From Listeria monocytogenes (GTDB lineage: Bacteria; Bacillota; Bacilli; Lactobacillales; Listeriaceae), in the NCBI RefSeq assembly GCF_041765605.1, contig NZ_CP168900.1, positions 698,001 through 762,000 of the forward strand: a stretch of DNA of 64,000 bases, written 5' to 3'. The stretch's first letter is position 1; each line of letters opens with the position of its first letter. Under the pieces are notes generated by a model that was given only the letters and a program-made list of their open reading frames with translations, was not told where the DNA came from and ran no database searches. This document shows, in pieces, positions 1 to 64,000 of the stretch. The translations under genes and the position numbers were made by a program.

Positions 1-1475
1 TTACGAAACAAACAGCGACATTAGAAAGTTTAAATGAAACGCTGCCGAACAAACCGTTTACTGATTTAATTACGAATTTAAAAACGATTAATAGCCAGTT
101 AGGCGCGCAAAAAGAGACGATTACAAAAGTACGTACAGAACTTGAAAATGGCGCGCAACCTTCCGAGGAACTTTTAAATCAACTGAATGAACAAGCAAAA
201 AATGTTAGCGCGAAATTGGACCAAATTTTAGCCAACTATGATTCGGAAATCGTCCCAGCCATTAAAGTCGGCTTAAATCAAATTCAAGGGGATTTAAAAG
301 ATAGCCAGAAACTGCTAGAAACCCTACAAGCGAAAATCCCAGAAATTACGCAGGTTTTAAAAGATTCGAGGGAAACACTACAAACCGGTCAAACATACTT
401 AAAAGAATTCCAAGAACGCTTACCAGAAATTCAAAAAACGTTAGATGAAGCGACAAAAGTAATCAACACCAAGCTCGACACGATTATCGCTGGCATTAAC
501 GAAGCAGCCAACTTTTACCAAAACGATTATCCGAATGTAAAAGCGAACATAAAAAAAGCGGCCAACTTCATTCGTGATGATTTACCAGGACTTGAAAAAG
601 AAATAAACCAAGCTTCTGGCCTCATTCAAGAAAAAATGCCGGAATTCGAAAAAGCGATTAAAATTGCGGCCGATCTTTCGAGGGAAGAATTGCCGGAATT
701 TGAAAAAGCCATTAATAATGCAGCGAATAAAATTACCGATTTTGATAAAAATTACGATTTGCAAAGCATTATTAAGATGCTCAGGAATGATGCGGATAAA
801 GATAGTTCGTTTATTGCCAACCCAGTTAAACTAAAAGAAACAAGCTACTATCCAATTCCTAATTATGGTTCGGCAAGCTCACCATTTTATACTGCACTTT
901 GTTTATGGGTCGGCGCGCTCTTGTTGATTTCGTTATTACGTGTGGATGTAGAAGTGCCGGCAGGAATTTTCAGCCATTATCACCGATATTTTGGACGATT
1001 GCTGACCTTCCTATCTATCGGATTAATGCAGGCGCTTATCGTGACGCTCGGGAATATTTTCTTGCTTGGGGTATCTATCGCGGAACCATTACTACACGTC
1101 CTTTTCAGCATGTTTATCAGTGTGGTGTTCATGACAATTGTCTACACGCTCGTATCGCTATTTAATAATGTCGGAAAAGGGATTGCGATTATCCTGTTAG
1201 TTTTACAAATTTCAGGAGCAGGCGGGAACTTCCCGATTCAAGTTTCGCCACCATTTTTCCAAGCGATTTATCCATTCTTGCCATTCACTTATGCCGTTAG
1301 TTTAATTCGGGAAAGTGTTGGAGGGCTTTATATGCCAACGGTCTGGATTGATATGAGCGTACTTGCTGGATTTGCGATTCTCTTTATCGCCCTAGGTATT
1401 TTGCTCAAAAAACCGCTCGACAAAGTAGTACCCAAGCTATCAGAAAAAGCAAAACGAAGCAAGCTCATCCATTAA
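1..1475 (+). CDS. YhgE/Pip-family membrane protein, C-terminal part (5' end outside window)
   Basis: The reading frame is already open at base 3 and runs to the stop at 1473-1475, so the gene starts upstream of the window; the TTG at 216 is only an internal codon. The visible part has about 260 residues of repeated amphipathic helices (recurring LPEFEKAI/LPGLEKEI-type units, probably extracellular coiled coil). About five membrane helices follow, from roughly base 880 to 1425. Coiled region plus C-terminal ABC-2-like membrane domain is the layout of the YhgE/Pip family (phage-infection-protein-like, ESX/type VII-associated in some Firmicutes). The function in Listeria is not known to me. Confidence 0.75.
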   Translation, partial: TKQTATLESLNETLPNKPFTDLITNLKTINSQLGAQKETITKVRTELENGAQPSEELLNQLNEQAKNVSAKLDQILANYDSEIVPAIKVGLNQIQGDLKDSQKLLETLQAKIPEITQVLKDSRETLQTGQTYLKEFQERLPEIQKTLDEATKVINTKLDTIIAGINEAANFYQNDYPNVKANIKKAANFIRDDLPGLEKEINQASGLIQEKMPEFEKAIKIAADLSREELPEFEKAINNAANKITDFDKNYDLQSIIKMLRNDADKDSSFIANPVKLKETSYYPIPNYGSASSPFYTALCLWVGALLLISLLRVDVEVPAGIFSHYHRYFGRLLTFLSIGLMQALIVTLGNIFLLGVSIAEPLLHVLFSMFISVVFMTIVYTLVSLFNNVGKGIAIILLVLQISGAGGNFPIQVSPPFFQAIYPFLPFTYAVSLIRESVGGLYMPTVWIDMSVLAGFAILFIALGILLKKPLDKVVPKLSEKAKRSKLIH

Positions 1476-1520
1476 TATTTTTTCTGTGATATAATTACGA
1501 GCGAAGAGGGGGCAGACTTT

Positions 1521-2168
1521 GTGGCAAATAAATTTAAAACATTAGATAAAATGGTTTATAATTTACTTCTTGAAAAAATCAAAAACGGCGAGTTAGTGGC
1601 GAATGAACATTTAGCAGAAGAAAAGTTGGCTACGGAATTCGGTGTTAGCCGGTCGCCACTCAGAAAAGCAATTGCAACGCTTACTGCTCAAGGTATTGTT
1701 AGTTATCACGAAAATAGCGGTGCTGTTTTAAATGATTGTATTATTGATTCGGCTCGTTATGTGCAGTTGATGGAAACCATTGATATATTTGTCGATGCAG
1801 CCATTATAAAAGCAGCCCATTATGGTTATGAAATGGATTTGGAGAAATTAAATGAGCGTGCGCAAGAGATGGAACGATTTTCATATCTAACTGATATAGA
1901 AAATTATTATGATGCGCATCATCGTTTTATTCTTTGCTTAATTAGTTTTGCGGAAAATCCTTATCAAGTACGCATCGTCAAACAAATTTTCTTCCAAATG
2001 GTTCATTTTTCAGATGGAATTAATATGTTTAAATCCGTTGAAATTAGAGAATGGACTAACAAGAAAAGTAATCAAATTTGTGAGTTGCTCGCAGAAGAGG
2101 AAACCGAATTAGCCAGGAAGACAATTAAGTCTATGTTTGCGGAATTAACGATTCAAGCATACAGATAA
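1521..2168 (+). CDS. GntR-family transcriptional regulator, FCD (FadR-like) type
   Basis: The 215-residue protein has an N-terminal winged helix (residues about 5-70, with the typical EEKLATEFGVSRSPLRKAIATL recognition region) and an all-helical C-terminal domain of FCD type. The FCD domain normally binds a small acid or metal-bound effector. The GTG start at 1521 is preceded by a GAGGGGG ribosome binding site. It stands alone, 45 bases after the YhgE-like gene, and ends at a hairpin terminator shared with the convergent acetyltransferase gene. The ligand and targets cannot be read from sequence; the YhgE-like gene is a possible target by proximity only. Confidence 0.8.
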   Translation: MANKFKTLDKMVYNLLLEKIKNGELVANEHLAEEKLATEFGVSRSPLRKAIATLTAQGIVSYHENSGAVLNDCIIDSARYVQLMETIDIFVDAAIIKAAHYGYEMDLEKLNERAQEMERFSYLTDIENYYDAHHRFILCLISFAENPYQVRIVKQIFFQMVHFSDGINMFKSVEIREWTNKKSNQICELLAEEETELARKTIKSMFAELTIQAYR

Positions 2169-2202
2169 AAAGAGCTGTCACTTTTGTGACAGCTCTTTTT
2201 GA
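2167..2202. terminator. bidirectional intrinsic terminator between convergent genes
   Basis: AGAGCTGTCA (2171-2180) pairs with TGACAGCTCT (2187-2196). The stem is flanked by an A-run on the left and a T-run on the right, so it can end transcripts from both sides. The last codons and stop (2178-2180) of the minus-strand acetyltransferase gene lie inside the hairpin. Confidence 0.85.
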
Positions 2203-2714
2203 TATAAATAAAAACCGTTTTTCTTACCAGAAAATTGAAAACCATAGCGGACATACATTTGATTGAGCGTCTCATTGCTTTCAATGCAATCTAACCGAAT
2301 GAAAGGAACGGACATTTCGATACCCAATTTTTCTGCAAAATAAATCATTTGTTTACTTAATGAAATTCCGGAAAATACTCGAGAAACCATAATCCGGTGT
2401 AAATAATATGCTGTATCAATTGCCAAATCTTCCCATAAATCCGTATCCCAATCACTTGGTGTTTTTCGAATAATCATTGCCCCCGCAAGTGCACCCGCTT
2501 CCGTTTCAAAAAGGGCAACTTCCCCAAGTTCAATACGTTGTTCCATATTATGAACATCAAAACCATGCAAAATATCGCTCCACTGGGTTGAACCCGATTC
2601 TTTTAACCAGCGAGCTGTATCCATCATCAAGTCATGTATTTTTAGTCGATCAGTTGGCAAAGCAAAGCGGACTAGAAATTCCAGTCCGCCAGCCGTAATT
2701 TTATTTTGGTTCAT
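2178..2714 (-). CDS. GNAT-family N-acetyltransferase
   Basis: The 178-residue protein has a GNAT fold: an N-terminal strand-helix region, a central acidic stretch leading to a hydrophobic strand (ALAGAMIIRK), the acetyl-CoA loop area around VSRVFSGISLSKQMI, and a C-terminal NETLNQMYVRYGFQ motif typical of GNAT proteins. The substrate is unknown. The start overlaps the end of the upstream DUF975 gene by 14 bases, which suggests translational coupling in one operon. Its 3' end is embedded in the shared terminator. Confidence 0.75.
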   Translation of the reverse strand: MNQNKITAGGLEFLVRFALPTDRLKIHDLMMDTARWLKESGSTQWSDILHGFDVHNMEQRIELGEVALFETEAGALAGAMIIRKTPSDWDTDLWEDLAIDTAYYLHRIMVSRVFSGISLSKQMIYFAEKLGIEMSVPFIRLDCIESNETLNQMYVRYGFQFSGKKNGFYLYQKELSQK

Positions 2715-3705
2715 TGTTATCTTTTGGAGCTTCCGGTGTTTCGGGTGCTTCCGGAGTCTCGGGTGCCTCAGGAGTTTCAGGAGTTTCAGGAACTTCCGGC
2801 GTTTCTGGTGTTTCAGGAGCCTCAGGAGCTTCTGGTACTACAGGCGTTTCGGGTTCTTTTGTTGCTTCTGGTCCGAAGCCTTCTGGATGAGTATCTTCCA
2901 CAAATGGATCAGCTTCTGTTGTTCCAAATGGAGTTACTTCTTCTTCCACGATGACAGTTTCTTCTGTAAAAGTGCCTTCTGTTGCTGCGTATAAATCATC
3001 GTAGAAAACAGCGATAGAAGTGATTAGATAAGGATAAACATAAAGCGAAATACCAAGAGTAATTAACCACGATGCTAAGATTAACACAAGTCCACCAAAC
3101 GTAGCACCGGCAGCAAGAGCGGAAAGTACTTCAGCAGGATCAGCTGTATAAGATGTAGTGGCCATTCCGCCAGCAACGATAACAGTACCTGCAATTGCTA
3201 CAGCAAGAGGAATTAAATACCATAGAAGGAATGTAAGAGATAGTCCAAAAAGTCTACCTTTATGTCCATTCATCATGTGGCGGCTTTCTGTAATAGCATC
3301 TAGCGCAGAAATATTTGGGTTATCTCGTAAGATAAAGAATGTTTGTGAATAAGAGTAAGTTTTAATAATTCCTGGTACGATTAATAGTAAGCTCCATAAG
3401 AATGTAAAAATAGAGATTAGTAAGTAAGCTAAGACCGTACGTCCAAATTGTTTAAAACCACTAAACATATAAGCAACATCTGGTTGTTCGCGGCGGCTAA
3501 TTGCTAGGTACACCCAAGCCACCCCAGTATAAAGAGGTCCAGTTAGTAGGAATATTGCAATCCAACCAATGACTGGGATCCAACCAATTATTCCTCCACC
3601 AACAGTTTCGATTAACCAAGCAAGTACAAATATTCCAATGGCAATTCCCCAGTTGCCACGAAGCGACTCTTTTGCTGTTTGTTTTACTTGTGAAATAGTC
3701 ATCAT
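2701..3705 (-). CDS. DUF975-family polytopic membrane protein with proline/glutamate-rich tail
   Basis: I place the start at the ATG of 3703-3705 (MMTISQVKQ), because AAGGAG lies 9 bases upstream; a longer frame exists but has no ribosome binding site. This gives 334 residues. About six hydrophobic helices span residues 15-235, with the DUF975 signature around the central YSYSQTFFILRDNP segment. The cytoplasmic-looking tail (residues about 280-334) is built from repeated PETPE/PEAPE units, an elastic low-complexity region that could vary between strains. First gene of a two-gene operon with the acetyltransferase. Function unknown. Confidence 0.75.
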   Translation of the reverse strand: MMTISQVKQTAKESLRGNWGIAIGIFVLAWLIETVGGGIIGWIPVIGWIAIFLLTGPLYTGVAWVYLAISRREQPDVAYMFSGFKQFGRTVLAYLLISIFTFLWSLLLIVPGIIKTYSYSQTFFILRDNPNISALDAITESRHMMNGHKGRLFGLSLTFLLWYLIPLAVAIAGTVIVAGGMATTSYTADPAEVLSALAAGATFGGLVLILASWLITLGISLYVYPYLITSIAVFYDDLYAATEGTFTEETVIVEEEVTPFGTTEADPFVEDTHPEGFGPEATKEPETPVVPEAPEAPETPETPEVPETPETPEAPETPEAPETPEAPKDNNEPK

Positions 3706-3892
3706 AGTAAAAACTCCTTTTTCATTTATTTTTAAGTATAATAGCAAAAATACCTACTTTTAAAATAGCACATTTTTAAGGACTAATACAGTAATAAGAG
3801 GTGTTATAAAAAATTGCTGAAAAAAGGATTACTTTTCTAGTTATTGGGGAATTGTAAAGTTGTGTAGTATGATTAATTTGGAGGTGGCGCAT

Positions 3893-4102
3893 ATGGCCCA
3901 TGAGAATTTAAGAGAACTAGAAGATCAATTAATTGAGTTGCGACAAACATATCAAGAGGTAATCAGTGAAACACGAGACTTTGAAGATCCGCAACTCCAA
4001 AATGGCCCCATCAATGCAGCAGAAGTTAGATTAAGTGCATTACGTCACGAAATTGCAGAAGTAGAGAAGAAAATCAAAAAAGCAGAAAAAGAAACCGAAT
4101 AA
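3893..4102 (+). CDS. small coiled-coil protein, function unknown
   Basis: The start at 3893 is preceded by TTGGAGGTGG, so the upstream GTG at 3860 is rejected. The 69-residue product is highly charged and helical (heptads through LRELEDQLIELRQ and LRHEIAEVEKKIKKAE) and has no membrane segment or signal peptide. It resembles short hypothetical proteins of Bacillales, but I do not recognise a named family. It lies 67 bases before the phosphatase gene and may be co-transcribed with it. Confidence 0.6.
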   Translation: MAHENLRELEDQLIELRQTYQEVISETRDFEDPQLQNGPINAAEVRLSALRHEIAEVEKKIKKAEKETE

Positions 4103-4169
4103 GAAAAAAGCGTCCATTTGTTCATTTAGCAGAGGGGCGTTTCTTTTACGTAGATTTGGAGGTATAGCC

Positions 4170-4877
4170 ATGAAGCCTATTTTTGCTGTGGGGGATGTGC
4201 ACGGAGAGATTACGCTTTTAGATGAATTACTCGAAAACTGGGATAAAGAGCGAGAACGGCTTTTGTTTGTGGGGGATTTGATTGATCGCGGTGAGAACCC
4301 TGCTGCAGTACTTAGAAGAGTGAAAGCATTAGCCGACCAAACGGGAGCGATTGTCTTAAAAGGGAACCACGAACAAATGTTACTAGATTTTCTCGAAAAC
4401 CCTTCTGGGAAAATGCATTATTATTTAAGTCAAGGCGGTATGGAAACAATTCAATCCTTAATCGCGGACTCACTAGACAAAAAAATGACGCCGGAGGGAC
4501 TTGCGGAACGAGTAAAAGAAGAAGCTGCTGAACTCATTGATTTCATCCGGAACTTGCCGCTCTATTATGAAGAAGGCAAATATGTATTTGTGCATGCAGG
4601 TGTAGATTTGACGAAAAAAGATTGGCACGATACCGAGGAGCGTGATTTTTTCTGGATTCGCGAACCTTTCTTATTTGGACAGAATAAAACCGGGAAAGTC
4701 TTTATTTTCGGGCATACCCCGGTACAAAATTTACATATTGATGAAAGTTCTGGTATTTGGGTTTCGGAAGATAAAACGAGGCTCGATATAGATGGTGGCG
4801 CAGTTTTTGGCGGGGAACTTCACGGTGTTGTTGTGGAAGAAAAAGTCATCACAAAAAGTTTTTCTGTAAAAAAATAA
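4170..4877 (+). CDS. PPP-type metallophosphatase (Ser/Thr phosphatase or ApaH/PrpE-like)
   Basis: The 235-residue enzyme carries the full PPP signature in order: GDVHG (residues 8-12), GDLIDRG (about 36-42), KGNHE (about 69-73), a HAG motif near residue 147 and FGHTP near residue 180. These bind the two-metal centre and the phosphate. Candidate substrates are phosphoproteins or dinucleoside polyphosphates; the sequence alone does not decide. Start ATG 4170 follows TTTGGAGG. It ends at a strong terminator shared with the DUF420 gene. Confidence 0.85.
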   Translation: MKPIFAVGDVHGEITLLDELLENWDKERERLLFVGDLIDRGENPAAVLRRVKALADQTGAIVLKGNHEQMLLDFLENPSGKMHYYLSQGGMETIQSLIADSLDKKMTPEGLAERVKEEAAELIDFIRNLPLYYEEGKYVFVHAGVDLTKKDWHDTEERDFFWIREPFLFGQNKTGKVFIFGHTPVQNLHIDESSGIWVSEDKTRLDIDGGAVFGGELHGVVVEEKVITKSFSVKK

Positions 4878-4920
4878 GCATCGAATGGGCTCTTAATAAG
4901 CGCTCATTCGATGCTTTTTT
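4877..4920. terminator. bidirectional intrinsic terminator
   Basis: AAGCATCGAATG pairs with CATTCGATGCTT around a 17-base loop region and is followed by a T-run. It separates the convergent phosphatase (plus) and DUF420 (minus) genes. Confidence 0.85.
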
Positions 4921-4922
4921 GT

Positions 4923-5486
4923 TTAATAATACGGTGCCATAAATAAGTATACTAGTACGCCAGTTAAGCTGACATATAGCCAAATTGGCATGGTCCAGCG
5001 AACGATTTTTTTGTGTTTCTCAATTTGCATGGTCCAGCCCCAAACAAGTGCAAATAGCGCTAGTGGAACAACGATTGCTGCTAAGAAACTATGTGTAATT
5101 AAAATGAAGAAGTAGATTGGTCGGATAATTCCAGTGCCGCCAAATGTAGAAGTTTCTGCTGAAAGATAATGGAATGTTAAGTAAGTTACTAAGAAGAATA
5201 ATGTAGATGTAAATGCTGCTAAAATGAAGCCACGGTGCATTTTAATGTTTTTCTTTTTTATAATCGCCCAAAGTGCAATAACTAAAAATACAAAGGTAAA
5301 ACTATTAAAGATGGCGTTCATACGCGGGAAAATAGTGATGTCGAAATGCACTGCTCCTTGATACCCAATTGGTGAGAAGAATAGTAGCAAAATCACCACA
5401 ACCGCGACAAATGAAATAATCATTATCGGCCAAAAATAGTTTTTATCTGATGTCGGTTTTGTGAGTTTTTCTTTATTTTGTTCCAT
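4923..5486 (-). CDS. DUF420-family membrane protein
   Basis: The 187-residue protein has five hydrophobic segments (about residues 20-38, 56-72, 85-104, 122-146 and 166-183) separated by short basic loops, with conserved histidines in the membrane part (for example in HRGF and THSFLAA). This is the DUF420 (YozB/CtaM-like) layout. In Bacillus/Staphylococcus relatives this family is linked to cytochrome aa3 assembly (CtaM), but no cytochrome oxidase gene is near, so this role is only an inference. Probably transcribed alone. Confidence 0.7.
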   Translation of the reverse strand: MEQNKEKLTKPTSDKNYFWPIMIISFVAVVVILLLFFSPIGYQGAVHFDITIFPRMNAIFNSFTFVFLVIALWAIIKKKNIKMHRGFILAAFTSTLFFLVTYLTFHYLSAETSTFGGTGIIRPIYFFILITHSFLAAIVVPLALFALVWGWTMQIEKHKKIVRWTMPIWLYVSLTGVLVYLFMAPYY

Positions 5487-5605
5487 GAAAAAAATAGCCC
5501 CCTAAATATAAAAATTGCTGTACTTCTTTCATTATACATGACGAACATATCGGATGCGAAAGATTGAGCTTTTAAGGTATAATGGTTGGGGAAAGGGTGT
5601 TTCTA

Positions 5606-6022
5606 ATGTCGATTATTGCACGAGAACTAACGAAAGCGGAAGAAGCTGAAATTATCCGTTTAAAAGAAGAAGGCGAAGTAATGCTCCAAACGGACGGAAC
5701 TCCAGAAGAGCGCATCGAGAAAATTACTGAGTACTTAAAAAATACCTCGCCAGACCCTGATTTGGCAGAAGAATTGGGCTATATTTTAGGCTCATTGTAC
5801 GGAGAGGCAGTGCGTGAAAAGTATGAGTGGCGCTGGCTGTTTGTCTCAGAAAATGATTTAGAAGGCTACGCGATTACGTCGAAAGAGCATGGCTATACGT
5901 TTATGGTGCATGATTATTTTATGCAAGTAATCGTTCAGAATAAGCCAGATAATAGCAAAATGCTATTTGAATTGATGGTTGATATGACTGGGAATCGAAA
6001 TGATTTTCGGATGATTGGTTAA
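5606..6022 (+). CDS. conserved hypothetical protein, 138 residues
   Basis: A TATAAT at 5578-5583 overlaps the first in-frame ATG (5582), which therefore cannot be the start. The ATG at 5606 after GGAAAGGGTG is chosen. The product is soluble and acidic, with an N-terminal helical half and a C-terminal half containing aromatic-rich strands (EWRWLFVSEND, YTFMVHDYFMQV). I do not recognise the family. It lies 41 bases before the glycosylase gene and is probably co-transcribed with it. Confidence 0.6.
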   Translation: MSIIARELTKAEEAEIIRLKEEGEVMLQTDGTPEERIEKITEYLKNTSPDPDLAEELGYILGSLYGEAVREKYEWRWLFVSENDLEGYAITSKEHGYTFMVHDYFMQVIVQNKPDNSKMLFELMVDMTGNRNDFRMIG

Positions 6023-6063
6023 GGAGAATAACTGTTTTTGATTCCTTTTCGAGGTGATGCAAG

Positions 6064-6693
6064 GTGAATGTAAATGAACAAAAAGTGTTAGTTTTAAATA
6101 ATTTAGTGAAGCATTATGGTTATCAAGATTGGTGGGAAGCGGATAATCGTCTGGCTGATTGGCTTTCGATGATATTAATCCAACGCACGACAGAGAAAAA
6201 TGCCAAACAAGCATTAGCGAACCTTGCACCATATTTAGATTTAGATTGCTTACTTGAAATGGATAAAGCGAAATTGGAAGAATTAATCTATCCAGCGGGT
6301 TTTTATAAACAAAAAAGTATCTATATTAAAGCACTTGCTGAGTGGTTCTATGGCCACGGTGCTAGTTTAGATAAGTTTCAGACGTATTCAACGGAAGCTT
6401 TACGAAAAGAGTTGTTAGGCATAAAGGGCGTCGGGGAAGAAACGGCGGATGCAATGTTGCTGTATATTTTTGAACGGAATGTGTTTATTGCTGACTTATA
6501 TGCCAGACGACTATTTACTAGGTTTGGTTTTGGTGAATATACAACTTATGCACAAATGCGCGATGAATTTATGCCAATAATAGAAAATATTCCACATAAA
6601 TTATGTAAAGAATGGCACTCAGTCATTGATGTTCACGGAAAACATTTTGGGAAAGACAAAAGTATGAATGAAGCTTGGCTGCTAGAAAGCTAG
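6064..6693 (+). CDS. HhH-GPD-family DNA glycosylase (endonuclease III-like)
   Basis: The 209-residue protein has the helix-hairpin-helix motif (LLGIKGVGEETADAML, about residues 118-133) and the downstream catalytic aspartate in NVFIADLYARRLF (about residues 139-151). These are the two hallmarks of base-excision glycosylases. It lacks the C-terminal four-cysteine iron-sulphur loop of classical Nth. The GTG start follows GAGGTGATG. Its stop overlaps the stop of the convergent regulator gene by 4 bases, leaving no room for a terminator. Substrate unknown. Confidence 0.75.
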   Translation: MNVNEQKVLVLNNLVKHYGYQDWWEADNRLADWLSMILIQRTTEKNAKQALANLAPYLDLDCLLEMDKAKLEELIYPAGFYKQKSIYIKALAEWFYGHGASLDKFQTYSTEALRKELLGIKGVGEETADAMLLYIFERNVFIADLYARRLFTRFGFGEYTTYAQMRDEFMPIIENIPHKLCKEWHSVIDVHGKHFGKDKSMNEAWLLES

Positions 6694-7586
6694 CTCTTAA
6701 CAATATTTATACCTTTTATCCTGATAAACTGATCCAACAAAATTTCATATAAATAAGCAATTTCTTCAAAACGGAGGTCATTCATAATTTGAATGGCTTT
6801 TTTTGCTTGCTTATAACCTTCTTGGATATGATTATTTTGCATTTTTACTAACCCTTTTAAAAAATGAGAGATATTCCGGTAAAAGGCGCTTTCGTTATAA
6901 AGGCATAAAGAATCTAACAGAATGATGAGTTTATTAGCAGAGGATAGTTGACCGCGCGAAATAAACATTTCAATCGTATTAATTAAAAGGGTGCATAAAA
7001 CACGTCTGGCACGGTCGTAGTTTTTATAAGAGTGAATGGCCTTAATGACCTGGTTTAAAAATTGAATTTGTAAATCTTCTTCAAAAAAATAGATGGAGTT
7101 AGCGCAAATCTTAAGTTCTTCAAGTGTCCACGTATCAATCGAAAATAAATACTTTTGAATCGTGCATTTGTCTTTAGATGTAATGACGTCTACTGTAAAT
7201 TCATGATATTTAAAGAGATGTTCGACCAATTTAATTCGCGAACGAACAAATGCTTTCCAGACCTCCACTAATTCGCCATTATGTTTAGAAAGCTCGCTAT
7301 ATAATAGTTCCAAACTCGCAAGATCATATATATTTCCGTGTTCTTGATTCATGCATAAATAATTTTTCTCAGCTGATACTGACAATTCTCTATGGATATA
7401 AAAGAACTCGTCCAAGTCCATATTCATCCGTTTTAAAATTTTTTCAAATAAGGTTAGTGTGATGTCGTGCTTTCCTTTTTCAAATTCGATAGCGAAGGAT
7501 TTGGAAATGATATTATCGTATAAATCTTTTTGATGTATTCCTTTAGAAGTGCGAATATCTCTCACTGTTTTTCCATACCCGACCAT
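6690..7586 (-). CDS. Rgg/PlcR-like transcriptional regulator (XRE N-terminus, helical repeat C-terminus)
   Basis: The 298-residue protein begins with an XRE-type helix-turn-helix (residues about 5-60, RTSKGIHQKDLYDNIISKSFAIEFEKG) and continues as an all-helical repeat domain. This is the architecture of Rgg/GadR/MutR and PlcR regulators, many of which bind short peptides. No convincing cognate pheromone gene is visible beside it. Upstream lie a perfect 8-bp inverted repeat (7700-7719) and the divergent IS3 OrfA-like gene, which could be a target. Confidence 0.7.
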   Translation of the reverse strand: MVGYGKTVRDIRTSKGIHQKDLYDNIISKSFAIEFEKGKHDITLTLFEKILKRMNMDLDEFFYIHRELSVSAEKNYLCMNQEHGNIYDLASLELLYSELSKHNGELVEVWKAFVRSRIKLVEHLFKYHEFTVDVITSKDKCTIQKYLFSIDTWTLEELKICANSIYFFEEDLQIQFLNQVIKAIHSYKNYDRARRVLCTLLINTIEMFISRGQLSSANKLIILLDSLCLYNESAFYRNISHFLKGLVKMQNNHIQEGYKQAKKAIQIMNDLRFEEIAYLYEILLDQFIRIKGINIVKS

Positions 7587-7699
7587 TCAAGTTACTCCTT
7601 TTGTTTCATAATTTAGATGTGGGCTGCATCTAAGAGGTGTTGCAAGGAGTTTAACAGCCATTTTACTTTTAAATCGTAGCATAGAAAATTTGGCGGAAG

Positions 7700-7719
7700 A
7701 AGTCCTATTTTTAGGACTT
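7700..7719. promoter_or_regulatory. perfect inverted repeat between divergent genes
   Basis: AAGTCCTA-TTTT-TAGGACTT is an 8-bp perfect dyad with a 4-base spacer, in the 233-bp gap between the Rgg-like regulator and the OrfA-like gene. It has no T-tract of terminator type on either side, so an operator is the better guess. Which protein binds it is not known. Confidence 0.4.
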
Positions 7720-7819
7720 TATGAAAAAATGTTAGGAAAACTTGATATATTAGAAATGAAATAACAGATATATTTGCATCTTTTTTTATGATATTTAACA
7801 ATAGAAAGAAGGAAGTTTT

Positions 7820-8101
7820 ATGGCTAAAGCAAAATATGACGAGAATTTCAAAAAAAGTTTGGTTGCTTTATATCGCAGAGGGAAAACGAAGCATAGTATC
7901 TGTCAGGAATTTAGTGTCCCTAATTCAACTTTTGGAAAATGGATAAAAAAATTTAATAATGATGACAATATTGAATCGAACGAAATCTTAAATATCTTGC
8001 AAGCGCAGGAACTAAAAAAACAACGGGCCCTATTAGAAGAAGAATTATCTATCTTAACAGAAGCGATTAATGTCTTTGAAAACCCACCAATTAAAAATTG
8101 A
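7820..8101 (+). CDS. IS3-type OrfA-like helix-turn-helix protein, orphan
   Basis: The 93-residue protein matches the transposase-8/OrfA pattern: an N-terminal YDENFKKSLVALYRRGKTKHSICQEFSVPNSTFGKWIKKF helix-turn-helix unit followed by a leucine-zipper-like coiled coil (QELKKQRALLEEELSILTEAI). There is no OrfB integrase, no slippery frameshift site and no terminal inverted repeats around it. It is followed at once by its own terminator, so it is either a relic of an insertion sequence or a domesticated DNA-binding protein. Start ATG 7820 after AAGAAGGAAG. Confidence 0.7.
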   Translation: MAKAKYDENFKKSLVALYRRGKTKHSICQEFSVPNSTFGKWIKKFNNDDNIESNEILNILQAQELKKQRALLEEELSILTEAINVFENPPIKN

Positions 8102-8141
8102 ATACTATGTTCAAAGTGAAATTATTTATATCATAGTAAAG

Positions 8142-8187
8142 AAAACAACCGTTCTCTATCTAAAATTAAGAGAACGGTTGTTTTTTT
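8142..8187 (+). terminator. intrinsic terminator after the OrfA-like gene
   Basis: CAACCGTTCTCT (8146-8157) pairs with AGAGAACGGTTG (8169-8180), followed by seven T. It is a perfect 12-bp stem. Confidence 0.9.
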
Positions 8188-8295
8188 ATTTTTTTAGTAA
8201 GAAATATTTTCTATTAAATGCTTTTTGACAATTTTTAGTCACATTTTGTCTGTAATCGCTTATATTAATGGACTAATTGGAAGTTCTAAGTAGAT

Positions 8296-8384
8296 ATAAT
8301 GGTTTTTAGTTAGGTACAGAGATACGCAAGAAACACCGGAGGGCTTGGGACAGGTCAAACCATACTACAAAGGAGGAGATGTAA
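8296..8384 (+). promoter_or_regulatory. promoter -10 and leader of the LPXTG surface-protein gene
   Basis: TATAAT lies at 8296-8301 with no good -35 hexamer at 17 bp, so an activator may be needed. The transcript would carry a leader of about 75 bases, G/A-rich, ending in AAAGGAGGAG before a TTG start. ATGGTTT at 8300-8306 can pair with AAACCAT at 8358-8364, but part of the left arm may lie upstream of the transcription start. I could not match the leader to a known riboswitch. Confidence 0.4.
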
Positions 8385-11114
8385 TTGAAGAAAATTTTAC
8401 ATATTGTTATCGCACTTAGTGTAATTTGTTCGATAATTTTAGTGCCAGTAGATTGGTCCGCAAAAGCAGACGGTAATAATAAGCGAGATGATCTTATTAA
8501 ATCTGTCAGTTTTTATAATTCAAATGGACAAAATGTAACGGCGAAGGAAAACTATAATGAAAAGCTCAATTATTTTTTAGAAGTAGCTTTTGGAGGGAAT
8601 TCTTTCCAAAAAGGGGACTATTTTAATATTACTTTATCATCTGATGCCTTACTCTATACAGAGAAAGCCTATGATTTGAAAGTGGATATTGACCCAACAG
8701 CGGTAACTAATGAACAAGTAGTTGGTAAGGTTACTGTAGAAAAAATTAATGGCTCACCAACATTGCACTTTCTTTTTACAGAAGATTCAGAGTCTTTTTT
8801 CATAAACAGCTTTGATGCGAGTTTTAAAATACAGGTGATGCCAGCGCATGGCGATAAAAACGTTATTAATCTTTCCTATAGTGGCGCTGCAAAAAACTTT
8901 AAAAACATTGGGACGAGCAGTGTGGAATGGAACGTAAATATGGCAGATGACTGGCCGCCAGTTGGAATTAGCGATTTTTCTAAAATAAGTGGCGATTTAT
9001 ACCATGCGATTTTAGTATATGAAAAGCCAAGTAGCAAAGTGAATTACGAAACAGAAATTTTAGTATCGTATCCGCTTTTTGAAAAACGAATTCCACTTGG
9101 AAATGTGCAAAATATCAAAATTGAAGTTTGGGATGAAGCGAAGGCGATTTATAGAGTTGGTGTAGCCGGGGTGGATTACGGAACGATTACATACGATGTT
9201 GGAACTCCATTTGTAGGAGGTCCTATTTTCCAAATGAATTGTACTATTCCGTTCAAAGGGATTTCTACTAAAACTCGTGTTAGTTTTGATATTGATACGA
9301 ATGTGGACGGGAAACCTGGAACAACAGATCCGTACTTAGTTAGTCTTTCTTCCGTATCATCAGCTACAAAGTCGCTGGAATTCTATCCAGTGAATAATGC
9401 TGTTACGCAAATGACAGCTACCTTTTTTGGGAAAGTAACGACGCGCTTTGAGGATGAGTTAGGCAATCCAGTTACTTTTGATAATTATAGTACTGTAACA
9501 ACACCAGGGAAAGTCAATCAAGATGGTAAATTTGAAATAGCGGAACCTTTTTTACACAATTCCGTCCAAAACGTGGATAAACACGCCTATGATACCCTTT
9601 TGGATACTAATAAATATAAATTATTAGAGGTAACTTCTCCTAATAAACTATCTGAAACAGCGGATAATTTAAGTATTCAAATAAAGCGTGGTTATCAGAA
9701 TGATGTTTTATACAAAATAAAAGCTCTCCAAAAACCGGTCATTAGCGCACTTCCTGAAATCGAATATAGTAAAACAGTGAATAGGACCATGGAAGAGTTT
9801 TTGGAAGATGTGGAAGCAAAAACAGATATTCCAGCTGATATAGACTGCGATTTAACGAATGTGAAATGGGGCGTGCCAGGAGACTACCCTGTTCTTATAA
9901 CCGCGGTGAATGAGGATAATCAAGCAGCGGATCCTGTTCCTGTAACGATTAAGATTTCCAAAAATCCCGCACCAGTCATAACGGTAGACCCAGAAATAAC
10001 CTACGATAAAACAGTGACAAAAGAGGAGAGCACATTACTAAATGAAGTAAATGCGCGAACAAATGACGGTTCGACGATAACTTCTAACATTAACGACAAA
10101 GTAAAATGGGGCGTGCCAGGCGATTACGAGGTTACTTTGAACGCGGTAAATGAAGACGGCGTGGCAGCGGAAGCGAAAACATTTATCGTCCGCATTTTAA
10201 AAAGCCCAGCACCAATAATCACGGTAGATCCTGAAATAACCTATCCGAAAACAATAACTAAAACGGAAGCTGAACTCCTTCAAGAAGTAAATGCGCAAAC
10301 AAATGATGGTTCACCGCTTGTTTCTGATATGAATGACAAAGTAAAATGGGGCGTGCCAGGCGATTACGAGGTTACTTTGAACGCGGTAAATGAAGACGGC
10401 GTGGCAGCGGAAGCGAAAACATTTATCGTCCGCATTTTAAAAAGCCCAGCACCAATAATCACGGTAGATCCTGAAATAACCTATCCGAAAACAATAACTA
10501 AAACGGAAGCTGAACTCCTTCAAGAAGTAAATGCGCAAACAAATGATGGTTCACCGCTTGTTTCTGATATGAATGACAAAGTAAAATGGGGCGTGCCAGG
10601 CGATTATGAAGTTACGTTAAACGCGATAAATGAAGACGGCGTAGCAGCGGAAGCGAAAACATTTATCGTCCGCATTTTAAAAAGTCCAGCACCAATAATC
10701 ACGGTAGATCCTGAAATAACCTATGATTCCACGATAATAAAAAATGAAACAGAGCTATTAAAAGAAGTCCGCGCAAAGACTAATGATAACTCAGCTATTA
10801 CTTCCGATGCTCCAGATAAAGTGAAATGGCAAACGCCGGGGAACTATACTGTGACACTAAATGCGATAAATGAAGATGGCATTCCAGCTGATCCAGTAAC
10901 GTTTATTGTACATATTGTAGAAGCCCAAAAAGCACCAATTGTTATAGAAGAAAATCCAGCTGGGACACCTACTAAGCCTACTAAGCAAAAAACCAAAGAG
11001 AATACTGTTAGCAAGAAAAAAACGCAACTTCCGAGAACAGGGGATACACAATCGAAAGCTATCTTAGGTGGGGTTCTTTGTTTGGGAGCATGGTTCTTAT
11101 GTAGAAAGAAATAG
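8385..11114 (+). CDS. LPXTG cell-wall-anchored surface protein with five Ig-like/LapB-type repeats
   Basis: The 909-residue protein has a signal peptide (residues 1-29), an adhesin-like N-terminal region to about residue 445, and five tandem units of about 80 residues (each with a (V/I)xxxPEI(T/E)Y start and a DKVKW-x2-PG(D/N)Y core). A Lys/Thr-rich wall-spanning stretch follows, then a sorting signal LPRTG near residue 881 with a hydrophobic helix and terminal RKK. Sortase A should attach it to peptidoglycan. The start is TTG, supported by AAAGGAGGAG. Units 3 and 4 are nearly identical in DNA, so the repeat number is probably unstable. The ligand is unknown; many such Listeria proteins are adhesins. 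Confidence 0.85.
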   Translation: MKKILHIVIALSVICSIILVPVDWSAKADGNNKRDDLIKSVSFYNSNGQNVTAKENYNEKLNYFLEVAFGGNSFQKGDYFNITLSSDALLYTEKAYDLKVDIDPTAVTNEQVVGKVTVEKINGSPTLHFLFTEDSESFFINSFDASFKIQVMPAHGDKNVINLSYSGAAKNFKNIGTSSVEWNVNMADDWPPVGISDFSKISGDLYHAILVYEKPSSKVNYETEILVSYPLFEKRIPLGNVQNIKIEVWDEAKAIYRVGVAGVDYGTITYDVGTPFVGGPIFQMNCTIPFKGISTKTRVSFDIDTNVDGKPGTTDPYLVSLSSVSSATKSLEFYPVNNAVTQMTATFFGKVTTRFEDELGNPVTFDNYSTVTTPGKVNQDGKFEIAEPFLHNSVQNVDKHAYDTLLDTNKYKLLEVTSPNKLSETADNLSIQIKRGYQNDVLYKIKALQKPVISALPEIEYSKTVNRTMEEFLEDVEAKTDIPADIDCDLTNVKWGVPGDYPVLITAVNEDNQAADPVPVTIKISKNPAPVITVDPEITYDKTVTKEESTLLNEVNARTNDGSTITSNINDKVKWGVPGDYEVTLNAVNEDGVAAEAKTFIVRILKSPAPIITVDPEITYPKTITKTEAELLQEVNAQTNDGSPLVSDMNDKVKWGVPGDYEVTLNAVNEDGVAAEAKTFIVRILKSPAPIITVDPEITYPKTITKTEAELLQEVNAQTNDGSPLVSDMNDKVKWGVPGDYEVTLNAINEDGVAAEAKTFIVRILKSPAPIITVDPEITYDSTIIKNETELLKEVRAKTNDNSAITSDAPDKVKWQTPGNYTVTLNAINEDGIPADPVTFIVHIVEAQKAPIVIEENPAGTPTKPTKQKTKENTVSKKKTQLPRTGDTQSKAILGGVLCLGAWFLCRKK
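10095..10606 (+). repeat. 240-bp tandem duplication inside the surface-protein gene
   Basis: Bases 10095-10366 are identical to 10335-10606, a direct repeat with a 240-bp period equal to one 80-residue repeat unit. The neighbouring units are clearly diverged, so this copy arose recently by unequal recombination or slippage, or was homogenised by gene conversion. Confidence 0.9.
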
Positions 11115-11121
11115 CAAGGAC

Positions 11122-11156
11122 AAAAAAACTTAAGTGAATTTACTTAAGTTTTTTTG
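11122..11156 (+). terminator. intrinsic terminator after the surface-protein gene
   Basis: AACTTAAGT (11127-11135) pairs with ACTTAAGTT (11142-11150), flanked by A- and T-runs, so it could work in both directions. Confidence 0.85.
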
Positions 11157-11167
11157 GGAGTTATTTA

Positions 11168-11475
11168 TTAAACTTCATCATATGCTTCTAAAGCAACAGG
11201 TAGGGCCTTATAACAGTATTTCCTACAGCTGGTAGACCAACGAGAATGGCGCTAATAATCTCTTCACGCGTCGCACCGTTTGTCTTTGCCATTTTCACAT
11301 GGAAAGGGAGTCCGCTGTCTAGGCGAGTGGCGGCCATGACAGCAATGTATGCTAGTTCTTCTGTTTTTTTATCAAGTTTACTTGCGGCATCTAGTTTATG
11401 TACGGTTTCCATCCAGGCAGAGTGTACTTCGGGAGCTTCTTTCGCGAACGCTTCAAATGATTTGCTTACTTTCAC
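11168..11475 (-). pseudogene. AhpD/carboxymuconolactone decarboxylase-like protein with a 3' frameshift
   Basis: The open frame gives 95 residues ending GNTVIRPYLLL at 11188. Restoring one base near 11209 continues the family-like end KALPVALEAYDEV to a stop at 11168-11170, so one base was probably lost (GTTAT-AAGG). The rest reads as a CMD/AhpD alpha-helical domain, but the redox CxxC motif expected before the conserved histidine (SGLPFH region) is absent. It may be a structural, non-peroxidatic relative. GTG start after AGGAGATGG. Only the last 13 residues change, so partial function is possible. Confidence 0.65.
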
Positions 11476-11637
11476 TAAAATCCATCTCCTATTAAAATTT
11501 TATTAAGCTTTGCACATTTAATCTAGCATAGAATATGTGAAACTTGCAACAAATAGAATAGACAAGCAAAGACTTTCTTGCAAAGTGATTCTGCAATAGG
11601 TAAACTTAGTATAAAAAAATAGTAGAAAGGAAATTTT

Positions 11638-12012
11638 ATGGATGCTCATATAGAAAAAATACAAGATGTTATTGAATTAGTTAAGACGAGAAAATATAAC
11701 GAAGCAGAAAAATTACTTTTTCATTTATACGAAACTTTTCAAACCGAGTCTCCCAAAAACATACCTGAAGTATATTTTAAACGTGATAGAATCGGCTATA
11801 CCCGATGGGAAAATGCTGATTTAAATGAACTAGGAAAAATAATACAAAAAATTCTTATTTATCTTGATAAACAGGGGTTTGTTAAATCTGATATAGTGAT
11901 TGCATATATGGAAGGTGCAGAAAAAATAAGTGACTTAGAAGGAATGAAAAATACAGATACTTTAAAAATATTGAGCGTATTATATGGTATTATGTATGCT
12001 TACTCAGCTTGA
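11638..12012 (+). CDS. conserved hypothetical protein, 124 residues
   Basis: A soluble, mostly helical protein with a TPR-like first half (IELVKTRKYNEAEKLLFHLYETF). The second half holds an LNELGKIIQKILIYLDKQGF helix and ends YGIMYAYSA. It has no signal peptide or membrane helix. Start ATG 11638 follows AGAAAGGAAA. I do not recognise the family; small Listeria proteins of this type often occur beside toxin or immunity genes, but nothing here supports that. It ends at a shared terminator. Confidence 0.55.
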   Translation: MDAHIEKIQDVIELVKTRKYNEAEKLLFHLYETFQTESPKNIPEVYFKRDRIGYTRWENADLNELGKIIQKILIYLDKQGFVKSDIVIAYMEGAEKISDLEGMKNTDTLKILSVLYGIMYAYSA

Positions 12013-12019
12013 TAATTTA

Positions 12020-12050
12020 AAAAAACCGCCCAAACACTGGGCGGTTTTCG
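12020..12050. terminator. bidirectional intrinsic terminator
   Basis: AACCGCCC (12024-12031) pairs with GGGCGGTT (12039-12046), with A-run and T-run on the two sides, between the convergent hypothetical gene and the pyridoxine-kinase-type gene. Confidence 0.85.
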
Positions 12051-12052
12051 TA

Positions 12053-12868
12053 TTATCTATTTTCTGCTTTATTATAAGCGCCATGCCAAACAGGACCGAT
12101 GAATTCGTTTAGTGCAAATCCACCTTTGATAGCTGCTGTGACAAAGTCTTTTGCTTTTGCGACTGCTTCTTCGACCGTTAAACCTTTTGCAAGTCCAGCT
12201 GTGATTGCTGCTGCGAAAGTACAACCAGCACCGTGATTGTGGCTTGGAGAGATTTTTTCTACTTCATAGATAGTAAATTCTTCGCCATCATAAAGTAGGT
12301 CGATTGCTTTGTCGCTTTCTAGGGCTTTTCCGCCTTTGATAACTACGTATTTAGCACCTAATTCGATGATTTTTTTCGCTGCTTTTTTCATATCATCTAA
12401 TGTAGTTAATTTGCCAAGACCAGATAATTGACCTGCTTCGAATAGGTTTGGTGTTGTGATTGTTGCTTTTGGAAGCAGTAGGTCGCGGATAGCTTCAGCG
12501 TTTTCTGGTTGGATTAATTCGTCTTCGCCTTTACAAACCATAACTGGGTCGATTACGACATTTTTTAAATCATATTTGTCGATGGCTTCACGTGTAGCTT
12601 TAATGATATCAATCGAACCTAGCATTCCAGTTTTCATTGCGTCAACAGGGCCGCCAGAAAGGATTGTTTTCAGTTGTTCGCGAACAAGTTGCGCATCAAT
12701 TGGAGTAACGCCATGTGCCCAGTTGTTGTCTGGATCCATTGTTACGATGGTTGTGATTGCGCTAAAACCGTATGTGCCATATTCTTCAAACGTTTTTAAG
12801 TCTGCTTGTAAACCAGCACCACCACTTGAATCAGAACCTGCAATAGTTAATGTTTTTTTGATTGTCAT
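12053..12868 (-). CDS. pdxK: pyridoxine/pyridoxal or HMP kinase (PdxK/ThiD family)
   Basis: The 271-residue ribokinase-fold enzyme has AGSDSSGGAGLQADLKTF (residues 10-27, substrate side), DAMKTGMLGS, VIDPVMVCKG near residue 110 and the anion-hole/catalytic GAGCTF near residue 213. In length and sequence it resembles Bacillus subtilis PdxK (formerly annotated ThiD), which phosphorylates pyridoxine and related vitamers with ATP. ThiD-type phosphorylation of hydroxymethylpyrimidine is the alternative. It lies 25 bases after the Cof-type phosphatase on the same strand, so the two form an operon. Confidence 0.8.
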   Translation of the reverse strand: MTIKKTLTIAGSDSSGGAGLQADLKTFEEYGTYGFSAITTIVTMDPDNNWAHGVTPIDAQLVREQLKTILSGGPVDAMKTGMLGSIDIIKATREAIDKYDLKNVVIDPVMVCKGEDELIQPENAEAIRDLLLPKATITTPNLFEAGQLSGLGKLTTLDDMKKAAKKIIELGAKYVVIKGGKALESDKAIDLLYDGEEFTIYEVEKISPSHNHGAGCTFAAAITAGLAKGLTVEEAVAKAKDFVTAAIKGGFALNEFIGPVWHGAYNKAENR

Positions 12869-12893
12869 TCGTGTTTCCTCCTATAAATAAACT

Positions 12894-13760
12894 TTAGTCA
12901 TTTGTTTCTAACATTTTATAGATGGCTGCTGCAACGCCGTGCTCATCATTCGAAAGAGTTACGTGTTCTGCAAGGTCTTTGACTTCTTCTTCGCCGTTAC
13001 CCATAGCTACACTGTAACCAGCCATTTTTAACATCGAAATATCATTCATATTATCTCCAATTGCAAAAGTTTCATCAAGTGTTACGCCTAATTTTTCTAC
13101 GTAATATTGTAAAGAAATACCTTTTTGTGCTTCGCGGTGAGTGATTTCAATATTATCAGAGAAAGAAGATGTAACGGATAGTTCGGAATCTTTTTCTAGT
13201 TTTTGTTTGGCTTTTGCAAGAATGTCTTTATCAGAAGAGAAGGAAATGAATTTTAGAATGGTTAAATCTTTATTGCCTAAAATACGCTCTACATCTGGAA
13301 TTTCGTGAACGTCCTTGGATTCAAAACGTTCTTCTACTTTATCCATAATGGTTTCTGCGGAAACGTCTGGGTGGATGCGTTTGTGCATTTCAATCATAAA
13401 TTCTTTGCCACGAGCTTTGTCTGTTGTGATTGGGCCCATGTCAGTGAAAAATTCGGTATACATACCTAATTCAGTTAGCGTGTTGTAAGTGTTTCTTGCT
13501 AGGTTTCTATCGATCGGATGTTGCAAAATGATTTTGCCGTGTTCGTCACGAATTTCTGCACCATTCATACAAATAGCTGGTGCATATAAATTAGCTTTAT
13601 TAATTAACCCCATTGCATCGTCATACATACGTCCGGTGCAAAGAACGAAATGAATTCCTTTGGCGCGGGCTTTTTCGATTGCCTCGACGTTTTCTTGTGC
13701 AATCTCGATATCAGAGTTAAGTAGTGTGCCATCCATGTCTGAAGCAATAACTTTAATCAT
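12894..13760 (-). CDS. Cof-type HAD-superfamily sugar phosphatase
   Basis: The 288-residue protein shows the HAD motifs: DMDGTLL at residues 8-14 (nucleophile and acid Asp), a threonine in FVLCTGRMYDDA (motif II), a lysine in THREAQKGISL (motif III) and GDNMNDISML near residue 237 (motif IV, magnesium). The large C2b cap is of the Cof/YidA type. Likely substrates are sugar phosphates, flavin or PLP phosphates. With the vitamin B6-type kinase gene downstream, a role in cofactor phosphate turnover is possible but inferred. Confidence 0.85.
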   Translation of the reverse strand: MIKVIASDMDGTLLNSDIEIAQENVEAIEKARAKGIHFVLCTGRMYDDAMGLINKANLYAPAICMNGAEIRDEHGKIILQHPIDRNLARNTYNTLTELGMYTEFFTDMGPITTDKARGKEFMIEMHKRIHPDVSAETIMDKVEERFESKDVHEIPDVERILGNKDLTILKFISFSSDKDILAKAKQKLEKDSELSVTSSFSDNIEITHREAQKGISLQYYVEKLGVTLDETFAIGDNMNDISMLKMAGYSVAMGNGEEEVKDLAEHVTLSNDEHGVAAAIYKMLETND

Positions 13761-13933
13761 AATATTAAATTCCTCCCCAATTTTACCTACTTCACTAGAA
13801 TATCATTTTTTTAAGAAAAATGCACAAAAGGTAGCTGCGCGTAGTTTTTTAGGTGGAGCGATTACTTTACTATATTTCTGTGATTCATTTGGTTATAATG
13901 AATAAGAATAAAACGTGGATAGGATGTGTCAGG

Positions 13934-14497
13934 ATGAAAACAGAACTAGAAAAGATGATTGCAGGAGAAATGTATGATCCTAGCGACAGAGAGCTTGCAC
14001 ACGGAAGAAATCGTGCACGTAAGTTCTGCAGAGAGATTAACGATACAATGGATTCAGAGTCCCGTGCAAGCGTGCTGAAGCGCCTATTCGGCGGAACAAA
14101 AGAGAATGTATATGTGGAACCTGATTTTCGTGTTGATTACGGTTCTAATATTTATGTAGGCGAAAATTTTTATGCTAATTTTGATTGTGTTATTTTAGAT
14201 GTTTGCGAAGTACATATTGGCGACAACTGTATGATGGCGCCGGGTGTTCATATTTATACGGCAACGCATCCGCTTGATCCGGTGGAACGTAATAGCGGGC
14301 TAGAGCTTGGTAAACCAGTTGAAATTGGCGATAATGTTTGGATTGGTGGTCGGGCAATTATTAATCCGGGCGTGAAACTTGGAAATAATGTCGTAGTTGC
14401 TTCAGGCGCAGTTGTAACGAAAAACTTCCCCGATAATGTCGTCGTTGCCGGCAACCCAGCACGCGTTATTAAAACAATTGAGGTTGAGGAAAAATGA
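13934..14497 (+). CDS. maltose/galactoside O-acetyltransferase (hexapeptide-repeat)
   Basis: I chose ATG 13934 ([18 protein letters not shown]), which gives 187 residues, the usual Maa/LacA length; the longer frame begins over the TATAAT at 13892. The N-terminal helical region carries the family motif [11 protein letters not shown], followed by left-handed beta-helix hexapeptide repeats and the catalytic histidine in [10 protein letters not shown]. It transfers acetyl from acetyl-CoA to a sugar hydroxyl. Its stop overlaps the next start (ATGA), so it is translationally coupled to the YwdI-like gene. Confidence 0.85.
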
Positions 14498-14757
14498 TTA
14501 TTGCAGATTCAAAGATTTTTGAACAAATGGAAAACGAATTAGCGAAAGCAAAAGCAGCAACCACAAAAGCGAGCCAGGATAAACATTTGCATGGTTTGAT
14601 GCTGCTTGTTCAGCTTGCAAAAACAGGCGATGAGACAACTGCAGCTGTAGAACCGATTGCTATTCAGCCAGCAGAACCAGCGCAAATTGCAAGTATGGAT
14701 GGCAAAAAAATAGAGTTAGAAGACGGCGCGAATGGAGACTCGTTGCTTGATTTTTAG
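14494..14757 (+). CDS. YwdI-like small protein (DUF5327)
   Basis: The 87-residue protein has a helical N-terminal half ([34 protein letters not shown]) and an acidic, flexible tail ending SLLDF. It matches the pattern of YwdI of Bacillus. It is sandwiched between the acetyltransferase gene (4-base overlap) and a DUF423 gene 9 bases downstream. Bacillus also has ywdI near ywdK (DUF423), so the pairing appears conserved. Function unknown. Confidence 0.65.
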
Positions 14758-14766
14758 GGGGTAACT

Positions 14767-15144
14767 ATGAAAAAAACAATTATTACTGGAGCCATTTTTG
14801 CAGGGCTGGCAGTTTTACTAGGGGCTTTTGGGGCACATGCTTTAAAAGACGTACTTGGAAGTTATGCGAGTACTTGGGAAACCGGTGTTCAGTACCAAAT
14901 GTTTCACGCAGGAGGCATTTTAGTTGTAGGGCTATTGATGGAAAAACAAGCTAGTCGGCTTTACACATGGGCAGCCATTTTATTTGCAACTGGAATTGTC
15001 TTTTTCTCCGGTAGTTTGTATGTGTTAAGTATTTCTAAAGTATCCATTTTAGGTGCGATTACGCCTATCGGTGGTGTTTGCTTTGTCGTTGGTTGGTTCT
15101 TGCTAATTTTAGGAGTATCAAGAAGAACGATGAGTAGATATTAA
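14767..15144 (+). CDS. DUF423-family membrane protein (YwdK-like)
   Basis: The 125-residue protein has four membrane helices (residues about 5-22, 45-62, 70-90 and 96-117) and the conserved GAFGAHALK motif near residues 20-28 that defines DUF423. Its function is unknown across bacteria. It is the last gene of the acetyltransferase-ywdI-ywdK operon, which ends at a 12-bp terminator stem. Confidence 0.8.
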   Translation: MKKTIITGAIFAGLAVLLGAFGAHALKDVLGSYASTWETGVQYQMFHAGGILVVGLLMEKQASRLYTWAAILFATGIVFFSGSLYVLSISKVSILGAITPIGGVCFVVGWFLLILGVSRRTMSRY

Positions 15145-15149
15145 ATCAA

Positions 15150-15198
15150 AATAATCGTCTTTTCGCGTTCATTTCAGTGAAAAGACGATTGTTTTTTC
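15150..15198 (+). terminator. intrinsic terminator
   Basis: AATCGTCTTTTC (15153-15164) pairs with GAAAAGACGATT (15179-15190), followed by GTTTTTT. Confidence 0.9.
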
Positions 15199-15257
15199 TT
15201 ATTGGCGAATAAGTGCTAAAATAAAGGAATCATAATTTATAAGGAGACAGCAATTAC

Positions 15258-16193
15258 ATGACTTATGCACTTGAAATAAAAGGGTTAAGAAAAATTTATT
15301 CCACTGGGGTCGAAGCGTTGCGCGGTGTGGATTTAACGGTAGAAGAAGGAGATTTTTATGCACTGCTTGGTCCTAATGGTGCCGGGAAATCAACGACGAT
15401 TGGTATTATTACTTCACTAGTCAATAAAACATCTGGTCAAGTAAGCGTATTTGGCTATGATCTCGATACAGATATTGTCCGAGCTAAACAGCAAATCGGA
15501 CTAGTTCCGCAAGAGTTTAACTTTAATCCGTTCGAAACGGTTCAGCAAATCGTTGTTAACCAAGCTGGCTATTACGGTGTTTCTCGTAAGGAAGCCATCA
15601 AACGTAGCGAAAAATATTTAAAACAATCGAATTTGTGGGAGAAGCGGAATGAACGTGCGCGGATGCTCTCGGGCGGGATGAAACGCCGCTTGATGATTGC
15701 GCGTGCTCTCATGCATGAACCGAAGCTACTTATTTTGGATGAACCGACTGCGGGTGTCGACATTGAACTTAGACGTGAGATGTGGACGTTTTTAAGAGAG
15801 TTGAACGAAAGTGGTACGACGATTATTTTGACAACGCATTATTTAGAAGAAGCAGAGATGCTCTGTCGTAATATCGGTATTATTCAATCTGGGGAGTTAA
15901 TTGAGAATACCAGCATGAAATCACTACTTTCTAAATTGCAATTTGAAACGTTTATTTTTGATTTAGAACCGTATGAAGAAGCTTTCGAAATTACGGGCTA
16001 TAATCATGTGTTTGAAGATAAGCAAACTTTGTCTGTGGAAGTGGAACGTAATCAGGGAGTTAACCATATCTTTGAGCAATTAAGCGAACACGGTATTAAA
16101 GTGCTTTCGATGCGTAATAAATCTAATCGTCTCGAAGAACTGTTTTTGAAAATTACAGAAGAAAAACATCAAGTGGGGGAGAAACATGTTTAA
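15258..16193 (+). CDS. ABC transporter ATP-binding protein (ABC-2/DrrA type)
   Basis: The 311-residue protein has Walker A GPNGAGKST (about residues 38-46), a Q-loop in LVPQEF, the signature LSGGMKRR (about 138-145), Walker B LLILDEP and an H-loop TTHYLEEAE. A C-terminal extension of about 90 residues is typical of DrrA/NatA-like exporters. It pairs with the permease, whose start overlaps its end by 8 bases. Substrate unknown; drug, lipid or polysaccharide-type export is possible. Confidence 0.9.
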   Translation: MTYALEIKGLRKIYSTGVEALRGVDLTVEEGDFYALLGPNGAGKSTTIGIITSLVNKTSGQVSVFGYDLDTDIVRAKQQIGLVPQEFNFNPFETVQQIVVNQAGYYGVSRKEAIKRSEKYLKQSNLWEKRNERARMLSGGMKRRLMIARALMHEPKLLILDEPTAGVDIELRREMWTFLRELNESGTTIILTTHYLEEAEMLCRNIGIIQSGELIENTSMKSLLSKLQFETFIFDLEPYEEAFEITGYNHVFEDKQTLSVEVERNQGVNHIFEQLSEHGIKVLSMRNKSNRLEELFLKITEEKHQVGEKHV

Positions 16194-16956
16194 TCTATAT
16201 TATACAGCTTTAAAAAGTCTAGCGGCGAAAGAAACGAATCGCTATATGCGAATTTGGGTACAAACACTCGTGCCGCCAGTTATCACGACTTCGCTTTACT
16301 TTATTATTTTCGGGAAAATGATTGGTAGCCGCATTGGGGAAATGAATGGCTTTTCTTATATGGAGTACATTGTGCCGGGGCTGATTATGATGTCCGTCAT
16401 TACTAGTTCTTACGCCAATGTATCGTCTTCCTTTTTCTCGCAAAAGTTTCAGAAAAACATTGAAGAAATTCTTGTTGCGCCGGTGCCAACGCATATTATT
16501 ATTTGGGGCTTTTTGATTGGTGGGATTGGTAGAAGTGTTTTAGTTGGAGCACTTGTCACGCTTATTTCGATGGTGTTTGTGCCAATTCACATTCATTCGT
16601 GGACGATTGGTATTATTACCTTCTTAATGACGGCGATTTTATTTTCACTCGCGGGACTTATTAACGGGATTTTCGCTAGATCATTTGACGATGTATCCAT
16701 TGTCCCAACTTTTGTCTTGCAACCGTTAACGTATCTAGGTGGCGTATTTTACGCGATTTCGATGTTACCGCCAATCTGGCAAGCGATTTCTAAAGTGAAC
16801 CCGATTGTCTATATGATTTCCGGATTCCGCTACGGTTTCCTAGGTGTTACAGATGTACCAGTAGCAATTTCTCTATCCATTCTTGTTGTATTTAGTGCCG
16901 TTCTTTACTCGATTTGTTGGTATTTAATTAGTAAAGGGCGAGGACTTCGAAGTTAA
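16186..16956 (+). CDS. ABC-2-type transporter permease
   Basis: The 256-residue protein has six membrane helices and the ABC-2 core (MEYIVPGLIMMSVITSSYANV near residues 62-82, with LTYLGGVFYAISMLPPIWQAISKVNP toward the C-terminus). It forms the membrane channel for the ATPase encoded just upstream. The 8-base overlap indicates coupled translation and a 1:1 complex. No dedicated regulator gene is adjacent. It ends at a terminator at 16971-17001. Confidence 0.9.
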   Translation: MFNLYYTALKSLAAKETNRYMRIWVQTLVPPVITTSLYFIIFGKMIGSRIGEMNGFSYMEYIVPGLIMMSVITSSYANVSSSFFSQKFQKNIEEILVAPVPTHIIIWGFLIGGIGRSVLVGALVTLISMVFVPIHIHSWTIGIITFLMTAILFSLAGLINGIFARSFDDVSIVPTFVLQPLTYLGGVFYAISMLPPIWQAISKVNPIVYMISGFRYGFLGVTDVPVAISLSILVVFSAVLYSICWYLISKGRGLRS

Positions 16957-16970
16957 TAGCGATTTTTTCA

Positions 16971-17003
16971 AAAAGAGAGCGGATTTCCGTTCTCTTTTTT
17001 TCA
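16971..17003 (+). terminator. intrinsic terminator after the ABC exporter operon
   Basis: AAAAGAGAGCGG pairs with CCGTTCTCTTTT around ATTT with one mismatch, followed by a T-run. Confidence 0.8.
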
Positions 17004-17039
17004 TGTTTACTACAATTCTTTTTCAATTTGATGTTAAAC

Positions 17040-17064
17040 GTTTTAGCGTAAAACTGGAGGGAAG
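17040..17064 (+). promoter_or_regulatory. sigma-B-type promoter of the SDR operon
   Basis: GTTTTA (17040-17045), 13-base spacer, GGGAAG (17059-17064). The Listeria sigma-B consensus is GTTTAA-N12 to 15-GGGTAT; the -35 fits well and the -10 in four of six positions. Transcription would start near 17072, 17 bases before the 38-residue ORF. From memory, the oxidoreductase and small gene downstream belong to the sigma-B regulon, which agrees. Confidence 0.65.
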
Positions 17065-17088
17065 ACATAAAGTAATGGGGGAATGAAA

Positions 17089-17205
17089 ATGGGAAATAAA
17101 AAAGTGAAGCGAAAACTTGGCGCTAATATTTGGTGGATACTTATATTGGCCATTTTGATTATTTTCGTAGCCTACTTAGTCATGGGTTACGTCGCAAAAA
17201 TATAG
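17089..17205 (+). CDS. 38-residue single-pass membrane peptide
   Basis: Starts [19 protein letters not shown] and ends GYVAKI. A basic N-terminus is followed by one hydrophobic helix of about 22 residues, so it should sit in the membrane with the positive end inside. ATGGGGGA just upstream is the ribosome binding site. The stop is 11 bases before the oxidoreductase start, and TAGGAGG overlaps the stop, so the two are co-translated. It is likely to be missed by gene callers because of size. Function unknown; co-expression under a stress promoter suggests a stress-linked membrane peptide. Confidence 0.65.
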
Positions 17206-17216
17206 GAGGTTTTATA

Positions 17217-18098
17217 ATGAATAAAGAAAATCCATTAAACAAATACCATACAGGAAAATTTGAAAAGCAACGGCAGGATTATCCTGGCTTGCAAAGTAAA
17301 ATGACGCCTGTTCCAGATACAGGTGAGTCAAGCTATCAAGGCGCGAATAAATTAACCGGAAAAAAAGCTTTTGTTACAGGCGGTGATTCTGGGATTGGTC
17401 GAGCTGCCGTGATTGCATATGCTAGAGAAGGCGCCGATGTGGCGATTAATTATCATCCAGATGAAGAGGTCGATGCGCAAGAAGTGAAAAAAATTGTGGA
17501 AGAAGCTGGGCGAAAATGTATACTGCTTCCAGGCGATCTGCGAAAAGAAGGTTTTGCAAAAGAAGTCGTCAAAAAAGCATATAACGAATTAGGTGGATTA
17601 GATATACTTGTACTCAATGCGGGATTACAACAATACCAATTCGATATCCAAAAACTCCCAGCCGAACAATTACGCGATACATTTGAAGTGAATGTATTCT
17701 CTGTTGTTTTTGCGATTCAAGAGGCACTCAATTACTTAAAAGCAGGCGCGAGCATCATTTTAACGTCGTCTATTCAAGGTGTTAAACCAAGCGCGCACTT
17801 AGTTGATTATGCAATGACAAAAAGCAGTTTGATTTCATTAACGAAAAGTTTAGCTGCGCAACTAGGAGAAAAAGGAATTCGAATTAATGCGGTTGCACCA
17901 GGACCCATTTGGACAGCGCTTCAAATCTCTGGTGGACAGCCACAAGAAAGCATTCCGGAATTCGGTCAGAACCAACCACTTGGACGAGCAGGGCAACCGG
18001 CAGAACTCGCAAGTGCTTATGTTTTACTAGCATCTGATGAAGCAAGTTACACAACTGGTCAAGTATACGGAATCACCGGCGGAGCACCAATTAACTAA
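17217..18098 (+). CDS. SDR-family oxidoreductase (YhdF/YghA-like general stress type)
   Basis: The start at 17217 (after TAGGAGG) gives 293 residues; the longer in-frame extension runs through the 38-residue gene and is rejected. The dinucleotide-binding motif [10 protein letters not shown] sits near residue 55, NAG near 137, and catalytic Ser plus YxxxK (SSIQG, then YAMTK) follow. The proline-rich N-terminal extension of about 45 residues is typical of the YghA/YhdF stress-induced aldehyde/alcohol reductases. Substrate unknown. Second gene of the sigma-B-type operon. Confidence 0.85.
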
Positions 18099-18116
18099 AA
18101 AGCGAGGTGGAAAGAT

Positions 18117-18290
18117 ATGCCTTGGAACGAAAAAGATTATCCGGATTCGTGGAAAAATCTAAGAAAGACCGAACGCGAGAAGGCAATTGAAATCGGCAAC
18201 GCGTTACTAAAAGAAGGCTACTCAGAAAGCCGCGCCATCCCGATTGCTACTTCAAAAGCAGAAGAATGGTATAAAAACCATAAAGAATAG
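18117..18290 (+). CDS. 57-residue conserved protein of the stress operon
   Basis: ATG 18117 follows AGCGAGGTGG. The product starts MPWNEKDYPDSWKNL, is charged and helical, and ends KAEEWYKNHKE. It matches a family of short proteins found next to stress genes in Bacillales (YdaT-like in part). It lies 18 bases after the oxidoreductase and ends at a terminator, so it is the last gene of the sigma-B-type operon. Function unknown. Confidence 0.75.
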   Translation: MPWNEKDYPDSWKNLRKTEREKAIEIGNALLKEGYSESRAIPIATSKAEEWYKNHKE

Positions 18291-18296
18291 AAAGCT

Positions 18297-18345
18297 GAAA
18301 AAGCGCACTTGGAAAGCGTATTATTTTCCGGGTGCGCTTTTTTTG
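18297..18345 (+). terminator. intrinsic terminator of the stress operon
   Basis: AAGCGCAC (18301-18308) pairs with GTGCGCTT (18332-18339), with an inner GGAAA/TTTCC helix, followed by a T-run. Confidence 0.85.
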
Positions 18346-18424
18346 TTGGAATCGTTTAATGAAATGGGGTGATTTCTGTTGCATTTTAGTTAAATTCGTC
18401 ATCTAATTTTAATACTAAATCAGG

Positions 18425-18448
18425 GTTTGGATTATGTGAGACGGGTAT
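18425..18448 (+). promoter_or_regulatory. sigma-B-type promoter upstream of a putative sRNA
   Basis: GTTTGG (18425-18430), 12-base spacer, GGGTAT (18443-18448). The -10 is a perfect sigma-B hexamer and the GTTT core is intact. No ORF with a ribosome binding site follows, so it probably drives a non-coding RNA starting near 18455. Confidence 0.65.
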
Positions 18449-18454
18449 TATATA

Positions 18455-18578
18455 ACCATAAGCAATGACAATGCCATTACTTTTTCTCCCTTTTTTGTAG
18501 TGGGTTGTCTTTACTTACCTTAAACTCCCTTTTATACTTTTAGCGGTTGTTAGCAGCCACTAGGAGTATTTTTTTTGG
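18455..18578 (+). ncRNA. candidate sigma-B-dependent sRNA with two UCCC motifs (Rli33-1-like)
   Basis: A region of about 124 bases runs from the sigma-B-type promoter to an imperfect hairpin (AGCGGTTG/CAGCCACT, 18542-18561) followed by a T-run (18569-18577). It contains two CTCCCTTTT stretches (near 18487 and 18526), the type of single-stranded UCCC motif that LhrC-family sRNAs use to bind ribosome binding sites. I recall Rli33-1, a stationary-phase LhrC-family sRNA, being mapped to this part of the L. monocytogenes chromosome, but I cannot check identity here. Confidence 0.5.
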
Positions 18579-18767
18579 AAATATATTTGCTATGTTGAGG
18601 GGCAGAAAAGTGTAGTAGATAAAATCTTCTCAGAATTGAGTGGAATAAAGAACTAAGAGTACATTGAACACGAATAGAAAAACGGAATATTAATCTAAAT
18701 ACTATTTACCAAAAATACATGGAACACTTAAGCTTTAAGAATTGCTAACAAATTAATAAGAACTAGT

Positions 18768-18930
18768 AATAAAAACACCTCGGACAAGGGAAAGTTCGAG
18801 GTGTTTTTGCATTTACTAATATTTGTAAATGCCACTGGGAATTCAAGTAAACAAAACATATGGGTGTTTGGGAAATCACCACTTTAAAAATATATCATTG
18901 CTTGAATCTAATGGGCTGCAATGTAGTATA
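18768..18930 (-). ncRNA. candidate structured sRNA, copy 1 (LhrC-like, three UCCC motifs)
   Basis: Read on the minus strand: a TATACT -10 (18925-18930), a hairpin with loop TTTCCCAAA, a single-stranded TTCCC, a GCATTTAC/GTAAATGC hairpin, and a terminator GAACTTTCCCTTGTC-type stem-loop (18776-18803) followed by TTTTTATTA. UCCC occurs in loop, linker and terminator loop, the LhrC-family arrangement. A second copy lies at 21089. No good -35 is present, as expected for an activated promoter. The plus-strand alternative is weaker because only the minus-strand T-tract is kept in both copies. Confidence 0.5.
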
Positions 18931-19160
18931 AATCACACACTAAATGAACCATAATGGAATCAATAATAAATACGTTTTATTCCAAATTGTACTAGACATA
19001 AAATGTATTTCTGTATTTCTTGCAGTGTATCATTTATAACACTAAATAATAACCAATCATAAATACCATGTTACTATGCTTTTGTGCATAATTTATTACG
19101 AAATAAGTAGGTTTTATTCTACAAGTAAAAGCAAAATAAACTAGAGAGCGAGGGGAAAAG

Positions 19161-20041
19161 ATGAAGAAATGGTTATTTGTTTTTTTATGTGTTTGTTTTC
19201 TTAGCCAATGTTTAAGTAGTACTGTACTTGCGGAAGATCTAATCAAAAGATTGCCTATTTATACCAAAAAGGGATAGCAGAAGGAAAGATAGCGAGTAAA
19301 CAATATCCTTATGATGCGTTTAAAGAAAATTATGAAACAAACCAGGTTACCTATTCAGCACTGAAAGATGAATTTAATACAAGTGATTCTTATGACGAAT
19401 GGTTTTCTGAAAGTTATAATTATGGTGCTTTTCCTGATGGAGAGGGGCATGCGAATTCTGAGTTGAAAATAGAACAACGAAGTACTACTTCTAACGGAAA
19501 CAGGTTGAAAGCAGCAATCCAAAAAGGAGACATACTAATAGTTGGCGGTGGAGCTGGGCATGCAGCAATTGCAACAACTGATAATTATATTTTAGAAATG
19601 TCTGGGAGTCAAAATTTCGCAAGTTGGTTCATAGGTGGGATTTCAAATAATAACCACCAATTCACTAAACAAAACTGGATTTTTGGTACATCCAATGAAC
19701 AAGGTGCTTCTTCTGCCCCACACATTGCAAAATGGATTCAATTATGGCGAATGCCAAACCAAGCGATGGCTAAGCAGTGTGCAGACTATGCAGACGCCAA
19801 ATTTTGAAGTAGTACACATAGTTATACTAAAAATCGCCATATTACTTATAGGCTTACTTCTGGAACACTCACAACGGATCCTAATTACTGCTCGAAAATG
19901 GTATTCCAATCCTTTTACTTTGGAAGTGGATCTGCAAATGTAATACAAGGATTTTCTGCGGCTTTAACAAGTATTCTTCCAAACGCTTTACCTAATCTTT
20001 TTACGAATAATTTTAAACCTTATAAAGTTGGAACCTATTAA
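19161..20041 (+). pseudogene. broken secreted YiiX-like (permuted papain/NlpC-P60 clan) hydrolase
   Basis: A signal peptide (MKKWLFVFLCVCFLSQC... cleaved near VLA-ED) runs into a stop after 38 codons. One missing base near 19238 (GAT-CT for GATTCT) restores a frame that continues to 20041, apart from an in-frame TGA at 19805. The repaired protein has about 293 residues. It has GDILIVGGG-GHAAIA (catalytic His, first) and later YCSKMVFQSFYFG (catalytic Cys, second), the permuted order of YiiX/YaeF-type papain-like enzymes. These act on amide or lipid ester bonds. It is clearly inactive as it stands. Confidence 0.75.
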
Positions 20042-20076
20042 ATATCATAGGTAAATAATTGGAAAGAGTGATAAAA

Positions 20077-20505
20077 ATGAACAAAAATATAGGAAGAACT
20101 GTAGAGTTTTGTTTAGGCCTATGTGGGGGGATATTTGGAGTTTTAGCGGCAACTACCATGTTGGGGTTTACGATACCAGATATAGGTGATATAGATTTTA
20201 GTTATTGGTTGTTATCCATTTTATTAACGAGCATATTTTCCATTTCTGGAGTAGTAGGTTCTTTGTTTGTTCGTAAGCACCATCTACTTGGAGGTGTTTT
20301 AATGCTCGGTGCTGCAATCGGTGGAGTACTGTCACAAAATATGTTTTTTATTATGTATTTAGCTTTTCCACTCCTCTTGATTGGTGGATTAGTAGCACTT
20401 ATTCGAGGGGGAGATTTTTTAAAACTATTTAGTAAGTGGTGGTTTTATATCGTTTTAGCATTTTCTATCTTTGTTCCACTTTTACTTTTCCAGGGATATT
20501 ACTGA
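20077..20505 (+). CDS. small polytopic membrane protein, unknown
   Basis: I use ATG 20077, after GGAAAGAGTG; an upstream TTG at 20059 overlaps that site. The 142-residue protein has four or five hydrophobic helices (near residues 10-28, 42-60, 70-95, 98-115 and 122-140) and few charged residues. It starts 36 bases after the broken YiiX-like gene and is probably in the same transcription unit. An immunity or partner role for the secreted hydrolase is conceivable but unsupported beyond location. Family not recognised. Confidence 0.55.
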   Translation: MNKNIGRTVEFCLGLCGGIFGVLAATTMLGFTIPDIGDIDFSYWLLSILLTSIFSISGVVGSLFVRKHHLLGGVLMLGAAIGGVLSQNMFFIMYLAFPLLLIGGLVALIRGGDFLKLFSKWWFYIVLAFSIFVPLLLFQGYY

Positions 20506-20525
20506 GAAATGGAGGAAAGAAAAAT

Positions 20526-20897
20526 ATGAATAAAAGATATTATACTACCCTAGTTATTTTATCTTGTTTTAATATTCTCTGGTTGTTGTCATTTATTTTC
20601 GCTACAGGTAGGGGGATTGGCATTAAACTAGATGATAATCAATTACCGGGCTATATAATTATTGGTTTATGTTTGTGTCTACTTACTTACGCGTATTTCA
20701 TAAATCGTATACAGCTTCGTAAAATAATAATTGCTATTTTAGCCTTATTAGACACTTTGTTTATGTTTCTAGCATGGGGAAACCAAAACATAATTAATTT
20801 TAATGAGGGCATGTTTGTATTTATTATTCCTATTTATTTTTTGATATTTATATGTATTTTTTGCATAATTGATTTTTATTTAAGTTTAAAGAGGTGA
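20526..20897 (+). CDS. small polytopic membrane protein, unknown
   Basis: The real start is ATG 20526, 6 bases after GGAGGAAAG; the longer frame from 20436 overlaps the preceding gene. The 123-residue protein has four membrane helices and ends SLKR. It lies 20 bases after the preceding membrane gene and is followed at once by a further ribosome binding site (GAGGTG) and a broken ORF. It therefore belongs to a short operon in a decaying accessory island. No known family recognised. Confidence 0.55.
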   Translation: MNKRYYTTLVILSCFNILWLLSFIFATGRGIGIKLDDNQLPGYIIIGLCLCLLTYAYFINRIQLRKIIIAILALLDTLFMFLAWGNQNIINFNEGMFVFIIPIYFLIFICIFCIIDFYLSLKR

Positions 20898-20904
20898 TTT
20901 AAGT

Positions 20905-21035
20905 TTGAGTAATTTTAACATACTGGGAACATGCGATGTTACAGAGGTTAGAGGTACACAGTTGAGGAAATAAATGGGTTTATTATAGCAAGTGAATACT
21001 TAAAATATTTTGAAATAAAACAGTGCTTTTGTTAG
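20905..21035 (+). pseudogene. broken short ORF at the end of the island operon
   Basis: GAGGTG at 20891-20896 followed by TTG 20905 opens a frame (MSNFNILGTCDVTEVRGTQ) that stops at 20973. Restoring one base near 20960 continues as VEEINGFIIASEYLKYFEIKQCFC to 21035. The two-frame continuity and ribosome binding site suggest a real gene damaged by a 1-base loss, and possibly truncated as well. Product not recognised. Confidence 0.4.
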
Positions 21036-21579
21036 TGAGCCTTTTTTATACAAAAGAAGAAAAGACAAACAACTTAGTAAAGGATCGTAATAAAAACACC
21101 TCGAACAAGGGAAAGTTCGAGGTGTTCGGCATTTACTGATATTTATAAATGCCACTGGGGATTTTCTAAGTGAACAAAGATATGGATGTTTGGGAAAGCA
21201 TCCACTTTCAGAATTTACCACAAATAGAGGCGTTTTAATTGTAATGTAGTATAAATCATGCAATCAAAGCCTTCCTTATAAAAACGGCGTTCATTTTTAC
21301 ATACTACTGATTACTTTCAAAGATTCCATTGTATCTATTTTTTTAATTAATTTTTAGGAATTACGAGAAGCTTTACCATGAAAAAGCGTTTTTTCGCGGG
21401 TTTTTAAGAAATGAATTTTCTACTATTAATGAGTTTTAAGACCTGCGTCATTAGTCCTGATTTTGTTTGTGAGTTGAAATGTGTCTATTTTATGAATCTT
21501 TCAATTTTAACCTTGTGTAATATGCAAGTGGCGTATATCCTTAAAGCTATAACAAAATTTAATTACAACAGGAGGAAAT
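21036..21579. other. intergenic region with second copy of the structured element
   Basis: No protein gene with a ribosome binding site is seen; a 63-codon frame at 21411 has none. The first 220 bases hold copy 2 of the structured RNA element. Bases 21290-21560 are AT-rich, with a small GCG-TTTTTT-CGC hairpin near 21390 and the leader of the DUF805 gene. Confidence 0.6.
21089..21253 (-). ncRNA. candidate structured sRNA, copy 2 (LhrC-like, three UCCC motifs)
   Basis: Same plan as the element at 18768: TATACT (21248-21253, minus strand), hairpin GGATG/CATCC with loop TTTCCCAAA, linker ATCCCC, hairpin GGCATTTA/TAAATGCC, and terminator stem CACCTCGAAC (21097-21106) / GTTCGAGGTG (21115-21124) with loop CTTTCCCTTG and TTTTTATTA tail. 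Differences from copy 1 mostly fall in linkers or keep pairing (G-U to A-U in the terminator stem), as expected for a functional RNA. Length about 153 bases. Confidence 0.5.
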
Positions 21580-21993
21580 ATGGGATTTTTAGAAGCTTAT
21601 AAATCATTTTGGAAAAATTATATCAATTTTAATGGTCGCTCATCGCGTTCAGCATATTGGTATGCAATGTTAGGAAACGGTATTATTTTAGTAGCACTTT
21701 ATATTTGTTTGGCTGTTTCAGGTTTTTCTTTATTTATGACTGGTGGTACAGGAGCAACAAGAGTATCTGGTGGACTAGCGATTGTATTTATAATTGCTTT
21801 GTGGGCCTATCTTTTAGCAATACTTATTCCAGCCATTAGTATTACTGTTAGACGTTTTCATGATTCAGGGAAAAGCGGTTTTATGGCGCTTTTATATTTT
21901 GTACCCGGAGTTGGAAGCCTTCTTATTTTAATATTTATGTGTTTTGCTAGTGATGCCGCGAATCAATACGGCGAGTCTTCGGACGATATTTAA
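21580..21993 (+). CDS. DUF805-family membrane protein (first of a tandem pair)
   Basis: The 137-residue protein shows the DUF805 pattern: an amphipathic N-terminus FLEAYKSFWKNYINFNGRSSRSAYWY, a helix pair, the RRFHDSGKSG loop near residue 90, and a last helix followed by NQYG. DUF805 proteins are small inner-membrane proteins of unknown function. ATG 21580 follows CAGGAGGAAAT. The paralogue downstream has an almost identical start region, so the pair arose by duplication. A hairpin (22002-22030) between them could end some transcripts. Confidence 0.8.
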   Translation: MGFLEAYKSFWKNYINFNGRSSRSAYWYAMLGNGIILVALYICLAVSGFSLFMTGGTGATRVSGGLAIVFIIALWAYLLAILIPAISITVRRFHDSGKSGFMALLYFVPGVGSLLILIFMCFASDAANQYGESSDDI

Positions 21994-22001
21994 TAAAAAA
22001 T

Positions 22002-22035
22002 ACGAGCTATGGTGGTAATCCGTAGCTTGTTTTTA
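22002..22035 (+). terminator. weak intrinsic terminator between DUF805 genes
   Basis: ACGAGCTA (22002-22009) pairs with TAGCTTGT (22023-22030, one G-U), followed by TTTTTA. Confidence 0.65.
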
Positions 22036-22077
22036 TGTGATAATCTATCTTAGAATTTTACTTACGCAGGAGGAAAT

Positions 22078-22488
22078 ATGGGGTTTTTAGAAGCTTATAC
22101 GTCATTTTGGAAAAATTATGTGAATTTTAGTGGTCGTGCACCAGGTTCTGCATATTGGTATGTAGTGGTTTGGAACATGATGATTATTGTACCTCTTCGT
22201 GTTATGGCAGCTATTTTTAGCGCTTCATCAATGATAGATGGGGTTGGCTATGCTGGAATCGTAGTTTCGTTCTTTCTTATTGGTCTACGGTGGTTGTATT
22301 GGTTGGGCACTATAGTCCCACTAACTAGCCTTATTGTAAGACGATTACACGACACTGGGAGAAGTGGTTATCTTGCTTTCCTTGCTTTAATTCCAGTCGT
22401 TGGATCCATTATTATTATAATATTTATGTGTTTTGAAAGTGATGGACCAAATAAATATGGAGATGTCTATCAAAAATCAGAGGTTTAA
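22078..22488 (+). CDS. DUF805-family membrane protein (second of a tandem pair)
   Basis: The 136-residue paralogue of the preceding gene shares GFLEAY-SFWKNYVNFSGR, RRLHDTGRSGY and a C-terminal FES-GPNKYG motif. ATG 22078 follows GCAGGAGGAAAT, the same ribosome-binding region as copy 1. It differs mainly in the first two membrane helices. It ends at a strong terminator shared with the convergent mogR operon. Function unknown. Confidence 0.8.
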   Translation: MGFLEAYTSFWKNYVNFSGRAPGSAYWYVVVWNMMIIVPLRVMAAIFSASSMIDGVGYAGIVVSFFLIGLRWLYWLGTIVPLTSLIVRRLHDTGRSGYLAFLALIPVVGSIIIIIFMCFESDGPNKYGDVYQKSEV

Positions 22489-22491
22489 AAG

Positions 22492-22527
22492 AAAAACGAG
22501 CTAGGATTATCTCCTAGCTCGTTTTTT
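22492..22527. terminator. bidirectional terminator between DUF805 genes and the mogR operon
   Basis: AACGAGCTAGGA (22495-22506) pairs perfectly with TCCTAGCTCGTT (22512-22523), A-run on one side and T-run on the other. It ends both the DUF805 and the mogR transcripts. Confidence 0.9.
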
Positions 22528-22736
22528 TAATGGATTCCTTCGCTTACAAGAAACCAATTTACTTGGTTGGTATTAATAAAATATGTTAAGTCGTATTTTG
22601 TTAACTCGATACATTTTTCGTTAAAAAGGTTTTTCAAATCTGCTTTAGATAATTCGTGGATGCTGATGTTGTTGATTTTTGCGTCGTCGTCAAGGCGAAT
22701 AGATTCCCCGTTTACGGTATAAATTTCGATATACAT
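22527..22736 (-). CDS. small protein co-transcribed with mogR
   Basis: The 69-residue protein starts MYIEIYTVNGESIRLDDD and has a beta-strand-rich first half and a helical SIHELSKADLKNLFNEKCIEL segment. ATG 22736 follows AGAAGGAGTGG. It lies 18 bases downstream of mogR on the same strand and shares its terminator, so it should follow mogR expression. Function unknown; a role in MogR control cannot be inferred from sequence. Confidence 0.7.
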   Translation of the reverse strand: MYIEIYTVNGESIRLDDDAKINNISIHELSKADLKNLFNEKCIELTKYDLTYFINTNQVNWFLVSEGIH

Positions 22737-22754
22737 CGTGCCACTCCTTCTAAA

Positions 22755-23675
22755 TTACATTTGTTTATAATTTTCTTTGAATACACCAAGTTGGTTTAGT
22801 GTTACTACGAGTTGCTGACTGAACAGTGGGAGTGCTTGGATTTGGTCTAAGTCACTAGCATAAGCGAAATCAGCTACTTGTAACACGAGCGTATGGAACG
22901 AGTCTGTCATCGTTTCGTTTTGTTGTTTTAAGTAGGAATTTTCCTGTTCCAGTTCTTGGTATTTTGTTTGTAAGTCTTGGTATTTTTTGTCGAGTTCTTC
23001 TTTTTGGACGGCAAGGGAGGACAGTGAGTAAATGCTTTTGAGTAAGTCATATACGTTATTTTCTTCCCCTTGGTTTTCGCTTAAAAGTTGGACATTGCTT
23101 TTAACGCCGGACAGTAAATCTACCAAGTTTTTTTCGCGTGATTTGTCGTAACTGATTTGTTCTTTGATGGATGTTGGTGCTTTGAATTCAGCTGGTACGA
23201 CTTTGCCGAAAATGTTGGTTTTTTCTTTTTTCGTATTTTTTTGTGTTTTTCTTTTTCTGCCTGGTTTGTTTTTAGGAATATCTTCTACTTGGATAAGCTC
23301 TTTTTTTAGTTTGTAGTAAGTGTTTTGTAGTTGACTTGGTGTCTTTGGAAAGATCCGCAAATCGTTTAGACTGAGCATTTCAGAGATATCAAGGACTTTC
23401 ATATCTTCTAAAATAGCAATTTGGTAACATGCGGAAAGTAGTTCTAATTCGATTTTTAACCAACTAATGTTGGAATGCATATATTTTTCGATTCCACCGT
23501 GTTCTTCAACGGCTTGATAAAATTCAGTGAGTAAATGGTAGATTTCTTCGGCAGTTTGTTCGTCAATGCCAGCTTCTGAAGCCATTTTTTTAATTTCAGT
23601 AGTAGATGAATTCCCCGGATTATCTACTTGTTTTTTGATTTCTTGAAGTAATTTTCTTATTTCTGATTTAGGCAT
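22755..23675 (-). CDS. mogR: MogR, motility gene repressor
   Basis: The 306-residue protein fits the Listeria MogR repressor. An N-terminal helical DNA-binding domain contains a basic linker (NKPGRKRKTQKNTKKEK, about residues 140-156). A C-terminal coiled coil (KEELDKKYQDLQTKYQELEQENSYLKQQNE) serves oligomerisation or GmaR binding. MogR binds TTTT-N5-AAAA sites and represses flagellar promoters at 37 C; boxes of this form are present before fliO, flaA, cheY and the 50192 gene. Two promoters are visible: a near one (TTTACA/TATTAT) and a distant sigma-B-type one inside fliQ/fliR. Confidence 0.95.
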   Translation of the reverse strand: MPKSEIRKLLQEIKKQVDNPGNSSTTEIKKMASEAGIDEQTAEEIYHLLTEFYQAVEEHGGIEKYMHSNISWLKIELELLSACYQIAILEDMKVLDISEMLSLNDLRIFPKTPSQLQNTYYKLKKELIQVEDIPKNKPGRKRKTQKNTKKEKTNIFGKVVPAEFKAPTSIKEQISYDKSREKNLVDLLSGVKSNVQLLSENQGEENNVYDLLKSIYSLSSLAVQKEELDKKYQDLQTKYQELEQENSYLKQQNETMTDSFHTLVLQVADFAYASDLDQIQALPLFSQQLVVTLNQLGVFKENYKQM

Positions 23676-23727
23676 ACAATCACATACCTCTCTATCCTAT
23701 AGTATTATTGATTTTCTGTTTATTTTT

Positions 23728-23756
23728 ATAATAACAATATATGTTAGTTGTGTAAA
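23728..23756 (-). promoter_or_regulatory. mogR proximal promoter
   Basis: On the minus strand, TTTACA (23751-23756), 17-base spacer and TATTAT (23728-23733) form a good sigma-A promoter with a leader of about 45 bases to the mogR start. Confidence 0.65.
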
Positions 23757-23897
23757 GGGAAGGCAAGTAGGTCAAAAGGATTGGGTATGAAGAACCTTTT
23801 TTTGAGTTAAATAGAAAAATATAAATCGAATAATAAGAAGTTTTCCTTTGATACAGCTGTTACACTGGCTGTTTTTTTATTTTTATGCACAATTTCA

Positions 23898-23910
23898 TTT
23901 TTTAAAAAAA
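23898..23910. promoter_or_regulatory. MogR box upstream of the export operon
   Basis: TTTTTTAAAAAAA, a perfect TTTT-N5-AAAA match. A one-mismatch box (TATTTTGAAAAAA, 23979-23991) lies over the putative start site. Confidence 0.75.
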
Positions 23911-24046
23911 GTATAGATTTTTTCTGGATTTGGTGTAAAATTTTATATTGCAGTTACAAAAAACACTTTATTGATATATATTTTGAAAAAATGATTTATT
24001 TTTGTAATCTGATGAAGGGAGTGAAAGGTGAATTTACCTTATTTGA

Positions 24047-24361
24047 ATGGAATATTTTTTGTCACTTTTAAAAATTATTGTACTTTTAGCAGTTCTTGCG
24101 GGAATTTCTTATTTTTTAGTTAAGAAAAACAAGCAAGCGAATCGCACGAGAAAAAGCGAAAATGACCTTATAAAGTTGAAAGACACTCTTTTAATCTCTC
24201 ATCAGTTACGTGCAGTTCTTCTGGAGGCAGACGGGGAAAAGGTACTGGCGATTATTTCCAATAATGATATTCGAACGGTGTCGTTAAAAGGAAATAGTAA
24301 CCAAAATGAAGCACTTTTCCGAGAATTACTTTTGAAAGAGGAGACGAAGGAAAATGCGTAA
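24047..24361 (+). CDS. FliO-like flagellar export protein
   Basis: The 104-residue protein has one N-terminal membrane helix (residues 4-23) and a small cytoplasmic domain with a beta-rich core (LRAVLLEADGEKVLAIIS). Size, topology and position directly before fliP match FliO, the export-gate assembly factor. The ATG is preceded immediately by an in-frame TGA, so it is the only start, yet the AAGGTG site lies 16 bases away. A short ORF (24021-24071) overlaps it and may couple translation. It overlaps fliP by 8 bases. Confidence 0.65.
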   Translation: MEYFLSLLKIIVLLAVLAGISYFLVKKNKQANRTRKSENDLIKLKDTLLISHQLRAVLLEADGEKVLAIISNNDIRTVSLKGNSNQNEALFRELLLKEETKENA

Positions 24362-25121
24362 AATAGCTTCTAGACGAGTATTTCAAGTTTCTTTTGTTGT
24401 TATTTTTGCGATTTCTTTGGTTTTCTTTTGGCCAGGTGTGAATGTGCATGCCGAAAGTTGGCTAGACTCACTTGGTGTGAATGGGACGGACGGGGTTAAT
24501 TCTAGTGTGGCGCTGTTTGTAATGGTCACGGTTCTTTCTTTGTCTGCATCCATTGTATTAATGTTCACACACTTTACTTACTGTATTATTGTTCTCGGTT
24601 TAACGAGGCAGGGACTTGGTGCAACGAACTTGCCGCCCAACCAAGTGCTTGTTGGACTGGCGCTGTTTTTATCTTTGTTTATGATGCAGCCACTTATTAC
24701 TGCTTGGTATGACGATGTGTATAAACCTTCGCAAAAAGAAGATTGGAGCGCATCAAAAGTTTGGGACGAAACACAGCCGCTTCTGACAAAATATGTTGCG
24801 GAAAATACATATAAGCATGATATTAACATGATGTTGAAAGCAGAAGGAGAAGACCCAGTTACCAAAAAAGAGGATGCTCCGCTCATGGCTTTGATGCCTG
24901 CTTTTATCTTGACACAGATTACCCAAGGCTTTTTAACTGGGATGTTTATATACTTAGCATTTATTTTTATAGATTTAATTGTTAGTACGTTACTGATGTA
25001 TCTTGGGATGATGATGGTGCCGCCGATGACCATTAGCTTACCATTTAAGATTCTTGTTTTTATCTTCATTGGTGGGTACGGACTGATTACCAACATGATT
25101 TTTCAAACAATTCACTTTTAA
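24354..25121 (+). CDS. fliP: FliP, flagellar type III export gate protein
   Basis: The 255-residue protein has a cleavable signal peptide (residues 1-33) and four membrane helices, with conserved FliP segments: LTRQGLGATNLPPNQVLVGLALFLS near residue 82, ITQGFLTG in the third helix region and MMMVPPMTISLPFKILVF near the end. FliP forms the PQR export gate at the base of the flagellum. Expression is controlled by MogR, and the gene lies fully inside the region covered by the long mogR transcript. Confidence 0.95.
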   Translation: MRKIASRRVFQVSFVVIFAISLVFFWPGVNVHAESWLDSLGVNGTDGVNSSVALFVMVTVLSLSASIVLMFTHFTYCIIVLGLTRQGLGATNLPPNQVLVGLALFLSLFMMQPLITAWYDDVYKPSQKEDWSASKVWDETQPLLTKYVAENTYKHDINMMLKAEGEDPVTKKEDAPLMALMPAFILTQITQGFLTGMFIYLAFIFIDLIVSTLLMYLGMMMVPPMTISLPFKILVFIFIGGYGLITNMIFQTIHF

Positions 25122-25133
25122 GGGAGTAGCAAA

Positions 25134-25406
25134 ATGAATTTAACGCCGATTACGCAAATTTTTCAAGATTTTTTCTATAGTGGGCTGGCGCTTATTTTGC
25201 CGGTGTCGCTTATTTGTATCGTGGTAGTGATTGTGGTGGCGATTTTGATGGCAATGATGCAAATTCAAGACCAATCGCTGACGTTTTTACCGAAGATTAT
25301 TGCTTTTGTAGTGGCGCTCTTTATTCTTGGACCGTGGATGTTTGAACACATGACGGATTTATTTGTAGGAATCTTTTCCAAATTACCCCTGATGATTAGG
25401 GTGTAA
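25134..25406 (+). CDS. fliQ: FliQ, flagellar export gate protein
   Basis: The 90-residue, two-helix membrane protein is of exactly the usual FliQ size, with the conserved VVAILMAMMQIQDQSLTFLPKI turn between the helices. It contributes the helical hairpins of the PQR gate. ATG 25134 follows AAGGGAG; it ends 2 bases before fliR. Its 3' end contains the sigma-B-type promoter of the antisense mogR transcript. Confidence 0.95.
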   Translation: MNLTPITQIFQDFFYSGLALILPVSLICIVVVIVVAILMAMMQIQDQSLTFLPKIIAFVVALFILGPWMFEHMTDLFVGIFSKLPLMIRV

Positions 25407-25408
25407 AC
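25383..25408 (-). promoter_or_regulatory. distal sigma-B-type promoter of mogR inside fliQ/fliR
   Basis: On the minus strand, GTTTAC (25403-25408), 14-base spacer and GGGTAA (25383-25388). This fits GTTTAA-N12 to 15-GGGTAT with one mismatch in each hexamer. Transcription from about 25376 would give mogR a leader of about 1.70 kb, antisense to fliQ, fliP and the FliO-like gene. It agrees with the long sigma-B-dependent mogR transcript described in L. monocytogenes (Toledo-Arana and colleagues, from memory). Confidence 0.8.
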
Positions 25409-26170
25409 ATGGAGTTTGAATTTTTTCTTGCGGTAGTGATTGTTTTCAGCCGAGTTGCGAGTTTTTTATTCTTCTTCCCGCTTCTAAAAGGGCGTAACAT
25501 TCCAAATAGTGTCAAAGTGGTGTTTGGGATGGCGATATCTATTCCCGTTGCAACTGGGGTCGATGTTTCTGGAATCACGACATTACCTGATTTGCTGCTC
25601 CGGGTCACGTCTGAGGTGGTATTTGGACTAGCACTAGCAAAATTAGTAGAGATTATCGCGGTAATCCCGAAAATGGCTGGTTTTATGATTGATTATGATT
25701 TAGGGTTTTCGCAGGTGAACTTGATTGATCCTTCGTACGGGACGCAAAACTCGATTACGGCTGCGATTTTAGATACCTTTTTTGTAGTGATATTCTTGTC
25801 GCTACAAGGAATGGATTACTTAATTTATTACTTAATGAAATCGTTTGAATTTACGGCTTCGGTTTCGATTTTATTTGAAAAAGGGTTTATTGATTTGCTG
25901 CTTGGGACGCTTGGTTTTGCACTTGCTTCCGCGGTGTCAATTGCGCTCCCGATTATGGGTAGTATTTTTATCGTTAATATCATCCTTGCTTTTATCTCTA
26001 AGAGCGCTCCGCAAATTAATATTTTTATGAATGCGTTTATTATAAAAATTACGTTTGGGATTTTCATACTTGCGTGTGCGGTTCCTATCTTGAGTACAGT
26101 TTTTAAAAATTTGACAGATGAGATGATTCAACAATATGTGTCATTTTTTGATTATTTACTGAAAAAATAG
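25409..26170 (+). CDS. fliR: FliR, flagellar export gate protein
   Basis: The 253-residue protein has six membrane helices and the conserved FliR segment FSRVASFLFFFPLLKGRNIP near the N-terminus, plus FLSLQGMDYLIYYLMKSF. It closes the PQR helical gate. Start ATG 25409 is 2 bases after the fliQ stop and lies over the -35 region of the antisense mogR promoter on the other strand. It ends 15 bases before flhB. Confidence 0.95.
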   Translation: MEFEFFLAVVIVFSRVASFLFFFPLLKGRNIPNSVKVVFGMAISIPVATGVDVSGITTLPDLLLRVTSEVVFGLALAKLVEIIAVIPKMAGFMIDYDLGFSQVNLIDPSYGTQNSITAAILDTFFVVIFLSLQGMDYLIYYLMKSFEFTASVSILFEKGFIDLLLGTLGFALASAVSIALPIMGSIFIVNIILAFISKSAPQINIFMNAFIIKITFGIFILACAVPILSTVFKNLTDEMIQQYVSFFDYLLKK

Positions 26171-26185
26171 GGAGGAGAAAGAGGC

Positions 26186-27232
26186 TTGGCGAAGGATAAT
26201 AAAACGGAAAAAGCAACGCCGCGCCGCATTAAGAAAGCTCGAAATGAAGGTAATGTGGCGAAAAGTAAAGAACTAAATAATGCTTTTTCACTGCTAATTG
26301 TAGCTGGGCTTCTTTATTTTTTTGGAGAAATGTTTATTAAAAACACGATTCAAGCATTTGTTGCTCTTTTGAAACAGCCACCGAAGCTTGCGAACATGGA
26401 AAGTTACAGTTTGTTTTACTTGATGGAGTTTGGCAAAGTGTTGATGCCGATTATGGTGATGGTTGTGATTTTTGGATTGATGAACTACGGCGTGCAAGTC
26501 GGGATCTTATTTTCCGCGAAAGCAGTGAAACCTCAGTTCAAACGACTAAATCCAGCGAACTACTTTAAGCGAGTGTTCAGTGTGAAGGGAATTGTCGAGG
26601 TGGTGAAAGCGCTACTTTTAATTACGTTGCTTTCATACGTGGCGTATATTGGCTTTCGGGATCATCTGGACACGCTCATTAGTTACACTGGGCAAAATTG
26701 GCTTTACTCACTCGGACAAATTTTCGCCTTATTCAAAAATGAATTTTTGGCGCTCTTCCTTGTAATCGCAGTAATAGGGCTACTAGACTTCTTTTATCAG
26801 CGTTATGACTATAAAAAAGGCTTGCGGATGTCGAAGCAGGAAATTAAGGACGAAATGAAAGATTCAGAAGGTCGCCCGGAAGTGAAACAGCGTCAAAGAA
26901 GCATTGCGCGGGGACTTCTCCAAGGTTCGATTACGAAAAAAATGGCGGACGCGACTTTTGTCGTTAATAATCCGACCCATATCTCGGTTGTGATGCGATA
27001 TGACAAAACAAAAGATCATGCACCGAAATTGCTCGTTAAAGGGGAAGATGAGCTGGCACTCTTTATTCGTCAGGTGGCGGATACGGACGGGGTGCCAATG
27101 ATTACGAATAGACAACTGGCACGAAGTATTTACTATACGACGAATCCAGATGAATACATACAAGAAGATTTATATAAAGATGTTATTGAAGTGATGAAAG
27201 AATTGATGGACGCAGACAAAATCAAGTTCTAA
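26186..27232 (+). CDS. flhB: FlhB, export switch protein
   Basis: The 348-residue protein starts at TTG after GGAGGAGAAAG. It has the Lys/Arg-rich N-terminus KTEKATPRRIKKARNEGNV, four membrane helices and a cytoplasmic domain with the self-cleavage motif NPTH at about residues 262-265. Autocleavage there switches export from rod/hook to filament substrates. Followed by flhA after 46 bases. Confidence 0.95.
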   Translation: MAKDNKTEKATPRRIKKARNEGNVAKSKELNNAFSLLIVAGLLYFFGEMFIKNTIQAFVALLKQPPKLANMESYSLFYLMEFGKVLMPIMVMVVIFGLMNYGVQVGILFSAKAVKPQFKRLNPANYFKRVFSVKGIVEVVKALLLITLLSYVAYIGFRDHLDTLISYTGQNWLYSLGQIFALFKNEFLALFLVIAVIGLLDFFYQRYDYKKGLRMSKQEIKDEMKDSEGRPEVKQRQRSIARGLLQGSITKKMADATFVVNNPTHISVVMRYDKTKDHAPKLLVKGEDELALFIRQVADTDGVPMITNRQLARSIYYTTNPDEYIQEDLYKDVIEVMKELMDADKIKF

Positions 27233-27278
27233 CAACATATGAGCGACCTTTCTAATCTTAGAAAAGGCAGGTTTCAAA

Positions 27279-29354
27279 ATGGGGAATTTAGGTGCTATAA
27301 AAAAATATTTTGCTATCTTGATTGCGGTCTCGTTTGTTATTGCACTTATTGTGCCATTACCTCCATTTGTGTTGGATTTAGTGCTTGTGACGATCTTGGC
27401 GTTCTCAGTGTTAGTTTACATGCGTGCCACATCAATTAAAGATTGGAATGAATTAAAGTCATTTCCGTCTTTACTACTTTTGATGGGGATATTTCGGGTT
27501 TCGATAAATATTTCGACGACGCGGGCGATTTTAACTACTGGAGATCCAGGACAAGTAATTAAACAATTTGGGAATTTTGTTATTGGTAGTAATTTTGTTG
27601 TTGGGATTGTTATTTTCATTATTTTAATCGTCTTTCAGTTTATTGTGGCAAATGGTTCTTCGCGGACAGCGGAGGTAGCAGCAAGATTTACGCTGGATGC
27701 TTTGCCGGGTAAACAAATGGCGATTGATGCGGATTTGAATCAACGTTTGATTACAGAGCCGGAAGCGAAAGAAAAACGCGCTTACTTGAATATGGAAACC
27801 GAATTCTACGGAGCGATGGACGGAGCTGGAAAATTTGTAAAAGGGGACGTTCTTTTTACCGTTTTGCTTGCAGTTGTCAATATTGTATTCGGGTTAATTG
27901 TCGGGATGGTCCAAGGGGGGCTTTCGTTCGGGGAAGCTGCGGTGAAATATACAGAGTTAACAATTGGGGACGGCATCGTGAGCCAAATTGGTTCCCTTTT
28001 AATGGCGATGTCTGCTGGGGTTATTGTTACTCGGGTATTTGACGGATCAGATGATAACGTTGCAGTCGGGATTTTCAAAGAATTAATGCAAAACTCGGTG
28101 GTCGTTTATACGCTCGCTGCCATGTTTATCTTAATGGGCGTATTTAGCCCGCTACCAACGATTCCATTTGTTGGGATTGGCGTCGTGCTTGGTATTATCG
28201 GCTATCGTACGCAATTTAATTTAAAGAAAAAAGAGCAGTTGGAACTGGAAAAAGAAATGGAATTGATTCAGTCAGAAACGAATTCGGCTGAGGCGGAGCA
28301 CAATCAAGCATTTGGCGCAGCACGAGAAAAATTCCCTGTAGTGGTTGAACTTGGCTTAAACATTGCGGCCCTCGTGAAACAAAAAATGAACGGAGAAACA
28401 GCAAAAGATAAAGTCGTCTTAATGCGAAAATCGATTTTACAAGATTTAGGTATTGGGGTCCCGGGGATTAATTTTAAAGATAATACGAGTTTTCAGCCAC
28501 GTGGGAAATATGAGATTAAGGTCAAAGGTGTGGCTGTTGCGAGTGGAGTTTTGAAAGCGGGGCATTTACTGGCACTGAAAACGCCAGGTGTGATGATGGA
28601 TCTTGATGCGGAGCCGACCAAGGATCCGATTTTCGGGGAAGATGGTTACTGGATTTTGCCGGGCGAGCTAGAAGATGCGCAAATGAAAAACTATCAGGTG
28701 CTTGAGCCGCTTAGTATTTTAATTACGCATTTGGATGTCGTACTCCGGAAGAACTTGCATGAGCTTCTGATGCGCCAACAAATTAAAGATTTAATTGACG
28801 GACTTGCTGATGAAAACCAAATTTTGATTGATGAAATTAAGAAAAAAGAAATTGATTATTCGCTGATTCAAGGGGTACTTAAACAGCTTTTGAAAGAAGG
28901 GATTTCGGTTCGCGATTTGCCAACGATTGTCGAAGGGATTATTGACGGACAAACGATTTATCCAAATGATCTTGATGGGATTACGGCATTTGTCAGGGAG
29001 CGGATTTCGAAAGTCATTTGTGAGCAAGCGAAAAACCAAGACGGCAAAATTTATGCGCTACTTTTACAAGATTCGATTGAAATGGACACAGAAATTGTCA
29101 ACACGCCGTATTATGGCTACGCGCTTAACTGGGCGCTCGACAAGGAACTGCCAATCATTCAAAAAGTAAGAGATACCGTGAATAAGGCGCAACTTACTGG
29201 GCGTGAACCTGTCATTTTAACAAGGCGAAAAGATTTTCGATTTGGCTTTGTGCGAGTTTTGGAAAGATATCAATTGGACGTGCCGGTGCTCTCCATTAGT
29301 GAACTGTCGCCGGAAACAGAAGTGGAGCAAATTGCACTGATTGAACCAACTTGA
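27279..29354 (+). CDS. flhA: FlhA, major export platform protein
   Basis: The 691-residue protein has eight predicted membrane helices in the first 320 residues, the conserved FHIPEP-family segment AARFTLDALPGKQMAIDADLNQ (about residues 129-150) and a large cytoplasmic domain that forms the nonameric docking ring for chaperone-substrate complexes. ATG 27279 is preceded by GGCAGG. Length is the family norm. Confidence 0.95.
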   Translation: MGNLGAIKKYFAILIAVSFVIALIVPLPPFVLDLVLVTILAFSVLVYMRATSIKDWNELKSFPSLLLLMGIFRVSINISTTRAILTTGDPGQVIKQFGNFVIGSNFVVGIVIFIILIVFQFIVANGSSRTAEVAARFTLDALPGKQMAIDADLNQRLITEPEAKEKRAYLNMETEFYGAMDGAGKFVKGDVLFTVLLAVVNIVFGLIVGMVQGGLSFGEAAVKYTELTIGDGIVSQIGSLLMAMSAGVIVTRVFDGSDDNVAVGIFKELMQNSVVVYTLAAMFILMGVFSPLPTIPFVGIGVVLGIIGYRTQFNLKKKEQLELEKEMELIQSETNSAEAEHNQAFGAAREKFPVVVELGLNIAALVKQKMNGETAKDKVVLMRKSILQDLGIGVPGINFKDNTSFQPRGKYEIKVKGVAVASGVLKAGHLLALKTPGVMMDLDAEPTKDPIFGEDGYWILPGELEDAQMKNYQVLEPLSILITHLDVVLRKNLHELLMRQQIKDLIDGLADENQILIDEIKKKEIDYSLIQGVLKQLLKEGISVRDLPTIVEGIIDGQTIYPNDLDGITAFVRERISKVICEQAKNQDGKIYALLLQDSIEMDTEIVNTPYYGYALNWALDKELPIIQKVRDTVNKAQLTGREPVILTRRKDFRFGFVRVLERYQLDVPVLSISELSPETEVEQIALIEPT

Positions 29355-29375
29355 TGAGGGAGGTAATCCGTAGAA

Positions 29376-30599
29376 ATGGGAAAACATTTAGTAGAAAAGA
29401 TGGAAATTTTTAAGGCGAACTCCAAGCGAGAAATACATAAAAAAATTCGCTTAGTCACGAATGAGCCATATAAAATTACGGATGAACGTGTCACAAAGCT
29501 TGGGATTTTTAAGAAACAGTATGAAGTGACGGCGGTCATTATGAGTGAAGTGGCGATAGCAGATGGTCGAATGGACTTTCAAGAAACATTTCAAAAATCG
29601 GTTGTCAAAAACAGACCGAAAACAGACGACTTATTAAAAAAAGAAAAATTACTAGAAATGCTTGCTGCAGGAGCGGAACTAGCACAGTCAACGCCGCTTT
29701 TAGAAGAACGAAAAACACAGGAAGAAGAATTGTCAGCGATGCGTCTTGAACTAGCGGCTTTAAATCGCGAGCTTGCAGTGAAAATGCGCGAGGAGCGTGA
29801 ACAAAACAGTGATTTCGTGAAGTTTTTGAAGGGTCGCGGAATTAGTGATACGTATGTGGCGGACTTCATGCAGGCTGGGCGGAAGCAGTTTAAGCAAGTA
29901 GAAACGGCGCATTTGGATGATATTACGGATTGGTTCGTTCCTTATTTATCCGGAAAATTAGCGGTGGAAGATTCGTTTGATTTAAGCAACCACCGAATTA
30001 TTTCCTTGATTGGGCAAACGGGTGTTGGGAAAACGACCACGCTTGTGAAACTTGGATGGCAGCTGTTAAAACAAAATCGGACAGTGGGCTTTATCACAAC
30101 AGATACTTTTCGGTCAGGCGCAGTGGAGCAGTTCCAAGGTTATGCGGACAAACTCGATGTGGAGCTTATCGTTGCGACGAGCCCGGCTGAACTAGAAGAA
30201 GCTGTGCAGTATATGACGTACGTTAATTGCGTGGATCATATTTTGATTGATACGGTTGGGAGAAATTATTTAGCCGAGGAATCAGTGAGTGAAATTTCTG
30301 CCTATACTGATGTGGTTCATCCGGACTTAACATGTTTTACATTTTCTTCTGGAATGAAAAGTGCGGATGTGATGACAATTTTACCAAAATTAGCTGAAAT
30401 TCCGATTGACGGTTTTATTATTACAAAAATGGATGAAACAACACGCATTGGCGATTTATACACGGTGATGCAAGAAACGAATTTACCGGTGTTATACATG
30501 ACAGATGGGCAAAATATTACGGAAAATATTTTCAGACCAAAGAGTCGTTGGTTAGCGGAGCGGTTTGTTGGGACGGATAGAAGGCAGGTGCTGGAATGA
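29376..30599 (+). CDS. flhF: FlhF, SRP-like GTPase
   Basis: The 407-residue protein has a variable N-terminal B domain, a four-helix N domain and a G domain of SRP54/FtsY type with G1 GQTGVGKTTT near residue 212, the DTFRSGAVEQ box, DTVGRN (G3) and TKMDE (G4). In polar flagellates FlhF sets flagellum position with FlhG. Here no flhG/ylxH gene follows, the next gene being flgG with a 4-base overlap. That fits a peritrichous organism but leaves the function of FlhF open. Confidence 0.9.
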   Translation: MGKHLVEKMEIFKANSKREIHKKIRLVTNEPYKITDERVTKLGIFKKQYEVTAVIMSEVAIADGRMDFQETFQKSVVKNRPKTDDLLKKEKLLEMLAAGAELAQSTPLLEERKTQEEELSAMRLELAALNRELAVKMREEREQNSDFVKFLKGRGISDTYVADFMQAGRKQFKQVETAHLDDITDWFVPYLSGKLAVEDSFDLSNHRIISLIGQTGVGKTTTLVKLGWQLLKQNRTVGFITTDTFRSGAVEQFQGYADKLDVELIVATSPAELEEAVQYMTYVNCVDHILIDTVGRNYLAEESVSEISAYTDVVHPDLTCFTFSSGMKSADVMTILPKLAEIPIDGFIITKMDETTRIGDLYTVMQETNLPVLYMTDGQNITENIFRPKSRWLAERFVGTDRRQVLE

Positions 30600-31375
30600 A
30601 GGGATTATATATTGGTGCAGCTGGGATGATGAACTATATGCAGCATATTCAAGTACATTCGAATAACGTGGCTAACGCGCAGACGCCAGGATTCAAATTT
30701 GATCAGCTTACGAGTGAAGTGATTTCGCGAAACAAAGTGAACTATCAGAATGGGCCTGTCACTAGGCAAGTTGGGACAATTGATTACGGCGTTCGACCTG
30801 CTGCGACACATATTAATTTGACGGCGGGATCCAGCTATATTACGAACCGCGACCGAGATTTCTTTATGCAAGACACGGATCCTACGCAAGGAAGTAATTT
30901 TTTCATCACTGCTAAAAATGGCGAAATTTCACTTTCACGTGGTGGGCAGTTTCACTCCGATCAGTTTGGTTTTCTGCGGACAGCAGATGGTGCTAATTTA
31001 CTCAGTGCGACTGGGGAAGCGATTCAAGTGGGGCAAAAAACGTCAATTCGCGCCGAGGCAAATGGTGATTTATACAATGCGGAAACAGGTCAATACTTGG
31101 GCCGCCTTGGAACCAAATTTGTTTCCGCTAATCAAGCAGATAGTTTGGTGAAAGACGGGGAAGGTAGACTTCATGTGAATGGCATAAACACGATGAATTT
31201 ACCAGCTGGACAAGGGATTATCCAAAATGGAGTTATTGAAACGTCTAATGTTGATTTAGGCGTAGAAATGGTACAACTCATGGATAACCAGCGCATGGTA
31301 CAAGCTTCAAAAAATGTCGTCAATATGTTCGATAAAGTGTACGACAAAGAAGCAACCGGATTAATTCGTCAGTAA
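30596..31375 (+). CDS. flgG: FlgG-type rod protein
   Basis: The 259-residue protein has the N-terminal rod/hook signature GMMNYMQHIQVHSNNVANAQTPGFK and C-terminal SNVDLGVEMVQLMDNQRMVQASKNVVNMFDKV, which form the axial coiled coil. Between them is one beta domain. It is annotated as the distal rod; FlgF and FlgG are hard to tell apart and only one copy is in the window. ATG overlaps the flhF stop (ATGA). Confidence 0.85.
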   Translation: MKGLYIGAAGMMNYMQHIQVHSNNVANAQTPGFKFDQLTSEVISRNKVNYQNGPVTRQVGTIDYGVRPAATHINLTAGSSYITNRDRDFFMQDTDPTQGSNFFITAKNGEISLSRGGQFHSDQFGFLRTADGANLLSATGEAIQVGQKTSIRAEANGDLYNAETGQYLGRLGTKFVSANQADSLVKDGEGRLHVNGINTMNLPAGQGIIQNGVIETSNVDLGVEMVQLMDNQRMVQASKNVVNMFDKVYDKEATGLIRQ

Positions 31376-31402
31376 CGACCTAGCTAGGGGAGGGGAAAAA
31401 GA

Positions 31403-32191
31403 ATGATTCCAGATTTGGAAAAGGATTATCTTTACTTTACTCGTGTCGTCAAAAGGGACTTAGGTTTAGATTTAGCGCTTTATAAAGAAACGCAAATGAA
31501 ACGTCGAATTTTATCTTTTATCGTGAAAAAGCAATATATTACATTTGGAGAATTTTTCAAACATCTCAAAAAAGATGCCGTTCTTTTAGATGAGTTCATT
31601 AGTTTAATTACGATTAATGTTTCGTCGTTTTTCCGTAATCGCAATCGCTGGGATGCGCTGGAAAAACAAGTACTTCCAAGACTGCTGGAAAATAGTCGTG
31701 GGAAGTTACGGGTTTGGAGTGCGGCTTGTTCATCAGGGGAGGAACCGTACTCGCTAGCGATGATGATGGAACGCTCAGTTGGCACAAGGCATTATGATAT
31801 TTTAGCCACGGACCTCGAACCAGCTATTTTAAAACGCGCGGTCATTGGAGAATATCAAAGTCGCCAAATGGAAGAACTAAACGAACAAGAACGTCATACC
31901 GCATTTGTCGAAAAAGGGGATACATATCAGATTTTACCTAAATATCGAAAATCGATTCGTTTTAGACGGCACGATTTGCTGACCGATTATTACGAAAAAG
32001 GTTTTGATTTAATTGTTTGTCGTAATGTGTTGATTTATTTCACAGCAGAAGGAAAACACCAAGCATATCAGAAGTTTGCAGAGTCACTAAGACGTGGCGG
32101 CGTTCTTTTCATTGGAGGATCAGAACAGATTTTGAACCCAGCTGATTACGGACTTGCCACATTAAATAATTTTTTCTACATAAAAACCTAG
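31403..32191 (+). CDS. cheR: CheR, chemoreceptor methyltransferase
   Basis: The 262-residue protein has an N-terminal helical domain and a SAM-binding Rossmann domain with VWSAACSSGEEPYSLAMMM (motif I, near residue 97) and VCRNVLIYF near residue 208. It methylates glutamates on methyl-accepting chemotaxis receptors. No cheB partner is in the window. It sits in the export/motor operon after flgG. Confidence 0.95.
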   Translation: MIPDLEKDYLYFTRVVKRDLGLDLALYKETQMKRRILSFIVKKQYITFGEFFKHLKKDAVLLDEFISLITINVSSFFRNRNRWDALEKQVLPRLLENSRGKLRVWSAACSSGEEPYSLAMMMERSVGTRHYDILATDLEPAILKRAVIGEYQSRQMEELNEQERHTAFVEKGDTYQILPKYRKSIRFRRHDLLTDYYEKGFDLIVCRNVLIYFTAEGKHQAYQKFAESLRRGGVLFIGGSEQILNPADYGLATLNNFFYIKT

Positions 32192-32214
32192 CAAAAAGAA
32201 ATGGAGTTGGTTAG

Positions 32215-32550
32215 ATGGGACGAATGGAAAACATTAAAAATTTAGCGTTTTTTGAGGACAAACCTGGACTCGCAGAACAAATTCTTATGCTTGAAAAGAA
32301 AACACAACTTTTCTTACCAAATGAATTTGAAATTAGACAAACAGTTGGCTATGAAATTGGAGAGAAAGAAGTCATCCTAGGTCGGCTCGAGTCGTTTTAT
32401 TTTCTCGCTTTAAAAGGTGTGGGAGAAGATAACTACCGCTCGCAAGCATTTGCCAGTGAAGCGGATGCTAAAGCGTTTTTCGTTCATTTACCAGAAATGG
32501 AAAACGAGTTAGTTGCCTTTTGGTTAAATGAAGTGGAATTAGTTCGCTGA
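32215..32550 (+). CDS. conserved flagellar-operon protein, unknown, 111 residues
   Basis: Soluble acidic protein of mixed alpha/beta character (GYEIGEKEVILGRLESFYFLALKGV in the middle, FVHLPEMENELVAFWLNEVELV at the end). GGAG 9 bases before ATG 32215 supports the start; ATG 32224 is an alternative. It lies between cheR and motA in the MogR-controlled operon. No family recognised and no membrane segment. Likely a Listeria-specific motility accessory protein. Confidence 0.6.
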   Translation: MGRMENIKNLAFFEDKPGLAEQILMLEKKTQLFLPNEFEIRQTVGYEIGEKEVILGRLESFYFLALKGVGEDNYRSQAFASEADAKAFFVHLPEMENELVAFWLNEVELVR

Positions 32551-32576
32551 AATAAGTAGGTGGGAGATGAAGTAAC

Positions 32577-33428
32577 GTGGAAATAACAACGATTATAGGA
32601 CTTGTGTTGGCAGTGATAGTCATTGCAGGTTCGTTCATGATTCAAAATATATCACTGGCGATGTTATTTAGCGCTGAAGCTTTAATTGTCATCATTCTTG
32701 GGACAATTACGGCTGTTATGATGGCGCACCCATGGAGTGATGTAAAAGTAGTACCGAAACTTTTTAAAATTCTTTTCACAAAAGAGAAAATGCCAGACAA
32801 AGTGGAAGTACTCGTGCAATACAAAGAATACGCAGACGAAATTAGGCGTAGCGGGGTACTTGCGCTGGAAGATTCTGTAGATGAAATTGAAGATCCATTT
32901 ATGAAACGAGGCATGCGCTTAGTTGTAGATGGGCAGTCTTCCCCAGAATTTTTACGGGACGTTTTGGAAGAAGAAGTTGCGAGTATGGAAGAACGCCATG
33001 CTGCTTATGCGAAGATTTTTGCATCAGCCGGCGCATATGCCCCGACGCTCGGTGTACTTGGAGCAGCGATGGGACTCATTCATGCGATGGGAGAAATGTC
33101 GAACCCAGACAAACTCAGCGAAGCAATAGCCGCGGCGTTTGTTTGTACGATTTTCGGTATTTTTACCGGTTACGTACTTTGGACGCCATTTGCCAATAAA
33201 TTAAAAGTGAAATCACAAAAAGAAGTGCATTTGAGATATATGATGATTGAGGGAGTCGTCGCGCTTCAAGAGCGAAATGCACCACGTGTTGTGGAAGAAC
33301 GTTTATTATCTTTTTTAAGTCCAAAAGAGAAAGATGTGCTGCGAAATGGAAAAGGGAAGAAAACGAGAGAAGTGGAGGAAATTGAGCGTGGCCAAGCGTC
33401 GCAAGAAACCGCAGGAGGAACACGTTGA
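32577..33428 (+). CDS. motA: MotA, stator subunit
   Basis: The 283-residue protein has four membrane helices (near 3-22, 28-48, 150-170 and 180-200), a large cytoplasmic loop with the charged EYADEIRRSGVLALED region, and the conserved proline/glycine-rich segments around GAYAPTLGVLGAAMGLIHAM. Forms the ion channel with MotB. GTG start. Its last 41 bases overlap motB in another frame, ensuring coupled synthesis. Confidence 0.95.
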   Translation: MEITTIIGLVLAVIVIAGSFMIQNISLAMLFSAEALIVIILGTITAVMMAHPWSDVKVVPKLFKILFTKEKMPDKVEVLVQYKEYADEIRRSGVLALEDSVDEIEDPFMKRGMRLVVDGQSSPEFLRDVLEEEVASMEERHAAYAKIFASAGAYAPTLGVLGAAMGLIHAMGEMSNPDKLSEAIAAAFVCTIFGIFTGYVLWTPFANKLKVKSQKEVHLRYMMIEGVVALQERNAPRVVEERLLSFLSPKEKDVLRNGKGKKTREVEEIERGQASQETAGGTR

Positions 33429-34215
33429 TGAAACGTGGTTAATTCCATATAGTGATTTGCTGACACTTTTACTTGCGCTATTCATCGTTCTGTTTGCCTC
33501 CAGTTCCGTTGATGCTAAGAAGTTCGAACAAATGGGAAATGCATTTAAGAAAATTGTAGAGGAAGGCGCGGCAGGCAATCAAGCATATGTATCCAAAGAA
33601 AAAGGACCAGATGATCCCAATGTGAATGCAGTCTTGAAGGCGATGGAAGAGCAAGATAAAAAGAAAGAAGCAACTGAACAAGAGAAAGCCAAAAAAGCAG
33701 CAGCGGCCTTACTTAAAAAGCAAAACGAAGAAAAGATTGAAGCCTTTAAAAAACAAATTGATAGCTATATTGCAGCAGAGAATTTAGGAACGAAAATGAC
33801 GACGAAGTATTCGGATGAAGGGCTTTTGATAACTATCCGTGATGATATTTTATTCCAGTCGGGAAGTGCAGAATTAACTGCAGGAAAACGCGAGATTGCC
33901 AAAGAAATCGGCGAACTTTTTGCGCAAGGAAAAGGAACGATGGAAGGGATTGTTTCTGGACATACCGATAATGTGCCAATAAGTACCTCGATTTATTCTT
34001 CCAACTGGGAATTAAGTGTCGCGCGTGCCGTTAATTTCATGGAAGCAATCATTCAAGAAAACAGCGAAGTAAACCCAGGCGAGTTCAGTGCTCGTGGTTA
34101 CGGGGAATTCAGACCCGTCGCCAAAAATGATATCGCAGCAAATCGCGAAAAAAATCGGCGTGTAGAAATTATGGTACGCCCAATTAATCGCGATACGCTT
34201 GATGAAGATGAGTAG
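33388..34215 (+). CDS. motB: MotB, stator subunit with OmpA-like peptidoglycan-binding domain
   Basis: I choose GTG 33388 (MAKRRKKPQEE, ribosome binding site GTGGAGG), giving 275 residues; the longer frame lies inside motA. A basic N-terminus leads to one membrane helix containing the ion-binding Asp23 (YSDLLTLLLALF), a plug region, a charged linker of about 80 residues and an OmpA domain (GHTDNVPI, SARGYGEF, NREKNRRVEI). It anchors the stator to peptidoglycan. Confidence 0.95.
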   Translation: MAKRRKKPQEEHVDETWLIPYSDLLTLLLALFIVLFASSSVDAKKFEQMGNAFKKIVEEGAAGNQAYVSKEKGPDDPNVNAVLKAMEEQDKKKEATEQEKAKKAAAALLKKQNEEKIEAFKKQIDSYIAAENLGTKMTTKYSDEGLLITIRDDILFQSGSAELTAGKREIAKEIGELFAQGKGTMEGIVSGHTDNVPISTSIYSSNWELSVARAVNFMEAIIQENSEVNPGEFSARGYGEFRPVAKNDIAANREKNRRVEIMVRPINRDTLDEDE

Positions 34216-34725
34216 GTGAAGTGTTTGCAACTTTTTTTAAGCGGTTCGCATACGTTAACCGATTATGACAAGCAAGAAATACAAGCATACCTCGAAAAAT
34301 TTGCACCAGTGAACCACATTCACTTGCTTTGTTATAAGTCGATTGAAAATGAAGTTTTACAATTTTTCTTGAAAAAAGAACATCTGGCTCCGCGACTTTC
34401 GATTTACACTTTTGCGCCGAAAGAATGTTTGCCAGAGCCGTTTCTTTCGACAATAGATTACCTAGAACGCTTAGGCAGTAGCTATCAGTCATTTGGTTAT
34501 TTCGATACGGTGATTGCTAAGCCGACTTATGAGAAATTCTTAGCACAAATTGTTAGTAAAATGGATTTGGTTTGTTGTTTTTATAACGGGGATAAGCCGA
34601 CTGATGTGATACCAGTCGATGTCGCGAAATCGTTCGATGTGCAAAGTATGATTTATGATTTGCCAAAAGCGAAGAAACATCTACTGCACCGAGCGAGCAG
34701 CGATAAAATAAAATTAGTGAATTAA
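34216..34725 (+). CDS. conserved flagellar-operon protein, unknown, about 169 residues
   Basis: It starts at GTG 34216 directly after the motB stop, or at TTG 34225, which has a better spaced AGGTGAAG. The soluble protein has Rossmann-like alternation (LQLFLSGSHTLTDYD, HIHLLCYKSIENEVL, YTFAPKE, DLVCCFYNGDKPTDVIPVDVAKSF). The pattern suggests a nucleotide or sugar-nucleotide fold, but no diagnostic motif is present. It lies directly before gmaR, so a link to glycosylation or MogR control is possible. Confidence 0.55.
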   Translation: MKCLQLFLSGSHTLTDYDKQEIQAYLEKFAPVNHIHLLCYKSIENEVLQFFLKKEHLAPRLSIYTFAPKECLPEPFLSTIDYLERLGSSYQSFGYFDTVIAKPTYEKFLAQIVSKMDLVCCFYNGDKPTDVIPVDVAKSFDVQSMIYDLPKAKKHLLHRASSDKIKLVN

Positions 34726-34747
34726 TTGATAGAAAGAGGGAAGATTC

Positions 34748-36661
34748 ATGCGGCCGTTAATTTCGATTTGTATGATAGTCAAAAATGAAGCACATATTTT
34801 AAGACAAAGTTTAGCGTCTTTTAGAAAATTTACAGAAGAAATCATTATTGTAGATACAGGTTCCACTGACGAAACCAAGGAAATTGCACAAGAATTCACT
34901 GATTTTGTCTATGACTTTGAATGGACTGGCAACTTTTCTGATGCAAGAAACTTTGCGGCCAAACATGCAACGGGAAAATGGATTTTAGCGATTGATGCAG
35001 ACGAATGTTTGGAAGAAGAAAGTTATCGCAAATTAGAAAAACAGTTAAAATCACCAATCGAACCAATTCAAATGGCGCAAATCATTAGCTTCACAGGGGA
35101 AAAAGGGCGAGTGACAACAACGAATCAAATGGCGCGGGTTTATAAAAATGACGGAACGATTTGCTTCCGTGGCGTCATTCATGAACAACTAGAAGCGGTA
35201 GACAAACACCCGATTGCAGCTGGGGTTGCTGAAGTAAAAATTTATCATTATGGCTATATGACGGAGATTGTCGAAAAACAAGACAAATCAGACCGTAATT
35301 TACGTTTATTAGAAAAAGAAGTAAAAAACAATAAAAATAGCGGATTCGTACATTTTAACATTGGGCAAGAAATGAACCGACTTGGTAATAAGAAGGAAGC
35401 GCTGAAAGAATTTTCCGAAGCGTTCCGACTACGTGATCACAATCACTACATTTGGGCGAAACTAAGTGCTTATCATATTGCCGAGCTGCTCGAACAAGAA
35501 AAACGCTATGATGAAAGCTTGGCCATTATCGAAGAAGCAAGAATCATTTGGCCAAACGTACCAGAATTCCCACTAAAAAAAGCTAATATTTTATATGTGA
35601 ATCACCAACTCGAGGATGCGAAAGAAATTTATCAAAGTCTGCTAGAAAATACAGCAATTGACTACCAACCAATCGTGCTTTACGAAGCAACAAATTTCAT
35701 GCCACACAAAATGCTCGGAACGATTTACTTAGAAGAAAAAGATTACACGCGCGCGATGACTCATTTTTCTAAAGCTTATGCGGAAAATAGTTCTGATTAT
35801 GGTGTGATGTTCCAAATGATTATGCTGCTTAGCAAATTCCATCAACCAAAAGAAATTTTTGCCTTTATGGAACGTCATCACTTTATCTCTAGCACAGAAA
35901 CTGGTTTGCGCTTACTCTCGATGACAACACAACAAGGCTACGCAGAATTATCTGAACTAATTGTTCAATCACTGACTGATGTGTATCCGCCTGTCGCAGA
36001 AGCAACAGAGGTGAAGATTGCAACGATTCGTAATGTCTTCCCGGTAATTAGCGAGTCGGCTATTTTATTCGGCATTAAGGAAGAACTAATTGATGCGGCG
36101 GACTTATGTTTGTGGCATTACGAAAATCCACAATTACCAATCGAACGTGTCATGAAAAATAGTGATGTTGGTGACATTTATGACTTTATCTTTGAAAACG
36201 GTCCACGAATTAGCAAGAAACGCTATTTATTTGTATTAGAGCGGGCGATTGCACTTGGAAAAGGCGAGTTTGCTGATTACTTATTGGCGCTTCGTAACGT
36301 TTACCATGACAGCATTAACAGCCACATTGCAGATTTATTTTTCCAATATGATTTTGCTGATATCGCGCTCGATTTCTACAATATCGTTGATGCGGACGAA
36401 GTGACGAAGCAAGGTTATATTAACCTAATTAATTATTTAGTAGATGCCGAAGTACTGGATGAGGCACTTGCGATTGCAGAACGTGGCATCGATAATTTTA
36501 GTACTGATTTCCGCTTTTACCTTTGGACAATCAAAATTGATACCGAAAACCGCGCGAATCGAATTAGTGAGGCAATGGACGAATTTCCGAATAACCGCTA
36601 TTTAGCAAAACTGTTGGATGAAGTGACCATGCTTCAAGACACTGTTACAAACAATCGATAG
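34748..36661 (+). CDS. gmaR: GmaR, flagellin glycosyltransferase and MogR anti-repressor
   Basis: The 637-residue protein has an N-terminal GT-A family 2 glycosyltransferase domain (ISICMIVKNEAHILRQ, VDTGSTDET, DxD at about residues 83-85 in AIDADECLEE) and about 400 residues of TPR-like helices. In L. monocytogenes GmaR adds GlcNAc to flagellin and, at low temperature, binds MogR and lifts repression of motility genes. Its position within the MogR-repressed operon creates positive feedback. Confidence 0.95.
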   Translation: MRPLISICMIVKNEAHILRQSLASFRKFTEEIIIVDTGSTDETKEIAQEFTDFVYDFEWTGNFSDARNFAAKHATGKWILAIDADECLEEESYRKLEKQLKSPIEPIQMAQIISFTGEKGRVTTTNQMARVYKNDGTICFRGVIHEQLEAVDKHPIAAGVAEVKIYHYGYMTEIVEKQDKSDRNLRLLEKEVKNNKNSGFVHFNIGQEMNRLGNKKEALKEFSEAFRLRDHNHYIWAKLSAYHIAELLEQEKRYDESLAIIEEARIIWPNVPEFPLKKANILYVNHQLEDAKEIYQSLLENTAIDYQPIVLYEATNFMPHKMLGTIYLEEKDYTRAMTHFSKAYAENSSDYGVMFQMIMLLSKFHQPKEIFAFMERHHFISSTETGLRLLSMTTQQGYAELSELIVQSLTDVYPPVAEATEVKIATIRNVFPVISESAILFGIKEELIDAADLCLWHYENPQLPIERVMKNSDVGDIYDFIFENGPRISKKRYLFVLERAIALGKGEFADYLLALRNVYHDSINSHIADLFFQYDFADIALDFYNIVDADEVTKQGYINLINYLVDAEVLDEALAIAERGIDNFSTDFRFYLWTIKIDTENRANRISEAMDEFPNNRYLAKLLDEVTMLQDTVTNNR

Positions 36662-36673
36662 GAGGCCAGTAAT

Positions 36674-37582
36674 ATGACAGAAGAAAAAGGAATTTTACTA
36701 CAAAGTGGAACAAATGAATTGGAAATTGTTACATTTACTGTTGGCGAAAACTTATTTTGTATTAACGTTTTAAAAGTGAAAGAAATTATTCATCCGCTAG
36801 AAGTGACGCCCGTGCCAGATTCGAACCCGGCAATTGAAGGCGTTTCCCAAGTCCGCGGCGAAATCATGCCAGTTGTGAACCTTGCTCGTGTGATGAAATT
36901 GCCAGAAATCGAACCAGAAAATACGAAATTCATTATCACAGAACTAAACCAAATGAAAATCGTTTTCCGTGTCGATGAGGTTCATCGTATCCAACGTATT
37001 TCGTGGGAACAAATTGAAGAACCAGAGAAACTATCGATTGGCTTAGAAGAATTAGCAGTTGGAATCGTGAAGCTAGATGGTAATCTAGTGCTCTTACTTG
37101 ATTATGAAAAAATTATTTACGAAATTAGCGGAAATGCTGATTTTGCTGTCACAGGTGAAGACCGTATGGCGCGAAAAGTAAATCGTGAAGAGAAGACAAT
37201 CTTTATTGCCGAGGACTCACAAATGCTGCGCCAACTGCTTGAAGATACGCTTCATGAGGCCGGTTATACAAATCTGCAGTTCTTTGCAAATGGTCGCGAA
37301 GCACAAGAACATATTTTCAAATTGCTCAAAGAACAAAAAGAACAAACATTTGAAAATGTTAACTTATTAATTACAGACATCGAAATGCCACAAATGGACG
37401 GACATCATTTAACAAAAGTAATCAAAGAAGATGAAATTGGTCGTGAATTGCCAGTGGTTATTTTCTCTTCATTAATTACAGAAGATCTGGAACATAAAGG
37501 CGCTGGTGTCGGAGCTGATGCGCAAGTAAGTAAACCAAATATCCATCAACTTATTAATATTTTAGATGAGCTAGTTTTATAA
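36674..37582 (+). CDS. cheV: CheV, CheW-receiver coupling protein
   Basis: The 302-residue protein has a CheW domain (residues about 15-160, with VKEIIHPLEVTPVPDSNPAIEGVSQVRGEIMPVVNL) fused to a receiver domain (residues 175-300, with phospho-acceptor Asp in LLITDIEMPQMDG and a lysine in VSKPN). It couples receptors to CheA and takes part in adaptation. No cheW lies in the window, so CheV may be the main coupler. It ends at a strong terminator. Confidence 0.95.
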   Translation: MTEEKGILLQSGTNELEIVTFTVGENLFCINVLKVKEIIHPLEVTPVPDSNPAIEGVSQVRGEIMPVVNLARVMKLPEIEPENTKFIITELNQMKIVFRVDEVHRIQRISWEQIEEPEKLSIGLEELAVGIVKLDGNLVLLLDYEKIIYEISGNADFAVTGEDRMARKVNREEKTIFIAEDSQMLRQLLEDTLHEAGYTNLQFFANGREAQEHIFKLLKEQKEQTFENVNLLITDIEMPQMDGHHLTKVIKEDEIGRELPVVIFSSLITEDLEHKGAGVGADAQVSKPNIHQLINILDELVL

Positions 37583-37637
37583 AAAGAAGTGTTTGGACAA
37601 CTTTTCTGTTCAAACACTTCTTTATTTTATTTTAAAA
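37583..37637 (+). terminator. terminator of the export/motor/gmaR/cheV operon
   Basis: AAGAAGTGTTTG (37585-37596) pairs with CAAACACTTCTT (37612-37623). Its T-rich tail merges with the first MogR box of the flaA promoter (37625-37637). Confidence 0.9.
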
Positions 37638-37751
37638 AATAATTTATAAAAACGTAAAAATGTTGATATTAAGCCAATTTTCCATTTTTATATAAATAAA
37701 AACAACTTATTTTTACATTTTTAACAAAAAACATTTGATTTTTTAAAAAAA
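37625..37751. promoter_or_regulatory. three MogR boxes upstream of flaA
   Basis: Perfect TTTT-N5-AAAA matches lie at 37625-37637, 37718-37730 (TTTTTAACAAAAA) and 37739-37751 (TTTTTTAAAAAAA). A one-mismatch copy lies at 37685-37697. The last box covers the end of the -35 and most of the spacer of the flaA promoter. Confidence 0.8.
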
Positions 37752-37763
37752 TGAAGATATAAT
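37735..37763 (+). promoter_or_regulatory. flaA promoter, sigma-A type
   Basis: TTGATT (37735-37740), 17-base spacer, TATAAT (37758-37763). A sigma-D-type TAAA/GCCGATAA promoter is not seen, in line with MogR-based control. Confidence 0.85.
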
Positions 37764-37818
37764 AAAGCATATAGAGAAGAGAAGTCTTTTCTAAACCGAA
37801 TGTAGGAGGGAAACACAA

Positions 37819-38682
37819 ATGAAAGTAAATACTAATATCATTAGCTTGAAAACACAAGAATATCTTCGTAAAAATAACGAAGGCATGACTCAAGCGCAAG
37901 AACGTTTGGCATCTGGTAAACGTATTAACAGTTCTCTTGATGACGCTGCTGGTCTTGCAGTTGTTACTCGTATGAACGTTAAATCTACAGGCTTAGATGC
38001 AGCAAGCAAAAACTCATCCATGGGTATTGACTTGTTACAAACAGCAGATTCAGCTCTTAGCTCCATGAGTTCAATCTTGCAACGTATGCGTCAATTAGCA
38101 GTACAATCTTCTAACGGTTCATTCAGTGACGAAGATCGTAAACAATACACTGCTGAATTCGGTAGCTTGATCAAAGAACTTGATCACGTTGCTGACACTA
38201 CTAACTACAACAACATTAAATTACTAGATCAAACTGCTACAGGTGCTGCTACTCAAGTAAGCATCCAAGCGTCTGATAAAGCTAATGACTTAATCAATAT
38301 CGATCTTTTCAATGCGAAAGGTCTTTCTGCTGGAACAATCACTCTAGGTAGTGGTTCTACAGTTGCTGGTTATAGTGCATTATCTGTTGCTGATGCTGAT
38401 TCTTCTCAAGAAGCAACGGAAGCTATTGATGAATTAATCAATAACATCTCTAACGGTCGTGCGCTTCTAGGTGCTGGTATGAGTCGCCTTAGCTACAATG
38501 TATCTAACGTGAACAACCAATCCATCGCAACTAAAGCGTCTGCTTCCTCTATTGAAGATGCAGATATGGCTGCTGAAATGTCCGAAATGACTAAATACAA
38601 AATTCTTACACAAACATCTATCAGCATGCTTTCTCAAGCAAACCAAACACCGCAAATGTTAACTCAATTAATTAACAGCTAA
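37819..38682 (+). CDS. flaA: FlaA, flagellin
   Basis: The 287-residue flagellin has conserved N-terminal D0/D1 helices (MKVNTNIISLKTQEYLRKNN, RLASGKRINSSLDDAAGL) and C-terminal ones (TKYKILTQTSISMLSQANQ), with a short central D2/D3 region rich in Ser/Thr where GmaR-type glycosylation occurs. Sequence matches my memory of L. monocytogenes FlaA. TAGGAGG ribosome binding site. Codons are strongly biased, as expected for an abundant protein. It is monocistronic, ending at the terminator at 38722. Confidence 0.97.
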   Translation: MKVNTNIISLKTQEYLRKNNEGMTQAQERLASGKRINSSLDDAAGLAVVTRMNVKSTGLDAASKNSSMGIDLLQTADSALSSMSSILQRMRQLAVQSSNGSFSDEDRKQYTAEFGSLIKELDHVADTTNYNNIKLLDQTATGAATQVSIQASDKANDLINIDLFNAKGLSAGTITLGSGSTVAGYSALSVADADSSQEATEAIDELINNISNGRALLGAGMSRLSYNVSNVNNQSIATKASASSIEDADMAAEMSEMTKYKILTQTSISMLSQANQTPQMLTQLINS

Positions 38683-38720
38683 TAACATATCAAATTCATT
38701 TATCGAACATTGTTTACCCT

Positions 38721-38757
38721 TAGCCTCTCGTCACCCCGGACGAGGGGCTTTTCTTTT
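38721..38757 (+). terminator. flaA terminator
   Basis: AGCCTCTCGTC (38722-38732) pairs with GACGAGGGGCT (38739-38749), followed by a T-rich tract. Confidence 0.9.
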
Positions 38758-38832
38758 TATTTATAAAAATATTTTTGGATTACAAATAGGGCACAGCGCC
38801 AAAGTTAAGCTAGTTAACTATTTTTTGAATAA

Positions 38833-38923
38833 TTTTATTATAAAAAACGGATATTTTTTAAGAAAAAGGTAGAAATTGTCCTATTTTTATTATAAAATGA
38901 TATTATGCGATTTTTTTAAAAAA
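38833..38923. promoter_or_regulatory. four MogR boxes upstream of cheY
   Basis: Perfect TTTT-N5-AAAA matches lie at 38833-38845, 38854-38866, 38885-38897 and 38911-38923, with centre spacings of 21, 31 and 26 bases. They overlap the likely cheY promoter (TTGTCC at 38876-38881, -10 near 38899-38906). Confidence 0.8.
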
Positions 38924-38956
38924 TATTTATAGGTATAGGAATGGGAGTTGTATTTT

Positions 38957-39316
38957 ATGTTGAAGTTGTTGATTGTCGACGATGCAATGTTCATGCGTAC
39001 GATGATTAAGAATATCGTGAAAGATAGCGATTTTGAAGTAGTTGCAGAAGCGGAAAATGGACTGGAAGCAGTGAAAAAGTATGATGAAGTAAAACCTGAT
39101 ATCGTGACACTGGATATTACGATGCCAGAAATGGATGGCTTAGAAGCACTTGCACAAATTATGGCAAAAGATCCATCAGCAAAAGTAATTATGTGTTCGG
39201 CGATGGGCCAACAAGGTATGGTTGTAGACGCCATTAAAAAAGGTGCCAAAGACTTTATCGTAAAACCTTTCCAAGCGGACCGGGTTTTAGAGGCGTTAGA
39301 AAAAGCAGCTAAGTAG
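38957..39316 (+). CDS. cheY: CheY, chemotaxis response regulator
   Basis: The start is ATG 38957, 9 bases after GGGAG; the TTG at 38948 is rejected. The 119-residue receiver protein has Asp8/Asp9, the phospho-acceptor Asp53 in VTLDITMPEMDG, and Lys in FIVKPFQ. CheY-P binds FliM and the FliY side of the switch. First gene of the second large motility operon, with cheA 19 bases downstream. Confidence 0.95.
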   Translation: MLKLLIVDDAMFMRTMIKNIVKDSDFEVVAEAENGLEAVKKYDEVKPDIVTLDITMPEMDGLEALAQIMAKDPSAKVIMCSAMGQQGMVVDAIKKGAKDFIVKPFQADRVLEALEKAAK

Positions 39317-39335
39317 AGAAATGGAGGTGGATAGC

Positions 39336-41192
39336 ATGACTACAAATATGTTAGACCTGTTTATAGAAGAAGCTTCAGAACATTTACAGGCGCTAAATGA
39401 TAATCTGTTACAGCTTGAGAAAGACCCGACGAACGGTCAGTTAGTAAGTGAAATTTTCCGTTCAGCACATACATTTAAAGGGATGTCCGCAACAATGGGC
39501 TTCCAACAGGTGGCTGATTTAACGCATGCAATGGAAAATGTACTAGATGAGGTACGCAATAATCGATTGGCTGTAACAGAACATTTGGTAGACATTATTT
39601 TTACATGTACATCTCATTTGGAAACAATGGTTTCGGATATCCAGCACGGCGGACAAGGCGCGGCGGATATTTCGAAAACCGTAGCTGACTTAGAGGCGCT
39701 TTTACATCCAGAACAAGAAACAGATTTGGCAATTGAGAAAACGTACCGCATTCAGATTCAAATTGAAGAAGCAGCTATTTTGAAAGCAGTGCGGGCGGTA
39801 ATGTGTTTAGAGCGACTTGCAGAAATGGGGATTATTTCAGAAACTTTGCCAGACAGAGAAGCGATTGAGCTAGAAGAGTTTGAGCAGTCATTCGAAGTAG
39901 TCCTAGAGTCGGCGCAAACAAAAGAAAAAATCGAAGCGGTTATTCTAGATATTTCTGAAATTGAAAAAGTGATTGTGACAGAAGAAGTGGAAGAAGTTCA
40001 GGTTATTGAACCAATCAAAAAAGCCGCAAAACAAACAACCAAACGATTAGAAAATAAAACCATTCGTGTACAACTTGAAAAAATCGAAAAGCTAATGAAC
40101 GTTTTTGAAGAAAGCGTCATTGAACGGGCGAGAATTGATGAAATCGCAGAAAAAACGAATAACAAAGAATTGATGGAACACTTAGGACGATTCAGTTCCA
40201 TCTCCAAAGAAATTCAAAACGGCTTACTAAATATGCGTATGGTGCCAGTGGACAGTGTGTTCAATCGCTTTCCAAAAATGGTGCGCACACTAGCCAAAGA
40301 ATTAGGTAAGAAAATCGACTTAGTGATTGAAGGCGCGGATACGGAAGTCGACAAAATCGTCATTGATGAAATTGGCGACCCACTTGTTCACTTAATCCGT
40401 AATTCAGTAGACCACGGAGCTGAAACAGTCGAAGTAAGACGTAAAAATGGGAAAAATGAAACCGCCACAATTAATCTAAAAGCTTTCCATAGTGGGAACA
40501 ATGTCGTGATTGAAATTGCGGATGACGGTGCGGGAATCAATAAACGTAAAGTGTTAGAAAAAGCAATTGCGAAAAATGTCGTTACAAGAGCAGAATCAAC
40601 CAAAATGACGGACGCGGAAATTTTTGATTTATTATTTGATTCCGGTTTCAGTACCGCGGATCAAGTATCCGATCTTTCTGGTCGAGGCGTGGGACTAGAT
40701 GTTGTCCGTAATACGATTCTCAAAATCGGCGGGAAAATCAGCGTGGAATCAAGTGAAAACGCTGGTTCGACGTTCCGAATTGAGATTCCGCTGACATTAT
40801 CGATCATCCAATCGATGCTCGTTGCAACATCAGAACGTCGCTATGCTGTACCGCTGGCAAACGTGGCCGAAGCCATCACGATTAATCCTGCAGACATTCA
40901 ACACGTTCACGGCAAAGACTTAATCAACTACCGTGAAACCATTATCGAAGTACTCGACTTAGGCGAATGCTTCCATGAAACACCTTTGAATGACACGGAT
41001 GAATTACTATTACTCGTCGTGAAAAATGCCAAGCGAACTTTTGGACTTATTATTAAAGATATTATCGGTCAACGGGAAATCGTTTTAAAAACACTTGGTG
41101 GCTTTTTCAGCGAAAGTCAGATTGCCTTTTCTGGAGCAACGATTTTAGGCGATGGTCGTGTCGTATTAATTTTAAATTTAGAAACATTTTAA
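39336..41192 (+). CDS. cheA: CheA, chemotaxis histidine kinase
   Basis: I use ATG 39336, after ATGGAGGTGG. The 618-residue protein has P1 with phospho-His45 (RSAHTFKGMSATMG), a short P2-like CheY-binding region, P3 dimerisation helices, P4 kinase domain (N-box HLIRNSVDHGAE, G1 ADDGAGI, G2 GRGVGLDVV) and a P5 CheW-like domain. Receives signals through CheV or CheW and phosphorylates CheY. Confidence 0.95.
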   Translation: MTTNMLDLFIEEASEHLQALNDNLLQLEKDPTNGQLVSEIFRSAHTFKGMSATMGFQQVADLTHAMENVLDEVRNNRLAVTEHLVDIIFTCTSHLETMVSDIQHGGQGAADISKTVADLEALLHPEQETDLAIEKTYRIQIQIEEAAILKAVRAVMCLERLAEMGIISETLPDREAIELEEFEQSFEVVLESAQTKEKIEAVILDISEIEKVIVTEEVEEVQVIEPIKKAAKQTTKRLENKTIRVQLEKIEKLMNVFEESVIERARIDEIAEKTNNKELMEHLGRFSSISKEIQNGLLNMRMVPVDSVFNRFPKMVRTLAKELGKKIDLVIEGADTEVDKIVIDEIGDPLVHLIRNSVDHGAETVEVRRKNGKNETATINLKAFHSGNNVVIEIADDGAGINKRKVLEKAIAKNVVTRAESTKMTDAEIFDLLFDSGFSTADQVSDLSGRGVGLDVVRNTILKIGGKISVESSENAGSTFRIEIPLTLSIIQSMLVATSERRYAVPLANVAEAITINPADIQHVHGKDLINYRETIIEVLDLGECFHETPLNDTDELLLLVVKNAKRTFGLIIKDIIGQREIVLKTLGGFFSESQIAFSGATILGDGRVVLILNLETF

Positions 41193-41201
41193 GGAGGAAC
41201 C

Positions 41202-41504
41202 ATGATGGAACAAGTATTTCAAGTAGAACTTCCTGAATGGGAACCGAAAGAACCGAGCCAAGAAGGACGCGAAAAAGGCTCTATCCGCCAAGTAGACAAC
41301 ATTGGCGTTAACTTAATCGTCCGCCTTGGAAAAAAAGAAATGCCAGTAGGGGATATCGCCGAGTTAAGCATTGGCGATGTCCTCGAAGTGGAAAAGAAAC
41401 CTGGCCACAAAGTCGAAATTTTCCTCGATGAAAAGAAAGTCGGCATCGGTGAAGCTATTTTGATGGACGAGAACTTCGGAATCGTTATTTCAGAAATCGA
41501 CTAA
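41202..41504 (+). CDS. FliN-like SpoA-domain protein (first copy)
   Basis: The 100-residue protein has a variable N-terminus of 30 residues and a SpoA/FliN domain (VNLIVRLGKKEMPVGDIAELSIGDVLEVEKKPGHKVEIFLDEKKVGIGEAIL). Two adjacent ATG codons follow AAGGAGGAACC. It could form part of the switch C-ring or act with another SpoA protein at 44688 and the SpoA tail of FliY. Its exact role, switch or export regulation, is unclear. Confidence 0.8.
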   Translation: MMEQVFQVELPEWEPKEPSQEGREKGSIRQVDNIGVNLIVRLGKKEMPVGDIAELSIGDVLEVEKKPGHKVEIFLDEKKVGIGEAILMDENFGIVISEID

Positions 41505-41522
41505 AGAAAGAGGGCAAGTGAT

Positions 41523-41933
41523 TTGAAGCAAGAGGCTTACAACGCAGTGAAGATGAAAGTGGACCAAGAGAAAACGGCCATTTTAAAGGAATTGCAATTA
41601 TTACTATCCAAACGGGAAAAAGTCGTAGAAAAATTAGCGCACGAAAAAGAAGTCTATTACTCGAGAACGAAAAAAGAAAGACTCCAAGTGGCGGTATTAG
41701 CCGGAAGCATGCAACTAGATGCTTTCTCGCCGAGCCGCATTCAACAAATGGAGCGAGAAATTCACCAAATTAGCCAGTACATTAAAAGCAATGAACAAAT
41801 CTTAGAGCAACTTGAGGAAAAAGGGAAACAGGCCAAAAAAATGTACGATGACACACGAAAAAAATGGCAACAGCTTGAAAATAAAAGAGAAGAACAAACA
41901 TTACGCGATTTAAAAATGGTGCTATTAAAGTAA
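41523..41933 (+). CDS. FliJ-like coiled-coil protein
   Basis: TTG start after AGAGGGCAAG. The 136-residue protein is almost entirely coiled coil and highly charged, the profile of FliJ, the ATPase-complex stalk and export chaperone escort. FliJ is usually encoded after fliI, where none is found in this window. This gene directly precedes the FliK-like gene, as fliJ does fliK in many genomes, so it is a plausible displaced fliJ. Sequence identity alone would not prove it. Confidence 0.55.
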   Translation: MKQEAYNAVKMKVDQEKTAILKELQLLLSKREKVVEKLAHEKEVYYSRTKKERLQVAVLAGSMQLDAFSPSRIQQMEREIHQISQYIKSNEQILEQLEEKGKQAKKMYDDTRKKWQQLENKREEQTLRDLKMVLLK

Positions 41934-41948
41934 AAGGGAGGAAAACGC

Positions 41949-42995
41949 ATGCTAATCCCAGATAATTTGCTACAACCACTCGTCGGAAAAAAACAGATCG
42001 AACCAAAAGAATCGTTAGCAGAAGAATTAGTAGAACTGCCTTTTATTTCACTTTTAATGGAGAATAGCCCTGCGCCGCTCTTAAAGGGAGAAGCGGATAA
42101 CGGAGAACAAGCTACGATACCACTAAAAGAAATCGCCCAACCACTCGTTTCAGCCAAACTACTCGACAATGCACCAGAAACGAAACTGCAAGCAGCACCA
42201 CTCGAACTCAAAGAAGTGAAAGAAACACTTGCGGCAATCGCCAAACAAGCAATTGATCAACCCAAAATTGAAAACGCCCCGCAAGCTGTAGAAACTCCAG
42301 TAACAAATACACCGAAAGAACCCACAAAAAATGCTACCAGAGAGCAACAACCACCACCAGAACTTATCATGCCTACAAAAGAATCATCTAAACTAGCAGA
42401 AAACGTGACCAAAAACCAACCAGTCCTAGCCAAATTACCTCAAGAAAAAGAAGTCGTGCAACTTTTCAAAGCGAGCATTAAAGAGCCAGTAACAGCGAAA
42501 GAGGAAGTTGCCGTCAAAAAGCCCGCAGAATCCAACAACATTTGGCATGATACGGCGAAACAACTCACACCAGCTGCCAAATCTGAAGTCCCAGTGACGT
42601 TAAAACAACTTGATAAAACCATCACCGACCAAATCGAACAGCTACAAAAATTCCAAGTGAAACAAAATAAAGCCTTTTTCGCCATCCAGCCGGAGTCACT
42701 CGGAAAAGTCGAAGTTTTACTTAAAAAAATGCCCGATAAAATATTTGTACATATCGAATATCAGGAGCAAACAGCGAAACAAAAACTCGAACAGATGGCG
42801 CAAGATTTGCATAATCGTTTCCGAGATCGCGGCGTAGAAGTTGCCGTGACAATGACAGAAAAACAAGCACCGAAAGAGAATGGTCAAGGTTCAGAAGGTC
42901 GACACCAAGGTGAATCTAAAAAAGAAAAAGAACGCGAAAATCCACATCAGGAAAGAGCTAAACAAGAAGCATTTGATTTAGAGGAGGAGACGTAA
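41949..42995 (+). CDS. fliK: FliK-like hook-length control protein
   Basis: The 348-residue protein is Lys/Pro/Glu-rich and disordered in the first 210 residues. It ends with a Flg_hook-type C-terminal domain (FFAIQPESLGKVEVLLKKMPDKIFVHIEYQEQTAKQKLEQMAQDLHNRFRDRGVEV) that contacts FlhB. This is the FliK architecture: a ruler plus a switch domain. It precedes flgD and flgE, the classic order. Somewhat short for a ruler. Confidence 0.8.
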   Translation: MLIPDNLLQPLVGKKQIEPKESLAEELVELPFISLLMENSPAPLLKGEADNGEQATIPLKEIAQPLVSAKLLDNAPETKLQAAPLELKEVKETLAAIAKQAIDQPKIENAPQAVETPVTNTPKEPTKNATREQQPPPELIMPTKESSKLAENVTKNQPVLAKLPQEKEVVQLFKASIKEPVTAKEEVAVKKPAESNNIWHDTAKQLTPAAKSEVPVTLKQLDKTITDQIEQLQKFQVKQNKAFFAIQPESLGKVEVLLKKMPDKIFVHIEYQEQTAKQKLEQMAQDLHNRFRDRGVEVAVTMTEKQAPKENGQGSEGRHQGESKKEKERENPHQERAKQEAFDLEEET

Positions 42996-42996
42996 T

Positions 42997-43419
42997 TTGG
43001 ACGGAATTAGTAGTTTATCAGGAGCCGGTCAGGATACAAATAATGTAGTAACATCCAGCGTATCCAAAACCCTTGGCAAAGATGACTTCATGAAACTATT
43101 TTTAACAAGTTTACAATACCAAGACCCATCGAGCCCGCTTGATACAAATGAAATGATGTCACAAATGGCGCAACTTTCCTTAATGGAACAAGTTGCCAAT
43201 ATGACCACTGCCGTAGATAAGCTTTCTGAGCAAGCACAAAACTCCGCCTTGCAATCCGCGGTTAATTTCATCGGCAAAGATATAAAAGGTGTTTCGCTGA
43301 ACGGCGAAGTAATTAGTGGGAAAGTCGAAAGCGTTCAACAAACGACAAACGGCGTCATGCTGAAATTAAAAGATAACGATAGCCTCGTGCCAATGACATA
43401 TGTAACAGAAATTAATTAA
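42997..43419 (+). CDS. flgD: FlgD, hook-cap scaffold protein
   Basis: The 140-residue protein has the FlgD N-terminal region (LGKDDFMKLFLTSLQYQDPSSPLDTNEMMSQMAQLSLMEQVANM) and a short beta domain. The TTG start follows GAGGAGG. It caps the growing hook while FlgE is added. It lacks the long C-terminal FnIII/tudor extension of enteric FlgD, as in Bacillus. Confidence 0.95.
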   Translation: MDGISSLSGAGQDTNNVVTSSVSKTLGKDDFMKLFLTSLQYQDPSSPLDTNEMMSQMAQLSLMEQVANMTTAVDKLSEQAQNSALQSAVNFIGKDIKGVSLNGEVISGKVESVQQTTNGVMLKLKDNDSLVPMTYVTEIN

Positions 43420-43438
43420 AAATTTGGGAGTGTGAATT

Positions 43439-44674
43439 ATGAATCAAACTATGTATACAGCTATTTCTGGGATGAATGCGTTCCAACAAGCATTATCGGT
43501 AACATCAAATAATATTGCCAATGCCAACACGACAGGATACAAAAAACAAAGCGTCGTTTTCAATGATTTACTTTACCAAAATACAATGGGATCTGTTGCA
43601 GGCGGACTTTACGCTGGAACAAACCCAATGAGTTTCGGTTCCGGTTCAAAAATTGGAGCGATTTTAACCGATTATACAGCGGGTTCCCCGACAGCGACGG
43701 GCAGAAACAAAGATGCAGCACTACAAGGTCGCGGCTTTTTCATCGCGGGCGATAATGCAGGGGGCAATATCGTTTACACGCGTGACGGGAGCTTCGCCGT
43801 TTCCGACAACAATTATTTAACTACTCAACAAGGGAAATACGTAATGGGTTACGCAACAGACAAAAATGGCAACGTTTTAAACGGTAATTTGCAACCAATT
43901 CAAATCCCGCTAAATAGCGCAATCCCAGGAGAAGCAACAAAAAACGGTAGCTTAAGCGGTAACATTCCACTAGACTGGGGCGAAAAAGATACGATTTCTT
44001 CCGAGCTTTCTGTATATGATAATGCTGGCGGCAAACATAAACTTCAAGTGAATATGAAAGCTGCTACACCAGATGCGAGCGGTAATGTTTCCTACGAATA
44101 TGAAATCCAAATGGACGGCAAAGCATTAACTCCTCCAGTAACAGGCACACTTAATTACAATGCGCAGGGCGAACTAACAAACCCAGACGCACTTAAAAAT
44201 ATTCAAATCAATTCCACAGTAAACGGCAAACAAGTCAATATGGGCTTAAACCTAAGTGGCTTAACCAACTACGGAACAAACCAAGTATTCTCACCAACTT
44301 CTGACGGTAAAGGCGCTGCAACTGTAAAAGACTACGCAGTTACCGATTCTGGCTATATTGCAGTGAGTTACTCAGATGGTACCGTTATTCCAGTTGCCCA
44401 ACTTGCGGTGGCTACTTTCTCCAATGAAGACGGTTTAGTCAAAATGGGGAACGGCGAATATGTTCCAGGATTATCTTCTGGCGATGCAGTATACGGCGTT
44501 GCTGGCCAAAATGGCGCTGGCGGAATTAGCGGTTCTTCTCTAGAAGGTTCAAACGTAGACTTGTCCCGCGAATTCGTTAACTTAATGACATACCAAAGTG
44601 GTTTCCAAGGGAATACAAAAGTTATTCGTGTGGCGGATGACGTGATGAAACAAATTGTGAACTTGATTCAGTAG
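43439..44674 (+). CDS. flgE: FlgE, hook protein
   Basis: The 411-residue protein has the N-terminal AISGMNAFQQALSVTSNNIANANTTGYKKQ signature and C-terminal GSNVDLSREFVNLMTYQSGFQGNTKVIRVADDVMKQIV helix. Central beta domains are of the usual hook size. It polymerises into the hook. ATG 43439 follows TTGGGAG. Confidence 0.95.
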   Translation: MNQTMYTAISGMNAFQQALSVTSNNIANANTTGYKKQSVVFNDLLYQNTMGSVAGGLYAGTNPMSFGSGSKIGAILTDYTAGSPTATGRNKDAALQGRGFFIAGDNAGGNIVYTRDGSFAVSDNNYLTTQQGKYVMGYATDKNGNVLNGNLQPIQIPLNSAIPGEATKNGSLSGNIPLDWGEKDTISSELSVYDNAGGKHKLQVNMKAATPDASGNVSYEYEIQMDGKALTPPVTGTLNYNAQGELTNPDALKNIQINSTVNGKQVNMGLNLSGLTNYGTNQVFSPTSDGKGAATVKDYAVTDSGYIAVSYSDGTVIPVAQLAVATFSNEDGLVKMGNGEYVPGLSSGDAVYGVAGQNGAGGISGSSLEGSNVDLSREFVNLMTYQSGFQGNTKVIRVADDVMKQIVNLIQ

Positions 44675-44687
44675 GGAGTTTAGCTAA

Positions 44688-44924
44688 ATGAAAATTAATC
44701 ATACTATTCCACTCAGAATCGACTTCGAATTAGGACGTACGAAACAGCCAGTCGGTAGTTTGCTAGATGTAAAAAAAGGGACCGTTTTTCGGTTAGAAGA
44801 TTCCACAGCTAATGTGGTTAAAATTACGATTTCAGGCAAATGCATCGGTTACGGCGAGATTTTGACAAAAGACGGCAAGATGTTTGTCAAAATAACGAAA
44901 TTAGGAGAGGGAAGTTCTTCATGA
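44688..44924 (+). CDS. FliN-like SpoA-domain protein (second copy)
   Basis: The 78-residue protein is almost only a SpoA domain (IPLRIDFELGRTKQPVGSLLDVKKGTVFRLEDS, then GKCIGYGEILTKDGKMFVKIT). It lies between flgE and fliM, 20 bases before the fliM start. It probably binds FliM and FliY in the C-ring. Three SpoA-bearing proteins besides FliM is more than most bacteria have. Confidence 0.8.
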   Translation: MKINHTIPLRIDFELGRTKQPVGSLLDVKKGTVFRLEDSTANVVKITISGKCIGYGEILTKDGKMFVKITKLGEGSSS

Positions 44925-44944
44925 GAGCTAGGGAGTGACAAAAA

Positions 44945-45937
44945 ATGAGCGATAAATTAAGTCAAGAACAAATTGACGCCCTGCTTTCCCAAATAAGTGA
45001 AGGTAAGGTAGTTGATGAAAGTACGGAAATTGGCGACTTTGGGCGCTTTCATCCCTATGACTTTCATAAACCAGAGAAATTTGGTGCAGAACACCTCGAA
45101 AGCTTAAAGACGATTGCATCCGCTTTTACGAAAAAAAGTATGGAGTTTGTTTCCCAGCGTATCCGGATTCCAATTCATACCGAAGCAACCCTTGCAGATC
45201 AAGTTTCTTTTGCGAGTGGTTATATCGAGACAATGCCGAACGATAGCTACATTTTCTGCATTATCGACCTTGGTAATCCGGAGCTCGGTCAAATTATTAT
45301 CGAACTCGATTTAGCCTATATCATTTATATTCATGAATGCTTATCTGGCGGGAATCCAAAACGAAAATTGAGCGAGCGCAGACTTTTATCTGTTTTTGAA
45401 GAGCTGACGTTGAAATCTATTTTAGAAAAATTCTGCGAAGCACTCAAAGACAGTTTTAAATCGGTGCATCCAATCTCACCAGAAATCGTTAATATCGAAA
45501 CTAACCCAGCACTTCTACGTGTCACGTCACCGAACGACATGATGGCGCTTGTCAGTGTTGATATTAAATCAGAGTTTTGGATTAGTACAATGCGTATTGG
45601 CGTGCCATTTTTCTCGGTGGAAGAGATTATGAATAAGCTGGAAAATGTTGTGGAATATACGTTTGATAAACGGCGGAACTTTGATGCGGAAGTCGAGCAA
45701 GAATTGCATCAAGTCGAGAAAGAAGCACGCATCCGTGTAGGTGAAATTAAAACAACGTGGAAAGAACTGAATAAGCTTGAAGTAGGCGACGTCCTTCTAA
45801 CAGAAACACACATACGCGATACACTCAAAGGTTACGTCACCGAAAAATGGAAATTTGAATGTTATATGGGAAAAAGTGGTAACCAAAAAGCCGTTAAATT
45901 TATGCGTCATACAGGGCGGACAGAGCAGGAGAGGTAG
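44945..45937 (+). CDS. fliM: FliM, flagellar switch protein
   Basis: The 330-residue protein has the N-terminal CheY-P-binding peptide LSQEQIDALLSQI, a CheC-like middle domain (GNPKRKLSERRL-SVFEELTLKSILEKF region) and a C-terminal SpoA domain. It links FliG to the FliN ring and receives CheY-P. It ends 2 bases before the fliY start. Confidence 0.95.
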   Translation: MSDKLSQEQIDALLSQISEGKVVDESTEIGDFGRFHPYDFHKPEKFGAEHLESLKTIASAFTKKSMEFVSQRIRIPIHTEATLADQVSFASGYIETMPNDSYIFCIIDLGNPELGQIIIELDLAYIIYIHECLSGGNPKRKLSERRLLSVFEELTLKSILEKFCEALKDSFKSVHPISPEIVNIETNPALLRVTSPNDMMALVSVDIKSEFWISTMRIGVPFFSVEEIMNKLENVVEYTFDKRRNFDAEVEQELHQVEKEARIRVGEIKTTWKELNKLEVGDVLLTETHIRDTLKGYVTEKWKFECYMGKSGNQKAVKFMRHTGRTEQER

Positions 45938-45939
45938 AA

Positions 45940-47487
45940 GTGGAGCAATTACTAGAGAAAAATATCACGCAAATGGAACTAGATGTGATAGGAGAAATCG
46001 CCAATATTTCGTTTGGCTCAGCTTCTACGGTCTTATCTGATTTACTACACCAACAAGTCACTATTTCGACGCCAAAAGTTGAGATTGTTGATTTATATAA
46101 TACGAAAGACATTGATATTCCACATGTCGTGTTAGAAGTGAATTTCCATAAAGGAATCGAAATGCGGAATTTATTTGTTCTGCAATCAGAAGTGGCTGCG
46201 GCTATCGCGGACTTAATGATGATGGGTGATGGAAACATTGACCCGAATGAAGAACTTTCAGAACTTCATCTCAGCGCCGTGCAAGAAGCGATGAACCAAA
46301 TGATGGGACATTCCGCCACTGCGATGAGCAATATGTTTGGCGAAATGATTGATATTACGACACCAGACATTAAAGTAATCGCGCTAAAAGAACAATTAGA
46401 AGATACGAACGACCAAACAATGATAAAAGTCGGCTTTGACTTAATTATCGGCGACTTAATCACATCGAATTTAATGCAACTCATCCCTATTGATAAAGGG
46501 CATGAACTTGCAAAAAGATTACTTGGCGACGCAGTTCCAGAGCCAGAACCAGTAAAAGAAGAAATCAGCTTAACGGCCGAAGAGTTAGATGTCTTTTTAG
46601 AAGTATGTAATATTGGCATCGGTTCAGCTTCGACCGTTCTATCCAAATTGCTTAATCGCAAAGTTTCCTTACAAATCCCAACTGCACGCGTAATTGATAG
46701 CAAAGAGTTCGAGTTTAATGAACGTCCTTGCTTAGTGACGAGTGTGGAATTTGTCGAAGGGCTGCGCTCAAGCAACACATTTATCATTAGCAAAAATGCC
46801 GCGCTAATTATGGCAGATTTAATGATGATGGGAGACGGTTTGGTTCAAGAAGATGCAGAACTGACGGAACTTGAAGTCAGCGCAGTGCAAGAATTAATGA
46901 ACCAGATGATGGGCTTCTCAGCGACAGCAATGTCAGAAATGCTCGGAACAAAAATTGATATTAGCCCACCTACAATGGAATTTTGCAATTTCGGCGATAC
47001 GATGATTCAAAAAAATATTGAAGAAGGAAAAACTGTCGAAGTCATCTTCCCGCTTGAAGTAGAAGGACTATTAAAAACGCCAATGTACCAAATTTTTAAT
47101 CCAGCGGCAGCAAAAGAAATGGCGCAATTGATGCTTGGGATTCAGGCGAAAGAAGTCGCAGAGAAAGAAGCAACGACTCCGGCAGAAATAATCGAACCAG
47201 AAAAGCCAGCTGAACCAGTGCATCAAGCGGTAATCGAAGAAAAAGAAACACTTTCCGAAATGGAACAAATTTTGGAAGATATTCCTGTAACGCTTGAAGT
47301 GGTATTTGGAACAGCAAAAGTAAAACTGGAGAAATTTATCTCTTGGTGTGAAAAAGATGTGATTATCCTAAAAGAGAGCATGAACGAACCGCTTGTCTTA
47401 GCGCTAAATGGCGTGACGATTGGCAAAGGAATTTTAGTTCGCGTGGATGATCATTTTGGTATACAAATGACGGAGTTAGTAAGGTGA
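45940..47487 (+). CDS. fliY: FliY, switch protein with two CheC-like phosphatase domains and FliN tail
   Basis: The 515-residue protein has two tandem CheC-like units, each with the S-x3-E-x2-N phosphatase motif (SAVQEAMNQMMG and SAVQELMNQMMG) and a matching SASTVLSDLL/SASTVLSKLL helix. A Glu/Pro linker and a C-terminal SpoA domain (VTLEVVFGTAKVKLEKFISW) follow. No CheC, CheX or CheZ is seen in the window, so FliY is the likely CheY-P phosphatase. GTG start; stop overlaps the next GTG. Confidence 0.92.
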   Translation: MEQLLEKNITQMELDVIGEIANISFGSASTVLSDLLHQQVTISTPKVEIVDLYNTKDIDIPHVVLEVNFHKGIEMRNLFVLQSEVAAAIADLMMMGDGNIDPNEELSELHLSAVQEAMNQMMGHSATAMSNMFGEMIDITTPDIKVIALKEQLEDTNDQTMIKVGFDLIIGDLITSNLMQLIPIDKGHELAKRLLGDAVPEPEPVKEEISLTAEELDVFLEVCNIGIGSASTVLSKLLNRKVSLQIPTARVIDSKEFEFNERPCLVTSVEFVEGLRSSNTFIISKNAALIMADLMMMGDGLVQEDAELTELEVSAVQELMNQMMGFSATAMSEMLGTKIDISPPTMEFCNFGDTMIQKNIEEGKTVEVIFPLEVEGLLKTPMYQIFNPAAAKEMAQLMLGIQAKEVAEKEATTPAEIIEPEKPAEPVHQAVIEEKETLSEMEQILEDIPVTLEVVFGTAKVKLEKFISWCEKDVIILKESMNEPLVLALNGVTIGKGILVRVDDHFGIQMTELVR

Positions 47488-48896
47488 AAAATGTGCGGAA
47501 ACTTGGACTGATGACAATTTTATTTTGGCTGTTTTTTTCGGTTCAAGCATTTGCAGCAGATCCTGAACCCCCGATAATATCGCTTGAGGGCGAACAACGT
47601 GTTTTTACATCTGGTGAAGTGATTTCGTTTCATATCGAAAATGCGGCTGACTTGAAAATTATTCTGGTGAATGAACATGGGCAGAGAAAGCTTCTAGACG
47701 AGGAAACGTATATGGTGACAGATTGGGATTTGGACGGGAGTTACCGGGCTGAATTTTATCAAGCAAATATGTCGAAACCGTTTGTTACTGTGGAAGATTT
47801 ATTTGAAGTGAAACAGCTTGAGGATGTTGCGAAAGATGAAACGGCGCCGAGCTTGAAAACGATAGAAATTACGCACGATGAAGATGTCTTGTTAACGAGT
47901 GTACTACATGTATCAGCCGATTTAGATGACGCAGAATCTGGCGTGAAACAAGCGACTTTACTTGTTCATAGCGAATCGAATGAATCCGAAATCGAACTCA
48001 TTCGCAACAACTATACAGGGAAGTTTGCTGCAGAAATACCTTTAGAAAAATTCCAACTGGGTGAAAAACTCACTTTTCAACTGCAACTAGTTGATTTTGC
48101 CGAGAATGAAATCATAGTGGACTTAGAAAATACTGTTCAACTATATCAACCAAAAACGCCTATTTTAAGTTATGACGGTAGTGACATCACGAACGTCCAG
48201 AAAAAAATCGGCCAAGTCGGCAAACAAATCGAGCTAACTCTCGACAAATATACAACTGAATTTCCAGAACTAGCAACAGAGACCGGCAAAATAATCCCAC
48301 TAATATGGCAAAAAACGGCAACTGAATGGAAGGGAAGCCTAATTTTACCGAGCGAATTATCCGGTGAAATCATTCATATTCAAGGAATGGATCAACACCT
48401 GCTTGTTCGCGCCACTAGTGAACCTTTTGGCGATGTTCAGTTAGTCAACAATGCCATTTTAACCGGAACTATTCTTCCGGATTTCACACTTATTTCCAAT
48501 CTTTATATTGAAGTAAACGGTCAAAAATTTTCCGTCGAACGAGCGGACAACCGTTTCAAAAGTGCAGAAATAACCACCACAGGCAAAATAGTGCTCCACT
48601 GGACAGACTGGGACGGCCAAGTTTATTCCAAGCAAATGAATCAAGAAATCAAGCCTGTGATCGAAATGCCAGGTAAAGAAATAATCGCACCACCACCAGT
48701 AATACCGAACGAAAAAGCGCAGATACTAACATCACCAGCTCTTAAGCCATCTGTTGAGTCACATGAAGATACCCCCAAAAAGCAGGTGAAAAAGGAAACC
48801 TCAACTAAAGACAAGTCAAGCAGTATCCCGTTTTGGATTCCGGCGCTCATGATTATTGGCGTTATTATTTTTTCGGGTAATAGAGCAATGAAATAA
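47484..48896 (+). CDS. secreted/membrane-anchored protein of unknown function in the motility operon
   Basis: GTG 47484 overlaps the fliY stop by 4 bases. The 470-residue protein has a signal peptide (LMTILFWLFFSVQAFAADPEPP, cut near residue 25), an extracytoplasmic beta-rich region resembling Ig-like domains (about residues 28-380), a Lys/Pro-rich linker, and a C-terminal membrane helix (IPFWIPALMIIGVIIFS). No LPXTG motif. It would sit on the outer membrane face, within the wall, possibly near the basal body. No known flagellar protein matches. Confidence 0.65.
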   Translation: MKNVRKLGLMTILFWLFFSVQAFAADPEPPIISLEGEQRVFTSGEVISFHIENAADLKIILVNEHGQRKLLDEETYMVTDWDLDGSYRAEFYQANMSKPFVTVEDLFEVKQLEDVAKDETAPSLKTIEITHDEDVLLTSVLHVSADLDDAESGVKQATLLVHSESNESEIELIRNNYTGKFAAEIPLEKFQLGEKLTFQLQLVDFAENEIIVDLENTVQLYQPKTPILSYDGSDITNVQKKIGQVGKQIELTLDKYTTEFPELATETGKIIPLIWQKTATEWKGSLILPSELSGEIIHIQGMDQHLLVRATSEPFGDVQLVNNAILTGTILPDFTLISNLYIEVNGQKFSVERADNRFKSAEITTTGKIVLHWTDWDGQVYSKQMNQEIKPVIEMPGKEIIAPPPVIPNEKAQILTSPALKPSVESHEDTPKKQVKKETSTKDKSSSIPFWIPALMIIGVIIFSGNRAMK

Positions 48897-48918
48897 AAGC
48901 AGAAGTGAGGTGGACGGA

Positions 48919-50085
48919 ATGAAAATAGATGGCATTCAAGAATCTGCAGAAAATCGTAATCAACTAGAACGGGAACTCATTAAACAAAATCCAGTTGTAA
49001 AAGAAGGTACGATAAAAGCGCAAATGAATACAGAAGTAGCCGTACCGAAAACACCGCCAGTATCATTCTCTTTTAAAGAACTAAGCAGCTTACAACTAAA
49101 CGGGACAAGCGCAGCAAGTTTAGAATTATATATGAAATTAATGATGAACAATGCTAAAAAAGCGAATGATTTAATCTTTTACGTGATGCGGGCGGGAATA
49201 AAAAATCCAACTGATTCTACAAAATGGCAAACAGTCAGAAGCGAGATTAGTAGCCAATTAAGTACGATTCTAATGAAACAACATAATTTTGAAGCGTATT
49301 TTTCTGAAAATCCCGCGAATCAAAAATTATTTTTAGCCAATCAAAAAATTATGAACGAAATATCCTTTTTGCTAAAAATGTTGCCAACCTTAACTTTTGA
49401 AACAACAGGAAAATACGACTTCTTGCGCATGATGCAAATAGCTTCTGGCAATATGGAGACAGGAATCCAAATGATGCGTGAATTCCAAGGACATATCGAA
49501 CATGCGACAAGACTAGACCCGATTGTTGACGCCAGACAAGAAACGAACTGGATGATCAAAGTGTTACGCGAATTTGGCAATATGTTCCAATCGCGCCACT
49601 TATTACCATATGAATTACAAGCAGAAAATATCAATATTTGGAAATTAGGTAGCGAATACTTAAAACTCATGAACCAGCTTTTACCGCAAATTGGCGCATT
49701 TCCAAATGGGAATATCAAAATTTTTCACCAACAAGCGACCAAACCATTAACGGAACTTTTCCAAGAACTGCAACGCTTGGCAGACGGACAAATGACGCAA
49801 GGTGGGATTGCGGTTATTTTAGACCGGATGCAAGGCCAACTTACACGACTCGCACAACTGTTTCAAAAAATGGAAATCGAAGCAGGTTTCACCGATACAG
49901 AACGAATTTTAGGTAGCGTGGACGCCGAATTCGCGAGTGATATGACAAAAATGATGCTACTCGCACAACAAGAAATGTCATTTTTTGATTTATTAGTAAA
50001 AGATTTCCGAAGTGTTTCCAAACAACCAATATTTTTCATGATAGTTGCTATATTTATTATTTTATTATTAATTATTTTATTTTAA
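48919..50085 (+). CDS. tail-anchored helical protein of unknown function in the motility operon
   Basis: The start is ATG 48919 after GTGAGGTGG; the GTG at 48910 is part of the ribosome binding site. The 388-residue protein has an N-terminal disordered stretch, a long helical region (residues about 70-365) and one C-terminal hydrophobic helix (FFMIVAIFIILLLIILF), so it is probably tail-anchored with the bulk in the cytoplasm. It lies after the secreted protein of the operon. MogR boxes overlap its stop. Family not recognised. Confidence 0.6.
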   Translation: MKIDGIQESAENRNQLERELIKQNPVVKEGTIKAQMNTEVAVPKTPPVSFSFKELSSLQLNGTSAASLELYMKLMMNNAKKANDLIFYVMRAGIKNPTDSTKWQTVRSEISSQLSTILMKQHNFEAYFSENPANQKLFLANQKIMNEISFLLKMLPTLTFETTGKYDFLRMMQIASGNMETGIQMMREFQGHIEHATRLDPIVDARQETNWMIKVLREFGNMFQSRHLLPYELQAENINIWKLGSEYLKLMNQLLPQIGAFPNGNIKIFHQQATKPLTELFQELQRLADGQMTQGGIAVILDRMQGQLTRLAQLFQKMEIEAGFTDTERILGSVDAEFASDMTKMMLLAQQEMSFFDLLVKDFRSVSKQPIFFMIVAIFIILLLIILF

Positions 50086-50106
50086 AAAAGATATTTTTTG
50101 AAAAAA
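50075..50106. promoter_or_regulatory. two MogR boxes at an internal promoter
   Basis: TTTTATTTTAAAA (50075-50087, across the upstream stop codon) and TTTTTTGAAAAAA (50094-50106) match TTTT-N5-AAAA. A TATAAT at 50132-50137 suggests a promoter for the gene at 50192; its -35 is poor. Confidence 0.7.
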
Positions 50107-50191
50107 TATATACTTTTTCAGGTTGTTTCAGTATAATTAAATAGAAAAATAAGGTTTAGAAAGCGAAAATGAGTTTTTCGGGGGAAAAAGG

Positions 50192-50656
50192 ATGAATAAT
50201 GTTTCAATTGGCCAAATTTCGCAGTCCAAACAGACGAATGTAGTTAGGGGAATGCAAGAATTAAATCAAACACAACAGCTTTATTTTGAACAAATGAAGG
50301 CAAATGGCAAGAAACAAACTCCTTCCCTGACTGAAATTAACGAACTAATCACGAATGTCACAGATAAAAAGTCACTCGTTGAAATGGATATGACGGTAGA
50401 TAATGTTTTGAGCTATAAAAAAGCAGTCCAAACATTTTTGAATTTTTATGTGAATAATGTGATGGATTACGACAATATAGAAAGCCGCCATCCAAAATAC
50501 GGTTTTTCGCAAAAAATGACGATTTTAAAGCAAGTAGAAAAACAAACCAATGAACTCGATGATGTAATGAATTTAATTGATACAAAAACTGGACATTTAG
50601 ACATGCTAAACCGTATTGGTGAGATTACTGGCATGATTCTTGATGTCGTATTGTAG
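50192..50656 (+). CDS. YaaR-like (DUF327) protein
   Basis: The 154-residue all-helical protein has an N-terminal Gln/Asn-rich part and a helical core (VLSYKKAVQTFLNFYVNNVMDY, LDMLNRIGEITGMILDVVL) matching the DUF327/YaaR pattern. Function unknown in any bacterium to my knowledge. It starts a transcription unit with its own MogR boxes and precedes the FlgN-like gene, so it is likely flagellum-related here. Confidence 0.65.
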   Translation: MNNVSIGQISQSKQTNVVRGMQELNQTQQLYFEQMKANGKKQTPSLTEINELITNVTDKKSLVEMDMTVDNVLSYKKAVQTFLNFYVNNVMDYDNIESRHPKYGFSQKMTILKQVEKQTNELDDVMNLIDTKTGHLDMLNRIGEITGMILDVVL

Positions 50657-50665
50657 GTGATGGGA

Positions 50666-51094
50666 ATGCAAAACGAATTAATCAATCAATTAGAAATTTT
50701 AATCGAAAAAAATGTCAAAGCGACCGATGCAGCAATTTTACTCGGGAAATTAGTGCAAGAGGAGAACTGGATTGAAGCGGAAGAGCGTCAACTAGGACTA
50801 CAGCGTGAACTTGCCGCTTTGCAAAACGAATATCAAGCTTTAAAAACAATCATTGGCGAAGATAATACGCTTAGAACTCTCCAAAATACTTGGACACCTG
50901 CGGAAAATGCCATTATAGATGAACGGAAAAAAATGCTACTTGAAAAAGAAAACCTTTTACGAGTAAGTGTTACGGAAAACCAAATTAGAACAGAAATGCA
51001 ATTGGCTTTTTCAGAACATATGGTGGATGTTATTACGGGGCACCACGCGGAAACACAAGCAGAAAATAATATGATGATAAACGAGACTTTTTAA
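50666..51094 (+). CDS. FlgN-like export chaperone
   Basis: I use ATG 50666 (MQNELINQ), 6 bases after AGGTG; a GTG at 50657 and an ATG at 50660 overlap the ribosome binding site. The 142-residue helical, coiled-coil protein sits right before flgK and flgL. Size, helicity and place match FlgN, the chaperone for the hook-filament junction proteins. Sequence conservation in FlgN is low, so position is the main evidence. Confidence 0.7.
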   Translation: MQNELINQLEILIEKNVKATDAAILLGKLVQEENWIEAEERQLGLQRELAALQNEYQALKTIIGEDNTLRTLQNTWTPAENAIIDERKKMLLEKENLLRVSVTENQIRTEMQLAFSEHMVDVITGHHAETQAENNMMINETF

Positions 51095-51113
51095 GTAAAC
51101 GGAGGGATTTTTT

Positions 51114-52634
51114 GTGCGTTTAAGTGATTTTAATACGTCATTATCGGGCATGTCAGCGGCGCAAATCGCTAATATGGTCGCTCAGCAAAATATTAGTAAT
51201 ATGAATACGCCAGGATACATAAGACAAGCTGTGGATCAGACGGCAGTTTACGGTGACGGTGGTCTGCTTGGTGGTAAACAAACAGGCTACGGAGTCAAAG
51301 TGATAGACATTAAACGTCTAACAAATACAGCGCTTACGACACAATACAATAATCAAATCGCCAAACAATCCGCTTCGTTATATCAAAGTGGGGCGCTCGG
51401 TCAAGCACTTAATTTATTTGGTACTCCAGGGAAAAATACGCCAAGTGATAATTTGGATAACTTTTTCACCGCTTGGGCAGCATTAGCGAAAAATCCTGAC
51501 CAAGCAACGAATACAACGGCACTTTTATCCAGTATGTCGATTTTTACGGACCAGTTAAACCAACTTCATTCGGGCTTAAAAGAATTAGAAACAACCATTG
51601 CAGCAGATACAGATGCCGCGATTCAAGACTTAAATTCATTAATTAAGAAATTAGGCAGTATCAATAAAGCAATCGGAAATGCAGGCTCCAACCCACCGAA
51701 CGATTTGCTGAACCAACGCGATCAACTACTTAGTACGATGGCTGGCTATGCTGGGATTTCCGTGAGCGCCCACCCAAATAACCCAGATGTGTACGATGTG
51801 ACAATTGGCGGACGTCTTGTTGTCCAAGGTGATGAAACGACCGAAATCACATCAACGCGAACCGCGACAGGCTTTGAATTTTCCGTTGATGGTCAGAAAC
51901 TCAACATGCCAGAAGGTTCGATTATCGCTTCCGTTCGTGTTAACCAAAATGAAATTAAATCGTATCAAGAAAAAATCGAAACTTTTTCGAACGGCCTAGC
52001 AAAAGCATTAGATGATATTCAAGTCAAAAACGTCAATAAAACAATGGACGATTTGCAAAAAATCAATGATGCGCTCCAAGCTAATCCGAACGACGAAAAA
52101 CTACTGAGCAATCGCGATGAACTTTTGCGTCAATTAGAAAAATTCCCTGGCGTGACTCGTTCTGGTGATACGCTGACGATTGGCGGAGTTGACCACGCGA
52201 TTGACACGCTTGGCACGAGTACATATGTAACCGATGTGAATGATTTTTCCATTCCAATTTTCACTCAAAGCTCTGGTAAATGGATCCTGAATCCCGCAAT
52301 CACAAGTAACGCTGATAACAAGCCGTTTCTAGGAGTTATCGCGGCGGATATCGCTTCCTTGAAAACAGACAAAAACATTCAAGGAACAACTTTCCCGAGT
52401 TTCATGGACGGAATCATTACCGAAGTGGCGACGGACGCTAGTAAAAGTAGCGCAACTTCTACGGCAGACACGCAAGCTTTAAATTCCCTTTCTGAATCAA
52501 AATCATCTCTTGAAGGAGTTAATATTGACGAGGAAATGACAAATATCATGCAATACCAAAGTTATTATGTGGCCAATACGAAAGCCATGAACACAGTGAA
52601 CGATATGATGAAAGCTCTCTTAGCCATGTTATAA
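51114..52634 (+). CDS. flgK: FlgK, hook-filament junction protein 1
   Basis: The 506-residue protein has N-terminal SDFNTSLSGMSAAQIANMVAQQNISNMNTPGYIRQ and C-terminal SLEGVNIDEEMTNIMQYQSYYVANTKAMNTVNDM signatures. GTG start. It forms the first junction layer between hook and filament and needs the FlgN-type chaperone encoded upstream. Confidence 0.95.
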   Translation: MRLSDFNTSLSGMSAAQIANMVAQQNISNMNTPGYIRQAVDQTAVYGDGGLLGGKQTGYGVKVIDIKRLTNTALTTQYNNQIAKQSASLYQSGALGQALNLFGTPGKNTPSDNLDNFFTAWAALAKNPDQATNTTALLSSMSIFTDQLNQLHSGLKELETTIAADTDAAIQDLNSLIKKLGSINKAIGNAGSNPPNDLLNQRDQLLSTMAGYAGISVSAHPNNPDVYDVTIGGRLVVQGDETTEITSTRTATGFEFSVDGQKLNMPEGSIIASVRVNQNEIKSYQEKIETFSNGLAKALDDIQVKNVNKTMDDLQKINDALQANPNDEKLLSNRDELLRQLEKFPGVTRSGDTLTIGGVDHAIDTLGTSTYVTDVNDFSIPIFTQSSGKWILNPAITSNADNKPFLGVIAADIASLKTDKNIQGTTFPSFMDGIITEVATDASKSSATSTADTQALNSLSESKSSLEGVNIDEEMTNIMQYQSYYVANTKAMNTVNDMMKALLAML

Positions 52635-52645
52635 GGAGGAAAATA

Positions 52646-53521
52646 ATGCGAATTTCAACGAATCAACAAGCAAATTCAATAATTAATCAGCTGAATAATG
52701 TCTCAGGAAACCTTGCAAAATACCAATTACAAGTATCTTCTGGGAAAAAGTATGAATCGATGAGCGAAAATCCAGGTGCAACAGCGCAAATTTTATCCTA
52801 TAATCATGTGCTTAGTCAGCTAAATCGCGAAAAAACGGACGTAACCGAAGCGAAATCACTATTAAATACGGCAGAAACCTCTCTTTCATCCATGTCTACA
52901 TCGATGAACCGGGTAAATGCTTTAGTCTTGCAAGCGATTAACGGCACGAGCGATAAAGACAATATGTCGCAATCGGCCGAAGAAATCAAAGGTTTACTGG
53001 ATGTTCTTATTTCTGTTGCTAACTCAGAAGACGATGGCAGATATGTTTTTAGTGGTTCTAGCACAAGCGTGAAGCCATTTACAACTGATAAAACAACCGG
53101 AGAAATCATCTATAATGGAACAACAGAAAATAAAAAATTCCGCGTAACGGACACATTAGAAGTAGAAGTTTTTCATGATGGCAGCGCGATGACGGATGTT
53201 TTTAACAACATTCAAAAAATCGTTGACGCAATGAAAACTGGCGATAAAGATGCTTTGTCTGCCTTGCAAGAAACAAACAGCAAGAATATTGAAATCATCA
53301 CCAATTCGATGACAAATATCGGCGGACAGAAAAACGGCGTAACAGCCTATGATAACGTACTTTCTAGCAAAATTGTCGACTTTTCCGAACGTAAATCGAA
53401 TGTCGAAGAAGTCAATATGCCAGAAGCCGTAAGTAATTTAAATAAAACATCGATTGCATACCAAGCCGCACTACAATCCAGTGTGATGGTGCAAAAATTA
53501 AGCATTCTAAATTATATGTGA
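52646..53521 (+). CDS. flgL: FlgL, hook-filament junction protein 2
   Basis: The 291-residue flagellin-like protein has D0/D1 ends (MRISTNQQANSIINQLNNVS, LQVSSGKKYESMSENP, and a C-terminal SNLNKTSIAYQAALQSSVMV helix). It carries a DGRYVFSGSST motif typical of FlgL. ATG 52646 after AAGGAGGAAA. Confidence 0.95.
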   Translation: MRISTNQQANSIINQLNNVSGNLAKYQLQVSSGKKYESMSENPGATAQILSYNHVLSQLNREKTDVTEAKSLLNTAETSLSSMSTSMNRVNALVLQAINGTSDKDNMSQSAEEIKGLLDVLISVANSEDDGRYVFSGSSTSVKPFTTDKTTGEIIYNGTTENKKFRVTDTLEVEVFHDGSAMTDVFNNIQKIVDAMKTGDKDALSALQETNSKNIEIITNSMTNIGGQKNGVTAYDNVLSSKIVDFSERKSNVEEVNMPEAVSNLNKTSIAYQAALQSSVMVQKLSILNYM

Positions 53522-53532
53522 GGTGAGACCAA

Positions 53533-54822
53533 GTGGGAAGTTCGATTGCAAGCAGTTTAATGGACCCAACGCAATATTATTCGCAATTTATTAGTCTTCA
53601 AAAAGCTAGTTTGGAAAAAGCAAAAACGCCTTATCAAAACCAAATTTCCAGCTACCAATCACGGATTGATCTTTATGCTAGTTTAAAAAATGCTTTATCT
53701 GAGTCGCTGAAAACGATGAGCTCTTTCACGACTTATGAAAGTAAAACCAAACTCGCGACTTCATCCAACGAAACGAGTTTTACTGTTTCATCAACGAGCA
53801 GTTCCGTCAACGGCAGTTATTCTATCGAAGTCCAAAACTTGGCGACTGCAGACACATACAACAAAGCAGTACCTGATATTGAGGCGAAAATCGGTGTAAG
53901 CGGGACAATCAAAATCAATGGCAAAGAAATTAAAGTTGATGCAGATAGCTCAATGAAAAATGTGATGAACACTATTAACAGCGCCGGTGCCAAAGTAAAC
54001 ATTTACACGCTAGGCGAAAATATGGTTGTTACAGCAGCAACTACTGGTGTCGAAAATAGTATTAAGTACGAAGGCGATTCCACCGTTTTAGAAGCGCTCG
54101 GTTTAGTACAAAATTCCCCAGACCATTTAGCTGCAGAGGACGCCAAACTCAGAATCAACGGAGCGACCGTTACAAGTGCAACAAACAAGGTAACCAACTA
54201 CATCCCAGGCGTGACCATCAACCTCAAAAAAGAAACAACTGGCGCTGAAAAATTAACCATCCAAGATCAAAGTGATGAAAAAGCAGCCAGCATGATCACC
54301 AGTTTTGTAAATACATACAATGCACTAACAAGCACAATGAAAACTTACACGGGAAAAGGAACGATTTTACAAGCATCTGCTGCCGACCTTGAAGCAAATC
54401 GTGCACTAAACAACGTATTCCAACATAAAAAAGATGGGAATACATTATTCGATTTTGGAATAAGTGTCGACAAAGAAGGTGTGCTAAAAGTCGATGAAAC
54501 AGCAATGAAAAAAATGGTAGCTGAAGACCCAAGCGCCGTCGAAAGATTTTTCTTTGGCATTGGTGGAATTGGCGACGAACTGTATCAATCTTTGAACAAA
54601 ACATTTGGCTCGACAGGCTTTATCAGTGATGAAACAACCTCGATGACGAATGAAATCAATAAATTAAATTTAAAATTAACCGACATTACTAGCCGAAATG
54701 ACACGTTATTAACGAATATTACCGATCAGTACAACAAATGGCTCGAAATGATGCAAGCCATGCAAAGTGACGCAATGACTCTCGACGCACTAATCGACGG
54801 TATGAACAGTTCTAATAAATAA
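53533..54822 (+). CDS. fliD: FliD, filament cap protein
   Basis: The 429-residue protein has FliD N- and C-terminal coiled ends (NSYQSRIDLYASLKNALSES region; ITDQYNKWLEMMQAMQSD at the end) and a central FliD_C-type domain including AASMITSFVNTYNALTSTM. GTG start after GTGAGG. Caps the filament so that FlaA can be added. The FliS gene follows. Confidence 0.92.
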   Translation: MGSSIASSLMDPTQYYSQFISLQKASLEKAKTPYQNQISSYQSRIDLYASLKNALSESLKTMSSFTTYESKTKLATSSNETSFTVSSTSSSVNGSYSIEVQNLATADTYNKAVPDIEAKIGVSGTIKINGKEIKVDADSSMKNVMNTINSAGAKVNIYTLGENMVVTAATTGVENSIKYEGDSTVLEALGLVQNSPDHLAAEDAKLRINGATVTSATNKVTNYIPGVTINLKKETTGAEKLTIQDQSDEKAASMITSFVNTYNALTSTMKTYTGKGTILQASAADLEANRALNNVFQHKKDGNTLFDFGISVDKEGVLKVDETAMKKMVAEDPSAVERFFFGIGGIGDELYQSLNKTFGSTGFISDETTSMTNEINKLNLKLTDITSRNDTLLTNITDQYNKWLEMMQAMQSDAMTLDALIDGMNSSNK

Positions 54823-54840
54823 AAATGGTAGGTGAAAAAA

Positions 54841-55227
54841 ATGCAAGCTTGGAAACGATATACCCAAAATGAACTAAACACGAGCAACCCCATTAAAAAC
54901 ACCATTTATATATACGAACGTTGTATTATTGAATTTAAAAAAATAGACAAAGCACTCGGACAACTGCATTTTTCCGAAGCGGACCTTATTCTTGATAAAA
55001 TGGAAAAAATCTTTGAAGAACTAAAATTACAATTAAATCCAGAAGCCGGGCAAGAACTTTACGATAACATTTTCGGCTTATATGAATGGATTTCTGAACA
55101 AATTCGCCAAATGCAACTACTAAAACAACCCGTTAATATTGATACGATCATTCATGTTATTACGCAGCTTAAAGAAGGCTACGAGGGAGTGATGAAACAT
55201 GAATCAAGCAAAGACACATTTGGCTGA
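54841..55227 (+). CDS. fliS: FliS, flagellin export chaperone
   Basis: I use ATG 54841, 6 bases after TAGGTG; GTG 54832 is within the site. The 128-residue four-helix protein begins MQAWKRYTQNELNTSNPIK and has the FliS pattern around YERCIIEFKKIDKAL. It binds the FlaA C-terminus and prevents early polymerisation. Overlaps the next gene by 29 bases. Confidence 0.9.
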   Translation: MQAWKRYTQNELNTSNPIKNTIYIYERCIIEFKKIDKALGQLHFSEADLILDKMEKIFEELKLQLNPEAGQELYDNIFGLYEWISEQIRQMQLLKQPVNIDTIIHVITQLKEGYEGVMKHESSKDTFG

Positions 55228-55480
55228 GTTAAAAGCACTGTTTCACTCGACGGGGCAATTAAACGTTACCCTCGAAGAATACCAAGCAAAACTAAATGAA
55301 CTACTAAAAAGCACCGAACATTTACCAAAAGATACAAAAGAAGCCATTTTAAAAGAAACAAGGGAAGTTATAAATAAAGGTATTCTTTTCACCCAAAAAC
55401 AATTAGAATCCACTGAAAATGCCTTTTCTGAAAATAAAAGTCGCAATGCTGCTAACTTGAATTATGCGAAATTTTTCTAA
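55199..55480 (+). CDS. FliT-like small chaperone
   Basis: The 93-residue helical protein overlaps fliS by 29 bases. Its place after fliD-fliS is where fliT lies in many genomes; FliT escorts FliD. The sequence has a helical LAELKALFHSTGQLNVTLEEYQAKLNELLK pattern but no diagnostic motif, so FliT is a position-based inference. Confidence 0.55.
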   Translation: MNQAKTHLAELKALFHSTGQLNVTLEEYQAKLNELLKSTEHLPKDTKEAILKETREVINKGILFTQKQLESTENAFSENKSRNAANLNYAKFF

Positions 55481-55500
55481 AAGAAAGAAGGAAATGACAA

Positions 55501-55902
55501 GTGGAAAATTATACCACGCATATTGGCAACTACTTGAATTATCTTCAAACAGCAAATCAAGTAGTTTCAAATAATATCGCCAACGCCAATACGCCCAATT
55601 TTAAAGCAAGTGAAGCGAGTTTTGAGGAATCATTTGGCTCAAGTTTGCGCGCATCTGGTCAGAATAGCATCGAGTCGGCCGGAAACTTAACGAAAACAAA
55701 CACAAAACATTTAGCTGGAACCGATATAGACGAAACAAATGCAAAACTGACCACCAAGAGCGGCTCTATCAACGAAGACGGCAACAATGTCAACGTCACT
55801 TCTGAAATGATTAGCTTAACAAAAAATAACCAAATGTACGCGCTCGCTATCAGTGCACTCAACTATAATTCATCCATCAACACAGCAGCCCGTGGAAAGT
55901 AA
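55501..55902 (+). CDS. flgB: FlgB, proximal rod protein
   Basis: The 133-residue protein has the YLQTANQVVSNNIANANTPNFK signature and a C-terminal EMISLTKNNQMYALAISALN helix. GTG start. Starts the flgB-flgC-fliE-fliF group, the core of basal-body assembly. Confidence 0.95.
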   Translation: MENYTTHIGNYLNYLQTANQVVSNNIANANTPNFKASEASFEESFGSSLRASGQNSIESAGNLTKTNTKHLAGTDIDETNAKLTTKSGSINEDGNNVNVTSEMISLTKNNQMYALAISALNYNSSINTAARGK

Positions 55903-55913
55903 GGTGATAAACC

Positions 55914-56324
55914 ATGTTTGAAGGAATAAACACAAGTGGCTCCGCGTTAAATGCTGCGAAACAATGGATGGAAGTTAGCTCTAACAATATCGCGAACGCT
56001 GATTCAAGCGCCGCACCTGGCGAGACACCTTTTCTTAGAAAGCGCGTCGTACTATCTGAAATCACACCATTTGAAACAGCTTTAACAGGTACAAAAGGTG
56101 TTAAAGTAAGCGAAATATCAAGTGATACAGGAAGCGTCAAACGTGTCTATGATCCAACTCATCCTAACGCAAATGAAGCGGGTTACGTCAATTACGCGAA
56201 TGTAGATATGACAGCAGAAATGACCAATTTAATGGTCGGACAAAAAATGTACGCGGCAAACACTTCCGCCTTACAAGCAAATGAAAAAATGATGGAAAAA
56301 GATTTAGAAATTGGCAAAGTATAA
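55914..56324 (+). CDS. flgC: FlgC, proximal rod protein
   Basis: The 136-residue protein has N-terminal SALNAAKQWMEVSSNNIANADS and C-terminal VDMTAEMTNLMVGQKMYAANTSAL signatures of rod proteins. ATG 55914 after AAGGTGATAA. Confidence 0.95.
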   Translation: MFEGINTSGSALNAAKQWMEVSSNNIANADSSAAPGETPFLRKRVVLSEITPFETALTGTKGVKVSEISSDTGSVKRVYDPTHPNANEAGYVNYANVDMTAEMTNLMVGQKMYAANTSALQANEKMMEKDLEIGKV

Positions 56325-56340
56325 AGGAGTGTTTTAAGAA

Positions 56341-56637
56341 ATGGCAATTGAAAGTATTAATGCAGCAAGTGTCTTACCTAAAGTAACACTTGGTGAAACC
56401 GCGAAAACAGACAATGCGACAGGTGCCGGAAATACCTTCACGCAAATGCTGGATAGTATGAGTGATACACAATCAAACGCGCAAACTTCCGTATCGAACC
56501 TTTTAACAACGGGCGAAGGAAATGCGAGTGATGTACTCATTCAAATGAAAAAAGCAGAATCAGAAATGAAAACTGCTGCGGTCATTCGTGATAATGTAAT
56601 CGAAAGCTACAAACAGCTTTTAAATATGCAAGTGTAG
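56341..56637 (+). CDS. fliE: FliE, MS-ring/rod junction protein
   Basis: The 98-residue protein ends MKKAESEMKTAAVIRDNVIESYKQLLNMQV, the conserved FliE C-terminal helix. It joins the FliF ring to the rod. Followed by a 67-base gap and fliF. Confidence 0.95.
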   Translation: MAIESINAASVLPKVTLGETAKTDNATGAGNTFTQMLDSMSDTQSNAQTSVSNLLTTGEGNASDVLIQMKKAESEMKTAAVIRDNVIESYKQLLNMQV

Positions 56638-56704
56638 CGGTTAGACTAGTCGGGGGAGTTTTAGTCAATCGTCCACACGAGAAAAATGGAGCGAAGTTTT
56701 TAAG

Positions 56705-58357
56705 ATGGCAAAAATAAAAACAATGTATTCGAAATTGAAGAATTGGCACAAAGGCGCGATTTTAGTCGGCCTTTTTGTCGTAGTCACGGTGTTATTACTC
56801 TACATGAACACGCCCAAAACAGAAGTTACTCTTTATAAAAATTTATCCGAAACAAGCCAACAACAAGTCACCGATCAATTAGCTAAAATGGGCGTTGATT
56901 ATACCGTCGACAAAAGCGGTAACATTTTAGTTGATGAAAAAGTGGAGACACTCGTTCGCGACAAATTCGCAGATCTAGGTATCCCTTACACAGGCCAAGA
57001 TGGCAATGACATTCTACTAAACAGCTCACTTGGAGCCAGTGAAGAAGATAAAAAAATGCAAGAAAAAGTTGGTACAAAAGTTAACTTAGAAAAAGAAATC
57101 GTTCAAAGTTATGGCACGACCGTGGACAGCGCATCAGTCCAACTAACGTTGCCAGAATCAAGTTCGATTTTTGAAGAAGCAAGCCAAAAAGGAACAGCCG
57201 CAGTAACGCTCAAAACCAAAAACAATCAAACACTAACAAGCGAACAAGTTCTCGGCATTCAGCGCACCGTCAGCGCAGCCGTACCAAATGTTGCTAGTGA
57301 TGACGTAGCAATTATTGATACGAAAAATGGTGTTATCTCCGAAGCAGACACATCCAAAGAAGAAGGCAGTTCCGCTTATAAAAATGAAGTTGATATCCAA
57401 AATGCGATTGGAAAAAATGTGAAAACAGATATCGAAGGGACACTTTCCAGTATTTTTGCCCTTGATAATTTCCGCGTGAATACAAATGTCACGGTTAATT
57501 TTGACGAAATCAAACAAAATACCGAACATTATCCAAACGACGGAAAAGTACGTAGCAACCAAAAAGACACATCAACAGACACATCAAAAGGTTCCGCGAA
57601 TACGACGGAATCAGGAACCGCATCAAACGCTGACGTACCAAATTACACGGAACAAAACGGTGACGACACTAACACCTATACAAGCGAAAAATCGAGTGAA
57701 ACAACGAATTATGAACTAGACTCCACCATCCAAGAAATCAAAAAACACCCAGCCCTAGCAAAGACAAATGTCGTTGTCTGGGTTGATCAAAATGCTTTAA
57801 ATAAAAATGGTGTAGACATGGCCGAATTCACAAAAGCAATTGGAGTTTCAGCTGGATTAACGCCTAATATGACAACCGAAGAAGCGGGCGCAGACGGAGA
57901 AGTAGCCGCCGCACCAACATTCGAAGGTACTTTCCAAAATGGCGATGTTACCATCATGCCGATCCAGTTCTTAGACAACGCCACGCCAGCAGAAAAAGAT
58001 ACAACAGAAAAAGCAGCACCAGCAAGCAAAGCCTGGATTTGGTGGCTTGCAGGAAGTTTACTCTTCGCCATCATTGCAGCTGGAATTATTGCCTACATTA
58101 TCTTCCTTAAACGTAAAGAACAACTAGAAGAAGCATTGGAACCAGAAGAAAAAGACTACATTCCAGCCGAAGAAGCAATCATCAACCCAGAAGAACATCC
58201 AGATTTCAACTTCCAAACAGATGCATTCGACTTATCAGAACCAGAATTAAAAGCTCGCAAAGAAAGCTTGAAAAATAAACTCGGTGAAATGGCCAAAGAA
58301 GACCCAGGGCGCGCCGCAGCAGTCATCCAAAAATGGCTCAATGAAAGGCAGGAATAA
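56705..58357 (+). CDS. fliF: FliF, MS-ring protein
   Basis: The 550-residue protein has two membrane helices (about residues 19-39 and 440-462) around a large periplasmic-side ring domain with the EKEIVQSYGTTVDSASVQLTLPE segment and a Ser/Thr/Asn-rich middle loop (about 290-345). Its C-terminal cytoplasmic tail binds FliG. Base of the flagellum. No ribosome binding site of strong type (GGAGCG). Confidence 0.95.
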   Translation: MAKIKTMYSKLKNWHKGAILVGLFVVVTVLLLYMNTPKTEVTLYKNLSETSQQQVTDQLAKMGVDYTVDKSGNILVDEKVETLVRDKFADLGIPYTGQDGNDILLNSSLGASEEDKKMQEKVGTKVNLEKEIVQSYGTTVDSASVQLTLPESSSIFEEASQKGTAAVTLKTKNNQTLTSEQVLGIQRTVSAAVPNVASDDVAIIDTKNGVISEADTSKEEGSSAYKNEVDIQNAIGKNVKTDIEGTLSSIFALDNFRVNTNVTVNFDEIKQNTEHYPNDGKVRSNQKDTSTDTSKGSANTTESGTASNADVPNYTEQNGDDTNTYTSEKSSETTNYELDSTIQEIKKHPALAKTNVVVWVDQNALNKNGVDMAEFTKAIGVSAGLTPNMTTEEAGADGEVAAAPTFEGTFQNGDVTIMPIQFLDNATPAEKDTTEKAAPASKAWIWWLAGSLLFAIIAAGIIAYIIFLKRKEQLEEALEPEEKDYIPAEEAIINPEEHPDFNFQTDAFDLSEPELKARKESLKNKLGEMAKEDPGRAAAVIQKWLNERQE

Positions 58358-58359
58358 AA

Positions 58360-59466
58360 ATGGCAGAAACACTCAAAGAAACCTTAGAAGAAACAAATGC
58401 TGAACTAGAAACAGTTGAAGTAGAAGAAACAGAAGAAAAATCAACTCCTTCAGCAGAATCAGGTATTTCAAGACGTGAAAAAGCCGCCCTTATTATTTGG
58501 AGTCTCGATGAACAAATCGCAACCGAAGTGGTAGATTTGCTTCCTGATGCATCCAAACAACGCCTTGCACGTGAAATGGCCAAAATGAAAGAAATGGACG
58601 GCGGCGCAGTGGAAGAAGCAACTAGAGAATTTTTAGGGGAATTAGAACTTCTTTCAGGAGGAATTGCTAAACTCGACCGTGAACACTTACAACGCTTGTT
58701 CCCAGACATGACGACGGAAGAACTAAATCAACTCATTTACGGAGTAGAAGCAGAATCACGTATCGGCGAAACTGCGCTAGATATTTTACGAGAAATTGAT
58801 GATGTTGACTCCTTGTTTACAATTATTAGCGACGAATCGCCACAAACCATCGCGATGATAGCCTCTTACATGAAACCAGAAGAAGCATCAAAACTTCTAG
58901 CCTTATTGCCAGAAGAAAAAATGATTAACACTGTCATTGGCATCGCAAGCCTAGAACAATTCGATAGCGAAGTCATGCAAAACGTTTCTAACTTACTAAG
59001 AATTAAGCTCGACACCATGTCGAATAGCTCACTGAACAAAACAGACGGCATAAAAAATGTCGCAAATATCTTAAACAACGTTACCCGCGGTTTAGAACGA
59101 ACAATTTTCGAACATCTCGACGCCGAACAAGCCGAACTTTCCGAACGCATCAAAGAGAAAATGTTTATGTTTGAAGATATTATTCTGCTTGATAACATGA
59201 CCTTGCAACAAGTTCTGGCCGAGATTCAAGACAACAATAAAATCGCTCGAGCACTCAAAAACGAAAAAGAAGAGCTCAAAGAAAAAATTCTATCTTGCGT
59301 ATCGAAAAACCGTCGCGATATGATTACCGAAGAATTAGAAGTCCTTGGCCCAATCAGACTTTCTGACGTCGAACAAGCCCAACAAGATATCGCCAATGTC
59401 GTTAAAAATCTGGAAAAAGATGGCAAAATAGTTATCCAACGGGGGGAACAGGATGTCCTTATCTAA
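58360..59466 (+). CDS. fliG: FliG, switch/torque protein
   Basis: The 368-residue protein has an extra acidic N-terminal stretch of about 30 residues (ETLEETNAELETVEVEETEEK), then the FliG N domain (REKAALIIWSLDEQIATEVVDLLPD), ARM-like middle domain and C-terminal torque helix with charged residues (SERIKEKMFMFEDIILLDN). Family length is about 335, so the acidic leader is a Listeria feature. It starts 3 bases after fliF and overlaps fliH by 14. Confidence 0.95.
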   Translation: MAETLKETLEETNAELETVEVEETEEKSTPSAESGISRREKAALIIWSLDEQIATEVVDLLPDASKQRLAREMAKMKEMDGGAVEEATREFLGELELLSGGIAKLDREHLQRLFPDMTTEELNQLIYGVEAESRIGETALDILREIDDVDSLFTIISDESPQTIAMIASYMKPEEASKLLALLPEEKMINTVIGIASLEQFDSEVMQNVSNLLRIKLDTMSNSSLNKTDGIKNVANILNNVTRGLERTIFEHLDAEQAELSERIKEKMFMFEDIILLDNMTLQQVLAEIQDNNKIARALKNEKEELKEKILSCVSKNRRDMITEELEVLGPIRLSDVEQAQQDIANVVKNLEKDGKIVIQRGEQDVLI

Positions 59467-60145
59467 TCCGCGAATCCCAAAAGGTAAAGTCACTTTATCC
59501 GATGTGAAAATGGAACTGTTTTATTTGGATGATATAGAAGAAACAGAAGAAGTCGAGTCACCATATTCGAAAGAACTTGAACAACTAGAAAGCCATCAAA
59601 AAGAACTCGAAAAACACCTATCTGCCATCGAAATCGAACAGCAAAAATTAGCTAACGAAAAAGCAGCACTCCAAGCTGAACGCCAAGCCATTGAAGAATT
59701 AAAACGCGAAGCTGAAGCAGAAATCGAAGCAAACAAACAAGCTTTTGAAAAAGAAAAAACACAAATGTATCTAACTATCACCGATTTCCTTTGGGATGAA
59801 AGTATTGATCTTGCAGAAAGAATCGTCCACCAAGCAATCGACACCCGCCAAATCGAAGTCTTACCAATGCTAACCGAAGTCATTCAAAAACTCCCAGTTG
59901 CTTTCGACAAACTAAACGTCACCACGCATCCAGAAACCTTAAAAGCTCTAAAAGAAGAAAATACAGGGACAAAATACGACTGGCTTTTAGAAAATATCCA
60001 TTGGAACTTCGATATGCGACTCGATTACGGCGAATTTACTGTAGAAGAAGAAAAGGAATACTTCGACTACCGCATCACCGAAATTTTCCAAACACTTCAC
60101 AAACAAAATGCCGAACGGAAAATTCTAGGAGGCGATAAACCGTGA
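59453..60145 (+). CDS. fliH: FliH, ATPase regulator
   Basis: The 230-residue protein has an N-terminal export/switch-binding stretch, a long coiled coil (residues about 40-105) and a C-terminal domain (LAERIVHQAIDTRQIEVLPMLTEVIQKLP) that binds FliI. Overlaps fliI by 4 bases. Confidence 0.85.
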   Translation: MSLSNPRIPKGKVTLSDVKMELFYLDDIEETEEVESPYSKELEQLESHQKELEKHLSAIEIEQQKLANEKAALQAERQAIEELKREAEAEIEANKQAFEKEKTQMYLTITDFLWDESIDLAERIVHQAIDTRQIEVLPMLTEVIQKLPVAFDKLNVTTHPETLKALKEENTGTKYDWLLENIHWNFDMRLDYGEFTVEEEKEYFDYRITEIFQTLHKQNAERKILGGDKP

Positions 60146-61443
60146 ACTGGTCGCCAAAAACCGAAGCTTGGCAAGAACTAAAAAATACCGTCCCATACAT
60201 CCAAAAGGGGAAAATCCACACAGTCCAAGAACAAGTCTATATTTCTAAAGGCCCTCAAGTGAAAATTGGCGATACCGTCATGGTCGGTGAAAACAAAGTG
60301 CTCTGCGAAGTAATCTCCATCGAAAAAGAAAACAACATGTTGCTTCCATTTAATCAGAGCGACAAAGTAGCATATGGCGACTGGGTTTACGTAACTGACA
60401 CGAAAATCACTATTCCGGCTGATGAATACCTCCTTGGAAAAGTCCTCAACGCATCCGGTGACATTTTAAACGAGGAAGCTGGTACTGCTAAATTTAAACA
60501 AAAAATGCCGCTTGAAGCACCACCAATTCATGCTTTTAGTCGAACTGAAATCACCGAAACACTCGAAACAGGCATCAAAGCAATTGACGGGATGTTAACC
60601 ATTGGCATCGGTCAAAAAATCGGTATTTTCGCCGGCTCGGGTGTTGGGAAATCTACCTTGCTCGGAATGATTGCCCGTAATGCCAAAGCAGACATTAATG
60701 TGATCGGCTTAGTCGGCGAGCGTGGGCGGGAAGTAAAAGATTTCTTGCGTAAAGATCTAGGTGAAGAAGGATTGCGTAAAAGCGTGATTGTCGCGGCTAC
60801 ATCTGATGAAAGCCATCTTATGCAACTGCGCGCCGCCAAACTAGCCACTTCGATAGCGGAGCATTTTCGTGATCAAGGTAAAACGGTCCTTTTAATGATG
60901 GATTCGGTCACTCGTTTTGCTGATGCGAGAAGAAGTGTTGATATCGCCGTCAAAGACTTGCCAATCGGCGGAAAAACACTGCTAATGGAATCCTATATGA
61001 AGAAATTACTAGAACGTTCTGGTAAAACAAAAAATGGCTCGATTACTGGTATTTATACAGTCCTAGTTGATGGCGACGATATGAATGGCCCGGTACCCGA
61101 TTTAGCGCGGGGGATTTTAGACGGACATATCGTTCTAACCCGTGAACTCGCCACAAAAAATCATTATCCTGCCATTGATGTTCTCGGCTCCGTTAGCCGG
61201 GTGATGGAAGAAATCGTTCCAGAAAGTCAGTGGAAATCTGCTTCGAAAATTCGCGAATGGATGAGTATTTACCAAGAAAATGAATTGTATTTTAAACTTG
61301 GAACAATCGAGCAAACAAGCGATAACGCGGCCATTTTTACAAGTAAAGAAAAGTCTTATTTCATCCACCAATTTTTAAAACAGTTGCGGGATGAAAGTGT
61401 TACGCTTGAAGAAACGAGTAAGCTGATGGAAACGCTAGTATAA
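60142..61443 (+). CDS. fliI: FliI, flagellar export ATPase
   Basis: The 433-residue enzyme is homologous to F1 ATP synthase beta: Walker A AGSGVGKST near residue 170, VGERGREVKDF, Walker B LLMMDSVTRFADARR. GTG start. It releases substrates from chaperones for export. No fliJ follows directly. Confidence 0.95.
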   Translation: MNWSPKTEAWQELKNTVPYIQKGKIHTVQEQVYISKGPQVKIGDTVMVGENKVLCEVISIEKENNMLLPFNQSDKVAYGDWVYVTDTKITIPADEYLLGKVLNASGDILNEEAGTAKFKQKMPLEAPPIHAFSRTEITETLETGIKAIDGMLTIGIGQKIGIFAGSGVGKSTLLGMIARNAKADINVIGLVGERGREVKDFLRKDLGEEGLRKSVIVAATSDESHLMQLRAAKLATSIAEHFRDQGKTVLLMMDSVTRFADARRSVDIAVKDLPIGGKTLLMESYMKKLLERSGKTKNGSITGIYTVLVDGDDMNGPVPDLARGILDGHIVLTRELATKNHYPAIDVLGSVSRVMEEIVPESQWKSASKIREWMSIYQENELYFKLGTIEQTSDNAAIFTSKEKSYFIHQFLKQLRDESVTLEETSKLMETLV

Positions 61444-61459
61444 CAAAGGAGTGCCGTGG

Positions 61460-62128
61460 ATGAATCCAGTAGAACAAGTAATAAGTGCTAGACAAGCCGA
61501 GTTTCAAAGCGCGTTCGAAGCAGCAAAACAATCGGCCACTACGTTTGAAACAAAATTAAACGAACGCTTAAATGCGACCAAGCAAACAACTACGACTAAT
61601 GTGCAAACAGTCACCGATGCCGAACTAACTCGCGCCAGAGAAGCGTACGAAGCATTAATCAATCAATCGGAAACCAAGTCTGCTGTAACCACATCTAGTA
61701 CGACAACCGAGACTCTTGCAGCACCAACCGGAGAGCTAACCAATTGGAACAACTACCAAATCAAACCAATCAGTGCGGAAAACGAAGGGAAATATAGCGA
61801 CTTAATCAAAACAGCTGCAGCCAAGTACGGCGTCCCAGAAGCACTCATCAAACGCGTCATCCAAGTAGAATCCAATTACAATCCAAATGTTGTCTCAAGC
61901 GCTGGCGCAACAGGTCTAATGCAGCTAATGGCCGGTTCTAATCGGACCGATCCAGCCACCAATATCGATGCGGGAACGAAAGAACTCGCAGGATACATCA
62001 AAAAATACGATGGCGACCTAAGACTAGCTTTAGCAGCCTATAATGCTGGACCAGGAAACGTCCGCAAATACGGCGGCGTACCACCATTCAAAGAAACGCA
62101 AAACTATTTAAAGAAAATTATCGGATAA
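61460..62128 (+). CDS. SLT-type lytic transglycosylase without signal peptide
   Basis: I use ATG 61460 after AAAGGAGTGCC; GTG 61451 is in the ribosome binding region. The 222-residue protein has an N-terminal coiled coil (residues 1-60), a Thr-rich linker, and a C-terminal SLT domain with catalytic Glu in VIQVESNYNP, GATGLMQLM and LALAAYNAGPGNV. No secretion signal is present, so export through the flagellar type III system is likely, like FlgJ, to open peptidoglycan for the rod. No flgJ is in the window. Confidence 0.85.
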   Translation: MNPVEQVISARQAEFQSAFEAAKQSATTFETKLNERLNATKQTTTTNVQTVTDAELTRAREAYEALINQSETKSAVTTSSTTTETLAAPTGELTNWNNYQIKPISAENEGKYSDLIKTAAAKYGVPEALIKRVIQVESNYNPNVVSSAGATGLMQLMAGSNRTDPATNIDAGTKELAGYIKKYDGDLRLALAAYNAGPGNVRKYGGVPPFKETQNYLKKIIG

Positions 62129-62141
62129 GGGAGAATAAACC

Positions 62142-62786
62142 ATGGGAAACTGGCAACAAAAGTGGGAATCGTGGCGCGATATGACCACGGCAATGCAACA
62201 AGAAATTAAAATTGAAGCAGCCGAAAAAGTGACTTCCTACATAAAAAACGACCAATTTGAAGAAGCGATTAATGTTATCAGACAAACCGAAAATCTCCTA
62301 AACGAACTTGACTTTGAAACAAAAATGAACCGCGTCGAAGAACAACTCCAAGCCTTCACATCCGACCAAGAAGCAGCTAAATCATTCGAGGCAAGCCAAC
62401 TTCAAAACCTAGAAAAACCAAACACAACCGTAAGTTTCGATCTCGCTAGCGTAAAATCAGAAGCAATCAACCAGTTCACCAAACGCGACTTTAATCTAGT
62501 AGATTCACACGATACCCACATGCAATTTCTGAAAGGAAACCGCAATTTTTACATGGACATTTTCAACCCCGAAGAAAGCGAAGAACATCACTACGCTAAC
62601 CTCCATGAAAAATGCCAATACAAAAATATCGGATTTATTTGTCAAGATGATGCCGCAGCCGAAATTGCCACAAACCTAACAAATGAATGGCTTGAAACAT
62701 TAGAAGCTCCTAAAAAGAAATTTTTAACAGTCAACATCGCCAATTTAACCGCGATGAAACAAAACCCAGAAGTACTATTTCAATAA
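62142..62786 (+). CDS. conserved protein of unknown function, end of motility operon
   Basis: The 214-residue soluble protein has an N-terminal helical part (AEKVTSYIKNDQFEEAINVIRQTENLL) and a C-terminal mixed domain (FYMDIFNPEESEEHHYANLHEKC, then KNIGFICQDDAAAEIATNLT). No motif I know. It starts 13 bases after the transglycosylase and ends at a strong terminator, so it closes the motility operon. Confidence 0.6.
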   Translation: MGNWQQKWESWRDMTTAMQQEIKIEAAEKVTSYIKNDQFEEAINVIRQTENLLNELDFETKMNRVEEQLQAFTSDQEAAKSFEASQLQNLEKPNTTVSFDLASVKSEAINQFTKRDFNLVDSHDTHMQFLKGNRNFYMDIFNPEESEEHHYANLHEKCQYKNIGFICQDDAAAEIATNLTNEWLETLEAPKKKFLTVNIANLTAMKQNPEVLFQ

Positions 62787-62787
62787 A

Positions 62788-62824
62788 CAAAAAGAGAGAC
62801 GCTATTATGCGTCTCTCTTTCTAA
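62788..62824. terminator. terminator of the second motility operon
   Basis: AAAGAGAGACGC (62791-62802) pairs perfectly with GCGTCTCTCTTT (62809-62820). It also faces the convergent membrane protein gene. Confidence 0.9.
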
Positions 62825-62834
62825 TTTTATAAAG

Positions 62835-63173
62835 CTAATTTTGTGATGCATCGATTTTTCGATCATAAATAGTTGCGATAATCCCAGCTATAATATAAAG
62901 TGCACCAGGAATCGGATTTATATATAGATCTTCTATTAGGTTGGCGCCTAACAATAGAATCCCACTAATAAATAGAAAGATAATTTTATTGTTAATAGTT
63001 AGAGAACGTGTGAGGATAATGCAACAAACACAATGAGCTAGCATAACAAATGCTGTCAAACTAATGACAGGGAATAAATTTATCGCGTCTCCCAGAGCTT
63101 TTAACGTATAAAAGGCAAAAATAAATTCTAAAAAACAGGCACACCATACTAAAGTTTTAATGAAAGATAACAT
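62835..63173 (-). CDS. small polytopic membrane protein, unknown
   Basis: The 112-residue protein has four hydrophobic helices (near 5-21, 34-55, 62-78 and 86-104) and a short polar tail (DRKIDASQN). It has its own promoter on the minus strand (TTGCAT 63255-63260, 18 bp, TATACT 63231-63236). I do not recall it from the reference L. monocytogenes order at this point, where the motility operon is followed directly by lftR, so it may be strain-variable. Confidence 0.6.
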   Translation of the reverse strand: MLSFIKTLVWCACFLEFIFAFYTLKALGDAINLFPVISLTAFVMLAHCVCCIILTRSLTINNKIIFLFISGILLLGANLIEDLYINPIPGALYIIAGIIATIYDRKIDASQN

Positions 63174-63291
63174 ATTATTTATTCCTTTCTAAGAAGTATA
63201 AGTAGATAGGTTGGAATTTAATTCTATTTTAGTATACTTTTATTCCTGCTACAAATGCAATAAGAATTGCTATCTTTTTTCTAAAAATCAA

Positions 63292-63346
63292 TTGACAATC
63301 AATCTACTTTGTATTACTATATACTTGTACCTAGTAACAACTAGTA
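63292..63346 (+). promoter_or_regulatory. lftR promoter and likely operator
   Basis: TTGACA (63292-63297), 17-base spacer, TACTAT (63315-63320), a strong sigma-A promoter. Just downstream, CTAGT-AACA-ACTAG (63331-63344) is a perfect 5-bp dyad, a candidate site for LftR autorepression. Confidence 0.7.
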
Positions 63347-63361
63347 GAGGAGTGAATTCAA

Positions 63362-63688
63362 ATGAAAGGACTTACCGAGTTACTCAAAGGTAGTTTAGAA
63401 GGAATGATTTTGGAGCGAATTTCTAGAGGAGAAACTTACGGCTATGAAATCACCAAATACCTTAACGACCTAGGCTTTGATGAAATCGTCGAAGGAACCG
63501 TCTACACCATTCTCGTCCGCCTTGAGAAAAAAGGATTAGTCGAGATAGAAAAGAAAAAATCAGAATTAGGTCCACCACGAAAATTTTACAGATTAAGTCC
63601 GGCTGGAGAAGAAGAGTTAGCCATTTTTTGGAAGCGTTGGGACTTTATGCAAGGAAAAATCATGCAAGTTAAAGGAGGGCAAGCCTAA
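63362..63688 (+). CDS. lftR: LftR, PadR-family transcriptional repressor
   Basis: The 108-residue PadR-type winged-helix protein (YGYEITKYLNDLGFDEIVEGTVYTILVRLEKKGLV and RKFYRLSPAGEEELAIF) has a short C-terminal dimer helix. In L. monocytogenes, the PadR-type protein encoded after the motility operon is LftR, which represses a multidrug efflux system (lieAB) and affects host-cell invasion (Kaval and colleagues, from memory). Stop overlaps the next start (TAATG). Confidence 0.8.
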   Translation: MKGLTELLKGSLEGMILERISRGETYGYEITKYLNDLGFDEIVEGTVYTILVRLEKKGLVEIEKKKSELGPPRKFYRLSPAGEEELAIFWKRWDFMQGKIMQVKGGQA

Positions 63689-64000
63689 TGTTTAAATGGT
63701 ACACAAAATACCGCGAAGAAAAACGAGATTATAAGCAGTACAAAAAACGAATAGCTGCTTTGCCAGAAGATTACAAAACCGCAATGAAAGCAATCGAAAC
63801 CTATTTATGGAGCTTTGCAAAAGGCGCAGGGATGTTCGAAATCCTAAAAAATGTCCTCGAAATGTTCGAAAATGCCGCAGCTGACAACCTAGAACTAAAA
63901 GCTGTTGTTGGTGACGACCTAGCCGAATTCGCCGACAACTTACTAAGTGAATTTCCAGAAGAAACTTGGATGGATACTCAACGAAAAAAACTGCGTGATT
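63688..64000 (+). CDS. lftS: LftS, DUF1048-family protein (3' end outside window)
   Basis: ATG 63688 shares a base with the lftR stop, so translation is coupled. The visible 104 residues (MFKWYTKYREEKRDYKQYKKR, then a helical WSFAKGAGMFEILKNVLEMFE part) match DUF1048, which typically pairs with PadR regulators. Its role is unclear; the gene is truncated by the window end. Confidence 0.8.
   Translation, partial: MFKWYTKYREEKRDYKQYKKRIAALPEDYKTAMKAIETYLWSFAKGAGMFEILKNVLEMFENAAADNLELKAVVGDDLAEFADNLLSEFPEETWMDTQRKKLRD

Follow-up and report, generated by a model that had tools for sequence, protein, structure and literature searches.

UCCC is a target-pairing motif in the LhrC family of Listeria small RNAs (sRNAs) and in other Gram-positive sRNAs, as described in PMC4132741, and LhrC family members are given a length of 105 to 121 nt in a review (PMC8079631). 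One of them, Rli33-1, is among several Listeria sRNAs for which an infection phenotype upon deletion has been reported (PMC8079631, PMC3179153), and the rli33 promoter is described as sigB dependent (PMC8066629). The 64,000-nt stretch of the Listeria monocytogenes genome analyzed here (the window) carries at its Rli33 locus a direct repeat of ~165 nt (copy 1, 18768-18935; copy 2, 21088-21258; Table 1), whose best reading, judged from sequence, is an unannotated UCCC-type sRNA gene that is duplicated here. We consider it moderately probable that the repeat is the gene for an independent minus-strand sRNA of ~150 nt, which lies tail to tail with a Rli33-1-like sRNA and occurs twice in the window's genome.

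Table 1. Coordinates of the Rli33-1-like sRNA, the two copies of the repeat element, and the island between them
Feature	Positions	Strand	Basis
sigB-type promoter of Rli33-1-like sRNA, GTTT-N14-GGGTAT	18425..18448	+	Pattern scan
Rli33-1-like sRNA: two UCCC (loop A, linker) and terminator	18456..18576	+	Fold z −4.25; inside RF01469; start placed from promoter
Stretch of ~140 nt similar (71%) to gp27 of Listeria phage A006, left of copy 1	18579..18718	+	Sequence search
Copy 1, predicted sRNA of ~150 nt with loop A, linker, middle hairpin, and terminator	18768..18917	-	Fold z −4.95, R1; start placed from −10
Copy 1, terminator loop CTTTCCCTTG	18785..18794	-	Sequence, folding
Copy 1, middle hairpin	18809..18833	-	Repeat search, folding
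Copy 1, linker TTCCCAGT	18834..18841	-	Sequence; partly paired in lowest-energy fold
Copy 1, loop A TTTCCCAAA	18867..18875	-	Sequence
Copy 1, conserved promoter block with −10 TATACT	18920..18935	-	Comparison of copies
Island: broken secreted-protein gene, frame lost near start plus internal stop	19161..20041	+	Comparison with G012
Island: small membrane protein, weak DUF4064 match below curated cutoff	20077..20505	+	Searched from 20083
Island: small membrane protein, no Pfam match	20526..20897	+	Pfam search
Remnant of gene for ~33-aa hydrophobic peptide	20905..20973	+	Intact in G018, G017, G016
Copy 2, predicted sRNA transcript, ~153 nt	21088..21240	-	Fold z −6.44, R1; predicted start
Copy 2, terminator loop CTTTCCCTTG	21106..21115	-	Sequence, folding
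Copy 2, middle hairpin	21128..21153	-	Repeat search, folding
Copy 2, linker AATCCCCAGT	21154..21163	-	Sequence
Copy 2, loop A TTTCCCAAA	21189..21197	-	Sequence
Copy 2, conserved promoter block with −10 TATACT	21243..21258	-	Comparison of copies

The direct repeat of ~160 bp described in the sequence-only reading was confirmed: the copies are 81.8% identical across 165 aligned columns, their longest exact match is 22 nt, and a repeat search returned four families (D2, D5, D7, and D9) that link copies 1 and 2 at a spacing of 2320 to 2323 nt. A crude ungapped comparison was only mildly above chance (76 matches, compared with at most 70 across 294 randomly chosen positions of the window) because it ignores indels. 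We built a covariance model, R1, from both window copies and five other Listeria copies; it scored the window's two copies, both among its building sequences, at 212.6 and 181.1 bits. Of 25 Listeria genomes searched with R1, 5 carry the element, with seven copies in total, every one at the Rli33 locus: two each in the window's genome and G012, and one each in G017, G018, and G019. No copy of the element was found at any other locus in the 36 genomes searched.

Both copies indeed show the minus-strand features noticed at first, namely a −10, UCCC in three places, a hairpin in the middle, and a terminator followed by a U-tail. The −10 TATACT lies at 18930-18925 in copy 1 and at 21253-21248 in copy 2; the linker contains TTCCC or TCCCC; the middle hairpin is of the GCATTTA/TAAATGC type; and the terminator has the loop CTTTCCCTTG and the tail TTTTTATT. 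The predicted RNA would form three stem-loops within ~150 nt, its ends being placed from these features, and the UCCC segments of loop A, linker, and terminator loop are present in all seven copies. The folds of copy 2 and of the G018 copy leave the UCCC of loop A and linker unpaired; the copy 1 fold is less clear, with a poor loop A stem at lowest energy. Both copies contain the block TGATTTATACTACATT without mismatch, and the window has no further match at ≤2 mismatches (expected, 0.11). Across the 2.98-Mb genome, the promoter block is exact at the two copies only and occurs with 3 mismatches at 11 other places; a backwards control of the pattern gave 4 places. No consensus −35 was seen by eye upstream of the −10 block, and a promoter scan showed no excess (12 found versus 14.5 expected), its sole match at copy 2 (21267-21238, minus strand) using a different −10. 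A terminator scan returned none in the region, perhaps because the tail bases pair.

Among the seven copies, invariant columns make up 17 of 18 in the promoter block, 10 of 32 in the leader, 22 of 28 in stem-loop A, 19 of 26 in both the linker and the middle hairpin, and 29 of 38 in the terminator. The earlier claim that differences between copies preserve base pairing holds in that 99.0% of 194 cells remain paired, but only one pair changed on both sides; covariation alone is weak, because 272 of 500 shuffles reach as much. Six varying pairs, read by eye in the seven-copy alignment, have G-U pairs possible on the minus strand only, one of the six also showing plus-only wobble in three sequences, and the consensus covariation term is −0.61 for the minus strand and +1.39 for the plus strand. 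The minus-strand tail has 5 to 7 T in 8 in every copy (one tail read over 7 letters), whereas on the plus strand five copies have 3 T and two have 5, and folding z values for copies 1 and 2 are −4.95 and −6.44 on the minus strand versus −3.95 and −4.70 on the plus strand. The seven copies favor the minus strand in three respects: the −10 block is invariant next to a leader that varies, the pair changes are mostly G-U pairs possible on this strand only, and the U-tail is fuller. These comparisons support a putative sRNA on the minus strand that carries UCCC in its loop A, its linker, and its terminator loop.

If the element is transcribed from the minus strand, as these features suggest, the C-rich loops of the sRNA would pair with G-rich Shine-Dalgarno regions and block translation. 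Such action would be LhrC-like, as in the UCCC-type sRNAs of low-GC Gram-positive bacteria; membership in the LhrC family is a separate question. Traits of that family include control by sigB or LisR and the pairing-based repression of lapB, oppA, and tcsA. A duplex-energy target ranking on 52 ribosome sites of the window and on Bmp/SBP_bac_5 genes was set aside. Five oppA-/tcsA-like genes (L115-L119) were taken in and L120 was left out, the inclusion of tcsA and oppA being assumed; the ranking lacked power because known LhrCs did not rank high on these genes and an antisense control placed the Bmp gene second of 52.

On the opposite strand, ~190 nt from copy 1, lies a Rli33-1-like sRNA, a piece of context absent from the sequence-only reading. 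It is conserved in 14 of 14 loci examined, and its features fit those of published Rli33-1 (LhrC family, sigB controlled). We rejected the identification of the repeat with Rli33-1 itself, since the sigB promoter and the two-UCCC plus-strand sRNA belong to this neighbor (18425-18576); the suggestion that the repeat is an unannotated copy of a known LhrC member likewise fails for Rli33-1. The repeat element is different from the Rli33-1-like sRNA and convergent with it, and in the loci scanned the minus strand has no sigB pattern ahead of the element. We found no description of the minus-strand RNA in the literature searched, and rli33 and lmo0671 are not named in the main text of four RNA-seq papers (PMC4186813, PMC4627465, PMC3911899, and PMC2813243), one of which has 441 candidate ncRNAs in its supplement. 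The name rli33-3, used in PMC5689173, may already denote this RNA.

Both copies match the Rfam model RF01469 (rli33) at 116.6 and 109.8 bits, against a gathering score of 46. This 532-nt model treats the region as a plus-strand transcript covering the Rli33-1-like sRNA, the repeat, and the peptide region; according to a review, Rli33-1 and Rli33-2 are parts of a longer Rli33 transcript (PMC8079631), and plus-strand folds of the element are stable too. The element might therefore function on the plus strand, serving as a bidirectional terminator or as the structured middle of a long Rli33 read-through transcript, possibly the leader of a small hydrophobic peptide. We regard this as unlikely: the plus-strand covariation term is positive, the plus-strand tail is T poor in five of seven copies, and the invariant minus-strand −10 block adjoining a variable leader is left unexplained. 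Moreover, the gap between the Rli33-1-like sRNA and copy 1 is ~190 nt in the window, and copy 2 lies 2.5 kb away. We give similarly modest credence to a reading in which the Rli33 locus encodes, opposite Rli33-1 and convergent with it, a second sRNA that has been overlooked. With its three UCCC segments, this RNA would also be complementary to the Rli33 read-through transcript; two RNAs with UCCC motifs and different promoters would then face each other, and the minus-strand one could quench Rli33 as well as act on mRNAs. In the window's strain it would be duplicated.

The LhrC design recognized earlier is present, with UCCC in loop A, linker, and terminator loop of 7 of 7 copies, but family membership is not supported, and it is rather improbable that the element has common ancestry and common targets with LhrC1-5, Rli22, and Rli33-1, as a genuine though diverged eighth member would. 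The Rfam LhrC model RF00616, which exceeds its cutoff at 6 loci elsewhere in the window's genome, matched neither copy up to E = 10. (A 39-bit RF00616 match at G000:840807 in the window's genome fell below the cutoff and was set aside as a terminator located behind a surface-protein-like gene.) R2, a sequence model of LhrC, Rli22, and Rli33-1, gave 6.9 bits at best (copy 1; E = 0.015) and 2.4 bits for copy 2, versus 6.3 bits at an unrelated place. Apart from the element itself, R1 matched only LhrC loci in G030 and G034 (another genus) at E ≤ 0.001 across 36 genomes, but two findings weaken this sign of kinship: a strand-reversed control model matched the same G030 LhrC locus, and a coding region with a terminator scored 30.5 bits, near the 32 to 33 bits of the G030 and G034 matches. 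The LhrC loci of the window's genome reached only 11 to 13 bits with R1, none of them appearing genome-wide at E ≤ 10, and the extra hairpin and greater length of the predicted RNA also speak against membership.

Quite improbable, in our view, is a cis-antisense regulator whose minus-strand RNA pairs with the Rli33 read-through RNA or with the hydrophobic-peptide mRNA, in the manner of a type I toxin-antitoxin system. The element is antisense to a stretch of the region covered by the plus-strand Rli33 model, and in G018 and G017 it is followed by a ~33-aa hydrophobic peptide with a ribosome-site-like sequence. However, relatives of the peptide occur at other loci in the element-free genomes G016, G020, G021, and G013, and the element persists in the window and G012 despite a broken peptide gene, as well as in G019, where the best peptide match has an E value of 0.475.

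The proposed decay of the island between the copies was borne out by its secreted-protein gene, which is broken in the window and intact in G012; the G012 version is 50.5% identical to LIN_RS15785 of pLI100. A mobile cassette that carries the repeat along with the island would suit the 97.2% identity of the island between the window's genome and G012 (flanks, ~90%) and the phage- and plasmid-like pieces nearby, but is highly improbable given single copies without the island in G017, G018, and G019, the lack of copies elsewhere in 36 genomes, and five plasmid- or phage-collection records matching the element region, of which three were inspected, one being 2.9 Mb long, one carrying the chromosomal genes that surround the element region, and one unannotated. 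Deletion of the island by recombination between the copies, also envisaged at the outset, is possible, but the longest exact match is 22 nt and no such event is shown, because the one-copy allele of G019, whose right flank is that of copy 2 (82%), lacks the phage-like segment left of copy 1. The right flanks in G017 and G018 show no clear match to that of either copy (best, 22 nt; E = 0.038).

Should a second sRNA be encoded on the opposite strand of the same intergenic region, 'rli33' deletions and tiling-array calls may confound two RNAs, and the dosage of the sRNA would vary between strains with two copies and strains with one. Like the LhrC family (LhrC1-5, Rli22, and Rli33-1), the candidate minus-strand sRNA has UCCC in loop A and in a single-stranded linker, occurs in more than one copy, and is found in Listeria; the further UCCC in its terminator loop is shared with LhrC1-5. 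It differs from the family in its length (~150 nt instead of 105 to 121 nt), its additional middle hairpin, its lack of an RF00616 match, and its mostly UUUCCC, rather than CUCCC, motifs. It shares the intergenic locus of Rli33, Rli33-1, and Rli33-2, lying inside the RF01469 model, but unlike Rli33-1 it is on the opposite strand, the sigB promoter being that of the plus-strand neighbor. With RsaE, FsrA, and SprD, the C-rich-motif sRNAs of other genera described in PMC4132741 and compared here by motif alone, it has in common UCCC as a proposed Shine-Dalgarno pairing site.

The window is G000:C1:698001-762000, from a 2.98-Mb Listeria chromosome. Judging from gene order, its repeat region is the counterpart of the lmo0671-lmo0672 gap (the lmo numbers are our reading): the record of L. 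monocytogenes NCTC7974 shares with the window one arrangement of its oxidoreductase, DUF805, and mogR genes. The lmo0671-like gene of G018, a Listeria genome with one repeat copy, is missing here; 18288-18374 alone occupies its place. Two DUF805 genes lie in tandem (21580-21993 and 22078-22488), with starts 76% identical over 156 nt; G018 has one. The direct repeat described in the sequence-only reading was confirmed by repeat search and alignment: its copies are 81.8% identical over 165 aligned columns. The element is real, its sequence, repetition, conservation, and strand bias being shown by sequence comparison.

Features of the repeat locus and related loci (window coordinates unless a locus is named)
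Feature	Position	Strand or orientation	Basis or remark
sigB promoter GTTT-N14-GGGTAT of Rli33-1-like sRNA	18425-18448	+	pattern scan
Rli33-1-like sRNA, ~121 nt (UCCC loop, UCCC linker, terminator)	18456-18576	+	sequence, fold
Repeat copy 1	18768-18935	direct, with copy 2	repeat search and alignment
Repeat copy 2	21088-21258	direct, with copy 1	repeat search and alignment
Broken secreted-protein gene	between copies 1 and 2		comparison with G012
Two small membrane-protein genes	between copies 1 and 2		one weakly DUF4064-like, under cut-off
Remnant of ~33-aa hydrophobic peptide gene	between copies 1 and 2		
Hydrophobic peptide gene	L010 1919-2020		
Hydrophobic peptide gene	L014 1623-1720		

In an alignment of seven copies, 17 of 18 columns are invariant in the promoter block containing the −10 TATACT, 10 of 32 in the leader directly after it, and 22/28, 19/26, 19/26, and 29/38 in the four predicted segments of the RNA body. 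A constant promoter followed by a free leader and then an RNA body would look like this, which favors reading the element from the minus strand, as proposed earlier. Alignment by eye points the same way: six varying pairs carry a minus-strand G-U that would read as A-C on the plus strand, although one of them also holds the opposite arrangement in three sequences. The consensus covariation term stands at −0.61 for the minus strand versus +1.39 for the plus strand, and the tail past the terminator stem has 5 to 7 T per 8 on the minus strand in all seven copies, versus 3/8 on the plus strand in five copies and 5/8 in the two copy-1 sequences. Against the minus-strand reading, just a single pair varies at both of its positions, a count that 272 of 500 shuffles reach, and plus-strand folds are stable too. 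No consensus −35 was seen upstream of the element, the promoter pattern scan gave no excess (12 found, 14.5 expected), and the terminator pattern scan found no terminator in the region. In the lowest-energy fold of copy 1, loop A has a weak stem and part of the linker is base-paired.

Plausibly, the element is a gene for a UCCC-type sRNA that has escaped annotation; its two copies flank a decaying cassette and adjoin an Rli33-1-like sRNA. Transcription would begin from the TATACT block and then terminate, and the UCCC loops would pair with Shine-Dalgarno regions; being complementary to any Rli33 read-through, the RNA could possibly quench Rli33.

With 116.6 and 109.8 bits, both copies exceed the 46-bit cut-off of the Rfam rli33 model (RF01469), yet they do so in plus-strand orientation. 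This 532-nt model covers several separate things, and its first part takes in the neighboring plus-strand sRNA. By sequence comparison, the repeat is distinct from that sRNA. The two lie tail to tail, ~190 nt apart in the window and ≤~20 nt apart in G018, G017, and G019. R1, a covariance model built from the seven copies, finds the element in 5 of 25 Listeria genomes: twice in the window's genome and G012, once in G017, G018, and G019. Over 5.4 kb, G017 is 99.98% identical to NCTC7974 and G018 99.8% to L. monocytogenes FDAARGOS_57, so these strains carry one copy. Since PMC5689173 merges rli33-3 with rli33 in one locus irrespective of orientation, the element's RNA may already bear a name, such as rli33-3. 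The chromosomal sRNA locus also turns up in a record filed as Listeria phage LM 4-14-1 (OR848099.1), pointing to host DNA in the phage assembly; two further collection records match the locus and may be similar.

The neighboring sRNA fits published Rli33-1, because its length, two UCCC motifs, sigB promoter, and lmo0671-lmo0672 placement agree with PMC8079631 and PMC8066629 (LhrC family members of 105 to 121 nt, each with two UCCC; sigB dependence; the same gap). It is kept in all 14 loci compared. Of 25 Listeria genomes, 17 have an RF01469 match (10 above cut-off), and the loci came from these, except G004 and G010. A sigB pattern precedes it in the window and 12 further loci (11 genomes); among the Rli33 loci scanned, L016, L017, L018, L024, and L025 lacked a match. 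Counting against this placement, three papers restrict rli33-1 to a subset of lineage II strains (PMC3556495), report it missing from L. innocua (PMC3179153), and confine rli33-3_rli33 to lineages I and II (PMC5689173), all narrower than the distribution found here; those studies may have scored a longer sequence. G022 (L110) has, beside a full copy, two partial matches to the 3′ part of this sRNA (7447-7504 and 9173-9234).

The description of the island as decaying holds, since its secreted-protein gene is broken, whereas that of G012 is intact. The G012 product lacks a Pfam match and shares 50.5% identity with LIN_RS15785, encoded on the Listeria plasmid pLI100 (L121, 2579-3484) next to an IS6 transposase; 21 of 22 matching plasmid-collection records are from Listeria. 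To the left of copy 1, 140 nt resemble gp27 of phage A006 (71% identity). Exchange of the island between the lineages of the window's genome and G012 is probable, because 18374-20941 is 97.2% identical and each copy 97 to 99% identical to its counterpart, versus ~90% for the flanks. A crossover between copies would remove the island, as suggested earlier, but the copies share at most 22 exact bases, and no examined allele proves such a deletion. Genes for the ~33-codon hydrophobic peptide, with a ribosome-site-like sequence and without a Pfam match, occur at differing loci in several Listeria, including G020, G021, G013, and G016.

All seven copies have three UCCC sites, one each in loop A, linker, and terminator loop, so the LhrC-like design noted earlier is present; family membership did not follow. 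The Rfam LhrC model gave nothing on either copy up to an E value of 10, though it scored LhrC loci of the genome above cut-off: five tandem copies (G000:C1:250654-251581), one more than the LhrC1-4 cluster described in PMC8079631, plus an LhrC5-like one. Rli22 was detected with its own Rfam model. R2, a model that uses only the sequences of LhrC, Rli22, and Rli33-1, scored its own member, the Rli33-1-like sRNA, at 83 bits, versus at best 6.9 (copy 1) and 2.4 (copy 2) on the element and 6.3 at an unrelated place. Elsewhere among 36 genomes (E ≤ 0.001), R1 matched only LhrC loci of G030 and G034 (32 to 33 bits), but a strand-reversed control matched the same G030 locus, and a coding stretch reached 30.5 bits. 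The window genome's own LhrC scored 11 to 13 bits with R1 and was not among its genome-wide matches at E ≤ 10. G030 and G034, from another genus of the family, hold 11 and 9 LhrC-like matches (E ≤ 0.001; contigs C24 and C62 among others), all under the Rfam cut-off. A duplex-energy test on LhrC targets was without power. According to PMC4132741, UCCC is common to further translation-blocking Gram-positive sRNAs. Because the Rfam model is unmatched, R2 scores are low, and R1 matches are undercut by controls, we describe the element as one that would work like LhrC, and do not place it in the family.
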